From contig CAMVEB010000016.1 in assembly GCA_947166385.1 (NCBI GenBank), forward strand, positions 1-64,000: a stretch of DNA of 64,000 nucleotides, read 5' to 3'. Position numbers and translations under genes: made by a program. This stretch comes from an uncultured Clostridia bacterium (GTDB lineage: Bacteria; Bacillota; Clostridia; Christensenellales; Aristaeellaceae). Every line of letters starts with the position of its first letter. The first letter of the stretch is position 1. Positions 1 through 64,000 of this stretch are shown here, piece after piece. Below the pieces are notes generated by a model, which searched no databases, was not told the DNA's origin, and saw only the letters and a program-made list of their open reading frames with translations.

Positions 1-58
1 GTATCGTTTTCAAGGTTCGCTCGCTCTCTCCCTCGCTTCCGCTCGGGCGAGCTTGCAT

Positions 59-87
59 AGAATAGCAAAACAAAACGGGAATGTCAA
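59..87 (-). promoter_or_regulatory. Strong promoter reading out of the left window edge
   Basis: On the minus strand there is a perfect -35 TTGACA (82-87), a 17-base spacer and a -10 TATTCT (59-64). Transcription would start near 52 and leave the window. The transcribed sequence is G+C rich, contains a GCTCGC/GCGAGC self-complementary pair, and then reads CCTTGAAAAC. That last string resembles motifs found in Firmicute rRNA leaders and spacers. An rRNA operon just outside the window is my inference. Confidence 0.6.
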
Positions 88-100
88 GCGTTTTTTTATG

Positions 101-155
101 AAAAAAAATAAAAAAATGAAGGAATTTCAAGGCCTCCGGACGATGCCATTCCTTC
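101..155 (-). terminator. Rho-independent terminator after mnmA
   Basis: The arms GAAGGAAT (118-125) and ATTCCTTC (148-155) pair perfectly. On the minus strand they are followed by two T-runs, seen as A-rich sequence at 101-116 on the plus strand. It lies about 30 bases past the mnmA stop and closes the operon of ECF S-component, coaX, hom, HAD-tmk and mnmA. It also insulates the outward promoter to its left. Confidence 0.75.
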
Positions 156-183
156 ACTTCAAAAACGTTCGTGTTTTGATCCG

Positions 184-2579
<2,396 letters not shown>

Positions 2580-3842
2580 TTAATCTTCCACCCGAATGAC
2601 ATTCTGCACCTGGCACCGATCCGGATTCAGGCTCTTCACCACCTGCTGCACCGCCTTCTCGGAGGCCATATGGGTAATCACGATCAGCGTGGCTTTTCCA
2701 TCCGCGTCCGCGTCCTTCTGGAGCATGGCGGAAACGGAAATGCCGGCCTCCGCCAGCCTGCCCGTCACCTCCGCCAGCACACCCGGCTCGTCCTTGGCCT
2801 TCATGCGGATGAAATACTTGCTCATCCAGTCATCCGCCACCGGCTTTGCCTTCTCCTGGATATAGGGCATGGGATGAACCGCGTTCTGCGCCGCCTGGAT
2901 GATATCCCCGACAATCGCGCTGGCCGTGGGCGCGTCTCCGGCGCCCCGGCCTTCCAGCATCATATCCTTAAAGGAATGCCCGTAGAGGTAGACGGCGTTC
3001 AGCGATCCGTCCACCCGGGCCAGCGGATGATCCGCCGGCAGGAAGACCGGATGCACCCGGGCCTCAATGGTATCCCCGTTATCCTTGCCGATGGCCAGCA
3101 GCTTCAGCACATATCCCATTTCCCGGCCGAAGGCGATATCCTCGGAGTTGATCTTTGTGATCCCCTCCCGGTAGACATTCTCGACCTTCACCCGGCTGTG
3201 GAACGCCAGGGAGCCCAGGATGCTCAGCTTATACTGAGCGTCCATGCCTTCCACATCCGCCGCGGGATTCGGCTCCGCCAGGCCCAGCCGCTGCGCGTCC
3301 TTCAGGATCGTCTCATATTCCGCGCCTTCCGCGGCCATCCGGGTCAGGATATAGTTCGTCGTCCCGTTGACAATCCCCATGATCTGGCGGATCTGATTCG
3401 CGATCAGGGGACTCTGGATCGCGTTGATGATCGGGATCGCCCCGCCTACGCTCGCCTCGTAATACAGGCCGGCGCCGGTCTTCCGCGCCATCGCCCGCAG
3501 CTCATCAAAATGCAGGGAGAGCGCCATCTTATTCGCTGTGACGACGGACTTGCCGTTCTCCAGCGCGCGCAGCATCATGGAAGCCGCCGGCTGCTCCCCG
3601 CCCAGGAACTCGCAAACCACGGAAATCTCCGGATCCTCCAGGATATCATTCTTATCGGTGGTCAGCACCTCCTCCGGCACTTCCCTGCCGCCGTGGATCC
3701 TGACATCCAGGACGAGCGCTTTCTTCACGCGCAGTTTCACGCCGGTCCTGGTGGCTGTTTCCTCCCCGAATTCACGGATCAGATCCCACACGCCGCCGCC
3801 GATATTGCCCAGTCCCAGCAAGCCCAGTACTACTTCCTTCAT
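2580..3842 (-). CDS. hom: Homoserine dehydrogenase
   Basis: This enzyme reduces aspartate semialdehyde to homoserine with NAD(P)H, the branch step to threonine and methionine. The Rossmann motif GLGNIGGG is at residues 10-17. The catalytic region carries NGTTNYILT and the conserved DVEGMDAQYKLSIL stretch. The C-terminal 75 residues (about 345-420) look like an ACT domain starting FIRMKAKDEPGVLAEVTG, which usually gives feedback inhibition by threonine. At 420 residues it has the full length of the ACT-containing class. The start overlaps the coaX stop as ATGA, so the two are probably translationally coupled. Co-transcription with coenzyme A genes is not an obvious pathway link. Confidence 0.96.
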   Translation of the reverse strand: MKEVVLGLLGLGNIGGGVWDLIREFGEETATRTGVKLRVKKALVLDVRIHGGREVPEEVLTTDKNDILEDPEISVVCEFLGGEQPAASMMLRALENGKSVVTANKMALSLHFDELRAMARKTGAGLYYEASVGGAIPIINAIQSPLIANQIRQIMGIVNGTTNYILTRMAAEGAEYETILKDAQRLGLAEPNPAADVEGMDAQYKLSILGSLAFHSRVKVENVYREGITKINSEDIAFGREMGYVLKLLAIGKDNGDTIEARVHPVFLPADHPLARVDGSLNAVYLYGHSFKDMMLEGRGAGDAPTASAIVGDIIQAAQNAVHPMPYIQEKAKPVADDWMSKYFIRMKAKDEPGVLAEVTGRLAEAGISVSAMLQKDADADGKATLIVITHMASEKAVQQVVKSLNPDRCQVQNVIRVED

Positions 3843-4624
3843 TGTCCTTTTTCTCCTTCCGTCCGATTCCGTTCATAGATCATCCGCAGCCCTTTCAGGG
3901 TCAGCAATCCATCCAGCTTATCGATCGCCTTGCTTTCCTCGGCAATCATCAGGGCCATTCCGCCCGTCGCCACCACATACGCTTCCTTGCCCAGCTCCTG
4001 CTTGATTTTCCGCACAATATTGCGGACCAGGCCGACGTAGCCGTAGTACATGCCGCTCTGCAGGTTGGTCAGCGTCGTCCTCCCGATCACATTATCCGGC
4101 TTTGCCAGCTCAAACCGGGGCAGCTTCGCGGTTCCCGTGACCAGCGCCTCACTGCTCAGCTTGATGCCCGGACAGATCGTGCCCCCGAGGAAGGATCCGT
4201 CCTCATCCAGGACACCGAAAGTCGTCGCCGTACCGAAATCGATAAAGATACAGGGCCCGCCGTACTCCTCGTAGGCCGCGACCGCGTTGGCAATCCGGTC
4301 GCTGCCCAGCTCCCGGGAATTCTCATACTTAATGTTGATGCCGGTCTTCACTCCCGGCGCCACGAAAAGCGGCGTCTGACCGAAATAATTCAGGAGCATA
4401 TGCTCAATCGTGAAGTTGATCGTCGGCACCACGCTGGAGACGATAATCCCATCCACCACATCCACCGGCACGCCTTCATGCGCAAACATGGATGTCAGCC
4501 TCACGCCGTATTCATCCGAAGTGGAGGAGACGTTCGTTGACATCCGCCAGTACTTGTACATCTCTTTGCCGTCGAAAAGCGCCGTCTTGATATTGGTATT
4601 CCCGATATCCATCGTCAGAATCAT
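3839..4624 (-). CDS. coaX: Type III pantothenate kinase
   Basis: CoaX phosphorylates pantothenate, the first step of coenzyme A synthesis. The type III family is recognised by the N-terminal ATP-site motif DIGNTN (residues 6-11), by GSDRIANAVAAYE and by FIDFGTATTFGVLD in the ASKHA fold. I chose the ATG at 4622-4624 (MILTMDIGN), because AAGGAG sits 9 bases before it; an ATG 21 bases upstream has no ribosome site. The product is 261 residues, typical for the family. The gene follows an ECF S-component that probably imports pantothenate, so import and trapping are in one operon. The short spacer to that gene (4625-4680) holds imperfect repeats of ATTCAACATCAGAC on the plus strand. Confidence 0.95.
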   Translation of the reverse strand: MILTMDIGNTNIKTALFDGKEMYKYWRMSTNVSSTSDEYGVRLTSMFAHEGVPVDVVDGIIVSSVVPTINFTIEHMLLNYFGQTPLFVAPGVKTGINIKYENSRELGSDRIANAVAAYEEYGGPCIFIDFGTATTFGVLDEDGSFLGGTICPGIKLSSEALVTGTAKLPRFELAKPDNVIGRTTLTNLQSGMYYGYVGLVRNIVRKIKQELGKEAYVVATGGMALMIAEESKAIDKLDGLLTLKGLRMIYERNRTEGEKGQ

Positions 4625-4680
4625 GGACGGTTTCTCCTTCTTCATTCAACATCAGACTTATTCAACATCAGACCTGAACA

Positions 4681-5286
4681 TCAGATCAGTTTTGCCTTTT
4701 TCAGCGCGGAGCACGCCGCGCCGGTTACCACGGCCGCCACCGCCATCTCCACCACCGCGTTGATCCCGACGGAAGTGATGATATAAAGGAAAACGCCCTT
4801 CTCCGCAATCGGCCCGGCCAGCTTCTCCGTGGCGCCAAAGAACAGCACCAGCAGGGACATGAAGAACAGCGTGTTGAAAAACGCCGCGGAAAACCCTGTC
4901 ACCGCTCCGCGGACATACAGCGGCGCCTTTGTTTTACCCATGCCCCGGTATACCAGCGCCGCCAGCACCCCGACCATCAGACGGGAAACAAACCGCTGGA
5001 TGAACATCAGGACCGGGCTGTAGTTCACCAGCGCCGCGCCCAGGGCGCTGGACCCGAAAATCCCGAAGCACTGGAGAAAACTGATCAGGCCGAAAGCCCC
5101 GCCGACGATCATCCCGCCGGGCAGACCCATGGCGATGGCGGCAATCGCCACCGGAATCATATTGAACGTAATGCTCAGCCCCATGGGCATGGGAATGTTG
5201 ACATATGCCAGGACGATCAAAACCGCCACCAGCATCGCCAGCAGCGTCATCCGCGCAACCTTCGTGCGCCCTGTGTTGTTTGTCAT
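4681..5286 (-). CDS. ECF transporter S-component, probable pantothenate uptake (PanT-like)
   Basis: This is a 201-residue integral membrane protein with five or six hydrophobic helices and a short basic N-terminus. Alanine- and glycine-rich helices and a long loop before the last helix fit substrate-binding S-components of energy-coupling factor importers. These work with a shared EcfA/A'/T module that is not in this window. The immediate neighbour coaX suggests pantothenate as ligand, and this pairing is common in Firmicutes. The substrate is inferred from context only. The ATG is preceded by GGAGG at good spacing. It is the first gene of an operon that starts at the promoter 5400-5427. Confidence 0.85.
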   Translation of the reverse strand: MTNNTGRTKVARMTLLAMLVAVLIVLAYVNIPMPMGLSITFNMIPVAIAAIAMGLPGGMIVGGAFGLISFLQCFGIFGSSALGAALVNYSPVLMFIQRFVSRLMVGVLAALVYRGMGKTKAPLYVRGAVTGFSAAFFNTLFFMSLLVLFFGATEKLAGPIAEKGVFLYIITSVGINAVVEMAVAAVVTGAACSALKKAKLI

Positions 5287-5399
5287 GGTGCGTTCCTCCG
5301 TTCAGGCTCCTTCCGGATGCCTGTCGAATCATTATATTTCCGCGTTCGCCTGCGTCCGGGGCCGCAGCTCCCGGCGCTGAACTTCGTGCGGATGTTCCT

Positions 5400-5427
5400 A
5401 TTATACAAAAAAACGCGGGAATGTAAA
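5400..5427 (-). promoter_or_regulatory. Promoter of the ECF S-component / coaX / hom / tmk / mnmA operon
   Basis: On the minus strand TTTACA (5422-5427), a 16-base spacer and a perfect TATAAT (5400-5405). The -35 lies inside the loop of the terminator at 5406-5441, so the upstream gene's terminator and this promoter are interlocked. The start to the ATG leaves a leader of about 105 bases that includes G+C-rich self-complementary sequence. Confidence 0.65.
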
Positions 5428-5441
5428 GAAACATGCCCGCG
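5406..5441 (-). terminator. Terminator after the TlpA-like gene
   Basis: CGCGGG (5414-5419) pairs with CCCGCG (5436-5441), flanked by A-runs on the left and the right of the plus strand. It can therefore terminate in either direction. On the minus strand it is followed by seven T and lies some 35 bases past the stop of the TlpA-like gene. Confidence 0.8.
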
Positions 5442-5474
5442 AAAAAACAAGGCTCCGGAACCCGGACTGTCCGT

Positions 5475-7214
5475 CTACTCCTTCGTCACGGTGATGGTTA
5501 ATGTGCCGTATTCCTCCTCCGTATAAGCCTCGAACGTCTCGTCCCAGGTGTATCCCTCCGGCGCGTCCACAATCTCCAGGTGATACCTGTACGGTTCCCC
5601 GCTGAAGACAATGATCCCGTCCCCGTCGCTCTCCTTCGGGGTGCACGCGGTATCGGTACAGAAATTGACCACCACCTCCGGGACAGGATCCCCGTTCTGA
5701 TCCACCACCTTCACCGTGTAGGCCGAAGACGCCGTCTCCCCGGTTTCTTCCCGCGGTCCTCCGCCGTCCGCAAAGCGCCATGCGACCGTATATCCGTACT
5801 GGGCCACATAATCCACCAGGCCGTCCACCGCGTCCTCCGAATAGAAGACGGCCACCGTGAACTGTTCCCCCAGCTGCTCCGGCCGCGTGCCGGGGGCCGC
5901 GATCAGGGAGATCACCTGGGTCGCCTGCCTGTTCACCGGGATGATCCATTCATATCCGCTTCCGTCCGCCTTCTGCTTTCCGGGCAGCACCGTACTGTCC
6001 GCCAGGACAAACGCCGTCTCCGGATCCGCGTCCTCCCCCAGCTCCATTTCCAGCCGGATGCTGTCGCCGTAAGCAACCCACACCTCATTCACCGGCAGGG
6101 CCTGCGGCACCACGCCGGCGGGATCGTCAAAAATCACCTGGCGCATATCGTCCATGATCAGCCGCATCTTTGTCTCCGGGCTGACCGGCCGCGCCGGCAC
6201 CGCCGCCAGCAGCTCCGCCGCCTCCGCGCCGCTCACCTGCCGGACATCCGCGACCCGGACCAGGTCCTCCCCCTCGGCCACATACTCGTCCTTCCGGTAT
6301 CCGAAAGCGATCTCATGCTCCCCGGCCGGGAGCGCGATGGCCCAGTCTGTCCAGGGATGCTCCCCGGTGAAACATTTGACTTCTTTCCCATCCACGGATA
6401 CAAACAGAACGTCCATCGCAAACTCGGTGGAGGTCAGGAAGCGGAAAGCCAGCGCGTCTCCCTCCTGCGCCGTGACCGTGGTATAGACCGCCGCCGTGGT
6501 CAGGTCCACCCCCGTATTGGAGGAAATCAGCCCCTGCTCTCCGTTCCCGGCGGGAACCATCGGCCAGGCATTCCTGCCCTCCCCGTTCCGGAAGAGCAGC
6601 GCGCTGCCTTCGGCATTGGCCGCCGCGCTCAGTTCCTCCGGGGAAACCCCTTCCGACGCCCGCGGAGGCGGGAAAGCTGTCAGCGTCTGCGTCTGCGTGT
6701 AGCTGTCATCCGTGAAATAGTCAAACAGCGCCGCAAATTTCTCCGCCGAAGGCTCCGCTCCGGCATGCACCAGCGCCACTTTGCCAAAACGGTCGATCAC
6801 CACGGTGGTGGGGATCCCGGTCGAGACAAACCGGCTGGCCAGGTTCGTCGCCGAATCGCTGCCGACCGCAAAGGTCATCCCGTGGGATGCCGCATAGTCC
6901 TGCAGCCGCTCCTTCGTATCCGCCGGATCTATGCTCAGCGCGATCACCGCCGCCCGGTCGCTGAACTGCTGATAGGCTTCCTCCATATAGGGGAACTCCA
7001 TCTCGCAGGGGCCGCAGTAAATCGCCCACAGGTTCAGCAGCACCATCTTTTTCTCCCGCAGGGCCCCGCTCAGCGAAAAGGTTTCCCCGTCAATCGTTTC
7101 CACGGAGAAATCCTCCAGCGTCTTCCCCAGCATGGGATGATCCTCCGCTCCCGCTCCCGCGGTGATCCACAGGGCCGCCAGGCATACCAGCAAGATACAA
7201 ATCGCCTTTTTCAT
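5475..7214 (-). CDS. Secreted TlpA-like redoxin protein with C-terminal Cna-B-like domain
   Basis: This is a 579-residue exported protein. A signal peptide covers about residues 1-23. A TlpA/ResA-type thioredoxin domain (about 25-170) has the active site CGPC at 67-70 inside NLWAIYCGPCEMEFP, followed by the cis-proline region GIPTTVVID. The middle region (about 190-500) is not recognised and looks like beta-rich extracellular domains. The last 75 residues resemble a Cna-B fold (VKVVDQNGDPVPEV, then YHLEIVDAPEGY). The start is the ATG with AAGGAG 10 bases upstream; an ATG 27 bases earlier lacks one. The likely role is extracytoplasmic thiol-disulfide exchange, with the redox partner unknown. 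No lipobox or LPXTG motif is seen. Confidence 0.8.
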   Translation of the reverse strand: MKKAICILLVCLAALWITAGAGAEDHPMLGKTLEDFSVETIDGETFSLSGALREKKMVLLNLWAIYCGPCEMEFPYMEEAYQQFSDRAAVIALSIDPADTKERLQDYAASHGMTFAVGSDSATNLASRFVSTGIPTTVVIDRFGKVALVHAGAEPSAEKFAALFDYFTDDSYTQTQTLTAFPPPRASEGVSPEELSAAANAEGSALLFRNGEGRNAWPMVPAGNGEQGLISSNTGVDLTTAAVYTTVTAQEGDALAFRFLTSTEFAMDVLFVSVDGKEVKCFTGEHPWTDWAIALPAGEHEIAFGYRKDEYVAEGEDLVRVADVRQVSGAEAAELLAAVPARPVSPETKMRLIMDDMRQVIFDDPAGVVPQALPVNEVWVAYGDSIRLEMELGEDADPETAFVLADSTVLPGKQKADGSGYEWIIPVNRQATQVISLIAAPGTRPEQLGEQFTVAVFYSEDAVDGLVDYVAQYGYTVAWRFADGGGPREETGETASSAYTVKVVDQNGDPVPEVVVNFCTDTACTPKESDGDGIIVFSGEPYRYHLEIVDAPEGYTWDETFEAYTEEEYGTLTITVTKE

Positions 7215-7252
7215 GAATTCTGTTCTCCTTGTCCCTGCCATCCTCCGATGGG

Positions 7253-7486
7253 TCAGTAGATTGTCTCCATCTCTTCCCGGATCCCGTATCTGCGCCGGAA
7301 GGCTTCCAGGTCCTCCGGGGAGCGAATCAGCATCACATCATGAAACTGTCCGGTTCCCTTCTCCAGAAACCCCGCCGTCTTCTCCCCGGTGCAGATGCTG
7401 CTGCGAATTACCGGCTTCATGCGTTCCCGGTCATACTCCTGCCGGGGCGTTTCCGCTTTCTTCCGGAAGAATCCCACTTTCCTCAC
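7253..7486 (-). CDS. Small conserved-looking protein of unknown function (77 aa)
   Basis: The product is short, charged and probably cytoplasmic, and I do not assign a function. The sequence has a basic N-terminus, the stretch KPVIRSSICTGEKTAGF, and a C-terminal segment MLIRSPEDLEAFRRRYG. From memory, short clostridial proteins of this kind are sometimes auto-labelled aspartate dehydrogenase, but 77 residues is far too small for that enzyme. The ATG has an upstream GGTGAGG ribosome-site-like sequence. It lies between the serine hydrolase gene (25 bases upstream) and the TlpA-like gene (38 bases downstream), so co-transcription is likely. Confidence 0.6.
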   Translation of the reverse strand: MRKVGFFRKKAETPRQEYDRERMKPVIRSSICTGEKTAGFLEKGTGQFHDVMLIRSPEDLEAFRRRYGIREEMETIY

Positions 7487-7510
7487 CTCCGGTGTTCTTC
7501 TCTGCCCGGT

Positions 7511-8683
7511 TCACAGGCTCAGTTCGGATGCCAGAATATTCCGGCATTTCCTTGACACCGCCGCGGTTCCCGTATCCGGGGCGTTCTGACAGAGCAGGAA
7601 GGTGATTTCTTCCTGCGGCAGATTTGCAAAATAGGTGCCCAGCCAGCCATCCCAGCCGTATTCCCCCTGCCCGGTAAAGATACTGCAGCTCTCCGGCCGG
7701 TCGCATACCCGCATCAGGCAGCCATAGTTATAGCCGCACAGGCTGTCCCACAGATCCTTCCGGACGTCAGGTCCCAGCCGCGGCGCCGTCATGAAGCGGA
7801 CCGCCGCCGGGGAAAGGATTCGCCTGCCCCGGTATTCGCCCTGCTGCATCAGCATCGTTCCAAAGGCCGCATAGTCATCCAGCGTGGAGACCAGACCCGC
7901 TCCTCCGGACTCGAAAGCCGGCTCCCGGTCGTACCGGCCCACCGCCAGATGGAGGCTCCTGAATTCTTCCAGCCCGCCGGGGACCCGCCGGTAACAGGTG
8001 ACCAGCCGATCCCGCTTCTCCTCCGGCACATGGAATCCCGTATCCTTCATGCCCAGGGGCTCAAAAAGCTCCTCCCGCAGGAAGGCTCCGAAGCGCCTGC
8101 CGGTGGCCGCCTCGATGACCGCGCCCAGCACATCCGCGCAGGTGCTGTAACGCCATCCGGTTCCCGGGTCAAAGGCCAGCGGCTGTTCTCCCAGCCGGTT
8201 GCAGAATTCCACCGTGCCCATGCCGCCGCCCTGCAGGATCAGCTCCTGATCCGCCTCAAACACCCGCGCGGCATACTGCCCGGCCGCATCCGCATCCGGA
8301 TAGCACAGCCCGGCCGTCATCGTCATCAGCTCCAGAATCCACGGCGCCCGCAGCGCCGGGCGGACCGTTCCGTCCGCCTGCACCACCTTCGCATTCCGGA
8401 ACCCGGGCAGATACTGATCCACCCCGGCCATCAGATCTATCTCTCCCCGATCCGCCAGGATCATGACCGCCGCCGCGGTGATCGGTTTGGACTGGCTGTA
8501 GAGACGGAAAATGGAATCGCGGCTGACCGGCTTCCCGCTTTCCCGATCCGCCAGGCCGGCCTGCGCATAGCAGAGCTCCTGCCCCTTCCGGGTCACCAGG
8601 AGCGTGATTCCCGCCGCCTCGTAGTTCGCCACCGCCCTCTCCAGGCATTCCGTCAGCTTCCGGGTCAGCCGTTCTTTCTGCAT
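7511..8683 (-). CDS. Serine hydrolase of the beta-lactamase class C / esterase family
   Basis: This 390-residue protein has the class C penicillin-binding fold motifs. The nucleophile motif S63-x-x-K66 lies in LYSQSKPITAAAVMIL, and the Tyr motif is GWRYSTCADVLGAVIE. The C-terminal region contains GWDGWLGTYFANLPQEE in place of the classical KTG box. Proteins like this act as esterases, D-aminopeptidases or transesterases as often as true beta-lactamases. No signal peptide is visible, which argues against a periplasmic or wall beta-lactamase. The start is the ATG preceded by CGGAGGCGGAATC; the longer frame upstream has no such site. The substrate is unknown. Confidence 0.85.
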   Translation of the reverse strand: MQKERLTRKLTECLERAVANYEAAGITLLVTRKGQELCYAQAGLADRESGKPVSRDSIFRLYSQSKPITAAAVMILADRGEIDLMAGVDQYLPGFRNAKVVQADGTVRPALRAPWILELMTMTAGLCYPDADAAGQYAARVFEADQELILQGGGMGTVEFCNRLGEQPLAFDPGTGWRYSTCADVLGAVIEAATGRRFGAFLREELFEPLGMKDTGFHVPEEKRDRLVTCYRRVPGGLEEFRSLHLAVGRYDREPAFESGGAGLVSTLDDYAAFGTMLMQQGEYRGRRILSPAAVRFMTAPRLGPDVRKDLWDSLCGYNYGCLMRVCDRPESCSIFTGQGEYGWDGWLGTYFANLPQEEITFLLCQNAPDTGTAAVSRKCRNILASELSL

Positions 8684-8761
8684 GATTCCGCCTCCGTTTT
8701 CATGATCATAAGGAACGCCGCCGGCACCCGCTGACCGGGCGCCGGCGGCGCACAATAAGCC

Positions 8762-9511
8762 TCAGTCTTCGTCTTCCTCGTCATCCGGCAGATCCGCATT
8801 ATGATAGACATTCTGCACATCATCGTTTTCCTCCAGGAGATCCAGCATTTTCTGGATCTTCTGGATTGTATCCGGATCCGTGACCTCCACGGTGTTCTGC
8901 GGGATCTTCTGCACTTCGGCGGACAGGAAGGCAAAACCCTGCTTCTCCAGATTCTCCCGGACCGCACTGAAGTCGTTGGGAGCGGTCAGGATTTCGTATA
9001 CATCCTCTTCAACCTTGACATCTTCCGCTCCGGCTTCCAGCGCGACCATCATCATCTCATCCTCGTCGCTGCCAGGTTCCCGTTCCACCACCAGCACGCC
9101 GCGCTCATCAAACATGAATCCCACGGAACCGGTCGTCCCCAGGTTGCCGCCGTACTTGGCAAAGCAGTGGCGCACATCGCTGGCTGTCCTGTTCCGGTTG
9201 TCGGAAATGGTATCCACAATCACAGCGACGCCGCCGGGGGCGTATCCTTCATAGGTGATCTCTTCATAAACCACGTTGCTGAGTTCACCGCTCGCCTTCT
9301 TGATGGAGCGCTGAATGTTATCATTCGGCATGTTGTTGGCTTTGGCCTTGGCGATGATATCCCGCAGCTTGCCGTTGGACTCGGGATTGGCGCCGCCTTC
9401 CCGCACCGCAATCGCGATCTCGCGGCCGATCTTGGTAAACACCGCGCCGCGCTGCGCATCCGCCTTGCCCTTTTTCGCCTGAATATTATGCCACTTGGAA
9501 TGACCGGACAT
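8762..9511 (-). CDS. yebC: YebC/PmpR/TACO1 family protein
   Basis: This is a full-length 249-residue member of the widespread YebC family, opening with the signature [22 protein letters not shown] and carrying the later hallmark [19 protein letters not shown]. Family members have been described as transcription regulators, and more recently as ribosome-associated factors that relieve stalling. Nothing here decides between these. The C-terminus is strongly acidic. The ATG has GGAGGG six bases upstream, and the gene has its own promoter at 9545-9574. It lies downstream of a VanX-like dipeptidase gene with no obvious functional link. Confidence 0.95.
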
Positions 9512-9544
9512 GTTATCCCTCCCAGAAAATCAACAATATGGGGT

Positions 9545-9574
9545 ATTATATCATCCGAAATTCAGCCTCGTCAA
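9545..9574 (-). promoter_or_regulatory. Promoter of yebC
   Basis: On the minus strand TTGACG (9569-9574), an 18-base spacer and a perfect TATAAT (9545-9550). The -10 is preceded by TGA, giving an extended -10. The start lies about 30 bases before the yebC ATG. Confidence 0.7.
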
Positions 9575-9583
9575 GCGCTGCGT

Positions 9584-10204
9584 TCACCGAACCGGGAAAG
9601 TGAAGTACGTATCCGGATAAGGTTCGTTCTCCAGCGTATAATGCCACCACTCGGATGAAATCGGCCTGAAGCCGTGCCGCAGCATGACATCGCGCAGGAT
9701 CATCCGGTTCGCATACTGTTCCTCCGTGATCCCCCGACAGTCCGGATGACTCAGCTCCCCGAAAAAATCAAAGGGGCCGCCCATATCAAGATCCTTCTGC
9801 GCGCGCATGTCAAACAGCGTCAGATCCACCGTGCTGCCCCGGCTGTGACCGGAATGCCCGGCGATGTAGCCGCCGGGGATCAGGAGCGCTTTTTCAACAT
9901 CGGGATAAAAGAAAGCCTTCATCCGGATATCGTCCGGATCCGCTGCCCAGCGCATGAAGTGGTCCACGGCCTGCTGCGGGCGGTAAGCGTCATAGATCCT
10001 GAGCCGGTATCCCCCGGAGACCATCTCATCACTGACCTGCTTCAGCCGCTCCGCCGCTTCCCGCGTCATCATCGCCACAGGCTGCTCATACCCGTCAATC
10101 CTGGATCCGACGAAATTGAACGTCGAAAAATAGCGGATCTCCAGGATCACATCCGGAACCGCTTCCCCGATGGACACAAAACCCGACGCGTTCTCTGAAA
10201 ACAT
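9584..10204 (-). CDS. D-Ala-D-Ala dipeptidase, VanX/M15D family
   Basis: This is a zinc dipeptidase of 206 residues, the usual VanX size. Metal ligands are visible: H120 and D127 in SGHSRGSTVD, and the pair E185 and H188 in SEWWHY. The substrate-positioning Arg75 lies in YDAYRPQQA. Known relatives cleave D-Ala-D-Ala either for glycopeptide resistance or for wall turnover and nutrition. No vanH, vanA or vanRS genes are near, so a resistance role is not supported and recycling is more likely. No signal peptide is seen, indicating cytoplasmic action. The ATG has AGGAG six bases upstream, and the gene has its own promoter at 10240-10268. Confidence 0.92.
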   Translation of the reverse strand: MFSENASGFVSIGEAVPDVILEIRYFSTFNFVGSRIDGYEQPVAMMTREAAERLKQVSDEMVSGGYRLRIYDAYRPQQAVDHFMRWAADPDDIRMKAFFYPDVEKALLIPGGYIAGHSGHSRGSTVDLTLFDMRAQKDLDMGGPFDFFGELSHPDCRGITEEQYANRMILRDVMLRHGFRPISSEWWHYTLENEPYPDTYFTFPVR

Positions 10205-10239
10205 AGGAGGCTCCTTGCTGTCAACGTATCACCGCTGCC

Positions 10240-10268
10240 ATTTTACTGCAAGCATCTGCTGTTTTCAA
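10240..10268 (-). promoter_or_regulatory. Promoter of the VanX-like gene
   Basis: On the minus strand TTGAAA (10263-10268), a 17-base spacer and TAAAAT (10240-10245), giving a leader of about 30 bases to the ATG at 10204. Confidence 0.65.
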
Positions 10269-10324
10269 GACGGACACATTTCCGCACCCATGAGATTCCC
10301 TCGGAACAAGAACACAATCAAAAC

Positions 10325-10353
10325 TTTTCAAACCGGGTTGTTCGGTGTAAGAT
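10325..10353 (+). promoter_or_regulatory. Probable promoter of asnA
   Basis: TTTTCA (10325-10330), a 17-base spacer and TAAGAT (10348-10353), about 30 bases before the asnA ATG. The -35 is weak. It is divergent from the VanX-gene promoter. Confidence 0.45.
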
Positions 10354-10382
10354 ACGTTTAGTTTTTTTCAGGAGGGATCCCC

Positions 10383-11387
10383 ATGAATCTGATCGTGCCG
10401 AAGGACTATAATCCCGTGCTGAACCTCCGGGATACGGAAATCGCCATCAAGCTGGTCAAGGACTTTTTTGAGACGGAGCTGGCCCGGGCCCTGAATCTGA
10501 CCCGTGTGTCCGCCCCGATCATGGTGACGCCTGAATCCGGCCTGAACGACAACCTGAACGGGGTCGAGCGCCCGGTATCCTTTGACGTGCTGGAAACAGG
10601 GAAGCAGGTGGAGATCGTTCACTCCCTGGCCAAGTGGAAACGCCAGGCCCTGAAAACCTACGGTTTCGCCGTAGGCGAAGGCCTTTACACCGATATGAAC
10701 GCCATCCGCCGGGACGAGATCACCGATAACATCCATTCGATCTTCGTGGATCAGTGGGACTGGGAGCGTATCATGGCACCCGAAGAGCGGAACGAGGATT
10801 TCCTGCGGGATATTGTCAGAAAAATCTATCTGACCCTGCGGAAGACGGAAGGTTTTGTCTGCGCCCATTATCCGCACATCAAGCCCGAGCTGCCGGATCA
10901 GATTGCTTTTGTCACCACCCAGGAGCTGGAAGACCGCTATCCGGATCTGACCTCCAAGGAGCGGGAATACAAAGCCGCGAAGGAATACGGCGCCGTGTTC
11001 CTGATGCAGGTCGGCGGCGCACTGCGCAGCGGAAAGATTCATGACGGCCGCGCCCCGGACTATGACGACTGGTCCCTGAACGGAGACATCCTCCTGTATG
11101 ACCCGCTGCTGGACATCTCGCTGGAGGTTTCCTCCATGGGCATCCGCGTCGATCCCGAAACCCTGGTCAGGCAGCTGAAAATCCGCGGCTGTGAGGAGCG
11201 GGCAAATCTGCCCTTCCAGAAGGCGCTGCTGAACGGTGAGCTGCCCCAGACCATCGGCGGCGGCATCGGCCAGAGCCGCATGTGCGTCTACTTCCTCCGC
11301 AAAGCCCACGTGGGAGAAGTTCAGGCTTCCATGTGGCCTGATGAAGTTGTCGAAGCCTGCCAGAAGGGGAATATCCCGCTGCTGTAA
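10383..11387 (+). CDS. asnA: Aspartate-ammonia ligase (asparagine synthetase A)
   Basis: AsnA makes asparagine from aspartate, ammonia and ATP, and is related to class II aminoacyl-tRNA synthetases. The 334-residue protein fits the family length. Recognisable stretches are the N-terminal VSAPIMVTPESGLNDNLNG, the core VHSLAKWKRQAL and DMNAIRRDE, and the C-terminal class II-like TIGGGIGQSRMCVYFLRK. The ATG is preceded by AGGAGG at good spacing. It is one of few plus-strand genes in this half of the window. It converges on the L,D-transpeptidase gene with only 17 bases between stops and no clear terminator. A second, asparagine-synthase-like gene at 44002 is unrelated to this fold. Confidence 0.97.
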   Translation: MNLIVPKDYNPVLNLRDTEIAIKLVKDFFETELARALNLTRVSAPIMVTPESGLNDNLNGVERPVSFDVLETGKQVEIVHSLAKWKRQALKTYGFAVGEGLYTDMNAIRRDEITDNIHSIFVDQWDWERIMAPEERNEDFLRDIVRKIYLTLRKTEGFVCAHYPHIKPELPDQIAFVTTQELEDRYPDLTSKEREYKAAKEYGAVFLMQVGGALRSGKIHDGRAPDYDDWSLNGDILLYDPLLDISLEVSSMGIRVDPETLVRQLKIRGCEERANLPFQKALLNGELPQTIGGGIGQSRMCVYFLRKAHVGEVQASMWPDEVVEACQKGNIPLL

Positions 11388-11404
11388 TCAACGGCAGGGG
11401 AACT

Positions 11405-12637
11405 TCAGCGGTTGTTCTTCTTATTCAGTTCATCGATTTCTTTCTTCCGGAGCTGCGGAGCACAGGCCGGGCAGCGGGTCAGCTTGCTGTAAGGTTTCCT
11501 GTCCAGGTCCGCATAGCGAAAGGACGGCATGGGTTCATACCTGTCGCTCACCATCATGCAGGTGGGCTGGGAATGATAGTTCGCACCCTTTTTGGGGTTA
11601 TAGTACAGAAGCAGATCGTCATCCGGATAGCCGAGAGTCCTCCCCGCGTCATCCCAGATCAGCACCTTGACGCAGGGGGTGCTCTTTTTTACATCCCCCT
11701 TGGGCAGATGATCCCACAGCCATTTTTCATTAATGCCTTCCGGCGTCAGCTGACGCTGCACCCGGATGCAGCCGTGACTGGCCTTTTCCCCCAGGTACCT
11801 CTCGCAGCGGTCATAGCTCCAGTAGGTTTCGCCGGTCGCTTCGTTCACCCGTTCCTTACAGGGTACCTCATGGATCAGGATGCCGTCGTTGATCCGCATC
11901 GCCATCTGGCAAAAGAGATCGCCGCTCCAGAAATCCCCGGTCCAGCTGATCATCAGATACTCTCCGGCCGGCGTCTCATTCCAGGGAGTGCTCTTCTTCG
12001 CAAAGCCGGTGGAACACAGCAGGGTGGAAAACCATATGCCTTCCTTAAACAGGTAGAGACGCTGCTGCTGTTTGTCAATCACGATGCCGTAGGTCTGATC
12101 CACCGGCACTTCCTTCAGCAGTTCGGTCTTCACATAACCCTGGAACAGCGTCGCATACACCCGGACGGAGGATCCCTCCGGCGCCGAGGAGTAAGCCTCA
12201 ATCAGCGTCCAGTCCCCTTCCCGGCGCAGGACATGCACGCCCTGGCTTTCATAGGTCACCAGGCCGGTATACTCTTCACAGTTTTCCTCCGGTCTTTTCC
12301 GGGCCTTGCACTGCTGGCGCTGATTGCCGGAAAGGACGGTTATCGGAGCAGTCAGCACCTCCCAGAGGGAATCCTCATCCATCAGGCCCATGGGCCGGTT
12401 CCAGGAGCACACCGCGTGATCGCATTTGACCGGGCTGTTTTCATTCGGCGTATGATATTCCAGATCTGTCGCCAGAAGGCTGCTGACCGGTCTGGAAAGA
12501 TCGATATCCTCAATATCCTCGATGTCCTCCAGCTCCCCCGCCGCTGCGCTCCAGATCAGCAGAAAGCCCGCCAGGAGGGCAAGCAGCCTCCGGGCGGGTC
12601 TGATTTCAGTTTTGCGGGTCGATTCAACGCTGTTCAT
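11405..12637 (-). CDS. Exported L,D-transpeptidase (YkuD domain)
   Basis: This enzyme forms or modifies peptidoglycan cross-links outside the membrane. The active-site motif is SHGCIRV, with the nucleophilic Cys and upstream His in GILIHEVPC. The N-terminus has a basic stretch and a hydrophobic segment (LLALLAGFLLIWSAAAG) as signal peptide or anchor. A short acidic repeat follows (EDIEDIEDID). About residues 100-180 look SH3-like. The tail contains a CPAC pair. I chose the ATG that overlaps the stop of the upstream gene as TAATG; an ATG 27 bases earlier with AAGGG near it is a possible alternative. It is coupled to the five-repeat peptidoglycan-binding protein. Confidence 0.9.
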   Translation of the reverse strand: MNSVESTRKTEIRPARRLLALLAGFLLIWSAAAGELEDIEDIEDIDLSRPVSSLLATDLEYHTPNENSPVKCDHAVCSWNRPMGLMDEDSLWEVLTAPITVLSGNQRQQCKARKRPEENCEEYTGLVTYESQGVHVLRREGDWTLIEAYSSAPEGSSVRVYATLFQGYVKTELLKEVPVDQTYGIVIDKQQQRLYLFKEGIWFSTLLCSTGFAKKSTPWNETPAGEYLMISWTGDFWSGDLFCQMAMRINDGILIHEVPCKERVNEATGETYWSYDRCERYLGEKASHGCIRVQRQLTPEGINEKWLWDHLPKGDVKKSTPCVKVLIWDDAGRTLGYPDDDLLLYYNPKKGANYHSQPTCMMVSDRYEPMPSFRYADLDRKPYSKLTRCPACAPQLRKKEIDELNKKNNR

Positions 12638-14874
12638 TATTTCATGCTCTGGGTTTTCACCCATCCCTTATCAATCGTTTCCTGGTGGCTGGTGGCATAG
12701 GGGCCGATGGCCGTCACCTGCTCCTGCGTCCGCGGGAAATGCAGGCACGCGTGGCCGGCAAAATTGTTATCCGTCCTGTGCTGTACGCCATGAGGCGTAT
12801 CATGGGTGGAAGCCATGTAGACACTGCCGTTGGCAAAGACCACCCAGACCGCTTTCGCATTCCAGGTATTGACCCCTCCGAATGCCCGCAGCATCCGTGC
12901 CGTATCGTTGGCAGTGACGGGTTCAAAGTCCGCATGAGCCCCGAGAGAGAACATATGCACCTGCCAGGAGATGCCCGTACTGAAGTCATAGACGGTCGCA
13001 TAGGGATACTGCCGGCAGACCGATTTTACCGTGGTGTACCAGTTGGCATAGATCACATTGGCAGCGCTGGGTTTCCCGGTCGACAGGACCTGGGTATCCA
13101 CCGCCGGCTTCGGCGTCGCGGTCGGCGCAGCAGTGGCTGTCGGCTTGCCGTTCTTCAGCGCCTCCAGGGTCAGCTTGCCGGCCACGCCGTCCGCCTTCAG
13201 CTTATTGGCTTTCTGGAAGGCCTTCACGGCCGATACCGTGTTCTTGCCATACTTCCCATCCGCGGTTCCGGTCAGGTAGCCCAGCTCAATCAGTTTCCGC
13301 TGCAGCTCCTTGACGGCGCTGCCCTCGCTGCCTTCCTTCAGGGTACTGACCGCCTGCAGCAGGGAAGGAACCGGTGTAGCCGTCGCCTTTGGCGCAGCCG
13401 TCGGCGTCGCGGTTGCCTTCGGCGCGGCCTTGGCCGTGCCGCTGAAAACTGCCTTCTGAGTCGCTGTACCGGCCACGCCGTCCGCTTTCAGGCCGTTGGC
13501 CTTCTGGAAGGCTTTCACCGCAGCGACGGTTTTCGGGCCGTAGGTACCGTCCGGTTTTCCGTCCAGGTAGCCCAGCTGGATCAGCGCTTCCTGCAGCTGG
13601 CGGACTTCTGTGCCGGTATCGTTCTCGCGCATCGTGTTCCACACGTTCACCGTGGGAATCGGTTCCGGCGTCGGCGTCGCGGTGGCCGCCGGTTCCGGGG
13701 TTGCGGTGGGTTCCTGGTTATAGGCAATCGCTAAACTGCTGAACAGCACTTTATAGGTATCCATGCCGCCAATGCCGTCCGCTTCCAGCCCGTTCCGTTC
13801 CTGGAAATTCTTCAGCGCATTCACGCTGGCCCGGCCGAACAGGCCATCCACCGTGCCGCGGTAGTATCCGAGTTCCTTCAGGCGTTTCTGCACATTTTTC
13901 GCATCCGCGCCTTCGCTGCCGTTTTTCACGGTGGTCGCGGGAAGTACCCAGACCGGTTCCGGAGTCGGCGTCGCCGTGGGAGTCGGAGTGGGCGTGGCAT
14001 TCGCGCCGATGGCCCCCGCCGCAAAGATCGCGCTCTGGGTCTCCGCGCCGGCCACACCATCCGCCTTCAGGCCGTTCTTCTTCTGGAAGGCGATGACCGC
14101 CTTTCTGGTTAAGTCGTCATATTTATTGGTCACCAGACCGGTATAATAATCCAGTTCCTTCAGCCGCACCTGCAGCTTTCCAACCGCTTCGCCGGTATTG
14201 TTCAGACGGATCGCCGTGCCCTTCGCCGGGCTCAGCGTATTGATCTTCGTCGCGACGCCGCTGGCGTTCAGGGGTTTGCCGGAATACAGGTAAGCCTGGA
14301 TGTTGGCATCCATCAGGCCGGTATCCGGATAGCTGTTCTTCCGCTGGAAGGCGATCACGGCGTTCTCCGTCGCTCCGCCGAAATCCCCATCGGCCTTTCC
14401 CTTCAGGAATCCCAGCTCAATCAGCGCCTCCTGCAGGGCGCGCACCTCACTGCCGCTGCTGCCCCGTTTCAGGATGACATATCCGCCGGCATCCTCCTCG
14501 GGACTCAGGGTGGGGACCGGCGTCAGCGTCGGCGTGACACGGATCTTCCTGACCTCTTTCAGGACGATAAACTCCGTCTTCACCCAACCGGAGTATTTGC
14601 CATAGTCTACTTCAGCCCAGCTGCCATTCTTGCTCAGGACAGAGATCTCCGCCCCGGCAGGAATCGTTTTGATCAGCGTGGACCGAACGGACCGTTTTGC
14701 CCGCAGGTTCACTTTCACCCGGGTCACCGTCGTATAGGGGTAGCTGCTGACCACTTCCATCTCCTGATCCTCTTCCCCTGCCGCGGAAGCAAGCACAATC
14801 ACACCGGTCGCAAACAGCACCAGCGCCGCGGCTCCAGCCGCAATCCGCAGAAGAAGCTTCTTCAGCTGAGTCAT
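12637..14874 (-). CDS. Exported SH3 + five peptidoglycan-binding repeats + novel C-terminal domain
   Basis: This 745-residue protein begins with a membrane or signal segment (about 8-32). A bacterial SH3 domain follows (about 48-100, VNLRAKRSVRSTLIKTIPAG). Then come five PG_binding_1 repeats of about 65 residues, each with the pattern LQxxLxELGYxxGxxDGxFG...FQxxNGLxADGxxG. Thr-Pro-Thr-Ala-rich linkers separate several repeats. The C-terminal domain (about 600-745) is not a standard YkuD sequence. It has H691, H695, H699 and the motif GHACLHFP with C710, which looks like a remote relative of SHGCIR. I infer a wall enzyme. It is the first gene of a two-gene operon with the L,D-transpeptidase, under the promoter 14936-14964. 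Confidence 0.85.
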   Translation of the reverse strand: MTQLKKLLLRIAAGAAALVLFATGVIVLASAAGEEDQEMEVVSSYPYTTVTRVKVNLRAKRSVRSTLIKTIPAGAEISVLSKNGSWAEVDYGKYSGWVKTEFIVLKEVRKIRVTPTLTPVPTLSPEEDAGGYVILKRGSSGSEVRALQEALIELGFLKGKADGDFGGATENAVIAFQRKNSYPDTGLMDANIQAYLYSGKPLNASGVATKINTLSPAKGTAIRLNNTGEAVGKLQVRLKELDYYTGLVTNKYDDLTRKAVIAFQKKNGLKADGVAGAETQSAIFAAGAIGANATPTPTPTATPTPEPVWVLPATTVKNGSEGADAKNVQKRLKELGYYRGTVDGLFGRASVNALKNFQERNGLEADGIGGMDTYKVLFSSLAIAYNQEPTATPEPAATATPTPEPIPTVNVWNTMRENDTGTEVRQLQEALIQLGYLDGKPDGTYGPKTVAAVKAFQKANGLKADGVAGTATQKAVFSGTAKAAPKATATPTAAPKATATPVPSLLQAVSTLKEGSEGSAVKELQRKLIELGYLTGTADGKYGKNTVSAVKAFQKANKLKADGVAGKLTLEALKNGKPTATAAPTATPKPAVDTQVLSTGKPSAANVIYANWYTTVKSVCRQYPYATVYDFSTGISWQVHMFSLGAHADFEPVTANDTARMLRAFGGVNTWNAKAVWVVFANGSVYMASTHDTPHGVQHRTDNNFAGHACLHFPRTQEQVTAIGPYATSHQETIDKGWVKTQSMK

Positions 14875-14935
14875 CCGTTTCCCTCCCGTTTGAAAAAGGA
14901 CATAAAAAAGCCCGTTGGCATTCGGATACAGGCTG

Positions 14936-14964
14936 ATTCTACAACGTCTGTTTCAAAATGTCAA
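14936..14964 (-). promoter_or_regulatory. Promoter of the peptidoglycan-binding / L,D-transpeptidase operon
   Basis: On the minus strand TTGACA (14959-14964), a 17-base spacer and TAGAAT (14936-14941). It lies just past the TAA of the small Cys4 protein gene, with an A+T-rich upstream region that could act as an UP element. Confidence 0.75.
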
Positions 14965-14995
14965 CGGATTTTTACGAAATTATTAATTTTCTGTT

Positions 14996-15262
14996 TTATT
15001 TCATGCTTTCCCAGCGGGCAGGAACACACGGACAGCCCATACGCTTCCTCGCCGCCCGGATTTCCACATAACATCCGCACCGGGCGCAGGTGCCGCGGTT
15101 CAGGGATTCACAATCCCGGCACAGAGCTAACCGGCGCCGGTATTCCTCCCCCGGCGTCCGCTCCTCTTCCGCGATCTCCCCGATCCGGGCAGCGATGATG
15201 TCCGCCAGTTCCGTCTCGTCCGGCATTTCCGCCAGCAGACAGCGGCAGGGCGGCCGCGTCAC
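14996..15262 (-). CDS. Small Cys4 zinc-ribbon-like protein (DUF6171-like)
   Basis: This 88-residue protein has a helical charged N-terminal half and a C-terminal cysteine cluster. The cluster reads [17 protein letters not shown] followed by an [11 protein letters not shown] tail. Two CxxC pairs plus extra Cys suggest zinc binding. The pattern resembles the small clostridial DUF6171 family, which I recall but cannot confirm. The function is unknown. The start is a GTG overlapping the stop of the arabinofuranosidase gene as GTGA. It ends the long operon that includes rnc and plsX. Confidence 0.75.
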
Positions 15263-16722
15263 AGCCGGATTTCCGCCACGGAGCAGGCCGGCATCCGTAC
15301 CACCAGATGCCCGTCTTTCACCTCAAAGTCACTGAAAGCTTCGACCTTCAGCAGGGCATTGCCGAAATCATTGAACTGGTCCATCTTTCCGGTCAGGATT
15401 CGGCCCTCCGCCTTTTCGATCGCCTCGTCCCGCAGGCGGATCACGACTTCTTCGTCCTTTTCCGGATGCAGATTGCTCAGGGTCACGGTGATCCGGCCAT
15501 CCTTTTCAGAAGCGGAAGCGGTCACCCCGGGCAGGCTGAATTTGTCTGTCCCGATTTTCCCGGCCTCCACGAAGCAGTCCAGCTCCTTCGCGTTCATGTG
15601 TTCCCTGTACAGGTCGAAGACATAATACGTAGGCGTCAGCACCATTTGATCGCCATCGGTCAGGATGATGGCCTGCAGCACATTCACCGTCTGCGCGATG
15701 TTCGCCATGAATACCCGGTCACAATGGCGGTTGAAGATATCCAGGTGAACAGCAGCCACCATCGCATCGCGCATGGTATTCTGCTGGTAAAGGAAGCCCG
15801 GATTTGTACCCGGCTCTACATCGAACCAGGTTCCCCATTCATCAATAATCAGGCCAACCCGCTTCTTCGGATCATAGCGGTCCATAATCCGTGCGTGCAG
15901 CATCAGTTTCCGCTCCATATCGGCGGAAATCGCCAGCGTTTCATAGTAGTCGTCCTGCGTGAACTGCGTTGCGCTGTTCTTATGGTCCCATCCGCCGGGG
16001 ATCGTATAGTTGTGAAAACTCAGGCCGTCCATGCAGGAACCCGCGTTCTTCATCAGGACCTCGGTCCAGTTTTCGTCCACATCTCCCGGTCCGCAGGCAA
16101 TTTTATACAGCTTGTGCTCACCGTACTGCCGGCAGAAATTCTGGTAGCGCCGGTATTCATCCGCATAGTACTCCGGCCGCATCAGTCCGCCGCAGCCCCA
16201 GCTCTCGTTGCCCACGCCCCAGAAACGTACGCCCCAGCTGTCCTGTCTGCCGTTGGCCCGGCGCTCCCGCACCACGGAGGAATCCCCGTCCGAGTTCAGG
16301 TATTCCACCCACTCGCTCATCTCGCGCACGGTGCCGCTGCCGACATTCCCGGTAATATAAGGCTCACAGCCGACCTGGCGGCAGAGTTCAAGAAACTCAT
16401 GCGTCCCAAAGGAATTGTCCTCCGTAACGCCGCCCCAGTTGGTGTTGACCATGATTTTGCGGTTTTCCTGCGGACCGATGCCGTCCCGCCAGTGATACTC
16501 ATCCGCAAAACAGCCGCCCGGCCAGCGCAGCACAGGCAGGCGAATGGCCTTCATGGCCTCCACCACGTCCCTGCGCATACCGTTTTCATTGGGAATCCGG
16601 CTGTCTTTCCCCACGAAGATGCCGCCGTATATGCAGCGGCCCAGATGCTCGGCAAAATGGCCATAGATATACCTGGAAATCGTTCCCTGAGAACGGTTTC
16701 GGTCAATGCTGATCTTTGCCAC
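15259..16722 (-). CDS. Alpha-L-arabinofuranosidase, GH51
   Basis: The enzyme releases terminal arabinofuranose from arabinan or arabinoxylan oligomers. The 487-residue protein starts [21 protein letters not shown], typical of intracellular GH51. The acid/base Glu173 is in [11 protein letters not shown], and the nucleophile Glu295 is in [26 protein letters not shown] segment also fits. There is no signal peptide, so oligosaccharides must be imported first. The gene sits oddly at the end of a housekeeping run after rnc, 27 bases downstream. An AraR regulator is encoded in the same window at 26441-27538. Confidence 0.95.
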
Positions 16723-16749
16723 GCGTGTTTTCCTCCCGCTGTGTTGGTT

Positions 16750-17409
16750 TTATTTGTTTCGCTTCAGTCGTTTGATTGCTTCCAGCGCCGCTGCCTGCTC
16801 CGCCTGCTTCTTGGTCTTTCCGCTGCCGGTGCCCAGTTCCTGTCCGCCCCGGCTTACCCGGGCCTCGAAGACCGGCGCGTGCGGCGGTCCGCTGGTGCCC
16901 GTAATTTCGTACACCGGGGTTTCCCCACCGTTCTTCTGCAGAATCTCCTGCAGCTGCCCCTTGCTGTCCTGCATGGGCCGGCTGACCTCGTCTTCCCCGG
17001 GCCAACAACGGTCAACCACCTCCCGGGCCGCCTCCATGCCGCCGTCAAGATACACCGCAGCCAGTACTGCCTCCATCGCATCGCACAGCACACTGGGCTT
17101 GGTTCTCCCGCCGGTCAGCTCCTCTCCCCGGTCCATGATCAGGGCTTCCCCGATGCCCAGCCGCTGCGCGATGGGGCTCAGGGCCGCCTCGCAGACCAGC
17201 AGCGCCCGCATATGCGTCAGCGAGCCCTCACGCTCATCCGGATGCTTCCGGTACAGCCTGTCGCTCATCAGGTACTGCAGCACTGCGTCGCCGAGAAACT
17301 CAAGACGCTGATTGTCCTGCCGGCCCGCGGAAGGGTGCGTCAAAGCGCGGCGAAGCAATGCCTCGTCGCGGAAGGTATAACCCAGGGCATCCATCACCCG
17401 TTTCAGCAT
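16750..17409 (-). CDS. rnc: Ribonuclease III
   Basis: RNase III cleaves double-stranded RNA in rRNA processing and regulation. The signature NQRLEFLGDAVL (33-44) carries the metal ligands E37 and D41. The second acidic pair lies in CDAMEAVLAAVYLDGG (about 108-123). A C-terminal double-stranded RNA-binding domain covers about 145-217, with GSGKTKKQAEQAAALEAI. At 219 residues it is of normal size. It starts three bases after the acpP stop. The order plsX-acpP-rnc is classical in Firmicutes, except that fabD and fabG are missing here. Confidence 0.96.
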   Translation of the reverse strand: MLKRVMDALGYTFRDEALLRRALTHPSAGRQDNQRLEFLGDAVLQYLMSDRLYRKHPDEREGSLTHMRALLVCEAALSPIAQRLGIGEALIMDRGEELTGGRTKPSVLCDAMEAVLAAVYLDGGMEAAREVVDRCWPGEDEVSRPMQDSKGQLQEILQKNGGETPVYEITGTSGPPHAPVFEARVSRGGQELGTGSGKTKKQAEQAAALEAIKRLKRNK

Positions 17410-17412
17410 GGA

Positions 17413-17643
17413 TTATCCCTTGGCTTTAGCCACATACTCCACCACGTCGCCCACGGTGCGGAGTTTCATGATCTGGTCATCCTCCACCGTAATGCCAAAG
17501 CGGTCTTCCAGATCCATGATCATCACCATGATGTTGGCGGAATCAGCCCGCAGGTCCTCAATCAGCCGGCTTTCGGGCTTGATGTCGGCGGGATTCACTT
17601 TCAGCTGGTCTGCGATCATGCTCTTGATGGTTTCGAAATCCAT
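17413..17643 (-). CDS. acpP: Acyl carrier protein
   Basis: This is a 76-residue acidic helical protein that carries acyl chains on a 4'-phosphopantetheine arm during fatty acid synthesis. The attachment site is Ser35. The motif reads DSANI where most ACPs have DSLDT or similar, so the residue after the serine is small instead of leucine. The rest (VMIMDLEDRFGITVEDD) matches ACP helix II and its continuation. The ATG has GGAGG at good spacing. The plsX and rnc neighbours support a fatty acid or phospholipid role rather than a specialised carrier. Confidence 0.92.
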   Translation of the reverse strand: MDFETIKSMIADQLKVNPADIKPESRLIEDLRADSANIMVMIMDLEDRFGITVEDDQIMKLRTVGDVVEYVAKAKG

Positions 17644-17713
17644 AGGGGGATCCTCCTTCTTATTTCTTGTTTGTCCTGTTGGTTACCTGTATGGCATCCG
17701 GCCGGAGCCGGGA

Positions 17714-18727
17714 TTACCCGTTCTGCTGATCGGGGTTCAGCATGGCCACGCCCTTCTCAATAATCTGAACCACATGACCGTCGATCATCTTCACACACTG
17801 TCCGATGGCGCTGGCAAAGGCGTGGGCATTGCTGCTGCCGTGAGCCTTCACCACGGCGCCCTGCACGCCGAGGAGCGGCGCGCCACCGATTTCATCCGAG
17901 TCCATGGCTTTCTTCACCCGCCCAAAGGCCGGCTTGGCGATCAGACCGGCAATCTTGCCGCGGGTGTCCGCCAGGAGCTCTTTCTTAATCAGGCCCAGCA
18001 GCGCGGTGGCCAGGCCTTCCGTATACTTCAGGATCAGGTTGCCGCCAAATCCGTCCGTCACCACAACGTCCGCCTTGTCCAGGGGGATATCGCGCGCCTC
18101 CACATTGCCGATAAAGTTATACGGAGCCTTCTCCATCAGGGGATAGGTCTCCTTGACCAGGGCGTTGCCCTTCTCGGCTTCCGCGCCGATGTTCACCAGG
18201 CCGACGCGGGGGCTCTGCATACCGAGGACGCCTTTCATATAAGCGTCACCCATGATGCCGAACTGCACCAGGTATTCCGGCTTGCAGTCCACATTGGCAC
18301 CACAGTCGATCAGCAGGAAATGGCCTTTGCCGTTGGGCATCAGGGGGGCCAGCGCCGGACGTTCAATGCCGGGAATCCGGCCCAGGCGGAACATGCCGCC
18401 TGCCAGCGTCGCGCCGGTGGATCCGGCAGAAACAAAGCCGTCGGCCTCGCCGCTGCGCACCTTCAGCATGCCCTGCACCGTGGCGCTGTTTACCTTTTTC
18501 CGCACACCCATGACCGGACTTTCATGGTTGGTGATGACCTCCGGGGCTTCCTCCAGGGTGATGCGATCCTTCACATCCTCCCAGCCCGTCAGGAAGGGGG
18601 TCACTTCGTCCAGCTTTCCGGCCAGAATCACTTCCAGGCCGGGGGTGTTCCGCAACGCTTCCAGCGTGCCTTTAACCGGCGCCTCCGGCGCCAGGTCTCC
18701 CCCCATCGCGTCCACGTAAATCTTCAA
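17714..18727 (-). CDS. plsX: Phosphate acyltransferase PlsX
   Basis: PlsX converts acyl-ACP to acyl-phosphate for phospholipid synthesis, working at the membrane with PlsY. The protein starts MKIYVDAMGGDLAPEAPVKG, the family hallmark, and continues with SAGSTGATLAGGMFRLGRIPG and DCGANVDCKPEYLVQFG. At 337 residues it is full length. It lies between proS (13 bases) and acpP (70 bases, containing a weak self-complementary CCGGCTCCGGCCGG). The set matches lipid gene order in many Firmicutes. Confidence 0.97.
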   Translation of the reverse strand: MKIYVDAMGGDLAPEAPVKGTLEALRNTPGLEVILAGKLDEVTPFLTGWEDVKDRITLEEAPEVITNHESPVMGVRKKVNSATVQGMLKVRSGEADGFVSAGSTGATLAGGMFRLGRIPGIERPALAPLMPNGKGHFLLIDCGANVDCKPEYLVQFGIMGDAYMKGVLGMQSPRVGLVNIGAEAEKGNALVKETYPLMEKAPYNFIGNVEARDIPLDKADVVVTDGFGGNLILKYTEGLATALLGLIKKELLADTRGKIAGLIAKPAFGRVKKAMDSDEIGGAPLLGVQGAVVKAHGSSNAHAFASAIGQCVKMIDGHVVQIIEKGVAMLNPDQQNG

Positions 18728-18740
18728 TGCTGCTCCCTCC

Positions 18741-20189
18741 TCAATACGCTTTCGCGAAATACATCACCCTGTCCGCCTTCCGGCCGCAGCAGACACAGGT
18801 ATCACCGAAGCGATATTTTTCCTGATCAAAGGGCATGTTCCGGGAAGAGGCGTTAAACTTCTCCTTGATCTCATCCTCACAGGCCCGGTCGCCGCACCAC
18901 ATCGCCCGGGCAAACCCGGTTTCCACGGCAGCTCCCAGCTCGTCCATATTATGCACTACTGTCGTCCGCGCATCACGGAAAGCCTTTGCCTGCTCAAACA
19001 GCGTCTTCTGCACGTCATCCAGCAGCTCCGCGACCTTCGTGTCAATGCTCTCGAGCGGCACGGTGAACTTCTCCAGCGTATCCCTGCGGAACACGGTCAC
19101 CACGCCGTTTTCCAGATCTCTGGGGCCGACTTCCAGCCGCAGCGGCACCCCTTTCAGTTCCCAATCGTTGAACTTGAAGCCCGCGCTGACCGTGTCCCGG
19201 GTATCAAGTTTCACCCGGATACCCGCCGCCTTCAGCTGGTCCCTTAAGGCTTCACACTTCTCCATGACGCCGCCCTTATGCGCTGCAATGGGCAGGATCA
19301 CCGCCTGGATCGGCGCGACTTTCGGAGGCAGCCGCAGGCCGCGCTCATCGCCGTGAGTCATAATGATCGCGCCGATCAGCCGGGTGCTGACGCCCCAGCT
19401 GGTCTCGTGGACATATTCCAGCTTGCCTTCCTTGCTCTGGAACTGGATATCGTACGCCTCCGCAAAGTTCGTGCCGAAGTTGTGGCTGGTGCCGGCCTGC
19501 AGCGCCTTGCCGTCCTGCATCATAGCCTCCATGGAATAGGTGGCCCGTGCGCCGGCAAACTTTTCCTTCTCGCTCTTCTGACCGACATACACCGGCAAAG
19601 CCAGCACGTTCTCAGCCACTTCGCGGTAAACTTCCAGCATTTTCAGGGTCTCTTCCTCCGCCTCCTCCGCGGTGGCGTGGATCGTATGGCCTTCCTGCCA
19701 CAGGAACTCACTGGTCCGCAGGAAGGGGCGCGTGGCCTTCTCCCAGCGCATCACGGAGCACCACTGGTTATACATCATCGGCAGATCACGCCAGGTCTGC
19801 ACCCACTTGGAATACATGGAACAGAAGATCGTTTCGCTGGTGGGCCGCACCGCCAGCCGCTCCTGCAGCTTCTCCGTGCCCCCCTGGGTCACCCAGGCCA
19901 CTTCCGGAGCAAAGCCTTCCACATGCTCTGCTTCCTTCAGCAGCAGGCTTTCCGGGATCAGCATCGGGAAATAAACGTTCTCGGCGCCGGTTTCCTTGAA
20001 GCGTACGTCCATCTCCGCCTGAATCCGCTCCCAGATGGCATAGCCGTAGGGGCGGATGATCATGCAGCCCCGCACCGGCGCATAGTCGCACAGCTCCGTC
20101 TGCTTGATCACATCCGTGTACCACTGGGAAAAATCCTCGCTGCGGGGCGTAATATGGGTCACAAATTCCTGCTTCTGTTCCTTCGCCAT
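18741..20189 (-). CDS. proS: Prolyl-tRNA synthetase, archaeal/eukaryotic-like type
   Basis: This 482-residue class II synthetase charges tRNA-Pro. It lacks the bacterial INS editing insertion and has the short type seen in archaea, eukaryotes and many Clostridia. Motif 2 lies in YNQWCSVMRWEKATRPFLRTSEFLWQEGH-like sequence and the motif 3 region in MTHGDERGLRLPPKVAPIQ. The extra C-terminal zinc-binding-type domain ends with CVCCGRKADRVMYFAKAY. The ATG has GGAGGAG upstream. Without an editing domain, mischarged Ala-tRNA-Pro would need a trans-editing factor, which is not in this window. Confidence 0.96.
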   Translation of the reverse strand: MAKEQKQEFVTHITPRSEDFSQWYTDVIKQTELCDYAPVRGCMIIRPYGYAIWERIQAEMDVRFKETGAENVYFPMLIPESLLLKEAEHVEGFAPEVAWVTQGGTEKLQERLAVRPTSETIFCSMYSKWVQTWRDLPMMYNQWCSVMRWEKATRPFLRTSEFLWQEGHTIHATAEEAEEETLKMLEVYREVAENVLALPVYVGQKSEKEKFAGARATYSMEAMMQDGKALQAGTSHNFGTNFAEAYDIQFQSKEGKLEYVHETSWGVSTRLIGAIIMTHGDERGLRLPPKVAPIQAVILPIAAHKGGVMEKCEALRDQLKAAGIRVKLDTRDTVSAGFKFNDWELKGVPLRLEVGPRDLENGVVTVFRRDTLEKFTVPLESIDTKVAELLDDVQKTLFEQAKAFRDARTTVVHNMDELGAAVETGFARAMWCGDRACEDEIKEKFNASSRNMPFDQEKYRFGDTCVCCGRKADRVMYFAKAY

Positions 20190-20217
20190 GGTTGAATCTC
20201 CTCCGTCGTTTGTTTTC

Positions 20218-21408
20218 TTAATCAGGCAGCGTCAGGGAATACATGCTCTCACCCGAGGCCAGCAGCATCCGTCCATCATCGGTGATGCCGTAGCATGCGG
20301 TCATTTTCTCGTCCGCGGACGCCGGAATCTTATATCCGAAGAACCGCTGACCGGATGCATCCGCCCGGTACACATAGTCTCCCGAAGCCGCATAGATATT
20401 GCCGTTATGGATATAAGCGCCGACACAATCGTCAGGCAGTGTGTAGCGCTTGTCCACCTCGCCTTCCATCACCCGCAGCTCGTTGATCACCTGCGTGCTG
20501 GAGGTTTGAGAAGTCGGGGCCAACAGCATTTTTGCCCGCCCGCGCTCAGGGACTTCATAGTCGATCAGCTTCCAGCCATAAGCCAGCATCGTGGCGTTGG
20601 TATCCTGCACGCACTTGTAATCGTAGGTATACACCTGCTGCGTGGTGAACACCCGCAGCCGGGCGTTCTCGTACACCACCTTATAGGTCATATCCTCGCC
20701 CAGGCTGACCTCGCCGGTGTTCATTTTGCCAACCTGGAAGGTATTCAGGATCGTGTTCGGCGCCGTGCCGAATACGTCCAGTGCCAGAGTCCACAGATAC
20801 TGCCCCTGATCGCCGTAGAACCCTGTGTCCAGAAGCAGCAGACCATTGTAGGCATCCGCTTCCACATCCACCTGGGCGCCGTTCAGATCCTTCACAATCA
20901 GCTTCGGCTCCGTGTCCTCGCCGACAACCACCGCCGCGTACCGCTCCCCCAGCCGGACAAACTGCACATCGGCCTCCTGGGCCTCGTTGTAGGTCGCATT
21001 GCCGTTTTTATCCACCAGGAAAACCTGCTTCCCGCTCCAGACAGCCAGATGGGTCGGTCCGACACTGAATTTCACATCCGTGCCCGCCGGGAAGCTCCAG
21101 CGGATTGTACCGCCGCTGGACAGATGATGGATCGACATTCCGTCGTAATACACCAACCCGTCCCGGAAGGGCGTCACACTCTGATTGGAATAGCACGGCA
21201 GTTTCGACAGGGTAATTTCCTTGCCTCTGCCATATCCCCGCAGGAAGCGCACCCCCAGTACCACAGCCAGCACGACGCACACCAGGATGATCCAGCTGCG
21301 GATCTGCCGTTTCCGGACCGTTTCCTGGGAAGGCGACCGGGCTTCCGCCGCGTTCCGGCTTCGGGACCTGTACAGCTGATCGCTGTTATTTGGGTTTGCC
21401 TTTGCCAT
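20218..21408 (-). CDS. Single-pass membrane protein with beta-propeller-like domain (DUF5711-like)
   Basis: The 396-residue protein has a charged, disordered cytoplasmic N-terminus of about 37 residues. One transmembrane segment follows (WIILVCVVLAVVLGVRFL), then a large extracytoplasmic part. That part has repeated beta-type units such as GLVYYDGMSIHHLSSGG and LAVWSGKQVFLVDKNGNATY, as in PQQ-type propellers. It resembles the clostridial DUF5711 family. The function is unknown; an extracytoplasmic sensor or scaffold is possible. The gene sits 12 bases downstream of the Mrp ATPase gene and 28 bases upstream of proS. Confidence 0.7.
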   Translation of the reverse strand: MAKANPNNSDQLYRSRSRNAAEARSPSQETVRKRQIRSWIILVCVVLAVVLGVRFLRGYGRGKEITLSKLPCYSNQSVTPFRDGLVYYDGMSIHHLSSGGTIRWSFPAGTDVKFSVGPTHLAVWSGKQVFLVDKNGNATYNEAQEADVQFVRLGERYAAVVVGEDTEPKLIVKDLNGAQVDVEADAYNGLLLLDTGFYGDQGQYLWTLALDVFGTAPNTILNTFQVGKMNTGEVSLGEDMTYKVVYENARLRVFTTQQVYTYDYKCVQDTNATMLAYGWKLIDYEVPERGRAKMLLAPTSQTSSTQVINELRVMEGEVDKRYTLPDDCVGAYIHNGNIYAASGDYVYRADASGQRFFGYKIPASADEKMTACYGITDDGRMLLASGESMYSLTLPD

Positions 21409-21420
21409 GTCCGGGCTCCT

Positions 21421-22263
21421 TTATTCTTCGATCAGGCGTTTCGGGCAGTTTTCGACCGCATCCATCACGGGATTCATCCAGTCCTCATTGAACAGCTCGA
21501 TTACGCCCGTATCGCATTCCCGGGCCAGGGCAGGATCCAGCGGCAGCTGGGCGAGCAGTGGCAGCCCATGCTCCAGCGCGACCTGCGCCGTTTTGCTTTC
21601 CCCGAAGGGATAGATCTTCCTTCCGCAGTCCGGGCAGGCAATCCAGCTCATATTCTCGACAATGCCGAGCACCGGGATATCCATCATTTTGGCCATGTTC
21701 ACAGCCTTCTCGACAATCATGCCCACCAGTTCCTGCGGGCTGGTGACAACAATGATTCCGTCTACCGGCAGGCTCTGAAACACAGTCAGCGGGACATCCC
21801 CCGTTCCCGGGGGCATATCCACGAACATATAGTCCACCTCGCCCCAGACCACATCGGTCCAGAACTGCTTCACCGTGCCGCTGATCAGGCTGCCGCGCCA
21901 GACCACCGGATCGGTATCGTTCTCCAGCAGCAGGTTGACACTCATCATCTTCACACCGGTGCGGCTCTCCGCCGGCAGGATTCCCTCATCGCATCCCATA
22001 GCTTTCTCATGGATGCCGAACATCTTCGGGATGGAGGGCCCGGTGATGTCCGCATCCAGCACGGCCGCCAGTTTCCCGTTCCGCCGGGTGAGCACCGCCA
22101 TCAGAGAAGTCACCAGGCTCTTGCCGACACCGCCCTTCCCGCTCATGACGGCGATCACCTTCCCGACATGGCTCAGGCTGTTCAGCGGAGCTTGCAGACT
22201 CTCCGGCTTCCGGCTCGCGCAGTCCGCGCCGCAGGTGGAACAATCATGGGTACATTCCGACAT
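21421..22263 (-). CDS. Mrp/NBP35-type P-loop ATPase, Fe-S cluster carrier
   Basis: This is a 280-residue protein with the deviant Walker A motif GKGGVGKS and the SIMIBI-class motif DADITGPSIPKMFG. It assembles or carries Fe-S clusters in related bacteria. The N-terminus has a Cys cluster (CTHDCSTCGADC), and a second CxxC is in IACPDCGRKIYPFG, the dimer-bridging cluster site of the family. I chose the ATG at 22263, which has GAGGAG 11 bases upstream; a GTG four codons earlier overlaps that ribosome site. The neighbouring genes give no clear client. Confidence 0.93.
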   Translation of the reverse strand: MSECTHDCSTCGADCASRKPESLQAPLNSLSHVGKVIAVMSGKGGVGKSLVTSLMAVLTRRNGKLAAVLDADITGPSIPKMFGIHEKAMGCDEGILPAESRTGVKMMSVNLLLENDTDPVVWRGSLISGTVKQFWTDVVWGEVDYMFVDMPPGTGDVPLTVFQSLPVDGIIVVTSPQELVGMIVEKAVNMAKMMDIPVLGIVENMSWIACPDCGRKIYPFGESKTAQVALEHGLPLLAQLPLDPALARECDTGVIELFNEDWMNPVMDAVENCPKRLIEE

Positions 22264-22284
22264 TTTTCCATTCACTCCTCATCA

Positions 22285-23403
22285 TTATTCTCTCCGGATT
22301 CTCCGGCTGCATTCAGGCACCGGTTCCTGTCCCCGCCAGGCGATTACCTGAACCAGGACTTCCCCGTGCTCCCCCGCGATTGCCGCGGAGAACCGGAGCA
22401 TCCGCTCCTTCTCCCCCGGCGCCAGCAGCCCACGGGTCCGTCCGGCCCGCTCCCGATCCGGCAGGTGTACCGCTTTCTCAAAATCCCAGCCGGCTTCCCC
22501 GGCGGGAACCAGGCGGTATTCCAGTTTCGTTTTCTGCTCCGTCCGGAAGCGGAACGACAGGCTGATCTGCCCGTTTTCCGTCTTTGGCGGATCGAACCGG
22601 ACTCCGAGAATCCGCTCTCTGCCGCTGCGGTCCTCCGGCAGAAAGAACAGGGGTTCCACGTCCTCCGCCGGCCAGAATCCGACTTCTGCCACACCGTAAA
22701 TCTCCCGGATCCTTCCTGCCAGCTCCGACAGGCTTATCCGTCCGTCTCCGTCCGGGTCAATCTGCTCCGGATCGCTGGCCCGGAGAGCGTTTTCCATCGC
22801 CGCCGTAAAGTATCCCGTACCGCCATGCTCCCCCGCAGTCCAGAAATAGCTCCGTTCCCCGGCTCCGCATGAAACCAGTACATGGTAAGCTTCCGATTCA
22901 AAGGCCTCTGCAAAAGCGCCCGCATAACAGCAGTCCAGAATCAGTACCTTTTTCCCCGGCACCGGATCCAGCATCGCGCGCAGTTCCTCCGGGGAAAGAA
23001 GATCCTCCGTTTTGCCGTCAGACAGCACCAGCACCGTACCCTGCTTTCCGTCTTCTTCCCACCGAATGCCATGGGTGCTCAGGTAGAGCAGGGAGGTATC
23101 TTCTTCCCCCGCGCCGCCGAAGGCCTCCCGGATGGCTTTCTCCAGGCCGCTGATCGACGATGGACCGTTCACGCATTGGGTTACCCGGGCATAGGCAGGC
23201 AGGAAATCAGCAAACAGACCTGCCGCACGCTCCGCATTGTTCGCAGAGCAGGGCGCTGTGTTTTCCTGGGTCACAAACAGGTCCATCCCCACTGCCAGGC
23301 AGCGGAATACGTGCGTTTCCAAGCCCTCCGCCTGAGTCTCACCCCGGCAGCACACTGCCAGCAGCACCGCAGCGAGGGCGGCAAGCCATCTCTGCCCTTT
23401 CAC
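22285..23403 (-). CDS. Exported caspase-like (clan CD, C13/C14) cysteine peptidase
   Basis: The 372-residue protein has an N-terminal signal peptide (about 1-25). The catalytic dyad appears as H111 in LYLSTHGIRW and C159 in ILDCCYAGAF, the DCC[HY][SA]G pattern of metacaspase-like peptidases. Residues 216-227 form a canonical EF-hand loop (D-x-D-x-D-x-R-x-S-x-x-E), so calcium may bind or activate it. The C-terminal 100 residues are beta-rich and unassigned. It lies four bases downstream of nothing but the peptidoglycan-binding lipoprotein's operon partner, with which it is adjacent and probably co-transcribed. The substrate is unknown, and clostripain-type secreted proteolysis is one possibility. 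Confidence 0.8.
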   Translation of the reverse strand: MKGQRWLAALAAVLLAVCCRGETQAEGLETHVFRCLAVGMDLFVTQENTAPCSANNAERAAGLFADFLPAYARVTQCVNGPSSISGLEKAIREAFGGAGEEDTSLLYLSTHGIRWEEDGKQGTVLVLSDGKTEDLLSPEELRAMLDPVPGKKVLILDCCYAGAFAEAFESEAYHVLVSCGAGERSYFWTAGEHGGTGYFTAAMENALRASDPEQIDPDGDGRISLSELAGRIREIYGVAEVGFWPAEDVEPLFFLPEDRSGRERILGVRFDPPKTENGQISLSFRFRTEQKTKLEYRLVPAGEAGWDFEKAVHLPDRERAGRTRGLLAPGEKERMLRFSAAIAGEHGEVLVQVIAWRGQEPVPECSRRIRRE

Positions 23404-23407
23404 CGCA

Positions 23408-25351
23408 TCAGTACCCGAAAAGGATCTTCAGCGTCGACGGCCCGCAGACGCCGTCGGGGTTCAGGCCGTTGGCACGCTGGAAGGCTTTCACCGCGTTCAC
23501 CGTCACCGTATCATAGATCCCGGTCGTCTGGCTCATGAATCCGAGCTCGATCAGGCAGTCCTGCACCTGCAGCACCTCATCACCCGTATCGCCGGGGCTG
23601 ATCGTGGAATACTGCTCCGAGACCGCCGTTGCCGCGATCGCGTCGGAGGAGTACAGGCGGCTCAGCGTATTCTTGCCGGCCACTCCGTCCACCGGTGTGA
23701 TATGGTTCTGAATCTGGAAGGCGCGCACGGCATCCGAAGTGGTCTGGCCGTAATCGCCGTCAATCGCCCCGTCGTAATATCCCAGCTCATACAGGGTATA
23801 CTGCAGATTCCGTACGGCGGTGCCCGTATCGCCCATGCGCAGTGCGGAATAGGTCACCGGGGACTTCGCGCCCGTGCGGTACAGGGCGCGCTGCGTAGCC
23901 GGGCCGGCCTTGCCGTCCACAGTCAGGTTGTTCTGGGCCTGGAAAGCCATGACCGCCGCTTCGGTGGCAGAGCCGAACTTGCCGTCACGGCTGCCGGGAT
24001 CGTAACCCAGCGCCTTCAGGCGATCCTGCAGTTTCTTCACCGCGCTGCCCTCGCTGCCCACCTGCAACGTTTCATAGCCGGTGGAAGCGATATCGGTCGT
24101 GTCGCGGCCGCCCGTAGTCTTCTGGGAGATCTTCACCGTTGTGCCGGAAGCCTTGTTGGCCCGCCCGGAGTACAGCTTGCTCAGCGTCGCGGAGCCGGCC
24201 TTGCCGTCTGCCGTCAGGTTGTTATTCTTCTGGAAGGCGATCACCGCTGCCTGGGTCGTCACGCCGAATTTTCCATCCGCGCTGCCGGCCAGGTAGCCAA
24301 GATCCTTCAGCTTCTGCTGCATCTGTTTGACCGCGCTGCCCTCACTGCCGAACTCCAGGGTTTCCGAATTGGTGGAACTCACCGCCTTCGAAGTCCTGGC
24401 CGCATTGGAAGAATACAGGGCCCGCAGGGTATCGGGGCCGGCGATGCCGTCCTCCCAGAGATCCTTTGTTTTCTTCTGGAAGCCTTTCACTGCCGCCTCA
24501 GTGGCAGTGTCGTAGGTACCGGTCACCTTGCCGTCCAGCCAGCCCAGTTCAATCAGCCGGCGCTGCAGTGTCTGCACACGCTTGCCGCTGTCACCCAGCT
24601 TCAGATAGTAATCCTTGCTCAGGTTCGGGGTGTGGGTGGGCTTCGGCGTGGCGGTATACTTCGGCGTGGCGGTGGCGGTTGCTTCCTTTTTGCTCTTCGC
24701 GTCCTTGCTGTTCATCTTTTTCAGCGTCTGCTCGCCGCATTTGCCGTCCGCGCGCAGGCCGTTGGCCTTCTGGAATTCCTTTACGGCCTTCTCCGTGGCC
24801 GGACCGTAATCGCCGTCCGCGGCGCCCTTGTAATAGCCCAGTTCCTTCAGCCGCTTCTGGACCGCGCGCACCGCATCACTGCCCTTGAAACCCAGCTGCA
24901 GGCTGGGGGGCGTCAGCGTAGGCGTGGCCACAGGCGGAGTCGTCACGGCAGGCGTGGTCGCGAGCGCCGGCGAATTCGAAGGCAGCATGCCGGTTGTCTC
25001 CATGCCGGGCACAGGCGTGTTGTCAAACACGATCGTTCCGCCCGTGGGAATCGGCGTAATGCCCGCCGGATTCGTCGGCTGATCCGTACTGCCCCAGTCG
25101 CTCCAGCTGGTGCCACTGGCCGGAGTCGGCGTCGGCTGCCCGTCCAATGTGGCCGGCGTTTCCACCGCTACCGTATCCGGCGTTACCGTCACGGTCGCTG
25201 TCGGCGCCAGCGTCTGGAAAGGCATATTGTTGCCCGGATTGGTTTCCTGGCCGTTGTTCACATCATCCGGCGCCATATAGCATCCCGTCAGCACCAGGCA
25301 GAGGCCCAGGACCAAAGCGAGGGCAATGATCTTTCCGTTTCTCTTTGCCAT
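23408..25351 (-). CDS. Lipoprotein with six peptidoglycan-binding repeats
   Basis: The 647-residue protein has a lipoprotein signal ending in LVLTGC. A Thr/Pro-rich, low-complexity stretch (about 25-160) leads to six PG_binding_1 repeats of about 65-70 residues. Each has the pattern GSxGxAVxxLQxxLxxLGYxxGxxDGxFG...FQxxNxLxxDGxxG. No catalytic domain is visible, so it probably acts as a wall-tethering or cross-bridging surface protein. I chose the ATG with GGAGG nine bases upstream, because the longer frame adds 39 residues ahead of the signal. Downstream is the secreted caspase-like peptidase. The repeats are similar to those of the 745-residue protein at 12637-14874. Confidence 0.88.
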   Translation of the reverse strand: MAKRNGKIIALALVLGLCLVLTGCYMAPDDVNNGQETNPGNNMPFQTLAPTATVTVTPDTVAVETPATLDGQPTPTPASGTSWSDWGSTDQPTNPAGITPIPTGGTIVFDNTPVPGMETTGMLPSNSPALATTPAVTTPPVATPTLTPPSLQLGFKGSDAVRAVQKRLKELGYYKGAADGDYGPATEKAVKEFQKANGLRADGKCGEQTLKKMNSKDAKSKKEATATATPKYTATPKPTHTPNLSKDYYLKLGDSGKRVQTLQRRLIELGWLDGKVTGTYDTATEAAVKGFQKKTKDLWEDGIAGPDTLRALYSSNAARTSKAVSSTNSETLEFGSEGSAVKQMQQKLKDLGYLAGSADGKFGVTTQAAVIAFQKNNNLTADGKAGSATLSKLYSGRANKASGTTVKISQKTTGGRDTTDIASTGYETLQVGSEGSAVKKLQDRLKALGYDPGSRDGKFGSATEAAVMAFQAQNNLTVDGKAGPATQRALYRTGAKSPVTYSALRMGDTGTAVRNLQYTLYELGYYDGAIDGDYGQTTSDAVRAFQIQNHITPVDGVAGKNTLSRLYSSDAIAATAVSEQYSTISPGDTGDEVLQVQDCLIELGFMSQTTGIYDTVTVNAVKAFQRANGLNPDGVCGPSTLKILFGY

Positions 25352-25413
25352 GTTTCGAACCTCCGATCCGACCGATTGTCTGTCATTTTCCGTTGCCGGG
25401 TTCCTGACTCCGG

Positions 25414-25965
25414 CTATCTGGACGGAAACATTTCTGTAAATGTCTGATAATGATCGCCGGTGTACCACACCTGTCCGTCATTGGAATAAACGATCCGTTC
25501 GGCGTTTCGCTTCCCCTTCCGGTAGTTGCAGTCGCATTCGAAGTACTTCCGGCCCTTTACTTTCGGGAGCTTTCCCTCATAGTTTCCGTAGCGGTCTCCC
25601 CCAATGCTCTTTCCCGGCGCCACGTCGCTGACATAATTCCGGCTGCTGTCCCATCCCAGGGCCTGCGCCTCTGCCTTCGTGATGAAGTTCTCCGGCAGTT
25701 TCCCATAGGCGAACAGATAATCCGCGATTTCCTGCGGATCGGTGATCGGCCCGGCCTTTTGCTCCGGCTCCTTCGCCGTAATCTTCTCCGGTTCCGCGGG
25801 AACCTCTGCCTGCGCCGGCTCCTCAGCCGGCACCTCCGTCAGCGCAGGGACCGCCGCCTCCCGGGACGCCGCTCCGGAAGGTTCCTTTCCCGTCCCGCAT
25901 CCGGCCAGCACCAGCATCATTGCCAGCAGCAAGGCGAACAGCGCCGCAATTCTTCGTTTCCTCAT
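25414..25965 (-). CDS. Lipoprotein-anchored barnase-like ribonuclease
   Basis: The 183-residue protein has a lipobox LAGC with Cys23 and an acidic Pro/Glu/Ala spacer (about 30-75). A C-terminal barnase domain (about 78-183) follows. The domain matches barnase closely: ITKAEAQALGW, DVAPGKSIGGD, EGKLP and DHYQTF. The catalytic residues E143, R157 and H172, and R153, have exactly the spacings of barnase E73, R87, H102 and R83; the barnase Lys27 position is Arg. It should cut single-stranded RNA outside the cell. No barstar-like gene is visible in the window. It overlaps rlmH as ATGA. Confidence 0.92.
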   Translation of the reverse strand: MRKRRIAALFALLLAMMLVLAGCGTGKEPSGAASREAAVPALTEVPAEEPAQAEVPAEPEKITAKEPEQKAGPITDPQEIADYLFAYGKLPENFITKAEAQALGWDSSRNYVSDVAPGKSIGGDRYGNYEGKLPKVKGRKYFECDCNYRKGKRNAERIVYSNDGQVWYTGDHYQTFTEMFPSR

Positions 25966-26444
25966 TTATGGTACCTCTCTCCCGCGCTGATCTTTTCCGC
26001 CCGGTACAGCTGCTCCAGCAGCATAACCCGGGCCAGCTGGTGCGGGAAGGTCATATCGCTCATGGACAGCTCCTCGTCCGCCCGTTCCAGCACATTCTTC
26101 CCCAGCCCCAGGCTTCCGCCGATGACGAATACGAACCGGCTCACGCCGCCCCCGGCTTTCAGGGATGCCAGGTAGGATGCCAGAGCAGGGGAATCCATCT
26201 TCCTGCCGGAAATCGTCAGCGCAATCACCCGGTCTCCCGGTCGGATCCTGCTCAGAATCGCCTCGCCCTCCCGGGTTTTCACCTGTTCCTCCAGCGCCGG
26301 GGAGGAAGCCTGCGGTTCCGGCATGTCCGGAATCTCAATCTCCTCATACTTCCCGTAGCGGCTTAACCGCTTCAGGTATTCATCCGCCATCTGCCGGTAG
26401 GGCTTCTCCTTCATCTTCCCCACGCACAGAACCAGCGTGCTCAT
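25962..26444 (-). CDS. rlmH: 23S rRNA pseudouridine-1915 N3-methyltransferase RlmH
   Basis: RlmH methylates pseudouridine 1915 in helix 69 of 23S rRNA using SAM. The 160-residue size and SPOUT features fit: the C-terminal part has FVIGGSLGLGKNVLERAD and the family tail MTFPHQLARVMLLEQLYRA. The start overlaps the araR stop as ATGA, and the stop overlaps the barnase start as ATGA, so three genes are translationally coupled. Sharing a message with an arabinose regulator and a secreted RNase is unusual and may just reflect compact packing. Confidence 0.97.
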   Translation of the reverse strand: MSTLVLCVGKMKEKPYRQMADEYLKRLSRYGKYEEIEIPDMPEPQASSPALEEQVKTREGEAILSRIRPGDRVIALTISGRKMDSPALASYLASLKAGGGVSRFVFVIGGSLGLGKNVLERADEELSMSDMTFPHQLARVMLLEQLYRAEKISAGERYHK

Positions 26445-27538
26445 GGTGCCCGCCGGGGCAGGCTGTCCCGGTCGATCAGCGTCCAGGCCATGTTCACACT
26501 CTCTTCCTTCTCGCCGTCGATCATCCGCAGAATCTTCCGCGCCGTCAGGGCGCCGAAAGCATCCTTCGGATGGCCCAGCGTGGTCAGCGCCGGCGTCAGC
26601 ATACCGGAGAAGGTCGCATTGTCAAACCCGATGATCCCCAGCTCGGAAGGCATGCTCACACCGCTCTCCTGCAACCGGGTCATAAACTGTGCCGCGAAGA
26701 TGTCATTGTAGCAGATCAGGCAGTCCGCCTCCCGCCGCACCAGCATCTCCATAAACCGCTTCCCCGCCGGCGTATCGTACAGGTCATTCCGTTCCTCCGT
26801 ACTGAAGGGCAACACCCGCCGGTCCGGCATATTCACACCCGCGGCGCGCGCCTCGTCCAGAAAACCCGCCAGCCGCTCCCGGCCCTGCAGGTCATCCGTC
26901 TTGAACAGACCCGCCGGCCGGGTATAACCCCGCTCCAGCGCAGTCCTCGCGGCCAGACGGCCACCGCCGTAGTCATCCATCACCACGTGCGGAAACTGTT
27001 CCAGCCCCGGATAGTATCCGTTCATGAACAGCACCGGCACGTTCCGCTCGGCAAAACGGTTCAGAAGATCCCGGTTGGGCGTTTCCCTCGCAGTGCGGCT
27101 GCCTTCCATGATCAGCCCGTCCACCTGCCCGTCCAGCATCCGCTCCAGGATGTTCCGCTCGGTCCGGATATCGTTATATGTGGCGCTCAGGGACATCACC
27201 GCACCCTTTTCGTTCAGTACGGATTCGATTCCCTGCGCGATGGAAGGAAAAATATAGTCGGTAATAAAGGTGGTCACCACGCCGACGTGGATAATCCCCT
27301 GCCGTTTCCTGGGCCCATGGCGTACATAGGTGCCGCTGCCTCTGCGCCGATCCACCAATCCGTCATCCTCCAGAAGGGCAATGGCCTGCCGTACTGTCTG
27401 CCGTGAAACGTCAAAGCGGAGACGAAGCTCTTCCTCCGTCATCAGCGTCTGTCCGTCCCGGAATAATCCTTCCGCGATTTCCCGCCGCAGGGTATCCGCC
27501 ACCTGCAGATACTTCGGCTGTTCAGCCACAGTAAACAC
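26441..27538 (-). CDS. araR: AraR-type transcription regulator (GntR DNA-binding + LacI-type sugar-binding)
   Basis: This 365-residue repressor has an N-terminal GntR winged helix (about 8-75, with ELRLRFDVSRQTVRQAIALLEDDGLV). The LacI/periplasmic-binding-type effector domain that follows starts at HVGVVTTFITDYIFPSIAQG. This hybrid is the AraR architecture, which responds to L-arabinose. The expected targets are arabinan-use genes, and the GH51 gene at 15259-16722 fits. It has its own strong promoter at 27563-27591, and an AraR-like half-site overlaps the upstream region, which suggests autoregulation. The assignment as arabinose-responsive rests on the hybrid architecture and the GH51 context. 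Confidence 0.9.
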   Translation of the reverse strand: MFTVAEQPKYLQVADTLRREIAEGLFRDGQTLMTEEELRLRFDVSRQTVRQAIALLEDDGLVDRRRGSGTYVRHGPRKRQGIIHVGVVTTFITDYIFPSIAQGIESVLNEKGAVMSLSATYNDIRTERNILERMLDGQVDGLIMEGSRTARETPNRDLLNRFAERNVPVLFMNGYYPGLEQFPHVVMDDYGGGRLAARTALERGYTRPAGLFKTDDLQGRERLAGFLDEARAAGVNMPDRRVLPFSTEERNDLYDTPAGKRFMEMLVRREADCLICYNDIFAAQFMTRLQESGVSMPSELGIIGFDNATFSGMLTPALTTLGHPKDAFGALTARKILRMIDGEKEESVNMAWTLIDRDSLPRRAP

Positions 27539-27562
27539 ATCCCTTCCGAAGAGGTTGTTCCC

Positions 27563-27591
27563 ATTTTAACAGACAAATCCTTTCTTTTCAA
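27563..27591 (-). promoter_or_regulatory. Promoter of araR-rlmH-barnase operon
   Basis: On the minus strand TTGAAA (27586-27591), a 17-base spacer and TAAAAT (27563-27568). The start is about 20 bases before the araR ATG. Confidence 0.75.
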
Positions 27592-27592
27592 T

Positions 27593-27621
27593 AGAAAGCG
27601 CTTAAAAAGTACGAACAATTC
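27593..27621 (-). promoter_or_regulatory. Candidate cre (CcpA) site and AraR-like half-site upstream of araR
   Basis: Just upstream of the -35, AGAAAGCGCTTAAA (27593-27606, plus strand) matches the catabolite-responsive element core AAAGCGCTT at 12 of 14 positions by my alignment to TGAAAGCGCTTACA. Next to it AGTACGAACAATT (27609-27621) reads TTGTTCGTAC on the minus strand, close to an AraR half-site. Binding upstream of -35 could activate or repress; this is inference. Confidence 0.4.
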
Positions 27622-27625
27622 AGAA

Positions 27626-28360
27626 TTATTCCGGGATTTTCCGCGTGAATGCGTAAATTGCGATTGCCGCCGCGACCGAAAGGTTCAAGGAATCGACACA
27701 GTCATTGCTCTCAATACGCACCGGCTGTCCCATGCCGGCAAACTCCGCCGGCAGTCCCCGACCCTCATTTCCGAACACCAGGGAGCATTCCCGGGGAACC
27801 TCCCCCTCCAGCACCTGCTGCATCGGCCTGGACGCGTCCAGCATGAACGGATACAGCATCCGCCCGGGAAACTCCGTCCGATACGCATCGAACGTATCAT
27901 ATACCCGTACCCGCAGGCGGAAGATCCCCCCCATGCTGGCCCGCACTGTCCGCGGGTCGAACAGATCGACGCAGGGACGGATCAGCGCGACATCCCTGAT
28001 CCCCAGTCCCAGCGCCGTGCGCAGGATTGTGCCGACATTGCCGCTGTCCCCGGGATTGTGCAGCACGACATGGGGTTCGCCTGCCTCCAGCGTATCTGAA
28101 AATTTCCCAAACACCGCCGCCGCGAAGCAGTTCTCCTTCCCGCTGATCCGGGCCAGCGCCCGGTCCGCTTCCTCCACGCGTACTCCCAGCTTCCCGGCCA
28201 GGGCCGTCAGCTTTCCGACGCCTTCCCGCCCGGCGGCTGAGGAATGAACCAGCAGCCGCCGCACGTTCTCCGGACGGTGCAGCAAACACTCCATGCTGGG
28301 AAAAATGCCCGGCGCGTAGCTGTAGTCAAGGCTCGGATCATAAGCCGACAGGGATGGCAT
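27626..28360 (-). CDS. TrmH/SpoU-family RNA 2'-O-methyltransferase
   Basis: The 244-residue protein has the three SPOUT motifs: NPGDSGNVGTILRTA (motif 1), LVFGNEGRGL (motif 2) and ESNDCVDSLNLSVAAAIAIY (motif 3). The knot and SAM site lie in the C-terminal 150 residues; the N-terminal part is a short substrate-binding region. It methylates a ribose in rRNA or tRNA, and the exact site cannot be read from sequence. It lies 23 bases downstream of the NusG-like gene. I see no terminator between its stop and the araR promoter region. Confidence 0.92.
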   Translation of the reverse strand: MPSLSAYDPSLDYSYAPGIFPSMECLLHRPENVRRLLVHSSAAGREGVGKLTALAGKLGVRVEEADRALARISGKENCFAAAVFGKFSDTLEAGEPHVVLHNPGDSGNVGTILRTALGLGIRDVALIRPCVDLFDPRTVRASMGGIFRLRVRVYDTFDAYRTEFPGRMLYPFMLDASRPMQQVLEGEVPRECSLVFGNEGRGLPAEFAGMGQPVRIESNDCVDSLNLSVAAAIAIYAFTRKIPE

Positions 28361-28383
28361 AGCTGTTTCCTCCTCCCGGGTTT

Positions 28384-28890
28384 TCAGGTTTTCAGGGGGC
28401 CCTTGATTCCGTCCAGCGCAACCCAGGTGTGACAGTCGTTCCCGTCAAAGCGGAAATCCACCCTCGCGCGCTCCTTGCGCCAGTCGATCCGGGTCACAAC
28501 ACCTTCACTGTGCTCGAACAGCGGATCCTCCAGGCGCACCGTTTCCCCGATCTGCACGAGCTTCATCGCGCCAACCAGCCCGTTCTTCTCCAGCAGGCTC
28601 ATCGCGAATTCCCGGTCGCTGCCCTCCAGCTCATAGCCGGTTTCCGTCCGGCCGACCCGGCGGATCACTCCGTCAATCCCGTTGAAAAAGGTATAGTCAG
28701 TCAGCCGTTCCTCATGGAACAGAAATACATAGCCGGGCAGCAGGTCGTTCCGCCTGTCCAGATTCTCCCCCTGTTTGCGCTGCTTGTGCAGGATCTGAGG
28801 AGAGAACGCCCGGTTGATGCCGCGGATCTCCATCAGCTGTGCGATGCGCCCGCACCGCTGCGTCCGGCAGAAAAGACAGTAGACATACAT
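28384..28890 (-). CDS. NusG-family antiterminator paralogue (LoaP/RfaH-like)
   Basis: The 168-residue protein has the NusG N-terminal domain (MYVYCLFCRTQRC, LLPGYVFLFHE, VIRRVGRTE). A C-terminal KOW-like domain (about 112-155) starts GETVRLEDPLFEHSEGVVTRIDW. It lacks the secE-nusG-rplK context of the housekeeping factor and lies beside glycosyltransferase genes. That points to the specialised LoaP/RfaH-type paralogues that help polymerase through long polysaccharide operons. Two Cys near the N-terminus are unusual. It is encoded after a GT2 gene in the same direction, so it is not at the head of the glycan operons. Its target operon is an inference. Confidence 0.85.
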   Translation of the reverse strand: MYVYCLFCRTQRCGRIAQLMEIRGINRAFSPQILHKQRKQGENLDRRNDLLPGYVFLFHEERLTDYTFFNGIDGVIRRVGRTETGYELEGSDREFAMSLLEKNGLVGAMKLVQIGETVRLEDPLFEHSEGVVTRIDWRKERARVDFRFDGNDCHTWVALDGIKGPLKT

Positions 28891-28905
28891 TCCTTTCCTC
28901 TCCCC

Positions 28906-30573
28906 TCAGTAGCGGTAATTGGCCTTTTCCCGGCGGAACCGTCCGCTGTAACAGGGATCATGCACCTCCCTGCCCCATTTCCGTCCGAAATGTTCCGCAT
29001 CTCCCGGATCCCGTTCCGTGCCGTTCAGGAAAAAGCTTTTCCGCGGATAGACGGCCCGCGCGTGCGGCGTCCACACAGTCCATTTTCCGCTCTCCCGCAG
29101 CCGAAGCCCCAGATCCACCGCCGCCAGGCCTCCGCGGAATTCTTCGTCCAGCCCCGGCCAGCAATCTTTTCGGATCATGGCGCAGGCCAGACTCCCGGCA
29201 ATCACGTTATGCACCTTGTTCATCATGTCGTGCCAGCCGCCTGCCGTCAGGTACATCCCCTCATTCACGCATTGGGCGATGTGCTCCATCCCGCAGGCAT
29301 ACCCGCCGCCCGTAATATACCCCCGCCGGTCCGTCAGCGCCGGGCATACCATCGCCGCGTCCGCCCGCTGGGCAAACATCAGCAGCTCATCGATGAATTC
29401 CCGGTTGAATCCCCGGGCCGCTGATTCCATGATCAGCAGGCAGTCACCGTCAGCCTCCCGCACAGCGCAGTTCAGCGCCTGCGCGAATCTGCCCCGTTCG
29501 GGCATCACGACGCAGTCCCCGGGCAGGTTTTCCCGCCCGGTTCGCTCCCGCAGTTCCCGCAGGCACGCCCGGCAGGCCTCCTCGCTCTTTCCGTAAACCA
29601 GCGCCCGTACCCGCAGTCCCTCCGGCACTTCGTACCACAGGCGGATCTCCTTCCGCACCGGCTTTGCGGATACCTTCCGCCCCAGCCTTCCCTCATGCTC
29701 CGTCACCGCCCGGCATCCGTTCTCCAGGCAAACCTGCAGGTTCCGGTGGCTGGCGCTGCTGAAAACCTCCCGCCAGCTGTACAGGACGTACGGCACATGC
29801 GCAATCCGGTCCGTTTTCTCCGCCGCCCGCAGGAACAGATCATGATCCTGGCTGCCGTCAAACCCACTGCGCAGGCCGCCGATCTCCTGCAGCAGCGTTT
29901 TGCGCATCGCCGACAGATGGCAGATATAGTTATCGCTGACCAGATTGTCCGGGCAGTAATCCGGCTTGTAATGCGGATCCATGTGATGGGAACCGTCCTC
30001 GCTGATCCGGTCCTCGTCGGTATAGATCACATCAGGATTTTCCCGGGCAATGCATTCCGCCACCCGCCACAGCGCGTCCGGCTCCAGCAGATCATCATGG
30101 TCACACAGCACAATCCACGCCCCGCGGGCCAGGGGGATTGCCTGATTTGTGTTGCCTGAAATCCCGAGGTTCTCCCTCCCCCGGATCACCCGGAAAGGCG
30201 GTTTTTCTTCCGCTTCCCGCAGCACTTGCAGCGTCTCCTCCCGGGTACTCTTCCCGTCGTACAGAATCGCTTCAAAGTCCCGATAGGTCTGAGCCTCAAT
30301 GGTCTTCAGCAGTTCCCGCAGCATCCGGGAATCCGTATTGAAAACCGGGACAACCAGACTCAGCAGCCCGGCATCCGGCTGATTTTCCCGCTGCCGTTGC
30401 AGCTCCGCCTCCGGACATTTTTCCCTCTCCCGCCGGCGCTCATAGGTGCGCAGGTATTTCTGGGCAGCCTTCTGCCCCAGCCGCCGCAGCGTATACCCGG
30501 TCCCGTGCGTCTTCCGGTAATCCAGGATCCGCCGGATCCCTCCGAATTCCCCGTTTCCTTCGCTCCCCTGCAT
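28906..30573 (-). CDS. Glycosyltransferase family 2 (two-part, 555 aa)
   Basis: The protein has a charged N-terminal helix (about 1-70). A GT-A domain of family 2 follows (about 70-300), with LSLVVPVFNTD, the nucleotide-binding region and DxD-type CDHDD, and then the acceptor-side SQDHDLFLRAAEK. Residues 310-555 form a second, degenerate GT2-like half (VVMPERGRFAQALNCAVREADGDCLLIMES) that has no clear DxD. It is probably cytoplasmic and works on surface glycan assembly. It is the first gene of a short operon with the NusG-like and methyltransferase genes, under the promoter 30624-30653. Confidence 0.88.
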   Translation of the reverse strand: MQGSEGNGEFGGIRRILDYRKTHGTGYTLRRLGQKAAQKYLRTYERRREREKCPEAELQRQRENQPDAGLLSLVVPVFNTDSRMLRELLKTIEAQTYRDFEAILYDGKSTREETLQVLREAEEKPPFRVIRGRENLGISGNTNQAIPLARGAWIVLCDHDDLLEPDALWRVAECIARENPDVIYTDEDRISEDGSHHMDPHYKPDYCPDNLVSDNYICHLSAMRKTLLQEIGGLRSGFDGSQDHDLFLRAAEKTDRIAHVPYVLYSWREVFSSASHRNLQVCLENGCRAVTEHEGRLGRKVSAKPVRKEIRLWYEVPEGLRVRALVYGKSEEACRACLRELRERTGRENLPGDCVVMPERGRFAQALNCAVREADGDCLLIMESAARGFNREFIDELLMFAQRADAAMVCPALTDRRGYITGGGYACGMEHIAQCVNEGMYLTAGGWHDMMNKVHNVIAGSLACAMIRKDCWPGLDEEFRGGLAAVDLGLRLRESGKWTVWTPHARAVYPRKSFFLNGTERDPGDAEHFGRKWGREVHDPCYSGRFRREKANYRY

Positions 30574-30623
30574 ACGTCTCTCCCGCGCTTCCCGTATTTC
30601 GTCCTGGCATATCCTGATGCTTC

Positions 30624-30653
30624 ATGTTACCCCGCCGGCCGCATCCCTGTCAA
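30624..30653 (-). promoter_or_regulatory. Promoter of GT2 / NusG-like / SpoU operon
   Basis: On the minus strand TTGACA (30648-30653), an 18-base spacer and TAACAT (30624-30629). The -10 is imperfect (4 of 6). It is divergent from the GtrA promoter. Confidence 0.5.
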
Positions 30654-30669
30654 CTCCTGCCCGCGGCGC

Positions 30670-30698
30670 TTGACCGTTTCCGGGATTACGGGTATCAT
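30670..30698 (+). promoter_or_regulatory. Promoter of the GtrA-like gene
   Basis: TTGACC (30670-30675), a 17-base spacer and TATCAT (30693-30698), about 30 bases before the ATG at 30733. Confidence 0.6.
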
Positions 30699-30732
30699 AC
30701 CCTCAGAAACTGCCGCAGGGGAGGTTCCTTTC

Positions 30733-31158
30733 ATGAAAAGCCGCGCGGAAATTCTCCGCTTCGCTGTCACCGGTCTCATCTGCTTCCTGATCGAGTTTGC
30801 CGCGCTGGTGTTCTTCCGGGATGCACTGGGCCTGCCGACGCTGGCAGCCACGCCGGTCGCCTTCCTGATCTCGGTCATCGTAAACTATGTGATGTGCGTG
30901 AAGTGGGTCTTCCCCGGAGCCGAGGACAAGGCCGCGGCAAAAGTCGGATTTTTCATCACCAGCGTCGCCGGCCTCATGCTCAACGAACTGCTGATGTGGC
31001 TTTTCGGCACGCTTTTCGGCGAAAATGCAATGATCCTCACGGTCTTCTCCTTCACCGTCACCATGTACATGGTCAACAAGGTGCTCGCCACCGTCCTTGT
31101 CATGATCTGGAATTTTATCACCAAGAAATGGATCCTGCAGAAGGGGTTTAAGCGGTAA
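30733..31158 (+). CDS. GtrA-family membrane protein
   Basis: This 141-residue protein has four predicted transmembrane helices and the family features RFAVTGLICFLIEFAAL and SVIVNYVMCVKWVFPG. GtrA proteins are thought to flip or escort lipid-linked sugars in O-antigen, teichoic acid or arabinogalactan modification. I chose the ATG with GGGGAGG 10 bases upstream; a longer in-frame reading begins inside the antisense of the GT2 gene. It is on the plus strand and its last 11 bases overlap the end of the DUF4956 gene from the other strand. It is the only plus-strand gene between 11.4 and 44.0 kb. Confidence 0.9.
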   Translation: MKSRAEILRFAVTGLICFLIEFAALVFFRDALGLPTLAATPVAFLISVIVNYVMCVKWVFPGAEDKAAAKVGFFITSVAGLMLNELLMWLFGTLFGENAMILTVFSFTVTMYMVNKVLATVLVMIWNFITKKWILQKGFKR

Positions 31159-31819
31159 TCTCCCCGTCATGCTCCAGCAGGGACACACCGGTCACATGTT
31201 CCAGGCCCATCACCGTTTTGACCAGGGTCTGCGGTTCCTTCACCCGCACCTCGATCGCCAGGTTCACATCCCCCTGGGAGACGTTCCGCGCCCGGATTTT
31301 CCACGCGGTGCAGGAGGCCTTCACGGCATCCAGCACCGCTTCCTCAATATACTCGTCCGCGTTCACAACCAACACCTGGCTCTTCCGTTCCGCGTGGGCC
31401 AGGTTCAGCGCCACCAGCAGGATCGTCAGCGCGATGCTGGCAATCACCGCGATCATCGCGAAACCCGCGCCGCAGATAATCCCCACGCTGATCGACCAGA
31501 AAAGAAACACCAGATCCATCGGATCCTTGATTGCCGTCCGGAAGCGAACGATGGAGAGCGCACCGACCATACCCAGGCTGACCACGATGTTGCTCTGGAT
31601 CGTCAGGATGATGGCTGCCGTGATGACCGCCAGCTCCACCAGCGAAAGAGCAAAGGAACGGTTGTAAAAGGAGTTTTTGTTCAGCATCCGGTAGACAAAG
31701 AAGATATACAGCGCCATTGCGGCAGTGATCCCGATGCACAGGAACATCGTGCCGATGTGCAGGTCGGTGGTCGCGTATCCTTCCAGCAGGGACCTTTCGA
31801 GCAGTTCTCTCAGATTCAT
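31148..31819 (-). CDS. DUF4956 membrane protein
   Basis: The 223-residue protein has about four helices in the N-terminal 145 residues and a small soluble C-terminal domain (about 150-223). That domain has an ACT-like pattern (SQVLVVNADEY, TLVKTVMGLEHVTGVSLLEHDG). The core SLGMVGALSIVRFRTAIKDPMDLVFLFW is typical of DUF4956. In Clostridia and others this family repeatedly lies beside VTC polyphosphate polymerases and CotH kinases, as here. The function is unknown; a transport or assembly role with the VTC protein is plausible. It is last in the coupled locus, 30 bases after the VTC gene. Confidence 0.85.
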   Translation of the reverse strand: MNLRELLERSLLEGYATTDLHIGTMFLCIGITAAMALYIFFVYRMLNKNSFYNRSFALSLVELAVITAAIILTIQSNIVVSLGMVGALSIVRFRTAIKDPMDLVFLFWSISVGIICGAGFAMIAVIASIALTILLVALNLAHAERKSQVLVVNADEYIEEAVLDAVKASCTAWKIRARNVSQGDVNLAIEVRVKEPQTLVKTVMGLEHVTGVSLLEHDGEITA

Positions 31820-31849
31820 TTTCGTTTCCCTCCGATTGTTTCCGAATCG

Positions 31850-32533
31850 TTATCCGTGTACCAGGCGGCACATATAGTATTTGGAAAAAGCGGTCCATTC
31901 CAGGCCGTCGGTCTGCAGTGCGTCCCGGATGTGCCGGGGCATCACCTCGTCCCACTTGACCTCCAGCAGCGACTGTCCGACCGGAAACACCGGCCGCCGC
32001 AGATAATCGCCGTCCAGGAACTTCCCCAGCTCCGGGCTCGAGGAGAGCTTCCGGTCAAACGTCACGCGCACGTTTCCTCCCGTGTAGATGAAGGGAATTC
32101 GTTCGTAGGTCACGATCGTCACCGGCCTCAGCCCCCGCAGCAGGATCTCGGTGAACAGCTGCTTTCGGATCTCCGGGTCGCTGTCCCGCAGCTCCGGTAC
32201 CCCGCCCCGCAGGAAAATCCCGCATTCTTCCCGGGTGATCGCGCATGCTTCCTTCAGGCACATCCCCCGCCGTTTGCTCTTCTTCTCCAGCTGGATTCTG
32301 CCCGTATCCCCGTTGTAATATCGGATGCGGAACTTGCTCCGCGGGTCCGATCCCCCAATATTCTCCGCCAGGCAGGAATCGTCCGCGTCGTCGAAGTATG
32401 CGCTGCGGATCAGGTAGGTTCCGTCTTCCCGCACATGGGGATCCTTTTTCAGCACCGCCGCGGCCTTCAGCCGCAGCAGCGCCTCCTGCCGGGGATCGAT
32501 CAGATACTTGTATTCATGGCGGTATCTGTTCAT
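31850..32533 (-). CDS. VTC-domain polyphosphate polymerase
   Basis: The 227-residue protein has the triphosphate-tunnel VTC fold. Readable features are the opening HEYKYLID, the basic strand KFRIRYYNGD followed by IQLEKKSKRRGMCLKEACAIT, then VTYERIPFIY, VRVTFDRKLSSS and LLEVKWDEVMP. These supply the Arg, Lys and Glu residues that line the tunnel and bind metal and polyphosphate in yeast Vtc4. It should polymerise phosphate from ATP at the inner membrane face. The start was chosen because its ATG overlaps the upstream stop as ATGA and is followed by the typical N-terminus. The neighbouring DUF4956 membrane protein may export the chain. Confidence 0.88.
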   Translation of the reverse strand: MNRYRHEYKYLIDPRQEALLRLKAAAVLKKDPHVREDGTYLIRSAYFDDADDSCLAENIGGSDPRSKFRIRYYNGDTGRIQLEKKSKRRGMCLKEACAITREECGIFLRGGVPELRDSDPEIRKQLFTEILLRGLRPVTIVTYERIPFIYTGGNVRVTFDRKLSSSPELGKFLDGDYLRRPVFPVGQSLLEVKWDEVMPRHIRDALQTDGLEWTAFSKYYMCRLVHG

Positions 32534-33411
32534 TGGATACACCCGCTTTGCACCCGGACTTCCCCGCCGACGTTCCATGGACTGACCACGCTCTTTTCGA
32601 AGATCGAACAGTCATAGATGTAGAGATCGCCGCGCCCGACCAGGAAAGCGTGCTTTCCGGCGATAATCCGGTGATCCCCGCCGGCAATCACCAGGTTTCC
32701 CCGGCCGTCTGCTCCGTTTTTCGTCGTCCGCAGCCCGTTTTTCTCGCTGGAGATGTCCAGCTCCCCGCCGGCCACGTAGATCCCGTCCGTCCCATGAATG
32801 CCGGACCGCTTGCAGCGGATTGTGATCTTCCCATCCAGCACCTTCACGACATTTTTGCTCCGGATCGCATCCCTGTACAGGCCGCTCACCGTCAGGCTGC
32901 CCTTCCCGTTGAGAGTCAGGTCCGCCTCGCTGTAAATACAGGCTTCGATCCCCGGTGTCTTCCGGTAATCCCCGCTGTCGCTGATATAGTTTTCCGTCCC
33001 GTCCTTCAGGGTAATAATCACCTTCCCGGCGGACTCGACCCAGATCGCCGGTCCTTCCGCTGAAGTCAGGTTAACCCCGGCCAGGATCAGGTGCACCGTC
33101 TGCTCCTCCGCGGCAATGCGGATTCTCCCGGCCAGCCTGCCGGTCAGTTCCCGGTTTCCGCCGGAGATCAGCAGTTCCTCTCCGGCCTGCAAAAGATCAA
33201 CCCGCTCCGCGTCCTCCGCTTCCGTGTCGTGGTCTGCCCGGGTTACCGCCAGCCGGGGAAAGGCTTCCCGGAGTGTCTCCTCGCTGAGAGGAATCTCCGG
33301 CGTCGACGGTGTGTGCCGATTTTCATAGCTCCGCCCAACCTTCCAGCACAGCACCAGCGCCCCGCACAGCAGCAGAAGCAGCAAGGCCTGCAGGGCCTTT
33401 TTCCGCGTCAT
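32530..33411 (-). CDS. Exported beta-helix-like, carbohydrate-binding-domain protein
   Basis: The 293-residue protein has an N-terminal membrane anchor or signal (about 7-24) and a repetitive beta-strand region (about 70-290). The repeats read like right-handed beta-helix rungs: VHLILAGVNLTSAEGPAIWVESA, LTLNGKGSLTVSGLY, GIHGTDGIYVAGGELDISSEKNGLRTTK. This matches the clostridial carbohydrate-binding family (DUF4353-like) that often accompanies CotH and VTC genes. No catalytic motif is clear. Start and stop both overlap neighbours as ATGA. It is probably an extracytoplasmic partner of the CotH-like protein. Confidence 0.78.
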   Translation of the reverse strand: MTRKKALQALLLLLLCGALVLCWKVGRSYENRHTPSTPEIPLSEETLREAFPRLAVTRADHDTEAEDAERVDLLQAGEELLISGGNRELTGRLAGRIRIAAEEQTVHLILAGVNLTSAEGPAIWVESAGKVIITLKDGTENYISDSGDYRKTPGIEACIYSEADLTLNGKGSLTVSGLYRDAIRSKNVVKVLDGKITIRCKRSGIHGTDGIYVAGGELDISSEKNGLRTTKNGADGRGNLVIAGGDHRIIAGKHAFLVGRGDLYIYDCSIFEKSVVSPWNVGGEVRVQSGCIQ

Positions 33412-36155
33412 TCCCGTTCATCCCCTTCCTGCCTCTGCCCGGCAGTTTCGGTAAACACCGCGCGAAGTGTCATACCGTCTTCCCCGGGCTTGATTTCTTT
33501 TTCAGCGTCCGTCCCTGCCTGCTCTCCGTTCAGCTCCCAGTGGGAAAAAGTCCATCCTTCCTTTTCCCGGGCTGTCAGGCGGATCGGATAATCCGTATAG
33601 TATTCCCCGCTCCAGGAGCCCTGGGTAAGATCCGGAACGATCGTGTTCAGCCTGATCTCCCCGGCCGCCGGATCTGATATTTCCAGTGTCACCGGAACCC
33701 GGTTCCCGGTCAGGCCGAATTCCTTTGCCATTGCGGCCGCCGCGTATTCCGGCCGGTAGCGGAAGAAGTCCAGAATGCCCTCGTCCGTCTCCCCGATGTC
33801 TTCCAATATTGCCAGCACATGTTCCGGCACAAATGCCGTGTTGATCAGGTCCATGTATGTCAGCGCAAACTGCCGGCAGAAATCGGCGTTTTTCCGCAGT
33901 GCGGAAAAGATCGGCCATTCCGTGATCGCTTTCACATCCTTCTGCCAGGTACCGTATACCGTGAAAGGATCAATCTCCCACAGGTGTTCCATCTGCGCGG
34001 AATAGGCGGATTCCTTCCACCGCAGATCCATATCAATCAGGCCCATCCGCCACCGGGTATCGCCGTATCCGTCATTCTCCCATTCGGAGGTATGCCAGAA
34101 ATAGTTGTTCCATTTTTCCTTATAATCCATATTGGCCAGGTAGGTCTGGAAGCAGCAGGAATCAATATAGCTCTGCAGGTCCAGAATTTTGCCGAATCCC
34201 TCATAGTCCTCCGGCCGGCTCAGATCATGCTTCTCAAGATATTCATAGATCGCAGGGAAGGGATTGTCCCCTTCCTTCGCTGCCCGGGATACCTGACCGT
34301 TTTTGACGATCACCACGTTCTCCTCGTTCACGCCGCAGGTCGAAGCAATCAGCCGTTCGGACGCCTTTTCGTGTAAAAACCGGGTATACCAGAACTCGCC
34401 GTCCAGAAACACCTGCACCTGGATATACGGCGTTGTCAGCAGGTCCCGTCCCTCCGCCAGCGTCTGGCTCAGGGCGTGCAGCGTCCCCTCCCGGGTCACC
34501 ATGGAGTGGGTAAATCGTTCGCCAAACAGCATGGTGTCAAAGTACCGGCTGCCGCTGTATTCCTTCCGGGAATAGATGGAGAATCGTTTCAGCACGGATC
34601 TGCGGGTCCCGTGGCCCTGGATGCGGATCCCCACCGGCTGATCCAACACCAGTTCCCCCTGTTTCCACATGGTAAACTCCGCCGGTCGTTCCCATTCGTA
34701 GCCCTGCTGATCAAAGTTTCCGGTCGGTTCCGTGTCCCATACGGAGGGAGCCTGGTTTCCGTTTTCATCAAGGGTCTTCTGGGCTTTCGCCCGGGGCAGC
34801 GCAAGAATCGCTTCCCGGTTCGCTTCGGTCCAGGCGTCATACACCCCGCCGGTCACATAGATTCCCTCCGAACCGAACAGATCGTCCGGATCCGCCACCA
34901 GAGAGATCACATTCCACTGCCTGTAGAGGTCCTGGTTGATAAAGTAGGTTTTCGTAACCACGCTGCTGAGCCGACCTGCTTCGTTTTCCGCCACCGCGCG
35001 AACAATCAACGCCTTTTCTACCGGTTCCTCGCCGAAGGTCGGCTGGTTCAGGTAATCGTACCGGATATTTCGCAGACAGCGGAAGCGGTTCGGCTCCGCG
35101 CTCGGATCGGTCACGGCGATCGGCCCGTCATAGACCGGGCTGTCCCCTGTCGGCGTTGAACAGTCGACCGTATAATGCACCTTTGTGCCGGGCGCTGCTT
35201 CGATCGCCAGAACAAAACCCTCGGTGTAAAACCCGCTCTCGTGAGAAAACCGCGGCGCCGCCACCGATTCCCCTCCCGGATCCTGCTGCGGCACGGTATT
35301 CCCAAGCTGTCGGATCTCAGGCGCTTCGTTCGCGTGCACAAGATAACTCTGATTTTCCTCCAGCGCAGGAACTTTCACGCTGTCCAGAATCATCCCGTAC
35401 CGGTCGCTGAGAAACACGGTCGTTCCGCCGCTTTTCTTCAGATCCAGCCCGTGATCGTAATCCATGGCCAGGCGGGCCGTTTTCCCCGCAGGAATCAGCA
35501 CGTCCCGGAAGCAGTAGCCCCGCAGGTCATCCTCGCTCTCGCTCAGCCACAGCTCCGGCGCTGCGTAGTCCAGAATACCTGTGTTCCGCACGGTTACATA
35601 ACTGATCTCATCCCCCGGGCTGCCCAGTCGCTCCTTGTCCTTCGGGTCGATCACGCGCACCGTGGTCTTCCGGCAAATCTCACGCAGGCTGAGGCCCTCC
35701 CGGCTGTTGAAAGCGATGCTGCATCCGCCCATCGCCAGGCTGAAGCACAGGATCGACAGCACGCAGATCAGCGCGATCCGTCCCCGGGTGATCCGCAGCC
35801 GATCCTCCCGGCAAAAAATAATCCGCAGGAGGAATCCGCCAAGGATCCCGCCGATCACACACAGGATTGCTGCCGTCGCCAGCACCGTAATATCCTGGTA
35901 ATTTCCCTGCATCTGCAGGACCGGCAGCAGCCGGTTCAGCGGATTCTGATCCCGGAAAGCCAGGAACAGAACCACATAAATCACCACCACGTTGCCGAGA
36001 AGGTTCAGCGCAGTCCCCGGGAGCAGGATTTTCCACTCCCGTCGCTGTTTTTCGCTGTCAAACCGGCTGGAGGTCAGGATCAGCTGCGTCAGCACAAAAG
36101 GCAGCACAAAGCATCCCGCCAGCGCGAAAACCAGCGCTTTCAGTGCTGCCGCCAT
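33408..36155 (-). CDS. Large membrane-anchored CotH-kinase-family protein
   Basis: The 915-residue protein has four hydrophobic helices in its first 150 residues. A lamin-tail-like beta domain comes next (about 165-265, SYVTVRNTGILDYAAPELWLSES). A chitobiase-C-like domain (about 300-400, APGTKVHYTVDCSTPTG) precedes the CotH kinase domain (about 410-800). Kinase-type motifs are VGIRIQGHGTRR, NMDYKEKWNNYFW and the DxD-like LIDMDLRW. CotH proteins phosphorylate serines of spore coat proteins in Bacillus. A C-terminal repeat-like domain follows (about 840-900, EGWTFSHWELNGEQAG). The helices put the kinase outside the membrane. It is the first of four translationally linked genes. Confidence 0.88.
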   Translation of the reverse strand: MAAALKALVFALAGCFVLPFVLTQLILTSSRFDSEKQRREWKILLPGTALNLLGNVVVIYVVLFLAFRDQNPLNRLLPVLQMQGNYQDITVLATAAILCVIGGILGGFLLRIIFCREDRLRITRGRIALICVLSILCFSLAMGGCSIAFNSREGLSLREICRKTTVRVIDPKDKERLGSPGDEISYVTVRNTGILDYAAPELWLSESEDDLRGYCFRDVLIPAGKTARLAMDYDHGLDLKKSGGTTVFLSDRYGMILDSVKVPALEENQSYLVHANEAPEIRQLGNTVPQQDPGGESVAAPRFSHESGFYTEGFVLAIEAAPGTKVHYTVDCSTPTGDSPVYDGPIAVTDPSAEPNRFRCLRNIRYDYLNQPTFGEEPVEKALIVRAVAENEAGRLSSVVTKTYFINQDLYRQWNVISLVADPDDLFGSEGIYVTGGVYDAWTEANREAILALPRAKAQKTLDENGNQAPSVWDTEPTGNFDQQGYEWERPAEFTMWKQGELVLDQPVGIRIQGHGTRRSVLKRFSIYSRKEYSGSRYFDTMLFGERFTHSMVTREGTLHALSQTLAEGRDLLTTPYIQVQVFLDGEFWYTRFLHEKASERLIASTCGVNEENVVIVKNGQVSRAAKEGDNPFPAIYEYLEKHDLSRPEDYEGFGKILDLQSYIDSCCFQTYLANMDYKEKWNNYFWHTSEWENDGYGDTRWRMGLIDMDLRWKESAYSAQMEHLWEIDPFTVYGTWQKDVKAITEWPIFSALRKNADFCRQFALTYMDLINTAFVPEHVLAILEDIGETDEGILDFFRYRPEYAAAAMAKEFGLTGNRVPVTLEISDPAAGEIRLNTIVPDLTQGSWSGEYYTDYPIRLTAREKEGWTFSHWELNGEQAGTDAEKEIKPGEDGMTLRAVFTETAGQRQEGDERE

Positions 36156-36182
36156 CCTGCCCTCATCCCTTTCCTAGTCCCT

Positions 36183-37058
36183 TCATTTTCTGTTCCGCAG
36201 GCAGCCGCTCCGCGCCTGTTTCAGCCGCATCCATGCCGTACGGCAAAGAATGTATCCGTTCTCCTTCAGAGGTCGGTTTTTGTTCATCAGCCGCAGGCAC
36301 CCCGGGGCGCAGCTCTTTCCCGCCGCGCTTCCGAATTCATAGTACGCGGTCATCAGCGCTTTGGCCGCCGGGAAATGTTTCCCGTAGTCCGCCCGGTTTT
36401 TAGCATGCAGCATGCCGATGGCCCGGAAAGCCTTTTCCGGATCCCCGGAAATGCTGTCTCCCTGCAAGTATACATCCGCCCGGGCCACAGGCTCGTAGGA
36501 TACCGTATATTTTTCTGCCATCCGCAGCGCGAAATCCCAGTCCTGCATCCGCGGAAACTCCTCGTCAAAGCCAATATTCCGCAGGCATTCCGTCTTCCCG
36601 AGAATCGTCTGGGTGCTGACCGCATTCTCGGACAGCAGCTGTTCCTTGGTGATCCTTCCCTCCCGGAACTGCGGCCCCGGCCGCAGGGTCACATTGCCTT
36701 TTGTATCCACATGGCGGAAAGCACAGAACACGATGTCCGCCCCGGTTCCCTGTAGATAAGCCAGCTGCTTTTCCAGCTTATCCGCTTCCCAGGTATCATC
36801 ACTGTCAAGGAAGGCAGCATACTCGCCCCTGGCGGCCGCAAGCCCCGCGTTCCGGGCATGGCAGGCTCCGCCGTGCGGAAGAGCCAGATACCGGACCCGG
36901 TCCAGCTCCCGGCGCTCCCAGGTCTCCCGCGTTCCGTCCGTCGACCCGTCGTCCGCGATCAGGACCTCGATGTCCTTCTCCGTCTGCCCGAGGGCACTCT
37001 GCACAGCCCGCTCCAGCAGTGCTTTCCGGTTCCATGCCGGGATAATGACGCTGATCAT
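36183..37058 (-). CDS. Glycosyltransferase family 2 (291 aa)
   Basis: This is a typical GT-A enzyme. It has ISVIIPAWNRKALLERAVQSAL, the catalytic-site ADDGSTDGT, DSDDTWEADKLEKQL with the metal-binding DxD, and the acceptor-side EEFPRMQDWDFALRMAEK. The C-terminal 70 residues are basic and unassigned. It probably adds one sugar to a lipid-linked or polyprenyl-linked glycan at the inner membrane face. It lies 27 bases upstream of the CotH-like gene and 60 bases downstream of the exporter ATPase gene, so it belongs to the same transcript as both. Confidence 0.9.
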   Translation of the reverse strand: MISVIIPAWNRKALLERAVQSALGQTEKDIEVLIADDGSTDGTRETWERRELDRVRYLALPHGGACHARNAGLAAARGEYAAFLDSDDTWEADKLEKQLAYLQGTGADIVFCAFRHVDTKGNVTLRPGPQFREGRITKEQLLSENAVSTQTILGKTECLRNIGFDEEFPRMQDWDFALRMAEKYTVSYEPVARADVYLQGDSISGDPEKAFRAIGMLHAKNRADYGKHFPAAKALMTAYYEFGSAAGKSCAPGCLRLMNKNRPLKENGYILCRTAWMRLKQARSGCLRNRK

Positions 37059-37118
37059 CCCATCCCTCCGTCAGCAAAAAACAAGGGTGCCGGGGTGCCT
37101 CCACCCCGGCAAGCATTC

Positions 37119-37850
37119 TCAGGAATTCTCATAGGCTGCCACGACATCATTGACATTGCCCGTCATCTGGATCGTTCCGTGATCCAGCCACATCGCTTTC
37201 TGGCACACCCGTTTTACCGCATCCGAAGAATGGGAAACAAACAGCAGCGTCGTCCCGCCGGAAAGCAGGTTTTGCATCCGCTTTTCGCATTTCTTCTGGA
37301 ATTTCCGGTCCCCGGTACCCAGCACCTCGTCAGCGATCAGGATATCCGCCTTCGCCGCTGTCGCCACCGCAAACCCCAGCCGGGCACGCATGCCGGAGGA
37401 GTAGTTCTTGACCGGCACATCCAGGAAATCCTTCAATTCGGAAAACTCAACAATATCGTCAAAAGCATCCCGCACCTGCTGCTCGGTCATCCCGAGGATC
37501 AGGCCGTTCATCATGATGTTTTCCCGGCCGGTCAGCTCGTTGTCAAATCCTGCGCCCAGCTCCAGCAGCGGGGCAATCGTGCCCTTCACGGTCACCGTGC
37601 CCTCATAGGGCCGCAGGATCCCGGTAATCAGTTTCAGCAGCGTGGATTTCCCGCTGCCGTTCCGGCCAACAAAGCCCCAGCTTTCGCCCTTTTTCACTTC
37701 CAGATCAATATGCCGCAGCGCAAAGAACTCCTGGAACCGCTTCTCCTTGTGGATCAGCTTCTGCACATAGTCCTTCATGCTCCATTCCTTCTGCATGGCC
37801 AGGTTGAAGCGGATCGCGGCATCGCTGATCTTGATAATCGTCTCGCTCAT
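37119..37850 (-). CDS. Polysaccharide ABC exporter, ATP-binding subunit (TagH/Wzt-like)
   Basis: The 243-residue ATPase has Walker A GRNGSGKST (62-70), the Q-loop region, signature NYSSGMRARLGFA and Walker B ADILIADEVLGTGD. The sequence FFALRHIDLEVKKGESWGFVG and the tail VNDVVAAYENS mark the exporter class for teichoic acids and polysaccharides. It lacks the C-terminal Wzt sugar-binding extension, unlike the second transporter at the right end of the window. Its permease partner is encoded immediately upstream (gap of 9 bases). It exports a glycan made by the nearby glycosyltransferases. Confidence 0.94.
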   Translation of the reverse strand: MSETIIKISDAAIRFNLAMQKEWSMKDYVQKLIHKEKRFQEFFALRHIDLEVKKGESWGFVGRNGSGKSTLLKLITGILRPYEGTVTVKGTIAPLLELGAGFDNELTGRENIMMNGLILGMTEQQVRDAFDDIVEFSELKDFLDVPVKNYSSGMRARLGFAVATAAKADILIADEVLGTGDRKFQKKCEKRMQNLLSGGTTLLFVSHSSDAVKRVCQKAMWLDHGTIQMTGNVNDVVAAYENS

Positions 37851-37859
37851 GTTCTTTCC

Positions 37860-38663
37860 TCACACATACAGAATCAGGTTGTCTTTCTTTTTTGCGTAGG
37901 CCCACAGGCCGGCCGCGGTGAACACAATGCCGACCACCGCACCCCGCAGCAGCATCATGGGTTTGGGCCACTGATGGAACAGGAAGATATACCGCGACAT
38001 CTCCACAAAGTAGTACGCCGGATTGAAATTGCGGATAATGATCTGCAGGGTGTTCGGCAGGTTCTCCAGCGGATAGAACAGCGCCGTCATGTAGAACCAC
38101 AGGGTGGTGAATACCGAGTAGAGATACCGTGTATCCCGGATATAAACCTGGGCGATCGCCAGCAGCGAGCCGAATCCGAAGCTGAACAGGAACATCTCCA
38201 GGCACACCACCGGAAACATGATCAGATGAATGCTCGGGAATGTTTTCGTGAAAATCAGCACCAGCGCAAAGGCGCACAACTGGAACAGGAAGTTCACCAC
38301 CGAGCTGCCCATGCTGGCCAGCGGAAAAATATAGTACGGAACCCGGGTTTTGCGCATCAGCTTGCCGTTGCCCGTGATCGACCGAAGCATGGATCCGACG
38401 CAGTCTGTTATGAAGGAATACATCACCCGGCCGGCCATTAAATACACCGGGAAATTCTGGATCTTGTTATGGAACATCCGCGAGAACACAATTGTCATGA
38501 TGATCATCGACAGCAGGGGGTTCAGCACGCACCACACATACCCCAGCATGCTCTGGCGGTATTTCTTCTTCAGTTCTCTGGAGATCAGATTCTTCAGCAG
38601 CGGAATATATTTGATTCCGTTGGTTACAGTCAGCCTGAATTTCTGCTTAAATGTCAGCTCCAT
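37860..38663 (-). CDS. Polysaccharide ABC exporter, permease subunit (TagG/Wzm-like)
   Basis: The 267-residue protein has six hydrophobic helices, typical of ABC-2 exporters. The N-terminus carries LLKNLISRELKKKYRQSMLGYVWCVLNPL, the amphipathic segment and first helix of TagG/Wzm proteins. Later helices include a YSVFTTLWFYMTALFYPLENLPN-like motif. I chose the ATG with AGGAGG seven bases before it; a GTG two codons earlier sits too close to that site. It is first in the operon under the promoter 38727-38755, followed by the ATPase gene. Confidence 0.94.
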   Translation of the reverse strand: MELTFKQKFRLTVTNGIKYIPLLKNLISRELKKKYRQSMLGYVWCVLNPLLSMIIMTIVFSRMFHNKIQNFPVYLMAGRVMYSFITDCVGSMLRSITGNGKLMRKTRVPYYIFPLASMGSSVVNFLFQLCAFALVLIFTKTFPSIHLIMFPVVCLEMFLFSFGFGSLLAIAQVYIRDTRYLYSVFTTLWFYMTALFYPLENLPNTLQIIIRNFNPAYYFVEMSRYIFLFHQWPKPMMLLRGAVVGIVFTAAGLWAYAKKKDNLILYV

Positions 38664-38726
38664 GATCACCCTCCTGTCCGGCAGATTGTTTCCGAATCCA
38701 TCAGGTCCGCAATGAAGGGACGATTT

Positions 38727-38755
38727 ATTTTATCGCCATTCAGAGAGACTGTCAA
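38727..38755 (-). promoter_or_regulatory. Promoter of the ABC exporter / GT2 / CotH operon
   Basis: On the minus strand TTGACA (38750-38755), a 17-base spacer and TAAAAT (38727-38732), about 60 bases before the permease ATG. It is just downstream of the terminator 38766-38793. It could drive eight kilobases, down to DUF4956, as intergenic gaps are short throughout. Confidence 0.75.
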
Positions 38756-38765
38756 ATCACACTGC

Positions 38766-38793
38766 AAAAACGGAGCCTGCGCCGCAGGCTCCG
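38766..38793 (-). terminator. Terminator after the nine-repeat Big2 protein
   Basis: A perfect stem CGGAGCCTGC / GCAGGCTCCG with a three-base loop (38771-38793), followed by five T on the minus strand (38766-38770). It sits 57 bases past the Big2 protein stop. Confidence 0.88.
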
Positions 38794-38849
38794 AAAACTG
38801 GTCGCTCATTCGTCCTGACCGGGCAGATCCGTTCCGCCTGATCGTTGGG

Positions 38850-41621
38850 TCATTTAACAGTCACCGTGATGTTCACAAACTTCCCGCTTCCATCTGTGGC
38901 AGAAACTGTAATCACGCACTTTCCGTAGGAGATCGCGTGGATCACGCCGTCTTCGTTCACCGAGGCAACGCTCGGATCGCTGCTGGTGTATTCCAGCTCG
39001 GGATTGGAGGCGTTCTTCGGCGACACCTTTGCGTTCAGGTAGAAGGTTTCGCTTTCCTCGCCGACTTCCATCACAATGTTTGTCTTCTTGACGGTAATGG
39101 TCTTCACGAGGATCGCCTTGACCGTGATGATGCAGGTCGCCTTCTTGCCGCTGCCGTCAATGGAGGAAGCGGTTATCGTACAGGTGCCGGGAGCCACAGC
39201 GGTGACCATGCCGAAATCGTCCACCTTCGCAACCTTCGGGTTGCTGCTGCTCCATTCAATCGTCTGTTCGCCGGCATCCTTCGGGGAGATCTTCGTCTTC
39301 AGCTGGAAGGTCACCGTCTCCATGTACTTCAGCACCAGTTCCTTCTTCGTCGGAGAGATCGTCAGCGTCTTGATCGGCTTGTAGATGACCGTCACGGCGC
39401 AGCGGGCCTCAATCGCGCTGTTATCCACCGTCCGGGCGGTAATGGTGCACTTGCCGACTCCCTGGATCGTCACCAGACCGCCGCTGACCGTCGCCACACT
39501 GGGCGTGCTGGTTTCCCAGATGATCTGTTTGTTGTACGCGTCGGTCGGAGTCACCTTGGCCTTCAGCAGGAATGTCTGTACCTTTGCCGGATCATAGGCG
39601 ATGACCTTTTCGGTGATGTTCAGCTTCACCTGGGCAATGTTCGGTTTCTTGACAGTCAGCGTCATCGAGGCGGAAACGCCGTCCTCCTCCGTGCGGGCGG
39701 TGATTGTACAGACGCCCGGGCCAACGGCGGTTACCAGGCCGGTATCGGTCACTGTCGCCACTTTATCGTCAGAGCTGACCCACTCCAGCGTATACTCCGC
39801 TTCCGGCGGATCCACCTTCGCGCGCAGCTGGTAAGTCGGGAACGGATTGCTCACCGTCATCTCCAGCGTCTTTTTCTTCACGTTCAGCTTGATGGACTCC
39901 ACGATGGAGGAAGTCACCGTCACATAGCAGTAGGCTTTCGCGCCGCTGCCGTCCTTCGCCTTCACGGTAATCTTGCAGGTGCCGGGAGAAATGCCGGTGA
40001 TCAGGCCCTTCTTGTTCACGGTGGCCACGTTCGTATTGTTGCTCTTATAGGAAACCTCCTGGTTCGGATTGTCCGCCGGGACGAAAATCGGTACAAGCTG
40101 GGCCGTCGCTGCCACGCCGTCCGTCAGGTACAGCGTCACCTTGTTCAGGTTCAGGTTCAGCTGGGTCGTTCCTTTGAAAGTGACTGTCACTTTGCAGGTG
40201 TCGAAAGCGCCGCCGCCGTCCGTGGCCTTACAGGTAATCTTGCAGGTACCGTATCCCACCGCGGTGACCAGGCCGTACTCATCCACGGTCGCCACGTTCT
40301 CATCACTGCTGCTCCAAACCAGATCGTCATCCGTCACGGAGGCAGGGGATATTGTCGCCGACAGCTGTGCCGTCGGCATCGCGCCGTCTTTCGTCACATA
40401 CAGCTTCAGGGAGTTCTCGCTCAGCTGCACAGTGGTAATCAGGATTTCCTTGACCGTGATTTTCATTTCCGCCTTGGCGCCGTATCCGTCACCCGCGGTA
40501 ACACGGATCGTGCAGGTGCCGGGGCCGACAGCCGTCACCAGGCCGATATCGTTCACTGTCGCCACGGTCGGATCGCTGGTGGAGTAGAGCAGGCTCTGAT
40601 CTGCCGCGTCAGCCGGATAAACGGTGGGAATAATCTGCCAGGTGACTTTCTCGTCTTTCTTCATCACCATCGTCTTGCTGTATTTGTTCAGCGTGATGGA
40701 GGTAACCTGGCCGCTGGTCACCTTGATCGTGCATTCTCCGATGACGCCGCTGCCATCCAGGGCCACTGCCCTGATCTTGCATTTGCCGACGCCCACCGCC
40801 GTCACCAGACCGTATTCATCGACTTCGGCAACGCTTTCCTTGCTGCTCTCCCACTCAAAGGAGGTATCCGCCGCGTCAGCAGGTTCCACAAGCGCCGCCA
40901 GCAGCAGCTCGTCTCCCAGCTGCATGTCCGCTTTTTCCGGCGTGACGGTAATCTTCTCTACCATCTTTTCGGAAACCACCACAGGCACCGTAACGCTGTG
41001 GCCGCTTCCGTCCGCTGTGGACACCGTGATGGTACAGGTACCCTCTCCGATGCCGGTAATCACGCCGCCGCTTACCTTCGCCACCTTGATGTCGGAGGAA
41101 ACGTAGTTCAGCGTCTTGTCCGCCGCGTTGGCCGGCTCAACCTTCGTCGTCAGCGTATATGTCGGCAGCAGTCCTGTGCCTAATAACAGCTTCACGCCTT
41201 TCGTCGATTCCTTCACCGTCAGCTTTGTCACCTTCTGCTGCAGCCCTGTCTCACCGCACACGATACAGGTGCCGTAACCGTTCACCGTATGGAATTCCGG
41301 CCCCAGCAGAATCTTGCCGCAGTCCGCGCAAACCTGGGTATGCCGCAGGGTGTCGGTCTTGTATTCCAGGTCGGTATGGTGCTGCTCGGTGTTCACACCT
41401 GTGGCGCCACAGACATCGCAGGTGCCGCTCGGCTCCGTGCAGGGCGCTCCGTGCCGCTGCTTGATGACTTTTCCGCAGATTTTGCACGTCAGCGTGTGAT
41501 ACTTGTTGTCCAGTTTTGTTGCGTTCTGGTACTGGTGGTTGCAGGCAGCCTGGGCCGTCACGGACCAGACGAGCGCCAGAGCCAGCGCCAGGACGATCAT
41601 CCATACAAGACGACGCTTCAT
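38850..41621 (-). CDS. Secreted protein: four Cys-pair modules + nine Big2 Ig-like repeats
   Basis: The 923-residue protein has a signal peptide (about 1-26). A roughly 95-residue N-terminal region holds four CxxC pairs (CKIC, CDVC, CADC, CIVC) spaced like zinc-ribbon or rubredoxin-type knuckles. After that come nine Big2 (bacterial Ig-like) repeats of about 88 residues, each with V/A-x-VxxxGLVTAVGxGTCTITxxxxDGSG. Big2 arrays form extended surface adhesins or spacers. No LPXTG, SLH or other anchor is visible. The start is the ATG preceded by GGAGG at eight bases. The related protein at 53509-55206 has the same Cys-pair plus Big2 combination. The 45-base gap after the upstream GT2 gene suggests co-transcription. 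Confidence 0.88.
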   Translation of the reverse strand: MKRRLVWMIVLALALALVWSVTAQAACNHQYQNATKLDNKYHTLTCKICGKVIKQRHGAPCTEPSGTCDVCGATGVNTEQHHTDLEYKTDTLRHTQVCADCGKILLGPEFHTVNGYGTCIVCGETGLQQKVTKLTVKESTKGVKLLLGTGLLPTYTLTTKVEPANAADKTLNYVSSDIKVAKVSGGVITGIGEGTCTITVSTADGSGHSVTVPVVVSEKMVEKITVTPEKADMQLGDELLLAALVEPADAADTSFEWESSKESVAEVDEYGLVTAVGVGKCKIRAVALDGSGVIGECTIKVTSGQVTSITLNKYSKTMVMKKDEKVTWQIIPTVYPADAADQSLLYSTSDPTVATVNDIGLVTAVGPGTCTIRVTAGDGYGAKAEMKITVKEILITTVQLSENSLKLYVTKDGAMPTAQLSATISPASVTDDDLVWSSSDENVATVDEYGLVTAVGYGTCKITCKATDGGGAFDTCKVTVTFKGTTQLNLNLNKVTLYLTDGVAATAQLVPIFVPADNPNQEVSYKSNNTNVATVNKKGLITGISPGTCKITVKAKDGSGAKAYCYVTVTSSIVESIKLNVKKKTLEMTVSNPFPTYQLRAKVDPPEAEYTLEWVSSDDKVATVTDTGLVTAVGPGVCTITARTEEDGVSASMTLTVKKPNIAQVKLNITEKVIAYDPAKVQTFLLKAKVTPTDAYNKQIIWETSTPSVATVSGGLVTIQGVGKCTITARTVDNSAIEARCAVTVIYKPIKTLTISPTKKELVLKYMETVTFQLKTKISPKDAGEQTIEWSSSNPKVAKVDDFGMVTAVAPGTCTITASSIDGSGKKATCIITVKAILVKTITVKKTNIVMEVGEESETFYLNAKVSPKNASNPELEYTSSDPSVASVNEDGVIHAISYGKCVITVSATDGSGKFVNITVTVK

Positions 41622-41667
41622 GATGGTTCCCTCCATTTTTGTTGATTCAAAGTATATCCCTCATGGT

Positions 41668-42648
41668 TCACTGGTGCGTATACTGAGCATAGCTCATCTT
41701 CTGAATCTGCAGCAGCTTCTGGTAATCCCGGGGATTGTCAAAGTAGCTCTCCGGCCGGTTCATCAGGCCGAATTCCTCCAGCCACTCTTCCTTCAGTCGG
41801 TTGAACAGCTTCTCCTGCGTCGCCGGCGCCAGGGATCCCAGGTTCCAAAGCGTTGCGTGCAGCGCGTAGTTCACAAAATCCTGCTCCAGCTCACTCCACA
41901 GTCCCCGGTCCCGCACAAAGTCCCGTACGCGGATCAGCGCGTCGTGGTAGCAGTGCCAGCTGTTCTCCCGGGTGTTGGACAGCGAGGATCCGACGTTCTT
42001 CCGGTGGTGCGCCAGCTTCTCATCAATCCAGGCGATCCGCTCGGCAATCACCACCGCCGAAAACACGAAGGCCATGTCGTTCGTCGTCCGCTGAACCTGG
42101 AAGGTCAGTTGGTTGCTTTTCACGAAGTCTGTGTCGTACAGCTTGTCCCATGCCCATCCGATAAAAACCCGGAAGGGGTTGTTTGTCATAGCCCGACGGT
42201 GAAAAGGCTCCCAGGGCGGCAGCGCGTCCTTGTCAATGTGTTTTGCCGCCTTGTATTTCTGCTCGTCGTTCAGGTACAGGTCCGAGTCAAAGGCGACAAA
42301 CTGGGCTTTGGTTTCCTTCAGCTTGTTGTACGCTTTCTCCAGCATGTTCAGCTCAAAGAAATCGTCGGAATCCAGGAAGCTCAGCGTTTCCCCCGTGGCG
42401 ACGGCCAGCCCGGTGTTCCGGGCCATCCCGGCGCTGCCGTTCTTCTGCGTCAGCACCGTCACCCGGGCATCCTTTTCCGCGTATTCCCGCAGAATCGCCA
42501 GGGATCCGTCCGTGGATCCGTCGTCCACGGCAATGACCTCAATATTCTCCAGCGTCTGCGCCAGCACGCTGTCCACGCAGGGTCGCAGGTAATCCTCCAC
42601 GTTGTATACCGGAATAATGACCGATACCAGCGGTCTCGTCTCGCTCAT
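41668..42648 (-). CDS. Glycosyltransferase family 2 (326 aa)
   Basis: The N-terminus is a standard GT-A domain: VSVIIPVYNVEDYLRPCVDSVL, VDDGSTDGSLAIL, GMARNTGLAVATGE and the metal site FLDSDDFFE. The C-terminal 200 residues contain ERIAWIDEKLAHHRKN, a motif seen in capsule-type GT2 enzymes. I chose the ATG that overlaps the stop of the upstream GT2 gene as ATGA; the frame continues upstream but antisense to that gene. The two GT2 genes therefore form a coupled pair driven from the promoter 43808-43836. The donor and acceptor sugars are unknown. Confidence 0.9.
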   Translation of the reverse strand: MSETRPLVSVIIPVYNVEDYLRPCVDSVLAQTLENIEVIAVDDGSTDGSLAILREYAEKDARVTVLTQKNGSAGMARNTGLAVATGETLSFLDSDDFFELNMLEKAYNKLKETKAQFVAFDSDLYLNDEQKYKAAKHIDKDALPPWEPFHRRAMTNNPFRVFIGWAWDKLYDTDFVKSNQLTFQVQRTTNDMAFVFSAVVIAERIAWIDEKLAHHRKNVGSSLSNTRENSWHCYHDALIRVRDFVRDRGLWSELEQDFVNYALHATLWNLGSLAPATQEKLFNRLKEEWLEEFGLMNRPESYFDNPRDYQKLLQIQKMSYAQYTHQ

Positions 42649-43739
42649 TTCCGAACCACCCTCCTTACCAGGGAGCGCGCCTTGCGCGGAATTGCCGTCA
42701 GCTTGCGCCCCAGCTTGTAGCTCCGGGAGTTCAGGATCAGGTTCAGCTCGTCCCGGTCTGTCGGATCCATGTTCGCCGCGCTGCGAACCTGGCCTTTCAT
42801 CAGATTCTGCGCCTGGTTCCACTCGCCGGGACGGAAATCCTCGGCCCGGAACTCACCCCGCTTCATACCCCAGCGCAGTTCCTTGCCAATCTGCCGCTGG
42901 TATTCCTCGACAAAGCTCGGGGCAATCCGCTTCAGCGTCGCGTTATAGTTATGGAAGCGCTTCCGCCAGTATACTCCCTTGATCTTTTCCCAGGTTTCCG
43001 GATCCTTTCGCAGAATCCCCTTGATGTAGTCATATTCCATGTTGATGGCATAGACCTTGGAAGGATTCCGGACGGAGGAATTCGGGTTGTCCCGCCGTAC
43101 CCGGTACAGCGGCCGGTGGATAATCATCGCACGCTCGGCATACAGGAACGTCTGGAACCAGAAACCGTTGTCCTGGAAGGCTGCGCCGGGCGTTTCCTGG
43201 TGCCGGATCCCTTTCTCCCGCAGGAATTCCAGGCGGTAAATCCCGCTCCAGGTATTCATAATCCAGAAGAAGGAGCTCAGTTTCTCCATCGGCTTGAAAA
43301 CGAATCCGTAATCATCCAGGTCCTGGGAGAGATGGGCGTAGGTGTAAGTCTCCGTTTCTTCCTTCTCATTGGTTTCAAATTTGTAGAAGTCTGCCTTGAT
43401 GAAGTCAAGCTTGTGCTCTTTTGCCGGCAGATACAGATCCTCGTACATGTTCAGAGCAATGAAATCGTCCGGCTCCACGATGCCGATATATTCGCCCGTC
43501 GCCCTGTCCAGCCCGATGTTCATGGCCATGCCATAGCCGCCGTTTTCCTTGTCGACGATAGTAATCCGCTTGTCCAGCTCGGCGAATTCCTTCAGGATAG
43601 CCAGGGATCCGTCGGTGGATCCGTCGTTGATGCAGATAATCTCAATATCCTTCAGCGTCTGCCGGACAATGCTGTCCATGCAGGCGCGCAGATAAGGCTC
43701 CACGTTGTATACCGGCACAATCACCGATACTTTCGGCAT
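42645..43739 (-). CDS. Glycosyltransferase family 2 (364 aa)
   Basis: The enzyme has VSVIVPVYNVEPYLRACMDSIV, INDGSTDGSLAILKE, the GYGMAMNIGLDRATGEYIGIVEPDDF metal-site region and a long acceptor half. Its C-terminal 45 residues (LILNSRSYKLGRKLTAIPRKARSL-like) are basic and match tails seen in other clostridial surface GT2 proteins. It resembles the 371-residue enzyme at 45865 in the segments RHHESPGASFQDNGF and RHQETPGAAFQDNGF, so the two are probably paralogues. The start is the ATG with GGAGG eight bases upstream; an in-frame ATG 15 bases earlier lacks such a site. It is first gene of its operon. Confidence 0.9.
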   Translation of the reverse strand: MPKVSVIVPVYNVEPYLRACMDSIVRQTLKDIEIICINDGSTDGSLAILKEFAELDKRITIVDKENGGYGMAMNIGLDRATGEYIGIVEPDDFIALNMYEDLYLPAKEHKLDFIKADFYKFETNEKEETETYTYAHLSQDLDDYGFVFKPMEKLSSFFWIMNTWSGIYRLEFLREKGIRHQETPGAAFQDNGFWFQTFLYAERAMIIHRPLYRVRRDNPNSSVRNPSKVYAINMEYDYIKGILRKDPETWEKIKGVYWRKRFHNYNATLKRIAPSFVEEYQRQIGKELRWGMKRGEFRAEDFRPGEWNQAQNLMKGQVRSAANMDPTDRDELNLILNSRSYKLGRKLTAIPRKARSLVRRVVRK

Positions 43740-43807
43740 ACAAAAACCCTCCATCCGGCTTGGTCTGTCACCTGGGCATACTTTGGCCTATACCGATATT
43801 CCCTATA

Positions 43808-43836
43808 TTTATAACAAATATATGAACCTCTGTCAA
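43808..43836 (-). promoter_or_regulatory. Promoter of the GT2 pair / Big2 protein operon
   Basis: On the minus strand a perfect TTGACA (43831-43836), a 17-base spacer and TATAAA (43808-43813). It overlaps one copy of a 12-base direct repeat described at 43808-43874. The leader to the ATG at 43739 is about 60 bases. Confidence 0.85.
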
Positions 43837-43874
43837 CTTTTTTATGAACCGTCGTCTGCTTTTTTATAACAAAT
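43808..43874. repeat. Direct repeats between divergent promoters
   Basis: TTTATAACAAAT occurs at 43808-43819 and again at 43863-43874. TATGAACC occurs at 43821-43828 and 43843-43850, 22 bases apart start to start, which is about two helical turns. The region 43740-44001 holds no gene and is very A+T rich against its surroundings. The repeats are candidate binding sites of an unknown regulator of the divergent glycan genes. Confidence 0.6.
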
Positions 43875-43931
43875 TATGACTCTCCGGCGACATTTTCTTC
43901 TCTTTTGACATCTGGCGTCCCTCTTCTTTCC

Positions 43932-43960
43932 TTGACAGGGATCATGTTTTGTGGGATATT
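43932..43960 (+). promoter_or_regulatory. Probable promoter of the asparagine-synthase-like gene
   Basis: TTGACA (43932-43937), a 17-base spacer and GATATT (43955-43960), about 35 bases before the ATG at 44002. The -10 is weak, so a helper factor might be needed. A further TTGACA lies at 43905-43910. Confidence 0.5.
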
Positions 43961-44001
43961 TATGGAAACCGGAAAACAATTCCCGCAAAGGAGCGTGCAG
44001 T

Positions 44002-45864
44002 ATGGTATTTCGTCCTGAGGATGCCTTTTTTATCCTTGATTCCGAGCATCTGGAAGAGGCCCGTTCCGCCTTCTACGGCTTTACCTATCTGGACGATGCG
44101 GTCACCGATCGGCTGGAGGATCTGCGGGGCCGCGAGCCGGAAGCAGACGGGGCCTGGGTGTATGTCCGCCGGGAAGACGGGAAGATTACCGTTACCCAGG
44201 ATTTCATGGGCAGCTACGGCCTGTATTTGTACCGGCAGGGGGAGTATTTCGCCCTCAGCAATTCTTTCCTTTATCTGGTGGAATACCTGCGCTCCCGCCG
44301 TCCGCTGACGCTGAATAAGGAGTATGCGGATTATCTGCTGATTGCGGATCTGTGCTCCAATGTATTTGACGCTACCCTCGTGCAGGAAATCACGCTGCTG
44401 GACCGCGGCGCCGCTGTTGAGATCTGGATTCCGGAGCGGGTGCTTCGCATCCGCGTGACGGACTATCTGGAGAACACTGTGGACCCCGCTTCTCCGGGAG
44501 GACTGGCAATTCTCGATGGCTGGCGGGATAAATGGGTCCGGAGGATTCAGCACATCGCCGCCGAATCCGGCTATATCCGGACGGATCTGTCCGGCGGCTT
44601 TGATTCCCGGGAAACGCTGACCCTGTTCCTGTCCTCCGGGATTGATCTGAATGAGATCCAGATATTTTCGAACAAAGACGGGCTCCATACCCATTCCGAG
44701 GACTTCCAGATCGCTTCCCGCATCGCGGAACACTACGGTTTTCAGCTGAATGGCAATAAATTCCGCGGGCTGCGGACCGAACCCTGCACCCTGGACGAAA
44801 TCCTGAATATCTGCTTCTATGTAAAGCTGGGTTTTCATAAACAGATGTATTATACCCACGAAAAGCGGATTGACCGGAAATATACCTTCACCGGGAATGC
44901 CGGCGCCTGCATCCGGGACTTCCGCGGCGTTTACGGCAACCTGCCGCAGGACTGCATCCAAAAGGCGGAAACGCTCCCACGTGCTTTCAGCAAGCTTCCC
45001 CCGGATGTCCGGGATGCCATCCAGCAGTCCGCGCATCGCCTGATGGAGCGTTCGTTCCAGACGCTCCGGCAGAAGTTTGCTGATTTCGGCCGTCCGCTGC
45101 CGGAGGATGAACTGACCCAGAACCTGAACCGGGAGACCCGCTGCCGCCATCATTTCGGGAAATCTGTCGCCATCCAGCACCTGGTGAACGGCATCACCGT
45201 CTCGCCTCTGCTGGATCCGGATCTGTTCCGCCTCAAGCTGAAGACAGAGCAATGTCCTGATTACAACCTGCTGTCCACCCTGATTCTGGAGCGTTTTGCG
45301 CCCGGCATCATGGACTTCGGGTTTGACGGTGGCCGCAGCGTCGCCCCGGAAACCATCGCTTTTGTGAAAGCGCTGAATGAAAAGTATCCCTGTCCGCCGC
45401 CGCCTGCCCTGCCGGCCGGTTTCGCCTTCCCGGACCGCACCCCGGAACCCGAAAAGAAAAAGAACGTCCTGCCGAAGGGGACGCCGGATGAAACGCTTCG
45501 CGCTGCGTTCCGGTCCGAAGAATTCCGCCGCCTGTTCGATTCCGTCTATGATGATTCCGTCTACCGGGCTGTGGAGAAAGACCTGTCCACACGCAGCTAT
45601 TTCCCGCTGTCCATTGTGAATATCGCCCTGGCCATCGGTAAAGTGCAGCGCGATGTGGAAATTTCCGCGCTCTGCATGCCTTTCGCCGGCTACCTGCGGG
45701 AGCAGGCCGCGCGCGGGCGGAAAGAGGCGGAAGAAAAAGAAAGAGAAAAAGAAAAGGCAGCTGCCGCTGCAGCCGCCGTACAGGAAGCTTCTCCGCCTTC
45801 CCCGCCTTCACAGGAAGGCCTCCTGCAGAAAGCGATTCACACGCTCCGTAAAACGTCCCACTGA
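44002..45864 (+). CDS. Asparagine-synthase-like PP-loop protein without glutaminase Cys
   Basis: The 620-residue protein has a PP-loop ATP site SGGFDS (197-202) as in the synthase domain of AsnB. The N-terminal 100 residues look like a reduced class II glutamine amidotransferase fold (ITVTQDFMGSYGLYLYRQGEYFALSNSFLYL). They begin MVF, so the catalytic Cys2 of AsnB is absent and glutamine hydrolysis is unlikely. The C-terminal tail (about 565-620) is Lys/Glu- and Ala/Pro-rich. Relatives in polysaccharide loci may amidate a sugar or a lipid-linked intermediate. I chose the ATG with AAGGAG eight bases upstream. The stop abuts the convergent GT2 gene. It is one of few plus-strand genes of the island. 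Confidence 0.75.
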   Translation: MVFRPEDAFFILDSEHLEEARSAFYGFTYLDDAVTDRLEDLRGREPEADGAWVYVRREDGKITVTQDFMGSYGLYLYRQGEYFALSNSFLYLVEYLRSRRPLTLNKEYADYLLIADLCSNVFDATLVQEITLLDRGAAVEIWIPERVLRIRVTDYLENTVDPASPGGLAILDGWRDKWVRRIQHIAAESGYIRTDLSGGFDSRETLTLFLSSGIDLNEIQIFSNKDGLHTHSEDFQIASRIAEHYGFQLNGNKFRGLRTEPCTLDEILNICFYVKLGFHKQMYYTHEKRIDRKYTFTGNAGACIRDFRGVYGNLPQDCIQKAETLPRAFSKLPPDVRDAIQQSAHRLMERSFQTLRQKFADFGRPLPEDELTQNLNRETRCRHHFGKSVAIQHLVNGITVSPLLDPDLFRLKLKTEQCPDYNLLSTLILERFAPGIMDFGFDGGRSVAPETIAFVKALNEKYPCPPPPALPAGFAFPDRTPEPEKKKNVLPKGTPDETLRAAFRSEEFRRLFDSVYDDSVYRAVEKDLSTRSYFPLSIVNIALAIGKVQRDVEISALCMPFAGYLREQAARGRKEAEEKEREKEKAAAAAAAVQEASPPSPPSQEGLLQKAIHTLRKTSH

Positions 45865-46980
45865 TCACCCGCGGATCTTCTCCGCAATATATCGGACCAC
45901 GCCTGCGGCGCCCTGCTTTTTCAGCAGGCGCACGCCGCTCTGAATCCGCCGGCTCAGTCCGGTGGTTTTTTCATAGGCCCGATCCGCCGCTTCCTTTTTC
46001 ATCAGCCCTTCACAAACCTTTTCCGGATCCTCCAGGATCTGTTCCAGCGTCTCCCAGTCCTCTGGCTGCAGGTAATTCCTGTCCATCTTTCCTTGCCGGA
46101 AAGGCTCCGCCAGTTCTTCCCGCATATGCCGCAGGTAGGGCAGCTTCCGCTCCGTCGGCAGCCGGTCCAGCGTCAGCGTCATGCTGTAGTACTGCTTATC
46201 GTACAGGATGCTTTCGTATTCCGCCAGCAGCGCCGGATCCCTGGCCAGCCAGTCATGAATCCAGTGGAATTCATCGGTCACGCACCGTTCTTTTCCCTGG
46301 CTCAGGGAAGAAGAGTCCGGATTGTCTACCCGGTAGTGGTACAGCCGTTCCGGCAGGAATCGCACCTTTTCTCCCAGGCAGAAGGTCTGGAAGTAGAACC
46401 CGTTGTCCTGGAAGGACGCGCCGGGGGATTCATGATGCCGGATATGATGCGCGTTCAGGAATTCCCGGCGATAGATCCCGGTCCACGTGTTGATCGGGAA
46501 AAAGAAGCAGGCCTTCTCCTTCCCCGGTGTCAGCGTCCGGTGGTACCAGCTGTCGTCCGGCGCCAGGCGCACCGGCCCTTCCCGCATGGCCCTGTTTGTC
46601 TCCTGGCGGAACTGGATAAAGTCGCTTTTTACGAAATCCAGTTCGTACTCTTTCGCTTCTTTGTACAGCCGCTCGAACATCACCGGCGAGACAAAGTCGT
46701 CCGGTTCCAGAATTCCGATATACTCCCCTTTCGCCCAGTCGATTCCGACGTTCATCGTGTGGCCGTAGCCGGTGTTTTCCTTTTCAATGATTTTAAACCG
46801 CCGGTCCGCCGCGGCAAATTCCTTCATGATCCGGAGCGATCCGTCCGTGGACCCGTCGTCCAGCACCAGGAACTCTATGTCCCGCAGCGTCTGCCGCCGC
46901 AGGCTTTCCAGCGCCTCCCCCAGGTATTTCTCCACGTTCATCACCGGCACCAGTACTGATACCTTCGGGGTTCTGCTCAT
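45865..46980 (-). CDS. Glycosyltransferase family 2 (371 aa)
   Basis: The protein has a GT-A N-terminal half with VSVLVPVMNVEKYLGEALESL, LDDGSTDGSLRIMKE and the DxD-type GYGHTMNVGIDWAKGEYIGILEPDDF. The acceptor half has RHHESPGASFQDNGFYFQTF and a long helical tail (about 300-371). It is close to the 364-residue enzyme at 42645. The start overlaps the stop of the 410-residue transferase gene as ATGA, and the two were probably translated together from the promoter 48247-48275. The donor sugar is unknown. Confidence 0.9.
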   Translation of the reverse strand: MSRTPKVSVLVPVMNVEKYLGEALESLRRQTLRDIEFLVLDDGSTDGSLRIMKEFAAADRRFKIIEKENTGYGHTMNVGIDWAKGEYIGILEPDDFVSPVMFERLYKEAKEYELDFVKSDFIQFRQETNRAMREGPVRLAPDDSWYHRTLTPGKEKACFFFPINTWTGIYRREFLNAHHIRHHESPGASFQDNGFYFQTFCLGEKVRFLPERLYHYRVDNPDSSSLSQGKERCVTDEFHWIHDWLARDPALLAEYESILYDKQYYSMTLTLDRLPTERKLPYLRHMREELAEPFRQGKMDRNYLQPEDWETLEQILEDPEKVCEGLMKKEAADRAYEKTTGLSRRIQSGVRLLKKQGAAGVVRYIAEKIRG

Positions 46981-48209
46981 CCGCGGCCTCCCTTCCCCCG
47001 TGCCATCGAAAGAATCTTCCGCGGGATATGGGCGATCTTCTTCAGGGGGTGCACAATCAGGTTACCCAATCGGTAGGAAAGAGAAGCGCGGACACCGGCA
47101 ACTTCAGCCCTCAGATTGGCAATATCATTGTTCAGCCGGCTGATCTCTTTGTTCAGCTGCTTATTTTCGTTACGTAGCCGTTCCCGGTCCCGCCGGTGCA
47201 GAGAGATTTCCTCATTCTTCCGGGAGATTTCCGCGTTCTTCCGGGTCACGGCATCCCGGGTCCGTTCCAGCGTCTGTTCCAGATCTCGGTTCCGTCGCTG
47301 CAGCCGGCCGGTATCCCGGTTATAGATGTCGTTCACCGCTTCCAGCGTCCGCTTGCGGTCCAGGTTCAGGTAGCGGAACTGCTCGTCCGCTTTCCGGGGA
47401 AAAACAGGATATTCGGTCTCGTTCAGCCGCTCCCGCAGCACGTCTCTCCCGAACTTTTCGATAACCCAGCCGCGGATTGCAGCAAGCGCGATATCGTTCT
47501 TGTTTCGGTCCACGTTCTGCAGGTACAGGGAAACCTCCTGGCTGCCCGGAACAAAGCGGACAAATTCCGGTGTCGCCGCCCGGACCACCGGAATCCCCGC
47601 CACCAGCTCCATCGCTTTCAGCCAGAGGTCGTCCGTGTCCAGGCACACCGAGCGGATCGCTTCCTCATCGTATAATTCCTCCGGGAAGCGCTTCGGGTCG
47701 TACAGCACGCCGCCGACACCAACCGGGTGCAGCTGCAGGCTCGGTCCTTCCGCAAAGCCGGCAGTCCGCTGCAGCCACAGGGCGTAGGGGTTCAGGTCGC
47801 CGTTTTCATCCAGGGTGATCACATGCGTGCGCCCGGCTACGATGGCATCGGGATATTCCAGATGAGTGGCCCAGAAATTCTCGAACATCTCCGGCGGGTA
47901 AACCACATCGTCATCCACCGTCAGAATCAGGTCATCCGGGAATTCCCGGAAGGCATAGTAATATTTCTTGTGGGGTTTCAGGTCTCCCGCCACCCACCGA
48001 AGCTCCACCAGCGGATCCCGCTGCCCGTCGCACAGCACCTCCGGCAGATCCGCTTCCCTGCCGGGAAACTGGTCCCCGGAGAGGACCAGCAGGATTTTGT
48101 CTGCCGGCCGGGTCTGGCGCAACAGAGATGCCACGGTTTCCGGCACATATTGAATCCGTGCCGGATAGGACGTCAGGGAAACAATCAGCCGCCGGGTTTC
48201 TTCCTTCAT
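46977..48209 (-). CDS. GT2-like glycosyltransferase with C-terminal coiled coil (410 aa)
   Basis: Residues 1-240 form a transferase-like domain with LIVSLTSYPARIQYVPETVASLLRQ, a TVDDDVVYPPEMFENF metal site and DTDDLWLKAMEL. Residues about 255-375 are a long charged coiled coil (repeated EQTLERTRDAVTRKNAEISRKNEEISL-type heptads). The end is basic. The coiled coil may hold partner enzymes together at the membrane, as proposed for size-control and scaffold proteins in polysaccharide synthesis; that is inference. It is the first gene of a two-gene unit under its own promoter. Confidence 0.82.
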   Translation of the reverse strand: MKEETRRLIVSLTSYPARIQYVPETVASLLRQTRPADKILLVLSGDQFPGREADLPEVLCDGQRDPLVELRWVAGDLKPHKKYYYAFREFPDDLILTVDDDVVYPPEMFENFWATHLEYPDAIVAGRTHVITLDENGDLNPYALWLQRTAGFAEGPSLQLHPVGVGGVLYDPKRFPEELYDEEAIRSVCLDTDDLWLKAMELVAGIPVVRAATPEFVRFVPGSQEVSLYLQNVDRNKNDIALAAIRGWVIEKFGRDVLRERLNETEYPVFPRKADEQFRYLNLDRKRTLEAVNDIYNRDTGRLQRRNRDLEQTLERTRDAVTRKNAEISRKNEEISLHRRDRERLRNENKQLNKEISRLNNDIANLRAEVAGVRASLSYRLGNLIVHPLKKIAHIPRKILSMARGKGGRG

Positions 48210-48246
48210 GTCAGGAACCTCCGCTCCGTACTTTTCCTCTGTTCCG

Positions 48247-48275
48247 ATTGTATCCCATCCACCCGGAATTGTAAA
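48247..48275 (-). promoter_or_regulatory. Promoter of the coiled-coil transferase operon
   Basis: On the minus strand TTTACA (48270-48275), a 17-base spacer and TACAAT (48247-48252). Its -35 overlaps the -35 of the opposite promoter at 48269-48274. Confidence 0.7.
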
Positions 48276-48297
48276 TACCGGCCTGATATGCTAGAAT
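48269..48297 (+). promoter_or_regulatory. Promoter of the O-antigen ligase/polymerase-like gene
   Basis: TTGTAA (48269-48274), a 17-base spacer and TAGAAT (48292-48297), with TG one base before the -10 (extended -10). It is back-to-back with the promoter 48247-48275 and shares five bases of -35 with it. Confidence 0.7.
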
Positions 48298-48332
48298 AAG
48301 GTCATCGATCAAAGGATGGAGGGAGCCCGCCC

Positions 48333-49571
48333 ATGGAGAAAGCCAACCGTTCCATTCCCAGGCTGGACGGCGTCATCCTGTCTCTCCTTTTCCTGGGGGT
48401 TTTTATCGCCCCGATGCATCTGCGCTCCACCCTCCTGCAAAAGCCGCTGGATAGCCTGCGGGTCATCAATTTCCCCTGTGCCCTGGCAGCACTTCTGTCT
48501 TTCGCCCGCATCCGCAAATGGGAGAAGCTGGATTTTTTTCTGGCCGCGGCCTGGGTGCTGCTGGTCATCCCGATGTTCTTCTCCAACCGGGAAAGAACCT
48601 CCTATATCCAGATTTCCGCTCCGCTGCAGCTTCTGCTGCCGCTGTTTCTTGTTTTTTTCCGCATGGAGCCGGATCACAGCAGGAAGGCGCTGGGCGTCTT
48701 CCTCTTCTGCTTTGATCTGTTTATGGTTTTCTATCTCGCTCTGGGAGTCTTCGAGCGTTTCACAAATCTCTCCGCCCTGACCTGGGCCCGGGATCAGCTC
48801 TCTGCCCTCGGCTTCAAACCTTCTGAGCTTACCCGCTATCTGGAGGAACGGGATGGCCGTTTTGCCTCCATCTGGGGGCATCCGCTGACCAATGCGTTCC
48901 TGTTCAATGCCTTCTTCGCGCTGAACGCGGTCTGGCTCAGGAAGATCAACCGGCAGAAGCTGACGCCCGTCGTCTTCCTGTTCACGCTCGTCGGGGTATT
49001 GCTCTGTTCCTCCAAGATGGGCATCGTCGTCTGCCTTCTGCTGCTGGGCATCACCTGCCGGGAGCAGAAGAAATGGTTCCTGCTGTTTGTCCCGCTGCTG
49101 GGCATCCTGTATTTTACTGGCGCGCTGGATCGGATCCTGTTCCGTTTCACGGAGATCGACCTGACTTCTGGCCGTCTGCAGGATCTGCAGCAGTATTTCT
49201 CCTCCGGCCTGATGCCCCTGCGTTTCCTCTCCGGCTACGGCTCCAATGCCGCCCTGCTGAAGGACTGTCCGGTCTATGAAATCAATAATGCGTTCGAGTT
49301 TCCGGTCATGATGTACAGCTTTGACTATGGCATCCTCTTTTCGCTCGTTGCCATCCTCGGCGTTTTTACCTTTGTCTCCTGGCGCATGTTGAGAAAAAGG
49401 CACTGGACCTCCTGGCTGTGCTATGTCTGCCTGTTTGCGGAGATCAGTGCCTATAATGCATACGCCCTGCGCAATCAGGATGTGTGCTGGATGATGTGCA
49501 TTTTTTCATTGTTTTTGCTGAATCTGGGAGAAGCGAAGCCGGCAGGAAACCCGGGGCAGATGGTTACTTGA
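48333..49571 (+). CDS. O-antigen ligase / polymerase-like membrane protein
   Basis: The 412-residue protein has about ten hydrophobic helices and a periplasm-type loop between about 290 and 320 containing DLTSGRLQDLQQYFSSGL. The TSGR pattern is typical of Wzy polymerases and WaaL-like ligases, which join lipid-linked repeat units or transfer glycan to an acceptor on the outer membrane face. Which of the two cannot be decided. The ATG is preceded by GGAGGG. The stop overlaps the end of the LRR-protein gene on the other strand by eight bases. Its promoter is divergent from the coiled-coil transferase operon. Confidence 0.82.
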   Translation: MEKANRSIPRLDGVILSLLFLGVFIAPMHLRSTLLQKPLDSLRVINFPCALAALLSFARIRKWEKLDFFLAAAWVLLVIPMFFSNRERTSYIQISAPLQLLLPLFLVFFRMEPDHSRKALGVFLFCFDLFMVFYLALGVFERFTNLSALTWARDQLSALGFKPSELTRYLEERDGRFASIWGHPLTNAFLFNAFFALNAVWLRKINRQKLTPVVFLFTLVGVLLCSSKMGIVVCLLLLGITCREQKKWFLLFVPLLGILYFTGALDRILFRFTEIDLTSGRLQDLQQYFSSGLMPLRFLSGYGSNAALLKDCPVYEINNAFEFPVMMYSFDYGILFSLVAILGVFTFVSWRMLRKRHWTSWLCYVCLFAEISAYNAYALRNQDVCWMMCIFSLFLLNLGEAKPAGNPGQMVT

Positions 49572-51012
49572 AAACCGCTGTTTTCGGCAGTCCCTTATCC
49601 TGGAACCATTTCTTATAGGTACTCGTTTTCGTCTTCGCTGTTCCTTCCAGAATAATGGTGACATCCTTGGGCAGGTTTTTGAAGGCGTTCTTCCCGATAT
49701 TCTTTTCTGTCAGTTTCGTGGTCTTCACCCGAATGGTTTTCAGTTTCTTGCACCCGTTGAATGCGTTCTTCCCGATCGAGGTCACTTCAATCCCGATCGT
49801 GATTTCCTTCAGCTTTTTGTTGCCCTTAAAAGCATTGTCCCCGATCCCGGTGACGGTGTACAGAACCTCGCTGACCGTCATCTTCGCCGGCATCAGGATG
49901 GAGGTGGTCTGATCCGTCTCCGGTCCGATCAGCACAGCCCGGTTGTCGGCTGCCTTCTTGCTTTTGTACAGCTTATAATTCCCGCCCTCCGCGGAGATCT
50001 CATCATCCTTCTGCTCAGGCTCTTCCTGCTCCACCGGGTCTGCTTCCGGCGGCAGGGCGGGCACATCGCTGGCCGCCATCAGCAACGCCTTATTGGCGAT
50101 ATCGCTTGCCTTGTCATAGTCACCCTGGCGAAAATACTTGATTCGGTTGCTGCGGCTGCGGAGAATAATGAGAGGGTACTGCCATCCGGTCTGCGAATAG
50201 TCGATCCCGATGCTTTCCAGTGCATCGGTAATATCTTTATAGGAGGTAGGAATACGACCGCAGGTAATACCCGAGTATTTTGCTTCCATGGACTTCATGA
50301 TCGCGTCAGTGGCGCCGAATTCTCCGTCCAGGCCAACCAGAACATAGATGTCTTTCTTTTTCAGTTCCGGAATATAGCTCTTGAATTCATCCAGGAAAGC
50401 TACTGTTGTACCGGTTGCAGTGGAAGTCCCGTAGATCATAACCAGATCTTTACCCCCATGGGTGGAAGAAGCAATCTTTTTTCCGCCCACGCCGGTCCAG
50501 GCAAAGGCAGGAGCTCCGACGTTCAGGGGCAGATCGGTTTCCGGCTTCTCGCTGTCCTTCACCTTGATGGAGGAAATCACCTTGTCCGCGGTTTTCTTCG
50601 CGGCCGCGCTGCTCTCATCATAGATCATAGCGAGAATCACATAATGCTTGCTGTTCGTGTTGAAATAGTAATCAAACCGCGTCCGCCCCTGGGTGCTGGC
50701 TTTCGATCCGTAGAACAGGGTAACGCCGTTCACGGTCTTCTCTTTCACGCTCTTGTATCCGGCTTTCTTCAGCTGTTTCTCCAGGGCCGTAAAGGAAACA
50801 TGCCCGGTTTGCAGGTTATAGCCGACAGCGACTTTGTTTGTCGTATCCTTGTACCAGGTGGTTTCCCCGGCTTTCTGGTCAAATTCAAATGTATCCGGCA
50901 GGGAAAGAGTCGCCGTATCGTCCAGCTTGATCTTCTGCTCCGCGAAAGCTGTAAAGGAAACCAGCAAACCCGTTATAACTAGCAGGATCAGAAGAAGGGA
51001 TTTCCGGTTCAT
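49564..51012 (-). CDS. Secreted Cys-less redoxin-like + LRR protein
   Basis: The 482-residue protein has a signal peptide (about 1-24) and an N-terminal 130-residue domain of unknown type. Next is a domain (about 160-300) that reads like a thioredoxin or TlpA fold: LPLNVGAPAFAW, then DLVMIYGTSTATGTTVAFLDEF where CxxC would be expected, then YPLIILRSRSN. The active-site cysteines are replaced by TATG, so redox activity is unlikely. A short acidic linker leads to BspA-type LRR_5 repeats (about 390-470, VTGIGDNAFKGNKKLKEITI, NAFNGCKKLKTI). LRR_5 proteins often bind host or surface ligands. It is transcribed from an extended -10 promoter near 51042. Confidence 0.72.
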   Translation of the reverse strand: MNRKSLLLILLVITGLLVSFTAFAEQKIKLDDTATLSLPDTFEFDQKAGETTWYKDTTNKVAVGYNLQTGHVSFTALEKQLKKAGYKSVKEKTVNGVTLFYGSKASTQGRTRFDYYFNTNSKHYVILAMIYDESSAAAKKTADKVISSIKVKDSEKPETDLPLNVGAPAFAWTGVGGKKIASSTHGGKDLVMIYGTSTATGTTVAFLDEFKSYIPELKKKDIYVLVGLDGEFGATDAIMKSMEAKYSGITCGRIPTSYKDITDALESIGIDYSQTGWQYPLIILRSRSNRIKYFRQGDYDKASDIANKALLMAASDVPALPPEADPVEQEEPEQKDDEISAEGGNYKLYKSKKAADNRAVLIGPETDQTTSILMPAKMTVSEVLYTVTGIGDNAFKGNKKLKEITIGIEVTSIGKNAFNGCKKLKTIRVKTTKLTEKNIGKNAFKNLPKDVTIILEGTAKTKTSTYKKWFQDKGLPKTAVFK

Positions 51013-51041
51013 GGTACATCCTCCTTACAATTTCTGTACCC

Positions 51042-51047
51042 ATTATA
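51042..51047 (-). promoter_or_regulatory. Extended -10 promoter of the LRR protein
   Basis: On the minus strand TGT-TATAAT gives a perfect extended -10 at 51042-51047, about 30 bases before the ATG. No good -35 is present at 17 bases. It lies in an A+T-rich divergent region shared with glf. Confidence 0.55.
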
Positions 51048-51114
51048 ACACTTAGTTTCTTTTTTGCATAATGTATGTTATCATGAATCTGTCGGAAAGA
51101 AAGCCGTCGAAACC

Positions 51115-51163
51115 ATTCTTTCCATCACCATCAGCGCACAAAGAATGCGACAGCCTGCTGATG
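51115..51163 (+). ncRNA. Interleaved inverted repeats before glf (pseudoknot-like)
   Basis: Four seven-base blocks lie in the order ATTCTTT (51115-51121), CATCAGC (51129-51135), AAAGAAT (51140-51146) and GCTGATG (51157-51163). The first pairs with the third and the second with the fourth, an H-type pseudoknot order. It ends about 40 bases before the glf ATG. The glf promoter is not clear, so transcription of this element is assumed. Confidence 0.4.
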
Positions 51164-51204
51164 CCGTTCAAATAGATTATTGGATGAATACCGGAGGAAT
51201 GAAA

Positions 51205-52308
51205 ATGTACGATATATTGATCGTCGGTGCCGGGCTCTATGGCGCCGTCATCGCCCGCCGCGCCATGGATGCCGGAAAAAAAGTAATGGTAATCGATCGC
51301 CGGAATCATATCGCCGGCAATGTCTATACCGAGAAGATCGAAGGCATTCAGGTGCACCGCTACGGCGCGCATATTTTCCATACCAATAACAAAGAGGTAT
51401 GGAATTACGTCCAGCGCTTCGCAACTTTCAATCGTTTTACGAATTCCCCGGTCGCTAATTTTCACGGGGAATTATACAGTCTTCCCTTCAACATGTATAC
51501 CTTCAATAAAATGTGGGGTGTCGTTACGCCGGAAGAAGCCGCGGCGAAGATCGAGGAGCAGCGGAAAGCAGCCGGCATCACCGAGCCAAGAAACCTGGAA
51601 GAGCAGGCCATCTCCCTGGTCGGTACCGACATCTATGAAAAGCTGATCAAAGGTTATACCCAGAAGCAGTGGGGCCGCCCCTGCAGCGAGCTGCCGGCTT
51701 TCATCATCCGCCGGCTGCCCGTACGGCTGACCTTTGATAATAATTACTTCAATGCCCTGTATCAGGGAATCCCGGTCGGCGGGTACACCGCCATGGTGAA
51801 AAAAATGCTCGAAGGCACTGAAGTCCGCTTGGGTGTCGATTACCTGGAGGACAGGGAGAGTTGGAACGCCCAGGCAGAAAAGGTCATCTACACCGGTGCG
51901 ATTGATGAATACTTCGGCTATCGGTTAGGCTATCTGGAATACCGCTCTGTCCGTTTTGAGACGCAAACCCTTGATAAGCCGAATTTCCAGGGCAACGCGG
52001 CCGTGAACTACACAGACAGCGATACGCCCTGGACCCGGATCATCGAGCATAAATGGTTCGAGTTCGGCAAAGATGCGCAGGGGAATGACCTGCCGAAGAC
52101 CGTCATCAGCCGGGAATACAGCACGGAATGGAAACCAGGCGATGAACCGTATTACCCGGTGAACGATGATAAAAATACCGCCCTTTACGGACGGTATAAA
52201 GATCTCGCTTCCAGAGAGGAAAGAGTTCTCTTTGGCGGACGTCTCGGAGAATACCGCTATTATGATATGGATCAGGTCATTGCCTCAGCGTTGAATGCTT
52301 CAATATGA
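51205..52308 (+). CDS. glf: UDP-galactopyranose mutase
   Basis: Glf interconverts UDP-galactopyranose and UDP-galactofuranose using reduced FAD, feeding galactofuranose-containing glycans. The 367-residue protein has the FAD fingerprint GAGLYGAVIARR (9-20), then RNHIAGNVYTE, YGAHIFHTN and the later GYTQKQWG and EYRSVRFETQ stretches of the family. I chose the ATG with GGAGG seven bases upstream; an upstream in-frame reading begins in non-coding sequence. It shares a divergent region with the LRR gene and ends at a bidirectional terminator (52336-52361) shared with the CAP-protein gene. It supplies Galf to the surface glycan genes around it. Confidence 0.96.
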   Translation: MYDILIVGAGLYGAVIARRAMDAGKKVMVIDRRNHIAGNVYTEKIEGIQVHRYGAHIFHTNNKEVWNYVQRFATFNRFTNSPVANFHGELYSLPFNMYTFNKMWGVVTPEEAAAKIEEQRKAAGITEPRNLEEQAISLVGTDIYEKLIKGYTQKQWGRPCSELPAFIIRRLPVRLTFDNNYFNALYQGIPVGGYTAMVKKMLEGTEVRLGVDYLEDRESWNAQAEKVIYTGAIDEYFGYRLGYLEYRSVRFETQTLDKPNFQGNAAVNYTDSDTPWTRIIEHKWFEFGKDAQGNDLPKTVISREYSTEWKPGDEPYYPVNDDKNTALYGRYKDLASREERVLFGGRLGEYRYYDMDQVIASALNASI

Positions 52309-52335
52309 ATGCCTTGATACGAATACTTCACCATG

Positions 52336-52361
52336 AAAAAAAGCCCTTTCGGGCTTTTTTT
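52336..52361. terminator. Bidirectional terminator between glf and the CAP-protein gene
   Basis: GCCC / GGGC with loop TTTC, flanked by seven A on the left and seven T on the right (52336-52361). The symmetry serves both glf on the plus strand and the CAP gene on the minus strand. Confidence 0.85.
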
Positions 52362-52366
52362 ATGTT

Positions 52367-53353
52367 TTATTCAATCTCAAAGCATTCATCGTCTTCCAGC
52401 ACGACCATGAATTCATCGCCCCATCCCAGCGGCGGATCGTAATCCTCGATGATCGTCGGTGCCTCATCATGATCTTTCCCGTCGTTGACGACGGAGACTG
52501 GAAGCTGAATGCTTTTGTTTCCGATCGAAGTCTCAACAGTACTCATGCCGGTTGATTTTCCGGTCACTTTCTTCCCCTTCACGGAAACGCCGGAATCTTT
52601 CGCTTTCCATTTGCAGTCGTTCAGAACCAGCTTTGCTCCGGTGTTGCTCTGGATAATCGCGTTCGGCAGGGAAACGGACTCGCCGACATTCACTGTCAGC
52701 ATTTCTTCCTCTGCCATAACGTTCCGCGCGTTCTTGACAAGTAAATCAGAGGATGCATCCACGGTATTTGATTTATACCGGTTTGAATCCACGCCCTTTG
52801 AACCGCCGGCGCCAAACGCCTGTGCCCAGTACACCATGTTTCCGACTTTCACGCAGCCGAAGCCAACCTTTGTAAACTCGCTGCGAAGCATGTTCCGCCG
52901 GTGACCCTGGCCGTTGTAATTCTTGTCCTCTTCCGCAAATGCGTCGAAAGCCGCCTTGGCGCTGCCATACCCGTAGCAGATGTTCTCTCCCTTGGAGTTG
53001 TAACCGTTCGGGAACGCGGAAGACCACTGGGAAGCATTCGGCCGGGTATGGCTGAAGTAAGCCGCAATCTCCACCGCGCGCTGCATGGCTGTCCGTTCCA
53101 GGTTATAGTCATATTCCAGCTTGCCCAGATTTTTGACCTTAACCTTGGTCTTGTTGTCCTTATCCAGATACCAGGCCGTCTTCTTGTTGGTGCGGAATTT
53201 GTTGACCAGATCCAGCATCTTGCGGGCCTCGTCATACTTGTATTCTGCTTTGACCTGCACCTGCACCGTCTCTGCGGCCAGCGCCTGGGAAGCGCAGGCA
53301 AAGATCAGCATCGCCGTCAACAGAAGGGCCGTGAGAGAACGAATCGTTTTCAT
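52367..53353 (-). CDS. Secreted CAP-domain (SCP/PR1) protein
   Basis: The 328-residue protein has a signal peptide (about 1-26). A CAP domain (about 38-190) has YFSHTRPNASQWSS, GENICYGY, and GQGHRRNMLRSEFTKVGFG with metal-ligand-type His and Glu residues. The C-terminal 130 residues resemble a Big2-type or immunoglobulin-like domain with an acidic tail. CAP proteins of this type in Clostridia lie on the surface or in the spore coat; the biochemical activity is unknown. The start has AAGGAG seven bases upstream, at good spacing, while a longer frame adds ten residues without a site. Its promoter is at 53407-53435. Confidence 0.88.
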   Translation of the reverse strand: MKTIRSLTALLLTAMLIFACASQALAAETVQVQVKAEYKYDEARKMLDLVNKFRTNKKTAWYLDKDNKTKVKVKNLGKLEYDYNLERTAMQRAVEIAAYFSHTRPNASQWSSAFPNGYNSKGENICYGYGSAKAAFDAFAEEDKNYNGQGHRRNMLRSEFTKVGFGCVKVGNMVYWAQAFGAGGSKGVDSNRYKSNTVDASSDLLVKNARNVMAEEEMLTVNVGESVSLPNAIIQSNTGAKLVLNDCKWKAKDSGVSVKGKKVTGKSTGMSTVETSIGNKSIQLPVSVVNDGKDHDEAPTIIEDYDPPLGWGDEFMVVLEDDECFEIE

Positions 53354-53406
53354 GCCGAAACTCCTTTTCTTACATACGGTCAATACGGCAATTTCCCAAC
53401 GTAACC

Positions 53407-53435
53407 ATTGTAAACGATTTTTCTGCCTTTGTCAA
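53407..53435 (-). promoter_or_regulatory. Promoter of the CAP-protein gene
   Basis: On the minus strand TTGACA (53430-53435), a 17-base spacer and TACAAT (53407-53412). The terminator of the upstream secreted-protein gene ends just before it. Confidence 0.8.
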
Positions 53436-53444
53436 TCCTGTCAT

Positions 53445-53480
53445 GAAAAAAATCATGGCCGGGAAAACCGGCCATGATTT
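53445..53480 (-). terminator. Terminator after the Cys-pair/Big2 secreted protein
   Basis: A perfect 12-base stem AATCATGGCCGG (53451-53462) / CCGGCCATGATT (53468-53479) with a five-base loop, followed by a T-run on the minus strand (53445-53452 on the plus strand is A-rich). It lies 30 bases past the stop. Confidence 0.9.
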
Positions 53481-53508
53481 GTTGCATCATTCCAGATGCG
53501 CTGGTGAA

Positions 53509-55206
53509 TTACTTCACCTTGACCTTCAGGGTAGCGGTCACACCATCAGCGGTGACGGTGATCTTCACAGTACCCTTAGACTTAGCGGTAACCAGACCAG
53601 AAGAGGACACTTTCGCGATCTTCTTGTCGGCGGACTTGTAGGTCACTTTCTTCGCGTCAACGGGAGAGGTGGAAGCAACGATCTGGAAGGTCTTGCCAAC
53701 CTTCAGAGACACGCTCTTCTTGTTCAGCGTGACACTGGTGACCTTCACTTCTTTTTCTTCTACCAGGTTCTCGCCTTCGGCGTCATAGGTGATCTTGTTC
53801 TCGGTCTGCATGCAGCGAGCGCAGTAACGGACAAAGTGATAGACTTCCTTGCCCTTCAGGGTGTAGGTGTCAGCCAGTTCCCACTGCTTCCAGTTGTGGC
53901 CCAGAGCGGGAGTCCGGAGCATCTTGTAACGATAGGGATCCAGCTGGGGTCCGGAATGCTTCTGTTCCCATTTAGCGTCAGCTACGCCGTCGTCGTACAC
54001 GCACTTGTACAGGTCAATACCTTCGTACAGGCAGGTAGCGGAGATGGACTTGGCAGCCCACCAGGCATACTCTTCACGCTTCTTGTCGGTATCCTTCAGC
54101 CACTTACCGGTGGCGCTGGGGGCATAGGCTTCAACACCAGCGTCATCCTTCTCTTCGGGCTTGTCCTTCCACAGGTGGGAGTGGAGCTTCATGTTGGTGC
54201 GCGCAATGCGGAAGTGCTTCTGCTCAACACCGGCAGCCTTCCAGACTTTGGGATCGCACTTGCAGTAGGGGCATACAAACACGTCGGTATGGGAGTAGCA
54301 GGTGTTCAGCCAGTGCTCTTCATCCTTCTCTTCCCAGTAGCCGCCAGCCTTGGGGAACTCATCCCTGTTGGGGTTCGGCTTCACGGTGCCTTCCCAGGTG
54401 TTGTCCCAGCCGGGATTCCGGATGGCAACCTTCTTGTAGTAGTTTTCCTTGTCCACGCCGGGGCTGGTAAGATACTGAACCAGACCGCAAACGACGCAGG
54501 CACGACGGGCCTGACCTTCGCTCCAGCAGGTGGGCTCTTTGACAACTTTCCAGTCAGTCAGGGTGTGGGCAACGGTGCGCAGACTGACTTTGTAGGTCCT
54601 GTCCACATGGCCGCACTTGATGCACTTCCGATAGGCATCGCCTTCTCTGGCGCAGGTGGGCATGGTGATCACTTCAAAGTGCTTGCCGGCGTCGGTGCCC
54701 TTCTCGGTGAAGTAACCGAGCCACAGATCGCCGTTGGCCAGCTTCTTCGCTTCGCTCTCGGCGTAAGTGGTGGCGTCATACTTGTGCATCCGCATGTCGA
54801 TCACGCGGGTCTTGCCGGTAATCTTACAACGCAGGCAGACATCTTCCGCTTCACCGAACTCGGTGCAGGTGGGAGCCTTTTTGATGTGGCCCCATGCCAG
54901 CAGGGTTTCTGCATCGTGGGCGCTGGCCCAGTCATGGCCCAGAGCTTTGACAACGACAGTATGGACGATCCCAGCGCCTTCCTTGAGGCACTTGAAGTCG
55001 GCCAGACCGGTTTCGGTACAGGTCGGCATCTTGCGGACAACGTAAGAGGTATTGTCCACTTCATGGCCGAGGATCGTGGTGATGGAATCCAGTTCGCCCC
55101 AGGCCACAGGCTTGGTGGTGTCCGGCACATCCAGTGCCAGAGCGGTTGCTGCGATCGCCAGAGTCAGAACCAGCGCGATCGCAAACACGGTGAGAAGTTT
55201 CTTCAT
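53509..55206 (-). CDS. Secreted Cys-pair repeat protein with C-terminal Big2 domain
   Basis: The 565-residue protein has a signal peptide (about 1-24). Repeated units follow that each combine a PTCxExG motif with a CxxC pair and a conserved LGHDW or HxxxxW-type segment (CLRC, CIKC, CVVC, CPYC, CARC). This reads as five or more Cys-knuckle modules. The last 85 residues are a Big2 domain (VTSVTLNKKSVSLKVGKTF). The cysteines might bind metal or form disulfides outside the cell. The gene has its own strong promoter (55471-55499), a structured leader of about 260 bases with a 14-codon ORF, and its own terminator, so it is a monocistronic and probably abundant product. The function is unknown. Confidence 0.85.
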   Translation of the reverse strand: MKKLLTVFAIALVLTLAIAATALALDVPDTTKPVAWGELDSITTILGHEVDNTSYVVRKMPTCTETGLADFKCLKEGAGIVHTVVVKALGHDWASAHDAETLLAWGHIKKAPTCTEFGEAEDVCLRCKITGKTRVIDMRMHKYDATTYAESEAKKLANGDLWLGYFTEKGTDAGKHFEVITMPTCAREGDAYRKCIKCGHVDRTYKVSLRTVAHTLTDWKVVKEPTCWSEGQARRACVVCGLVQYLTSPGVDKENYYKKVAIRNPGWDNTWEGTVKPNPNRDEFPKAGGYWEEKDEEHWLNTCYSHTDVFVCPYCKCDPKVWKAAGVEQKHFRIARTNMKLHSHLWKDKPEEKDDAGVEAYAPSATGKWLKDTDKKREEYAWWAAKSISATCLYEGIDLYKCVYDDGVADAKWEQKHSGPQLDPYRYKMLRTPALGHNWKQWELADTYTLKGKEVYHFVRYCARCMQTENKITYDAEGENLVEEKEVKVTSVTLNKKSVSLKVGKTFQIVASTSPVDAKKVTYKSADKKIAKVSSSGLVTAKSKGTVKITVTADGVTATLKVKVK

Positions 55207-55465
55207 GGTTTCCCTCCTAAAATAAGTATTTAATAGGTTACCGCTTGAGCATTAGTGACGGGTCGGATCACGTGCTCTTTTGTTAAGACCTTTCATCTTA
55301 CCCGCCTCCTTTTCTTCCGTGAATAAAACAAACAAATAATTTCTGCAGGAAACTTACGGAATCCGTGGCGATCTAACCGACCCGCTGCTCAATGAGAAAA
55401 CTCCGGATTCCGTAAGGGCGTACTACGTGAAACGACATAAGAACGAAACTCGCTCCACGAGTTCG
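55207..55465 (-). ncRNA. Structured 5' leader with inverted repeat, loop pairing and upstream ORF
   Basis: The leader of the secreted protein gene runs from the promoter start (about 55465) to its ATG. A perfect 13-base inverted repeat (CTTACGGAATCCG at 55353-55365, CGGATTCCGTAAG at 55404-55416) encloses a 38-base loop. The loop has CCGACCCG (55377-55384) and TGCTCAA (55386-55392). These are complementary to CGGGTCGG (55259-55266) and TTGAGCA (55245-55251), which lie in the last codons and just after the stop of the 14-codon ORF 55252-55296. The layout is a hairpin whose loop pairs downstream. It does not match a riboswitch class that I recognise. The rest of the gene-free stretch 55466-55579 holds only the promoter and A+T-rich sequence. 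Confidence 0.6.
55252..55296 (-). CDS. 14-codon leader peptide ORF
   Basis: Reading MKGLNKRARDPTRH and then TAA. AGGAGG lies eight bases before its ATG, an ideal ribosome site. Its codons for Asp-Pro-Thr-Arg overlap the block complementary to the hairpin loop. The peptide is basic. Translation would clear that block from pairing, so ribosome movement could switch the leader structure. No other evidence shows that it is translated. Confidence 0.5.
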   Translation of the reverse strand: MKGLNKRARDPTRH

Positions 55466-55470
55466 GAGAC

Positions 55471-55499
55471 ATTATAACCGATCTCCCATCTTTTTGCAA
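55471..55499 (-). promoter_or_regulatory. Promoter of the Cys-pair secreted protein
   Basis: On the minus strand TTGCAA (55494-55499), a 17-base spacer and a perfect TATAAT (55471-55476), with A+T-rich sequence upstream. The start is about 55464. Confidence 0.85.
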
Positions 55500-55579
55500 T
55501 ACCTTTTTTTACAGAAGTAAGAATTTTTGTTAAAAATTTGTTTCAATCTGGCAGGCATTTGTGTTTTTCCCCTGTTTCT

Positions 55580-56962
55580 TTAAAACTGAAAATAGATGAA
55601 CGGATTAAAGTCTCCGCCCAGCAGAAACCCTGCTGAAACAACGAAAAGAAGCAGAAACAGAACGCTCCCCCATCCCTTGTGGTTCCCCACGCCCTTCCAT
55701 ACCAGATGTGACAAAGCCGGAATGCAGGCCAGCAGGCTGAGGATGAACGCGGCTGCCATAGCGCCGGTGAACAGGTCCGTCACCCTTTCAATCCCATATG
55801 TTCCGCCGGAAAACATAAACATCCGCCGAAAATAATCACCAGCCTGAGGCAGAGAGTCTGCCCGGAACAGCACCCAGCCGATCAGGACTGCGAACAGCGT
55901 CATGATCCGCCGGAGTATGGAAGGCAGCTTTTCCTGGATCTTGCCCCACAGTCCCCGCTCCAGCAGCATCAGGGCCCCGTGGAACAGCCCCCAGCAGATG
56001 AAAGTCCAGTTTGCTCCGTGCCATAAGCCGGTCAGGAAGAAAACGATCAGCAGGTTCAGCAGCGTCCGGCTTTTTCCTTTTCGGTTGCCTCCCAGCGGGA
56101 TATAGACATAATCCCGAAACCAGGAGGACAGAGAAATGTGCCACCGCCGCCAGAATTCCCGGATGCTGCGGGAGGAATACGGCTGATCAAAGTTCTCCCG
56201 AAAACGGAAGCCGAAGATCTGCCCCATCCCGATCGCCATGTCGGAGTAGGCACTGAAGTCCAGGAATATCTGCAGCGCGTAGCACAGGGCGCCGGCCCAG
56301 GCATAGAGGGCAGGCAGGCTCTCCGGGGCAATGCTGAACATGGTGTCCGCAACCTTACCCATGGCATTGGCCAGCAGCACCTTTTTTGCGAAACCGAGGA
56401 TAAATCGCTTGATCCCCGCGGCCAGCATGTCCGGTGAGGTGTTCCGTTCATCAATCTCCCGGTTGATATCCGCGTAGCGCACAATCGGCCCCGCCACCAG
56501 CTGCGGAAACAGCAGGATATACAGCGCCAGTTTCATCAGATTCCGCTGCGGAGGAACGTTCCCCCGATACACATCTATTAAATAGGAAAGAATCTGGAAC
56601 GTAAAAAAGGAAATCCCGATCGGCAGGGCAATCCGGGGCATCCCGGTGATTCCCAGATTATCCGTGAAGAAATTGAAGTACTTGAAATACCCCAGCACAC
56701 CCAGATCCACAGCCACGGCCGCGGCCAGGGCCGGTTTCTTCTTTTTTGCGTTTCCGATCCACAGACCGAATCCATAGTTGCACAGTACCAGCACCAACAG
56801 CAGCGCGAAATGTCCCAGCCCGCCCCAGGCATAGAATACCAGGGAGAAAAACAGCAGCACAAAGTTTTTCACGCGCATGCTTCCGAATCGGTCCGCCAGC
56901 CCATAGCAGATCAGCACCGCCGGCAGGAAGGCGAAAACGAATACCGCGGATGAAAAAACCAA
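55580..56962 (-). CDS. MBOAT-family O-acyltransferase (AlgI/DltB-like)
   Basis: The 460-residue protein has about ten hydrophobic helices and the MBOAT signature FLTGLWHGANWTFICWGLFHG, with the catalytic His in WHG. Early sequence SSAVFVFAFLPAVLICY and later FWRRWHISLSSWFRDYVYIPLGGN are typical of AlgI. It moves acyl (usually acetyl) groups across the membrane onto polysaccharide hydroxyls. The upstream gene, 15 bases away, encodes an AlgJ/AlgX-like partner, so the pair should O-acetylate the glycan of this island. It is the last gene of the right-end operon. No clear terminator is seen between it and the promoter of the secreted protein. Confidence 0.93.
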   Translation of the reverse strand: MVFSSAVFVFAFLPAVLICYGLADRFGSMRVKNFVLLFFSLVFYAWGGLGHFALLLVLVLCNYGFGLWIGNAKKKKPALAAAVAVDLGVLGYFKYFNFFTDNLGITGMPRIALPIGISFFTFQILSYLIDVYRGNVPPQRNLMKLALYILLFPQLVAGPIVRYADINREIDERNTSPDMLAAGIKRFILGFAKKVLLANAMGKVADTMFSIAPESLPALYAWAGALCYALQIFLDFSAYSDMAIGMGQIFGFRFRENFDQPYSSRSIREFWRRWHISLSSWFRDYVYIPLGGNRKGKSRTLLNLLIVFFLTGLWHGANWTFICWGLFHGALMLLERGLWGKIQEKLPSILRRIMTLFAVLIGWVLFRADSLPQAGDYFRRMFMFSGGTYGIERVTDLFTGAMAAAFILSLLACIPALSHLVWKGVGNHKGWGSVLFLLLFVVSAGFLLGGDFNPFIYFQF

Positions 56963-56977
56963 GGCATTTCCCTCCTT

Positions 56978-58177
56978 TTATTCGTCGTTCGCAGGACTGT
57001 GCAGATATTCCGGATGCGCCAGCAGATAATCGATAAAACCAAAGCTCATGTTCCGGAACATCGTCTCGTTCACTTCCAGGATAAAGATCTCCTTATCCGC
57101 CAGCAGCTCCGGCAGATCCTCAATCTCGTCGTAGGCATCCCGGCGGGAGAGCTGGCGCAGGTCGGAATACCCGTTTGTGAAAAAGAAGCTGTTTTCAAAG
57201 TGCACATCCGTTCCGAATGCTTTGTTGCCGTCCAGGGCAAACAGACTCTGGCCCATGAAACTGCCGCCGCGGAGAAAGGCGTTCGGATGATCCGCGCCCT
57301 TATGACCCCGCTTAACCACCGGCATCAGATAATCCTCCGGAATCCCGGCAAAGACATTCAGCGTCAGCAACAGATCCTTGTCCGGTTCCCGGGGTTCATC
57401 AGTTGGTTCCATCGTCACATTGTACTTGTTCAGATCCTTGTTCGTCTGCTTTGCCAGCCAGCGGCCGAAGTTCACCCCCACCGTGTGTCCCAGGGCATTG
57501 CTCCAGTGGATCCCGCTTTTGTAGAACAGAGGAAAATCAAATTCATCCTGATGCTTGTCAATGTATTCGATTGAATCATAGATGTACAGGGAGGATTTCT
57601 TCGCCAGTTTTTTGAACAGCTGGTAGTCGTGATCCACGTTTTCCGCGGCGCCTTCGGTCTGAGCCTGAAGGAACCGCCAGGCAGCCGGGGCCTGCACATA
57701 GCGGGCTTTCGAGGGCGTCAGGAAAATGAAGAGGCTCTTGTTTTCCGCCCAGAGGAGTCCCTGCAGGTTTTCCAGCTTGCTGAACAGCTTCTGCATCTCT
57801 TTTTTGGAGATCGGTACGTTCAGGCCCAGGGACTGCCGCAGATAAGCCTGCTCAAAAAGGTTTCCGTCTTCCCCCATCACCACGTTCCGGTTGGAAGAGG
57901 TTCGCAGGATGCTGTACATAATCTGGTTCCGCGTACGGATCAGGATATTCCGTCCGGGCATCGCAGCGGCATATGCTTTTTCCGTGTCCGACTGGGCTTC
58001 CCCGCTGATCAGGCGCTCAACGGTGTATTCCGGGGCGGCAGTCATTTGGGTAACGCCCTGCAGCGCAAAGGCTCCGTCAAATAACCAGGCATATGCCGGC
58101 AATAACAGCAGTAGCAAAAAGACCGGCCAGATCCACGGCAGCCGTCCGTTCTTCTTTTCATCCGGGATCTGTTCCAT
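56978..58177 (-). CDS. AlgJ/AlgX-like (DHHW-type) O-acetyl transfer protein
   Basis: The 399-residue protein has one N-terminal transmembrane segment (about 15-35, WPVFLLLLLLPAYAWLF) and an extracytoplasmic SGNH-hydrolase-like domain. The HW motif of the family appears as SGIHWSNALG, and a nucleophile-type serine lies in RGGSFMGQSLFAL. Further conserved stretches are FLTPSKARYV and ILEVNETMFRNM. Such proteins take the acyl group delivered by MBOAT and pass it to sugar hydroxyls. It sits directly upstream of the MBOAT gene and six bases downstream of gmhA. The exact acceptor is unknown. Confidence 0.85.
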   Translation of the reverse strand: MEQIPDEKKNGRLPWIWPVFLLLLLLPAYAWLFDGAFALQGVTQMTAAPEYTVERLISGEAQSDTEKAYAAAMPGRNILIRTRNQIMYSILRTSSNRNVVMGEDGNLFEQAYLRQSLGLNVPISKKEMQKLFSKLENLQGLLWAENKSLFIFLTPSKARYVQAPAAWRFLQAQTEGAAENVDHDYQLFKKLAKKSSLYIYDSIEYIDKHQDEFDFPLFYKSGIHWSNALGHTVGVNFGRWLAKQTNKDLNKYNVTMEPTDEPREPDKDLLLTLNVFAGIPEDYLMPVVKRGHKGADHPNAFLRGGSFMGQSLFALDGNKAFGTDVHFENSFFFTNGYSDLRQLSRRDAYDEIEDLPELLADKEIFILEVNETMFRNMSFGFIDYLLAHPEYLHSPANDE

Positions 58178-58183
58178 TTTCTT

Positions 58184-58837
58184 TTACTCCTTTCCCCCGA
58201 AAAAATGATCTTCCAGCATCATGCACCAGCAATGGTATACCGGCAAATGCAGTTCCTGGATCCGATAGGTTTCCGTTTCTGGTACGCGCACCGCAACGTC
58301 CGCCACCCTCGCCAGTTCCCCGCCGTCTCTCCCGGTCAGACCGATGATCCGAATTCCCAATGCCCTGGCCACCACCGTTGCGGACAGAACGTTCTGGCTG
58401 TTCCCGCTGGTACTGATTCCCAGGAACACATCGCCTTTCCTTCCGAATCCGAACAGCTGTTGGGCAAACACGCCCAGCCCGTCCACATCGTTGATGTAGG
58501 CGGTCGTCATTGCCTCGTGGGCCACCAGCGGAATCGCCATCAGCCCACATTCGAGGTTCCTGGCCAGGTTCTCCCCGCGTACAGGATCGATCGCCTTCAG
58601 CTTCTCCGCCATTTCTTCGGAGATCGGTCGCGGTGTCATGAACCGCTTCATCAGTTCTCCGGCGATATGCTCGCTATCCGCCGCGGATCCGCCGTTCCCG
58701 GCGATCAGAAGTTTATGATCGCTCTCATAGCAGGTTTCCATGATTTTGTAGGCATCGATGATGGAATCCCTGCAGGGTTCCAGGATCGGATACCGCTCCG
58801 TCAGAAGGTTGAGATGTTTTTCCAGTTTCGGTTCCAT
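58184..58837 (-). CDS. gmhA: Sedoheptulose-7-phosphate isomerase
   Basis: GmhA converts sedoheptulose 7-phosphate to D-glycero-D-manno-heptose 7-phosphate, the first step of nucleotide-heptose synthesis. The 217-residue protein has the SIS-domain features LIAGNGGSAADSEHIAGEL, the GISTSGNSQNVL phosphate loop and a C-terminal HCWCMMLEDHFF helix. The start could be the ATG at 58837, with GGGAG seven bases upstream, or one at 58843 that overlaps the upstream stop as ATGA; I took the former. It is followed six bases later by the AlgJ-like gene and belongs to the heptose operon with the HddC-GmhB fusion and HddA. Confidence 0.93.
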   Translation of the reverse strand: MEPKLEKHLNLLTERYPILEPCRDSIIDAYKIMETCYESDHKLLIAGNGGSAADSEHIAGELMKRFMTPRPISEEMAEKLKAIDPVRGENLARNLECGLMAIPLVAHEAMTTAYINDVDGLGVFAQQLFGFGRKGDVFLGISTSGNSQNVLSATVVARALGIRIIGLTGRDGGELARVADVAVRVPETETYRIQELHLPVYHCWCMMLEDHFFGGKE

Positions 58838-58839
58838 TT

Positions 58840-60087
58840 TCATTCTCCCACGGCTGCTACAATGTCGAGCAGGGATTTTTCCCCGACCCGGGCTGTATGG
58901 CATCCGGCGGCAGTGCCTGCCCTGATATCGTTCTCGCCGTCCCCGATCATCCAGGAGTTCTCCAGGTCAATGTTGAAATCCTTCGCCGCCTGCAGAATCA
59001 TCCCGGGCTTTGGCTTCCGGCAGTCGCAATCGATCTTCAGCTCCGGGATTTCCCCTTCGAATCCTTTGTCCGGATGATGCGGGCAATAGTAGATCGCGTC
59101 AACATATGCCCCTTCCTGCCCCAGTAGCGTCTCCATCTTATTGTGGATCTCCCGCAGATGATCTTCCGTCACCTCGCCCCGGGCAATCACTGGCTGGTTG
59201 GTCACAACGATCGCCAGATATCCGGATGCGTTGATCTTCCGGATCGCCTCCGCCGCCCCGGGCAGCAGTTCAAAGTCGTCGATGTTCCGCAGAAACCCGA
59301 CATGCTTGTTGATCGTCCCGTCCCGGTCCAGAAAAACTGCCCGCTGTTTGTGCAGCAGGTTCTTCGCCTGCACCCGCCCGGCTGCAAAGTCTTCGCACAC
59401 CGCCCGGTACCGGTCCGGTGTCCCCATGTCCTTGACGTATTCCGGGCTGTCGTAGCAGAACATTTTTCCGTTGCCGCACAGAGGTTTCAGAATCTGCCGG
59501 TCCAGATCGATTTTCCCGGCTGCCAGGTCCTCCCCGGCCAGATCCAATGCCGCCGGTGAAATCACATGCAGCCCGGCGTTGACCCGGTTCCGGTACCATG
59601 TCGGCCGTGGGTCTTCCTTCGTCAGCCATTGCTGCACCGCGCCGTGGTCATCCGCAATCAGGAGCCCGCTGTCATAGGGGTGGCTGTTCGGATGGGTAAA
59701 CAGTGTCGCCAGTCCGCCCTTCTCCCAATGATAATCCACAAATCGCCGAAAGTCGATATCGAAAACCGCGTCTGCGTTCAGCAGCAGGAAATCTTCCGTC
59801 AGTCTGTCCCGTAGCCTGAACAGCGCACCGGCGTTGCCCAGCGGCACTTCCTCGATGAAGTATTCCATCCGCACCCCAAAGGCGGATCCGTCCCCGAAGT
59901 AATCCATGATCCGATCCGCCATGTGGCTGACCGTGAGGATCAGATCAGTGAAGCCTTGCTCCCGCAGGCATTCGATTTCCCGCTCCAGCACCGGCTTCCC
60001 GCCGATCGGGATCATAGGCTTCGGGAGATCTCCCGCCACCGGGGCAATCCGGGTGCCCTTCCCCCCGGCCATGATGACTGTCTTCAT
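58840..60087 (-). CDS. Fusion: heptose-1-phosphate guanylyltransferase-like + GmhB-like HAD phosphatase
   Basis: The 415-residue protein joins two steps of GDP-heptose synthesis. Residues 1-235 form a nucleotidyltransferase with MAGGKGTRIAP, KPMIPIGGKPVLE and the LLNADAVFDID metal site. Residues about 248-415 form a HAD phosphatase with DRDGTIN (motif I), VVTNQPVIARGE (motif II), CPHHPDKG and a zinc-loop-type DCDCRKPKPGM, then GDGENDI. The HAD part matches GmhB, which dephosphorylates heptose 1,7-bisphosphate. The first part matches HddC. Fused HddC-GmhB proteins are less common than separate ones. The ATGA overlap with hddA upstream and close linkage to gmhA give a compact unit. Confidence 0.9.
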   Translation of the reverse strand: MKTVIMAGGKGTRIAPVAGDLPKPMIPIGGKPVLEREIECLREQGFTDLILTVSHMADRIMDYFGDGSAFGVRMEYFIEEVPLGNAGALFRLRDRLTEDFLLLNADAVFDIDFRRFVDYHWEKGGLATLFTHPNSHPYDSGLLIADDHGAVQQWLTKEDPRPTWYRNRVNAGLHVISPAALDLAGEDLAAGKIDLDRQILKPLCGNGKMFCYDSPEYVKDMGTPDRYRAVCEDFAAGRVQAKNLLHKQRAVFLDRDGTINKHVGFLRNIDDFELLPGAAEAIRKINASGYLAIVVTNQPVIARGEVTEDHLREIHNKMETLLGQEGAYVDAIYYCPHHPDKGFEGEIPELKIDCDCRKPKPGMILQAAKDFNIDLENSWMIGDGENDIRAGTAAGCHTARVGEKSLLDIVAAVGE

Positions 60088-61094
60088 TCTGCCTCCTTCG
60101 GCACATAGCTCTCCGGCGAGTAATGGATCACCCTCGTTCCCCCGTCCTCGAAACGGAACGGGATGTACAGCAGATCCTTCATGGCGTCCATGACGGCCTG
60201 CCGCTTCTCCGGCTGCACGTAGAACACCAGGAACCCGCCGCCGCCGGCGCCGAGCAGCTTGCCACCCAGCGCCCCGGCCCGGATCCCTTTCTCATACAGG
60301 GCGTCGATGTTGTCTGTCGTAACGGCCTTCCCCGTCTGGCGCTTCAGCTGCCAGGTCGTGTCCAGCAGCCGGCCAAAGTCGTCCAGGTCGCTGTGCTTGT
60401 CCTCCAGCACCTCCTGGGCCTGATCCACCAGCGCCAGCATCTGTTTCAGCTGGGCCGTCTTCTCCGCATAGCTCTGGGTATTCACTTTCTGTACCTCCGA
60501 GCTGAACCGGGTAAATCCGGTGAAGAACATCAGCAGGCTGTCGTTCAGCAGTTTCTTCCGCTCCGGGTGAATAATCACTGGAATCACATCGTAGCTCCCA
60601 TCCGGGTTGAAGACGATCCGGTTCATCCCGCCGAAAGCCGCAGCAATCTGATCCTGCCATCCTCCGGCCTCCCCGCAGAGAGTACGCTCCAGATAAATCG
60701 CGTCGTCCGCCAGCTTCCGCTTGTCGGCATACTTCCCTTTCAGCGCGTAGAATGCGTTCAGCATCCCCACCGCGAAGGACGAACTGGTCCCCAGTCCGGA
60801 CCGGGCCGGAAGATCCGCGTCATAGATCAGCCGGATCTCGTGCATGTCAAGCATCTTCATCGCGTGGCGGATCGCCGGGTGCCGAATCTCCTCAACGTCG
60901 CTGACCTCCTCGACTTTCGAGTAGGTCAGATGCGTCGAGTAATCGAAAAACCGGGGCAGATGGCGCACCGTCACATAGCAGTATTTGTCAAACGTCGAGG
61001 ACAGCACCGCTCCGCCGTATTCCCGGAAGAAGGATTCCATATCCGTTCCACCGCCGAAAAAGGACATCCGGAAAGGGGTTTTCGTGATGATCAT
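60084..61094 (-). CDS. hddA: D-glycero-alpha-D-manno-heptose-7-phosphate kinase
   Basis: HddA phosphorylates the C1 position of heptose 7-phosphate in the GDP-heptose route. The 336-residue protein is a GHMP kinase with the opening MIITKTPFRMSFFGGGTD, the ATP motif PARSGLGTSSSFAVGMLNAF and the C-terminal GALGGKLLGAGGGGFLVFY. These are typical of HddA and the related fucokinase-like enzymes. Together with gmhA and the HddC-GmhB fusion in the same operon the assignment as HddA is firm. Start and stop both overlap neighbours as ATGA, which should keep enzyme amounts in step. Confidence 0.94.
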   Translation of the reverse strand: MIITKTPFRMSFFGGGTDMESFFREYGGAVLSSTFDKYCYVTVRHLPRFFDYSTHLTYSKVEEVSDVEEIRHPAIRHAMKMLDMHEIRLIYDADLPARSGLGTSSSFAVGMLNAFYALKGKYADKRKLADDAIYLERTLCGEAGGWQDQIAAAFGGMNRIVFNPDGSYDVIPVIIHPERKKLLNDSLLMFFTGFTRFSSEVQKVNTQSYAEKTAQLKQMLALVDQAQEVLEDKHSDLDDFGRLLDTTWQLKRQTGKAVTTDNIDALYEKGIRAGALGGKLLGAGGGGFLVFYVQPEKRQAVMDAMKDLLYIPFRFEDGGTRVIHYSPESYVPKEAE

Positions 61095-63484
61095 GTCTTT
61101 CCCGCCTCCTCTTTCATCGGATGGTCAAAATGATAAACGCTGTCCAGAATCCGCTTTGCGCGTTCCTCGGTGTAGTGTTCGTTCGCATGGCGGATCCCGG
61201 CCGCGCTGATCTCCTGTAGCTTCGCCTCATCATCGTACAGCTCAGCGATCCGTTTTGCGATCTCCTCGGCGGTTTCGGCGATCTGCAGGATCCCTTTCGC
61301 ATCCGGAATCCCTTCCGCCCCGCAGGCGGTGGTGATCACCGGCAGGCCGTACCGCATGCTTTCAACCACCTTGCCCTTGACGCCCGCGCCGTATCGCAGG
61401 GGAATCAGGTTCAGTCGGCTGTGCCGGTAGAAATGCTCCAGCTGTTCTTCCGTCAGCAGTCCCTCGATCAAAATCTCATCGTTTTGCAGGTCCGAAACTT
61501 CCTTCGGCATATTGCTGCCGGCGATGTGGATCCGGATCCCGGGGCGCAGCTCCCGCAGTTTCGGCATGATCTCTCCCGCGATCCACTGAGCCGCGTCGAT
61601 ATTCGGCGTATGCTTGTATCCGCCGACGAAGAACAGGTCTTCCCGGTCAGACAGATGATAATCCGCCTCCGGTACCGGATCAAAGAAGTAGGGGGTAATC
61701 GCGACCGCCCGGATGGTCGGATCAATCTTCCGGATCTCCTCGATTTCCGTCTCCGAGGGGTAAGCCGTCAGATCCGCCTTCCGCATCAGGGAAAGCTCCT
61801 TCTCCTTCCAGCTTTCCGCTTCCTTCAGCAGCTCCTTCTTCCCGGTCAGCGCGTATTCCCGCCCAAACCGCAGGAAATGCAGATCGTGGCCGTAGTACAG
61901 GATATGCGCCTTCGTTTTCTCTCGGAGAACATCGATGTAGTTCACCGCGATATGCGGCCGGTTCAGGAAGGCATAGTCAAAGCTGTCCGCATTTTCCGCG
62001 ATCCATTCCTTCCAGTGGGCCCGGTACCAGTTGCCGTACAGCACCTCGATCCCCATCTGCTGCAGCTGGGAGGTATAGGGTTCCTGCCGCATGAAGTTGT
62101 CTCCCAGGAATTTCACGTTAAACCCGGCCTTCACGAACATCTGCAGGTAAGCCAATACGGTCCGGCTGCCGGCATCCTTGTCCGGCTGCGGGGCATAGTG
62201 ATCCACAAACAGCAGCGTCTTTTTCCGCAGGGACCGGTCCCGGGCCAGGAACACGTTCTCCGCGTTGGGCATATGCTCCTTTTCCAGCACGTCCTTCCAC
62301 TTCTCGTAGAACTTCTTCGTGTTCGCGACCTGGTAGGCCTTCTGTCCGTAGGAAGTATCCGTGCCGTTCGATATCCCCTCAAAGTGGATCACCACGGATG
62401 TTGGCTGGTACATCACCCGGTATCCGGCCTTCCGCACCCGGAACGCCAGGTCCGTGTCCTCGCAGTAGGCCGGGGCAAAGGTTTCGTCAAATCCTCCCAG
62501 CTCCCGCCACAGATCAGCCCGGATCATGATCGCCGCGCCGGAGATATAATCCGCTTCCTTCACATAGTTGAATTCGGATTTGTTTGGGTCGCTCCTGTTG
62601 CCGTAGTTCCAGGCACTTCCATCCTTCCACAGGATCCCGCCCGCCTCCTGCAGGCGGCCGTCAGGGTAAATCAGCTTGCTGCCGACCAGGCCGATATCTT
62701 CTGCGGATTCCATCAGATCGATCAGCGGCCGCAGCCAGTTCCGCTGTACCTGGGTATCGTTGTTCAGAAAGAGAATATACTGTCCCTTCGCGCTTTCCGC
62801 CGCGTGGTTGCAGTTCAGCAGGAAACGGAGATTTTCTTTGTTCCGGATCACCTTCACGCCGCTGATCTTCTGCTCCATATCCTTTGTCAGATCTCCGGAG
62901 CAGTCATCCGCAATCAGCACCTCGTAGGGAACATCCCCGGTATTCATCGCGATGGACTTCAGGCAGGCATAGGTATAGGCAAACTGGTTGTAAACCGGGA
63001 TAATGATGGAAACAAGGGGCCGGCCGGAGGTCGGCACATGCAGCGGGGGCACCCGGTCGATCGTGTCATATTCCTCCAGGGGCAGCTGATCCGGCCGGGT
63101 CATCTGAATATCGCCGCCTCCCAGATAGTTGTCCAGCCGCTCGGCGGTGTTCAGAATGCTGCCGCTCTTCATGCCGTCCCGGAAGGTCTTGATATGGCGG
63201 ATATCCACCCGTTTCAGGAAGGCAACCGGATGACGGCAGAACTTTTTGCCCAGTTCCAGCACCAGGCGGCGTTTGCTGTCCGCGGGCATCAGCCTGTCCC
63301 GGAGGTTCCAGCCCGCTGTGCGCATTTTCCAGTAGCGGGATTCGTGAATTTTGCGCAGCTCAATCTCGCAGTCCTGCAGCTGCCGGATCTGTTCCTGCAT
63401 GTTGGCGATTTCCCGCTCATCCGCCTGCACCTGCAGGCGCAGACGGTCCCGCTCCTCGGTCAGCTGGGTCATCTGGTCTTGCAT
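61091..63484 (-). CDS. Two-domain glycosyltransferase: coiled coil + GT2 + GT4
   Basis: The 797-residue protein has an N-terminal coiled coil (about 1-45). A GT2 domain follows (about 155-400), with VSIIIPVYNQFAYTYACLKSI, ADDCSGD, LNNDTQVQRNW and YCEDTDLAFRVRKAGY. The C-terminal GT4-type GT-B domain (about 430-790) has FVDHYAPQPDKDAGSR, LFFVGGYKHTPNIDAAQW, GSNMPKEV and LRYGAGVKGKVVESMRYGLPV. Two transferases in one chain suggest sequential addition to the same acceptor. The start is the ATG that overlaps the upstream stop as TGATG and has GGAGG seven bases before it; a GTG one codon earlier is possible. It works with the heptose operon genes downstream. Confidence 0.88.
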   Translation of the reverse strand: MQDQMTQLTEERDRLRLQVQADEREIANMQEQIRQLQDCEIELRKIHESRYWKMRTAGWNLRDRLMPADSKRRLVLELGKKFCRHPVAFLKRVDIRHIKTFRDGMKSGSILNTAERLDNYLGGGDIQMTRPDQLPLEEYDTIDRVPPLHVPTSGRPLVSIIIPVYNQFAYTYACLKSIAMNTGDVPYEVLIADDCSGDLTKDMEQKISGVKVIRNKENLRFLLNCNHAAESAKGQYILFLNNDTQVQRNWLRPLIDLMESAEDIGLVGSKLIYPDGRLQEAGGILWKDGSAWNYGNRSDPNKSEFNYVKEADYISGAAIMIRADLWRELGGFDETFAPAYCEDTDLAFRVRKAGYRVMYQPTSVVIHFEGISNGTDTSYGQKAYQVANTKKFYEKWKDVLEKEHMPNAENVFLARDRSLRKKTLLFVDHYAPQPDKDAGSRTVLAYLQMFVKAGFNVKFLGDNFMRQEPYTSQLQQMGIEVLYGNWYRAHWKEWIAENADSFDYAFLNRPHIAVNYIDVLREKTKAHILYYGHDLHFLRFGREYALTGKKELLKEAESWKEKELSLMRKADLTAYPSETEIEEIRKIDPTIRAVAITPYFFDPVPEADYHLSDREDLFFVGGYKHTPNIDAAQWIAGEIMPKLRELRPGIRIHIAGSNMPKEVSDLQNDEILIEGLLTEEQLEHFYRHSRLNLIPLRYGAGVKGKVVESMRYGLPVITTACGAEGIPDAKGILQIAETAEEIAKRIAELYDDEAKLQEISAAGIRHANEHYTEERAKRILDSVYHFDHPMKEEAGKT

Positions 63485-64000
63485 CACTTTACCTCCACCG
63501 TACTTCCCATATCATAGTACCCAACCGTGTTCTTCCCCGATACCACCGGGAAAGTGCACACGTCATACAGTCGGTGATACACCTGCAGTACGTTGCTCCC
63601 GTATCCCGTGCACCCCAGGCTCAGCAGGTATTCCCCGCCCTGCAGCATAACCGGCTGTGTGAACGACACAGTCCGCGTCTCCCCGGCCCTGCACAGTCCC
63701 GTCGGGCATCCTTCAATCAGCGTGTTCGTCCCTGTCAGCTCAATCCCCAGCCGGTTCTTGATGCAGAACGCAAAGATCGGATCCTGCAGGTCTCTGTGGA
63801 TCAGCACCTTCATCCGGATCGTGCACTGCTCTCCCTTGACGACGGAGTTCGTCAGCTCGTCTTTTTCATCGAAAATCCCGTAGTCCACGATATCCGCCGA
63901 ATGATCCCCGTACTCGAGCAAATCCGGGTTCCGGTCCATAGCCTCCTGCCAGGTCCCTTCTCCTCCCGCGGATTCCCCGGCCTGCACCCGGACAGCGCCG
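63484..64000 (-). CDS. ABC exporter ATPase, Wzt-type C-terminal sugar-binding domain (partial)
   Basis: Only the C-terminal 171 codons lie in the window; the gene continues past the right edge. The visible part reads as a Wzt C-terminal domain, a beta-sandwich with DIVDYGIFDEKDELTNSVVKGEQCTIRMKV and QVYHRLYDVCTFPVVSGK. Such domains bind the capped end of the glycan to start export. The nucleotide-binding half and probably the permease are outside. This makes a second polysaccharide ABC transporter in the region, of a different type from the extension-less one at 37119-38663. Confidence 0.82.
   Translation of the reverse strand, partial: GAVRVQAGESAGGEGTWQEAMDRNPDLLEYGDHSADIVDYGIFDEKDELTNSVVKGEQCTIRMKVLIHRDLQDPIFAFCIKNRLGIELTGTNTLIEGCPTGLCRAGETRTVSFTQPVMLQGGEYLLSLGCTGYGSNVLQVYHRLYDVCTFPVVSGKNTVGYYDMGSTVEVK

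Follow-up and report, generated by a model that had tools for sequence, protein, structure and literature searches.

The leader studied here lies between a gene for a DltB-like acyltransferase (176.7 bits, below the model cut-off of 375) and a gene for a secreted cysteine-pair/Big_2 protein of an uncultured Clostridia bacterium. It raises the question of which of its parts acts on the secreted protein: a folded RNA, or a short upstream open reading frame (uORF) that the same RNA carries. A sequence-only reading of the window, by which we mean the whole 64,000-nucleotide stretch of DNA that was analyzed, had described a structured leader and proposed that the loop of a long inverted repeat pairs with the end of the uORF to form a pseudoknot-like switch. 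We compared this leader with those of related genes, with regard to both the RNA and the peptide.

Organization of the locus

The features of the locus are collected in Table 1. The C-terminal domain of the main-gene protein was assigned by a Big_2 match with an E-value of 9.1e-14. The strong promoter and the 14-codon uORF with an ideal ribosome site, both pointed out by the sequence-only reading, are present; within 55100-55650, two promoter-like sites were found on both strands together, versus 0.6 in shuffled sequences. The stem-loop near the presumed transcript start has a Stouffer z of -6.9 over nine leaders (individual z from -0.9 to -6.05) and is weak (z above -1.5) in G671, G672, G673 and G748. 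The view that the leader belongs to no Rfam class was borne out by a search across the 64-kb window, which gave no match at the gathering score and four matches far below it (E 3 to 6.6). The window contains three terminator-like sites, none of them between the uORF and the main gene in the window leader.

Table 1. Positions of the leader elements, the main gene and neighboring frames in the window.
Feature	Position	Strand	Remarks
Promoter, -35 TTGCAA / -10 TATAAT	55499-55494 / 55476-55471	minus	17-nt spacer; 10/12 consensus
5'-terminal stem-loop region, presumed transcript start	55416-55465	minus	50-mer, -16.1 kcal/mol, z -2.35
Inverted repeat CTTACGGAATCCG/CGGATTCCGTAAG	55416-55404 / 55365-55353	minus	13/13 paired, loop 38 nt; window only
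Loop blocks TTGAGCA / CGGGTCGG	55392-55386 / 55384-55377	minus	one base apart; window only
Partners of the loop blocks, TGCTCAA / CCGACCCG	55251-55245 / 55266-55259		7 bases apart, at uORF end
uORF Shine-Dalgarno AGGAGG	55305-55310	minus	from sequence
uORF MKGLNKRARDPTRH	55252-55296	minus	14 codons plus stop; counterparts in 14 other genomes
Core, codons 7-12, AGA GCA CGT GAT CCG ACC (RARDPT)	55261-55278	minus	R[AST]RDPT in 15/15 leaders
Core hairpin	55247-55277	minus	5' arm, codons 7-10; 3' arm beyond uORF stop; z -1.77 in the window alone
Main-gene Shine-Dalgarno AGGAGG	55213-55218	minus	from sequence
Main gene	53509-55206	minus	secreted; signal peptide (by eye), cysteine-pair (PTCT..G..C..C) repeats, C-terminal Big_2 domain
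DltB-like acyltransferase gene	55580-56962	minus	
CAP-domain protein gene	52367-53383	minus	next gene downstream of main gene
UDP-galactopyranose mutase gene	51154-52308	plus	TIGR00031, 418.7 bits, above cut-off
936-residue open frame	about 38889-41246	minus	
GDP-heptose-pathway-like genes	58184-61094	minus	
Large glycosyltransferase-like frame	61091-63487		by eye

The surroundings of the leader offer several further observations. The CAP-domain protein has a signal-peptide-like start, and several stretches of the 936-residue frame match the Big_2 part of the main protein. The cysteine-pair repeats (A1 profile positions 159-243) match residues 851-967 of chain A of PDB 9qa6, a solved IgA protease chain, with an E-value of 2.6e-8, which hints at the fold of the repeats. 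The GDP-heptose-pathway-like genes encode a GmhA-like isomerase and an HddA-like kinase, both scoring below cut-off, and a fused protein in which a sugar-1-phosphate nucleotidyltransferase is joined to a GmhB-like HAD phosphatase (GmhB_yaeD, 151.7 bits, slightly over the cut-off). The UDP-galactopyranose mutase gene lies near these heptose genes, and the glycosyltransferase-like frame near the mutase gene.

Relatives of the secreted protein carry the same uORF

Relatives were counted as distinct proteins retrieved by single-protein searches at E<=1e-12. Ten of the 12 are preceded by a uORF encoding R-[A/S/T]-R-D-P-T; the leader of G830 is cut by the contig end, and L156, a second protein of G673 that matches query residues 467-574 only (C-terminal part), has no uORF. 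Within the genus (45 genomes, E<=1e-10), main-gene relatives were found in two genomes besides the window, G212 (34% identity to the window's protein) and G209 (46% over its first part), whose uORFs, MRNPFVRARDPTVSH and VRETIRRARDPTKGR, have the same core as that of the window, MKGLNKRARDPTRH. A protein search of the family (308 genomes) gave G250, from another genus, with the uORF MTHKHFRSRDPTVCLTHGDQGFTINKKVFGRN. Later protein searches, in which relatives found by the motif served as queries, yielded G748, G824, G825, G829, G831, G832 and G837; the uORF of G837 is MGRDLRTRDPTTGS, and that of G748, MKAWAARARDPTGQ..., is in frame with the gene. The proteins of seven relatives were aligned and are only 24-33% identical to that of the window.

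The uORF was also sought by its motif. One genome for each of 84,980 species was scanned with a pattern made up of a Shine-Dalgarno sequence, ATG, 15 free bases and codons for R[AS]RDPT, and six of the 34 hits are uORFs directly before signal-peptide cysteine-pair proteins. Two of the six (G250 and G212) were already known, and four were new: MMMCRMRSRDPT (L083, G669), MTGQMARARDPTGSRC... (L095, G671), MNDHRSRSRDPTSAATLE (L106, G672) and MNRSQFRSRDPTVPQ... (L108, G673), the last in frame with its gene. The other 28 hits were judged to be chance matches from the ORF and downstream context only; one of them, L104, overlaps a longer frame on the other strand. The ungapped R[AS]RDPT DNA pattern occurs once per genome in seven uORF genomes, always at the uORF; the reversed control pattern has eight hits over the same seven genomes. 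In the 308 family genomes, the exact DNA pattern gave four hits, namely three uORFs and one in G121, against one for the reversed control; the G121 hit was judged to be chance because its RARDPT frame has no Met between the two stops that bound it. A scan of viral contigs for the pattern gave no hits.

Among weaker cysteine-pair relatives, the uORF is missing in 13 of 14 loci with an identified start, L045 being the only one to have it, and is likewise missing from G437, which encodes a lipoprotein. A profile search at the order level matched 37 of 395 genomes, mostly at the level of the repeats. Scanning for short R.RDP frames gave chance frames only in L001-L075 (for example L058, on the opposite strand) and, in L110-L139 (30 order-level loci, the window's own included), two unrelated frames besides the window, L120 and L139. 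A contig scan with the whole main protein confirmed none of 36 pattern stretches. Since one genus contains G669, G670 (the same as G250, judged by contig and place), G672 and G673, and family searches around G672 and G671 both gave G670 and G748, the 15 uORF genomes seem to belong to a single family of Clostridia. Two of the genome records come from sheep rumen and sheep duodenum.

The core is conserved as a peptide

Fifteen leaders were compared, 11 of which (the window included) had been found without the motif; five of these 11 are close relatives in one genus. Only the 11 bear on conservation, because the other four were found through a pattern that fixes both motif and spacing. The uORF has the general form of a strong Shine-Dalgarno sequence followed by M-x4/5-R-[A/S/T]-R-D-P-T, with four or five non-conserved residues before the core, which begins at codon 6 or 7 in all 15 leaders if TTG is taken as the start in G825, G829, G831 and G832. 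A distance of exactly five residues was dropped as a feature, the distance being four in G824, G825, G829, G831, G832 and G837.

The core lies 66-93 nt before the main-gene start. In nine leaders, the uORF start is 84-111 nt from the gene and the uORF stop 2 to 61 nt, two of the nine being in-frame fusions, and the two reading frames stand in any relation to each other. uORF length ranges from 11 codons to frames with no stop before the gene, those that stop before it having 11-35 codons. The stop directly follows the T of the core in G669 and G824, and elsewhere the core is followed by tails of up to 24 residues or by read-through. In G748 (L146) and G673 (L108), where the uORF continues in frame without a stop into the main gene, the protein may gain an N-terminal extension of 31 or 35 residues before its signal peptide.

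Variation within the core follows the codons. The second positions of all six codons are invariant in the 15 leaders, and first positions vary only at both Arg codons (A/C, synonymous, each switching between AGN and CGN) and at codon 8 (Ala/Ser/Thr). No codon has a constant third position; at codon 11 it is G in four leaders, A in two, T in three and C in six. Codons 10-12 are invariant at positions 1 and 2 in 15/15, and their third positions take two, four and four bases, respectively. This pattern also holds in the 11 leaders found without the motif. The synonymous differences therefore indicate that the peptide is under selection, and the uORF is tied to one secreted protein family.

Comparison of the leaders as DNA gave little similarity. 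A search with the window leader in 200 family genomes (E<=0.001), G209 and G212 lying outside those 200, gave three matches, one being the window itself; the other two cover only query bases 252-280, which is the main ribosome site. By blastn, G212 is similar to the window leader from the uORF onward and G209 near the main ribosome site, G671 and G748 match weakly (E 0.017-0.059), and G250, G669, G672 and G673 give nothing at E<=1.

A hairpin forms on the core codons

In folds that begin at the core, the core codons of all 15 leaders find a pairing partner no more than about 50 nt downstream. This region exceeds shuffled sequences in stability, with a Stouffer z of -7.8 over nine leaders (individual z from -0.89 to -6.07), or -5.9 with a fixed 48-nt window, and the hairpin is weak on its own in G209 (-1.07), G212 (-0.89) and G671 (-0.91) as well as in the window. 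With the 15 nt before the uORF start included, the window core pairs upstream with the ribosome-site region and its downstream pairing probability is 0.0, while the core of G671 pairs upstream about half the time. The full-leader fold of the window contains the core hairpin.

Hairpin length and loops differ widely between leaders, and a MAFFT alignment of eight hairpin regions (A2) was too gappy for pair counts, so that a swap test stands in for them. It took ten of the 15 leaders, leaving out five near-identical relatives of G669. The arms of a leader pair better with each other than with swapped ones (P = 0.07, 0.005, 2e-5 and 4e-4 for arms of 9, 12, 15 and 18 nt), and the leader's own arm is the best partner in only 2-4 of the ten. 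Compensatory changes include GCA/TGC, GCT/AGC and TCG/CGA.

The inverted repeat and the loop pairing were seen only in the window

The 13-base inverted repeat, its 38-base loop and the two loop blocks with complementary partners downstream are present in the window as the sequence-only reading had described them (Table 1). In 200 dinucleotide shuffles, inverted repeats reached at most 11 bp, and 15 collinear complementary bases were reached in none of 300 mononucleotide shuffles, in agreement with the claim that they exceed chance. The transcribed strand folds to -82.1 kcal/mol over 55195-55475 (z -2.54; 0/200 shuffles as stable); the fold of the plus strand of the leader is not exceptional (z -1.05). 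We estimated the pseudoknot at -83.7 kcal/mol before any pseudoknot penalty (the sum of -58.8 for the fold in which both strands are kept unpaired and -24.9 for their duplex), versus -77.5 kcal/mol without it.

Eight of the 14 relatives' leaders were examined for the same elements, and none keeps either the repeat or the loop complementarity. Their longest perfect inverted repeats are 6-9 bp, as found by a script that skips very short loops (G209, for example, has a 9-bp hairpin whose loop is only 3 nt). The second collinear block was not found in them, and the best match of 0-7 bases is reached by 23-100% of shuffles. The part of the window leader upstream of the uORF has no blastn match at E<=1 in the eight relatives except for a weak one in G671, which starts about 17 bases before the uORF. 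Consequently, of the proposed switch between loop and uORF end, the energetic possibility holds for the window; conservation in relatives, on which the sequence-only reading had made its own refutation depend, does not hold in the leaders examined, and the pseudoknot is at best special to the window species. On this comparison, the stronger conserved signal in the leader is the uORF peptide, which the sequence-only reading had missed, and not the inverted repeat.

Discussion

We consider it on balance likely, by analogy with known leader peptides, that the leader carries a cis-acting, ribosome-pausing leader-peptide uORF controlling a secreted protein in one gut Clostridia family, and the six-residue core is probably kept because the peptide slows its own ribosome and so tunes the next gene. 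The uORF would be translated from its strong Shine-Dalgarno sequence and, with the core codons in the active centre, the short nascent chain would slow or arrest the ribosome. We infer such pausing, together with translation of the uORF, because pause motifs of both kinds, R-x-R and X-P-X, have been described: ribosomes exposed to erythromycin pause at +X(+) and XP(X), and in drug-free translation DP(P) gives the strongest pause of the XP(P) type (PMC6238534). None of the cited passages on pause motifs lists D-P-T itself as a pause.

In a comparison with the Erm leaders, the RxRDPT core combines the two types of motif at comparable positions. In ErmDL, the stall occurs at R6-L7-R8; residues before R-L-R matter too, and stalling with telithromycin depends more on R-L-R than stalling with erythromycin does (PMC8298421). 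In ErmBL, the stall is at Asp10, and R7-K11 are critical for it (PMC8274638). These are likewise short uORFs with decisive residues at about codons 6-11, and in the present R-x-R-D the first R is codon 6 or 7 and D is codon 9 or 10, residues to which we would assign a role in the pause. Unlike in the Erm leaders, D-P-T follows R-x-R, the residues before the core are not conserved, and the target is a signal-peptide cysteine-pair protein, not a methyltransferase or resistance gene.

The Erm analogy does not extend to unmasking of the main Shine-Dalgarno sequence, for which the computed folds give no support. When the core is taken to be covered by a ribosome, the thermodynamic estimate of access to that site shifts by under 0.1 in 11 of 14 leaders; access is reduced in G250 and G672 and increased in G671, so that the folds give no consistent release. 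For this reason, we prefer a role as roadblock or stabilizer, as for the ermC stall sequence: a stalled 5' ribosome stabilizes downstream mRNA in Bacillus subtilis (PMC3997798), and ErmB expression also tracks mRNA stability (PMC5118997). The paused ribosome would keep the core hairpin open and, close to the 5' end of the transcript, act as a roadblock, the most likely outcome being a tuned mRNA lifetime and supply of the secreted protein; some ligand or condition may make the pause regulated. B. subtilis 5' stabilizers, which comprise strong Shine-Dalgarno sequences as well as the ermC stall sequence, are similar in combining a 5'-end roadblock with a long-lived mRNA (PMC3997798), while a plain Shine-Dalgarno stabilizer has no conserved peptide; for the present leader, stabilization is a putative role. 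A strong obligatory arrest is argued against by the stop-less in-frame uORFs of G673 and G748, which would have to be tolerated. The leader also differs from a transcription attenuator, given the lack of a terminator-like site between uORF and gene in the window.

Other leader peptides share some of these traits. RAPP-like and Clostridia arrest peptides (SecM, ApcA, ApdA/ApdP and CliM) are encoded by cis uORFs and have a short conserved motif with a free remainder (PMC10987492; for CliM, PMC13183943), and RAPP-like peptides contain Arg and Pro (PMC10987492). The 2024 survey looked for peptides with an N-terminal localization signal, and those it covered precede Sec/YidC genes (PMC10987492), whereas the core described here is not RAPP-like, is preceded by 4-5 residues without a signal, and stands before a secreted protein. 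The copper uORF CruR resembles it in that envelope genes are controlled via a pause motif, but encodes a DUF2946 protein with a CXXC and a C-terminal RAPP motif and acts with Rho termination (PMC9426467); neither motif is found in the present peptides. The main text of the 2024 survey has no word beginning with 'RDP' (PMC10987492), the strings RARDPT, RSRDPT and RXRDPT were not found in the literature searched, and among the matches listed for leader peptides, none names an RxRDPT motif in its title or the start of its abstract.

Four other explanations can be weighed against pausing by the nascent chain. Pairing of the 38-nt loop with the uORF end as a pseudoknot, switched by uORF translation or a ligand, accounts for two arrangements that shuffles did not reach (0/300 for the collinear bases, 0/200 for the 13-bp stem) and is energetically favorable before the penalty; a ribosome on the core would moreover cover part of the pairing site, which would make the two states mutually exclusive. 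The pairing is nonetheless absent in the eight relatives tested, and among the 45 genomes of the genus that were searched, the main gene was found in only two others, both with diverged leaders, so we regard this switch as rather unlikely. A selected RNA structure (riboswitch-like or a protein-binding hairpin), with the peptide as a by-product, is quite unlikely. It would explain why the core-codon hairpin is kept with compensatory changes, and why five relatives of one genus keep the RNA after the core though not its reading frame, but not a variation with a codon period, in which wobble positions change and AGN and CGN are swapped around a peptide that is fixed except for its A/S/T second residue. 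The wide variation in hairpin length and loops and the lack of an Rfam match in the window also speak against it.

A plain translated uORF, acting through ribosome load, coupling or 5' mRNA protection by its strong Shine-Dalgarno sequence without nascent-chain pausing, would be in line with the strength of these sites, with the stable fold near the presumed transcript start and with the start-to-gene distances of 84-111 nt in nine leaders. We consider it unlikely, since it leaves the constancy of the core residues over synonymous codons unexplained; the spread of stop-to-start distances and the in-frame fusions in the same leaders indicate that termination-reinitiation is not the feature that is kept. 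The in-frame arrangement in G673 and G748 might also suggest a peptide that has its effect in trans, or one that serves as a tag at the N-terminus, for instance of an N-extended secreted protein. This seems very improbable, as the uORF is unfused in the other 13 leaders, shows little conservation beyond six residues and has no signal sequence before the core.

Returning to nascent-chain pausing, RxRDPT could, more tentatively, represent a new class of very short arrest peptide, in which R-x-R and D-P-x at a near-fixed distance from the start sense a small molecule or the state of translation in the tunnel and set how much of a surface protein is made in gut Clostridia, as an Erm-like device for ordinary physiology rather than for resistance. 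The known short tunnel-sensing leader peptides mainly control resistance genes (for example, PMC8298421), and the known long arrest peptides mainly genes of the secretion machinery (for example, PMC10987492). A selected peptide of about 12 residues before a secreted protein would broaden the range of targets for such devices.
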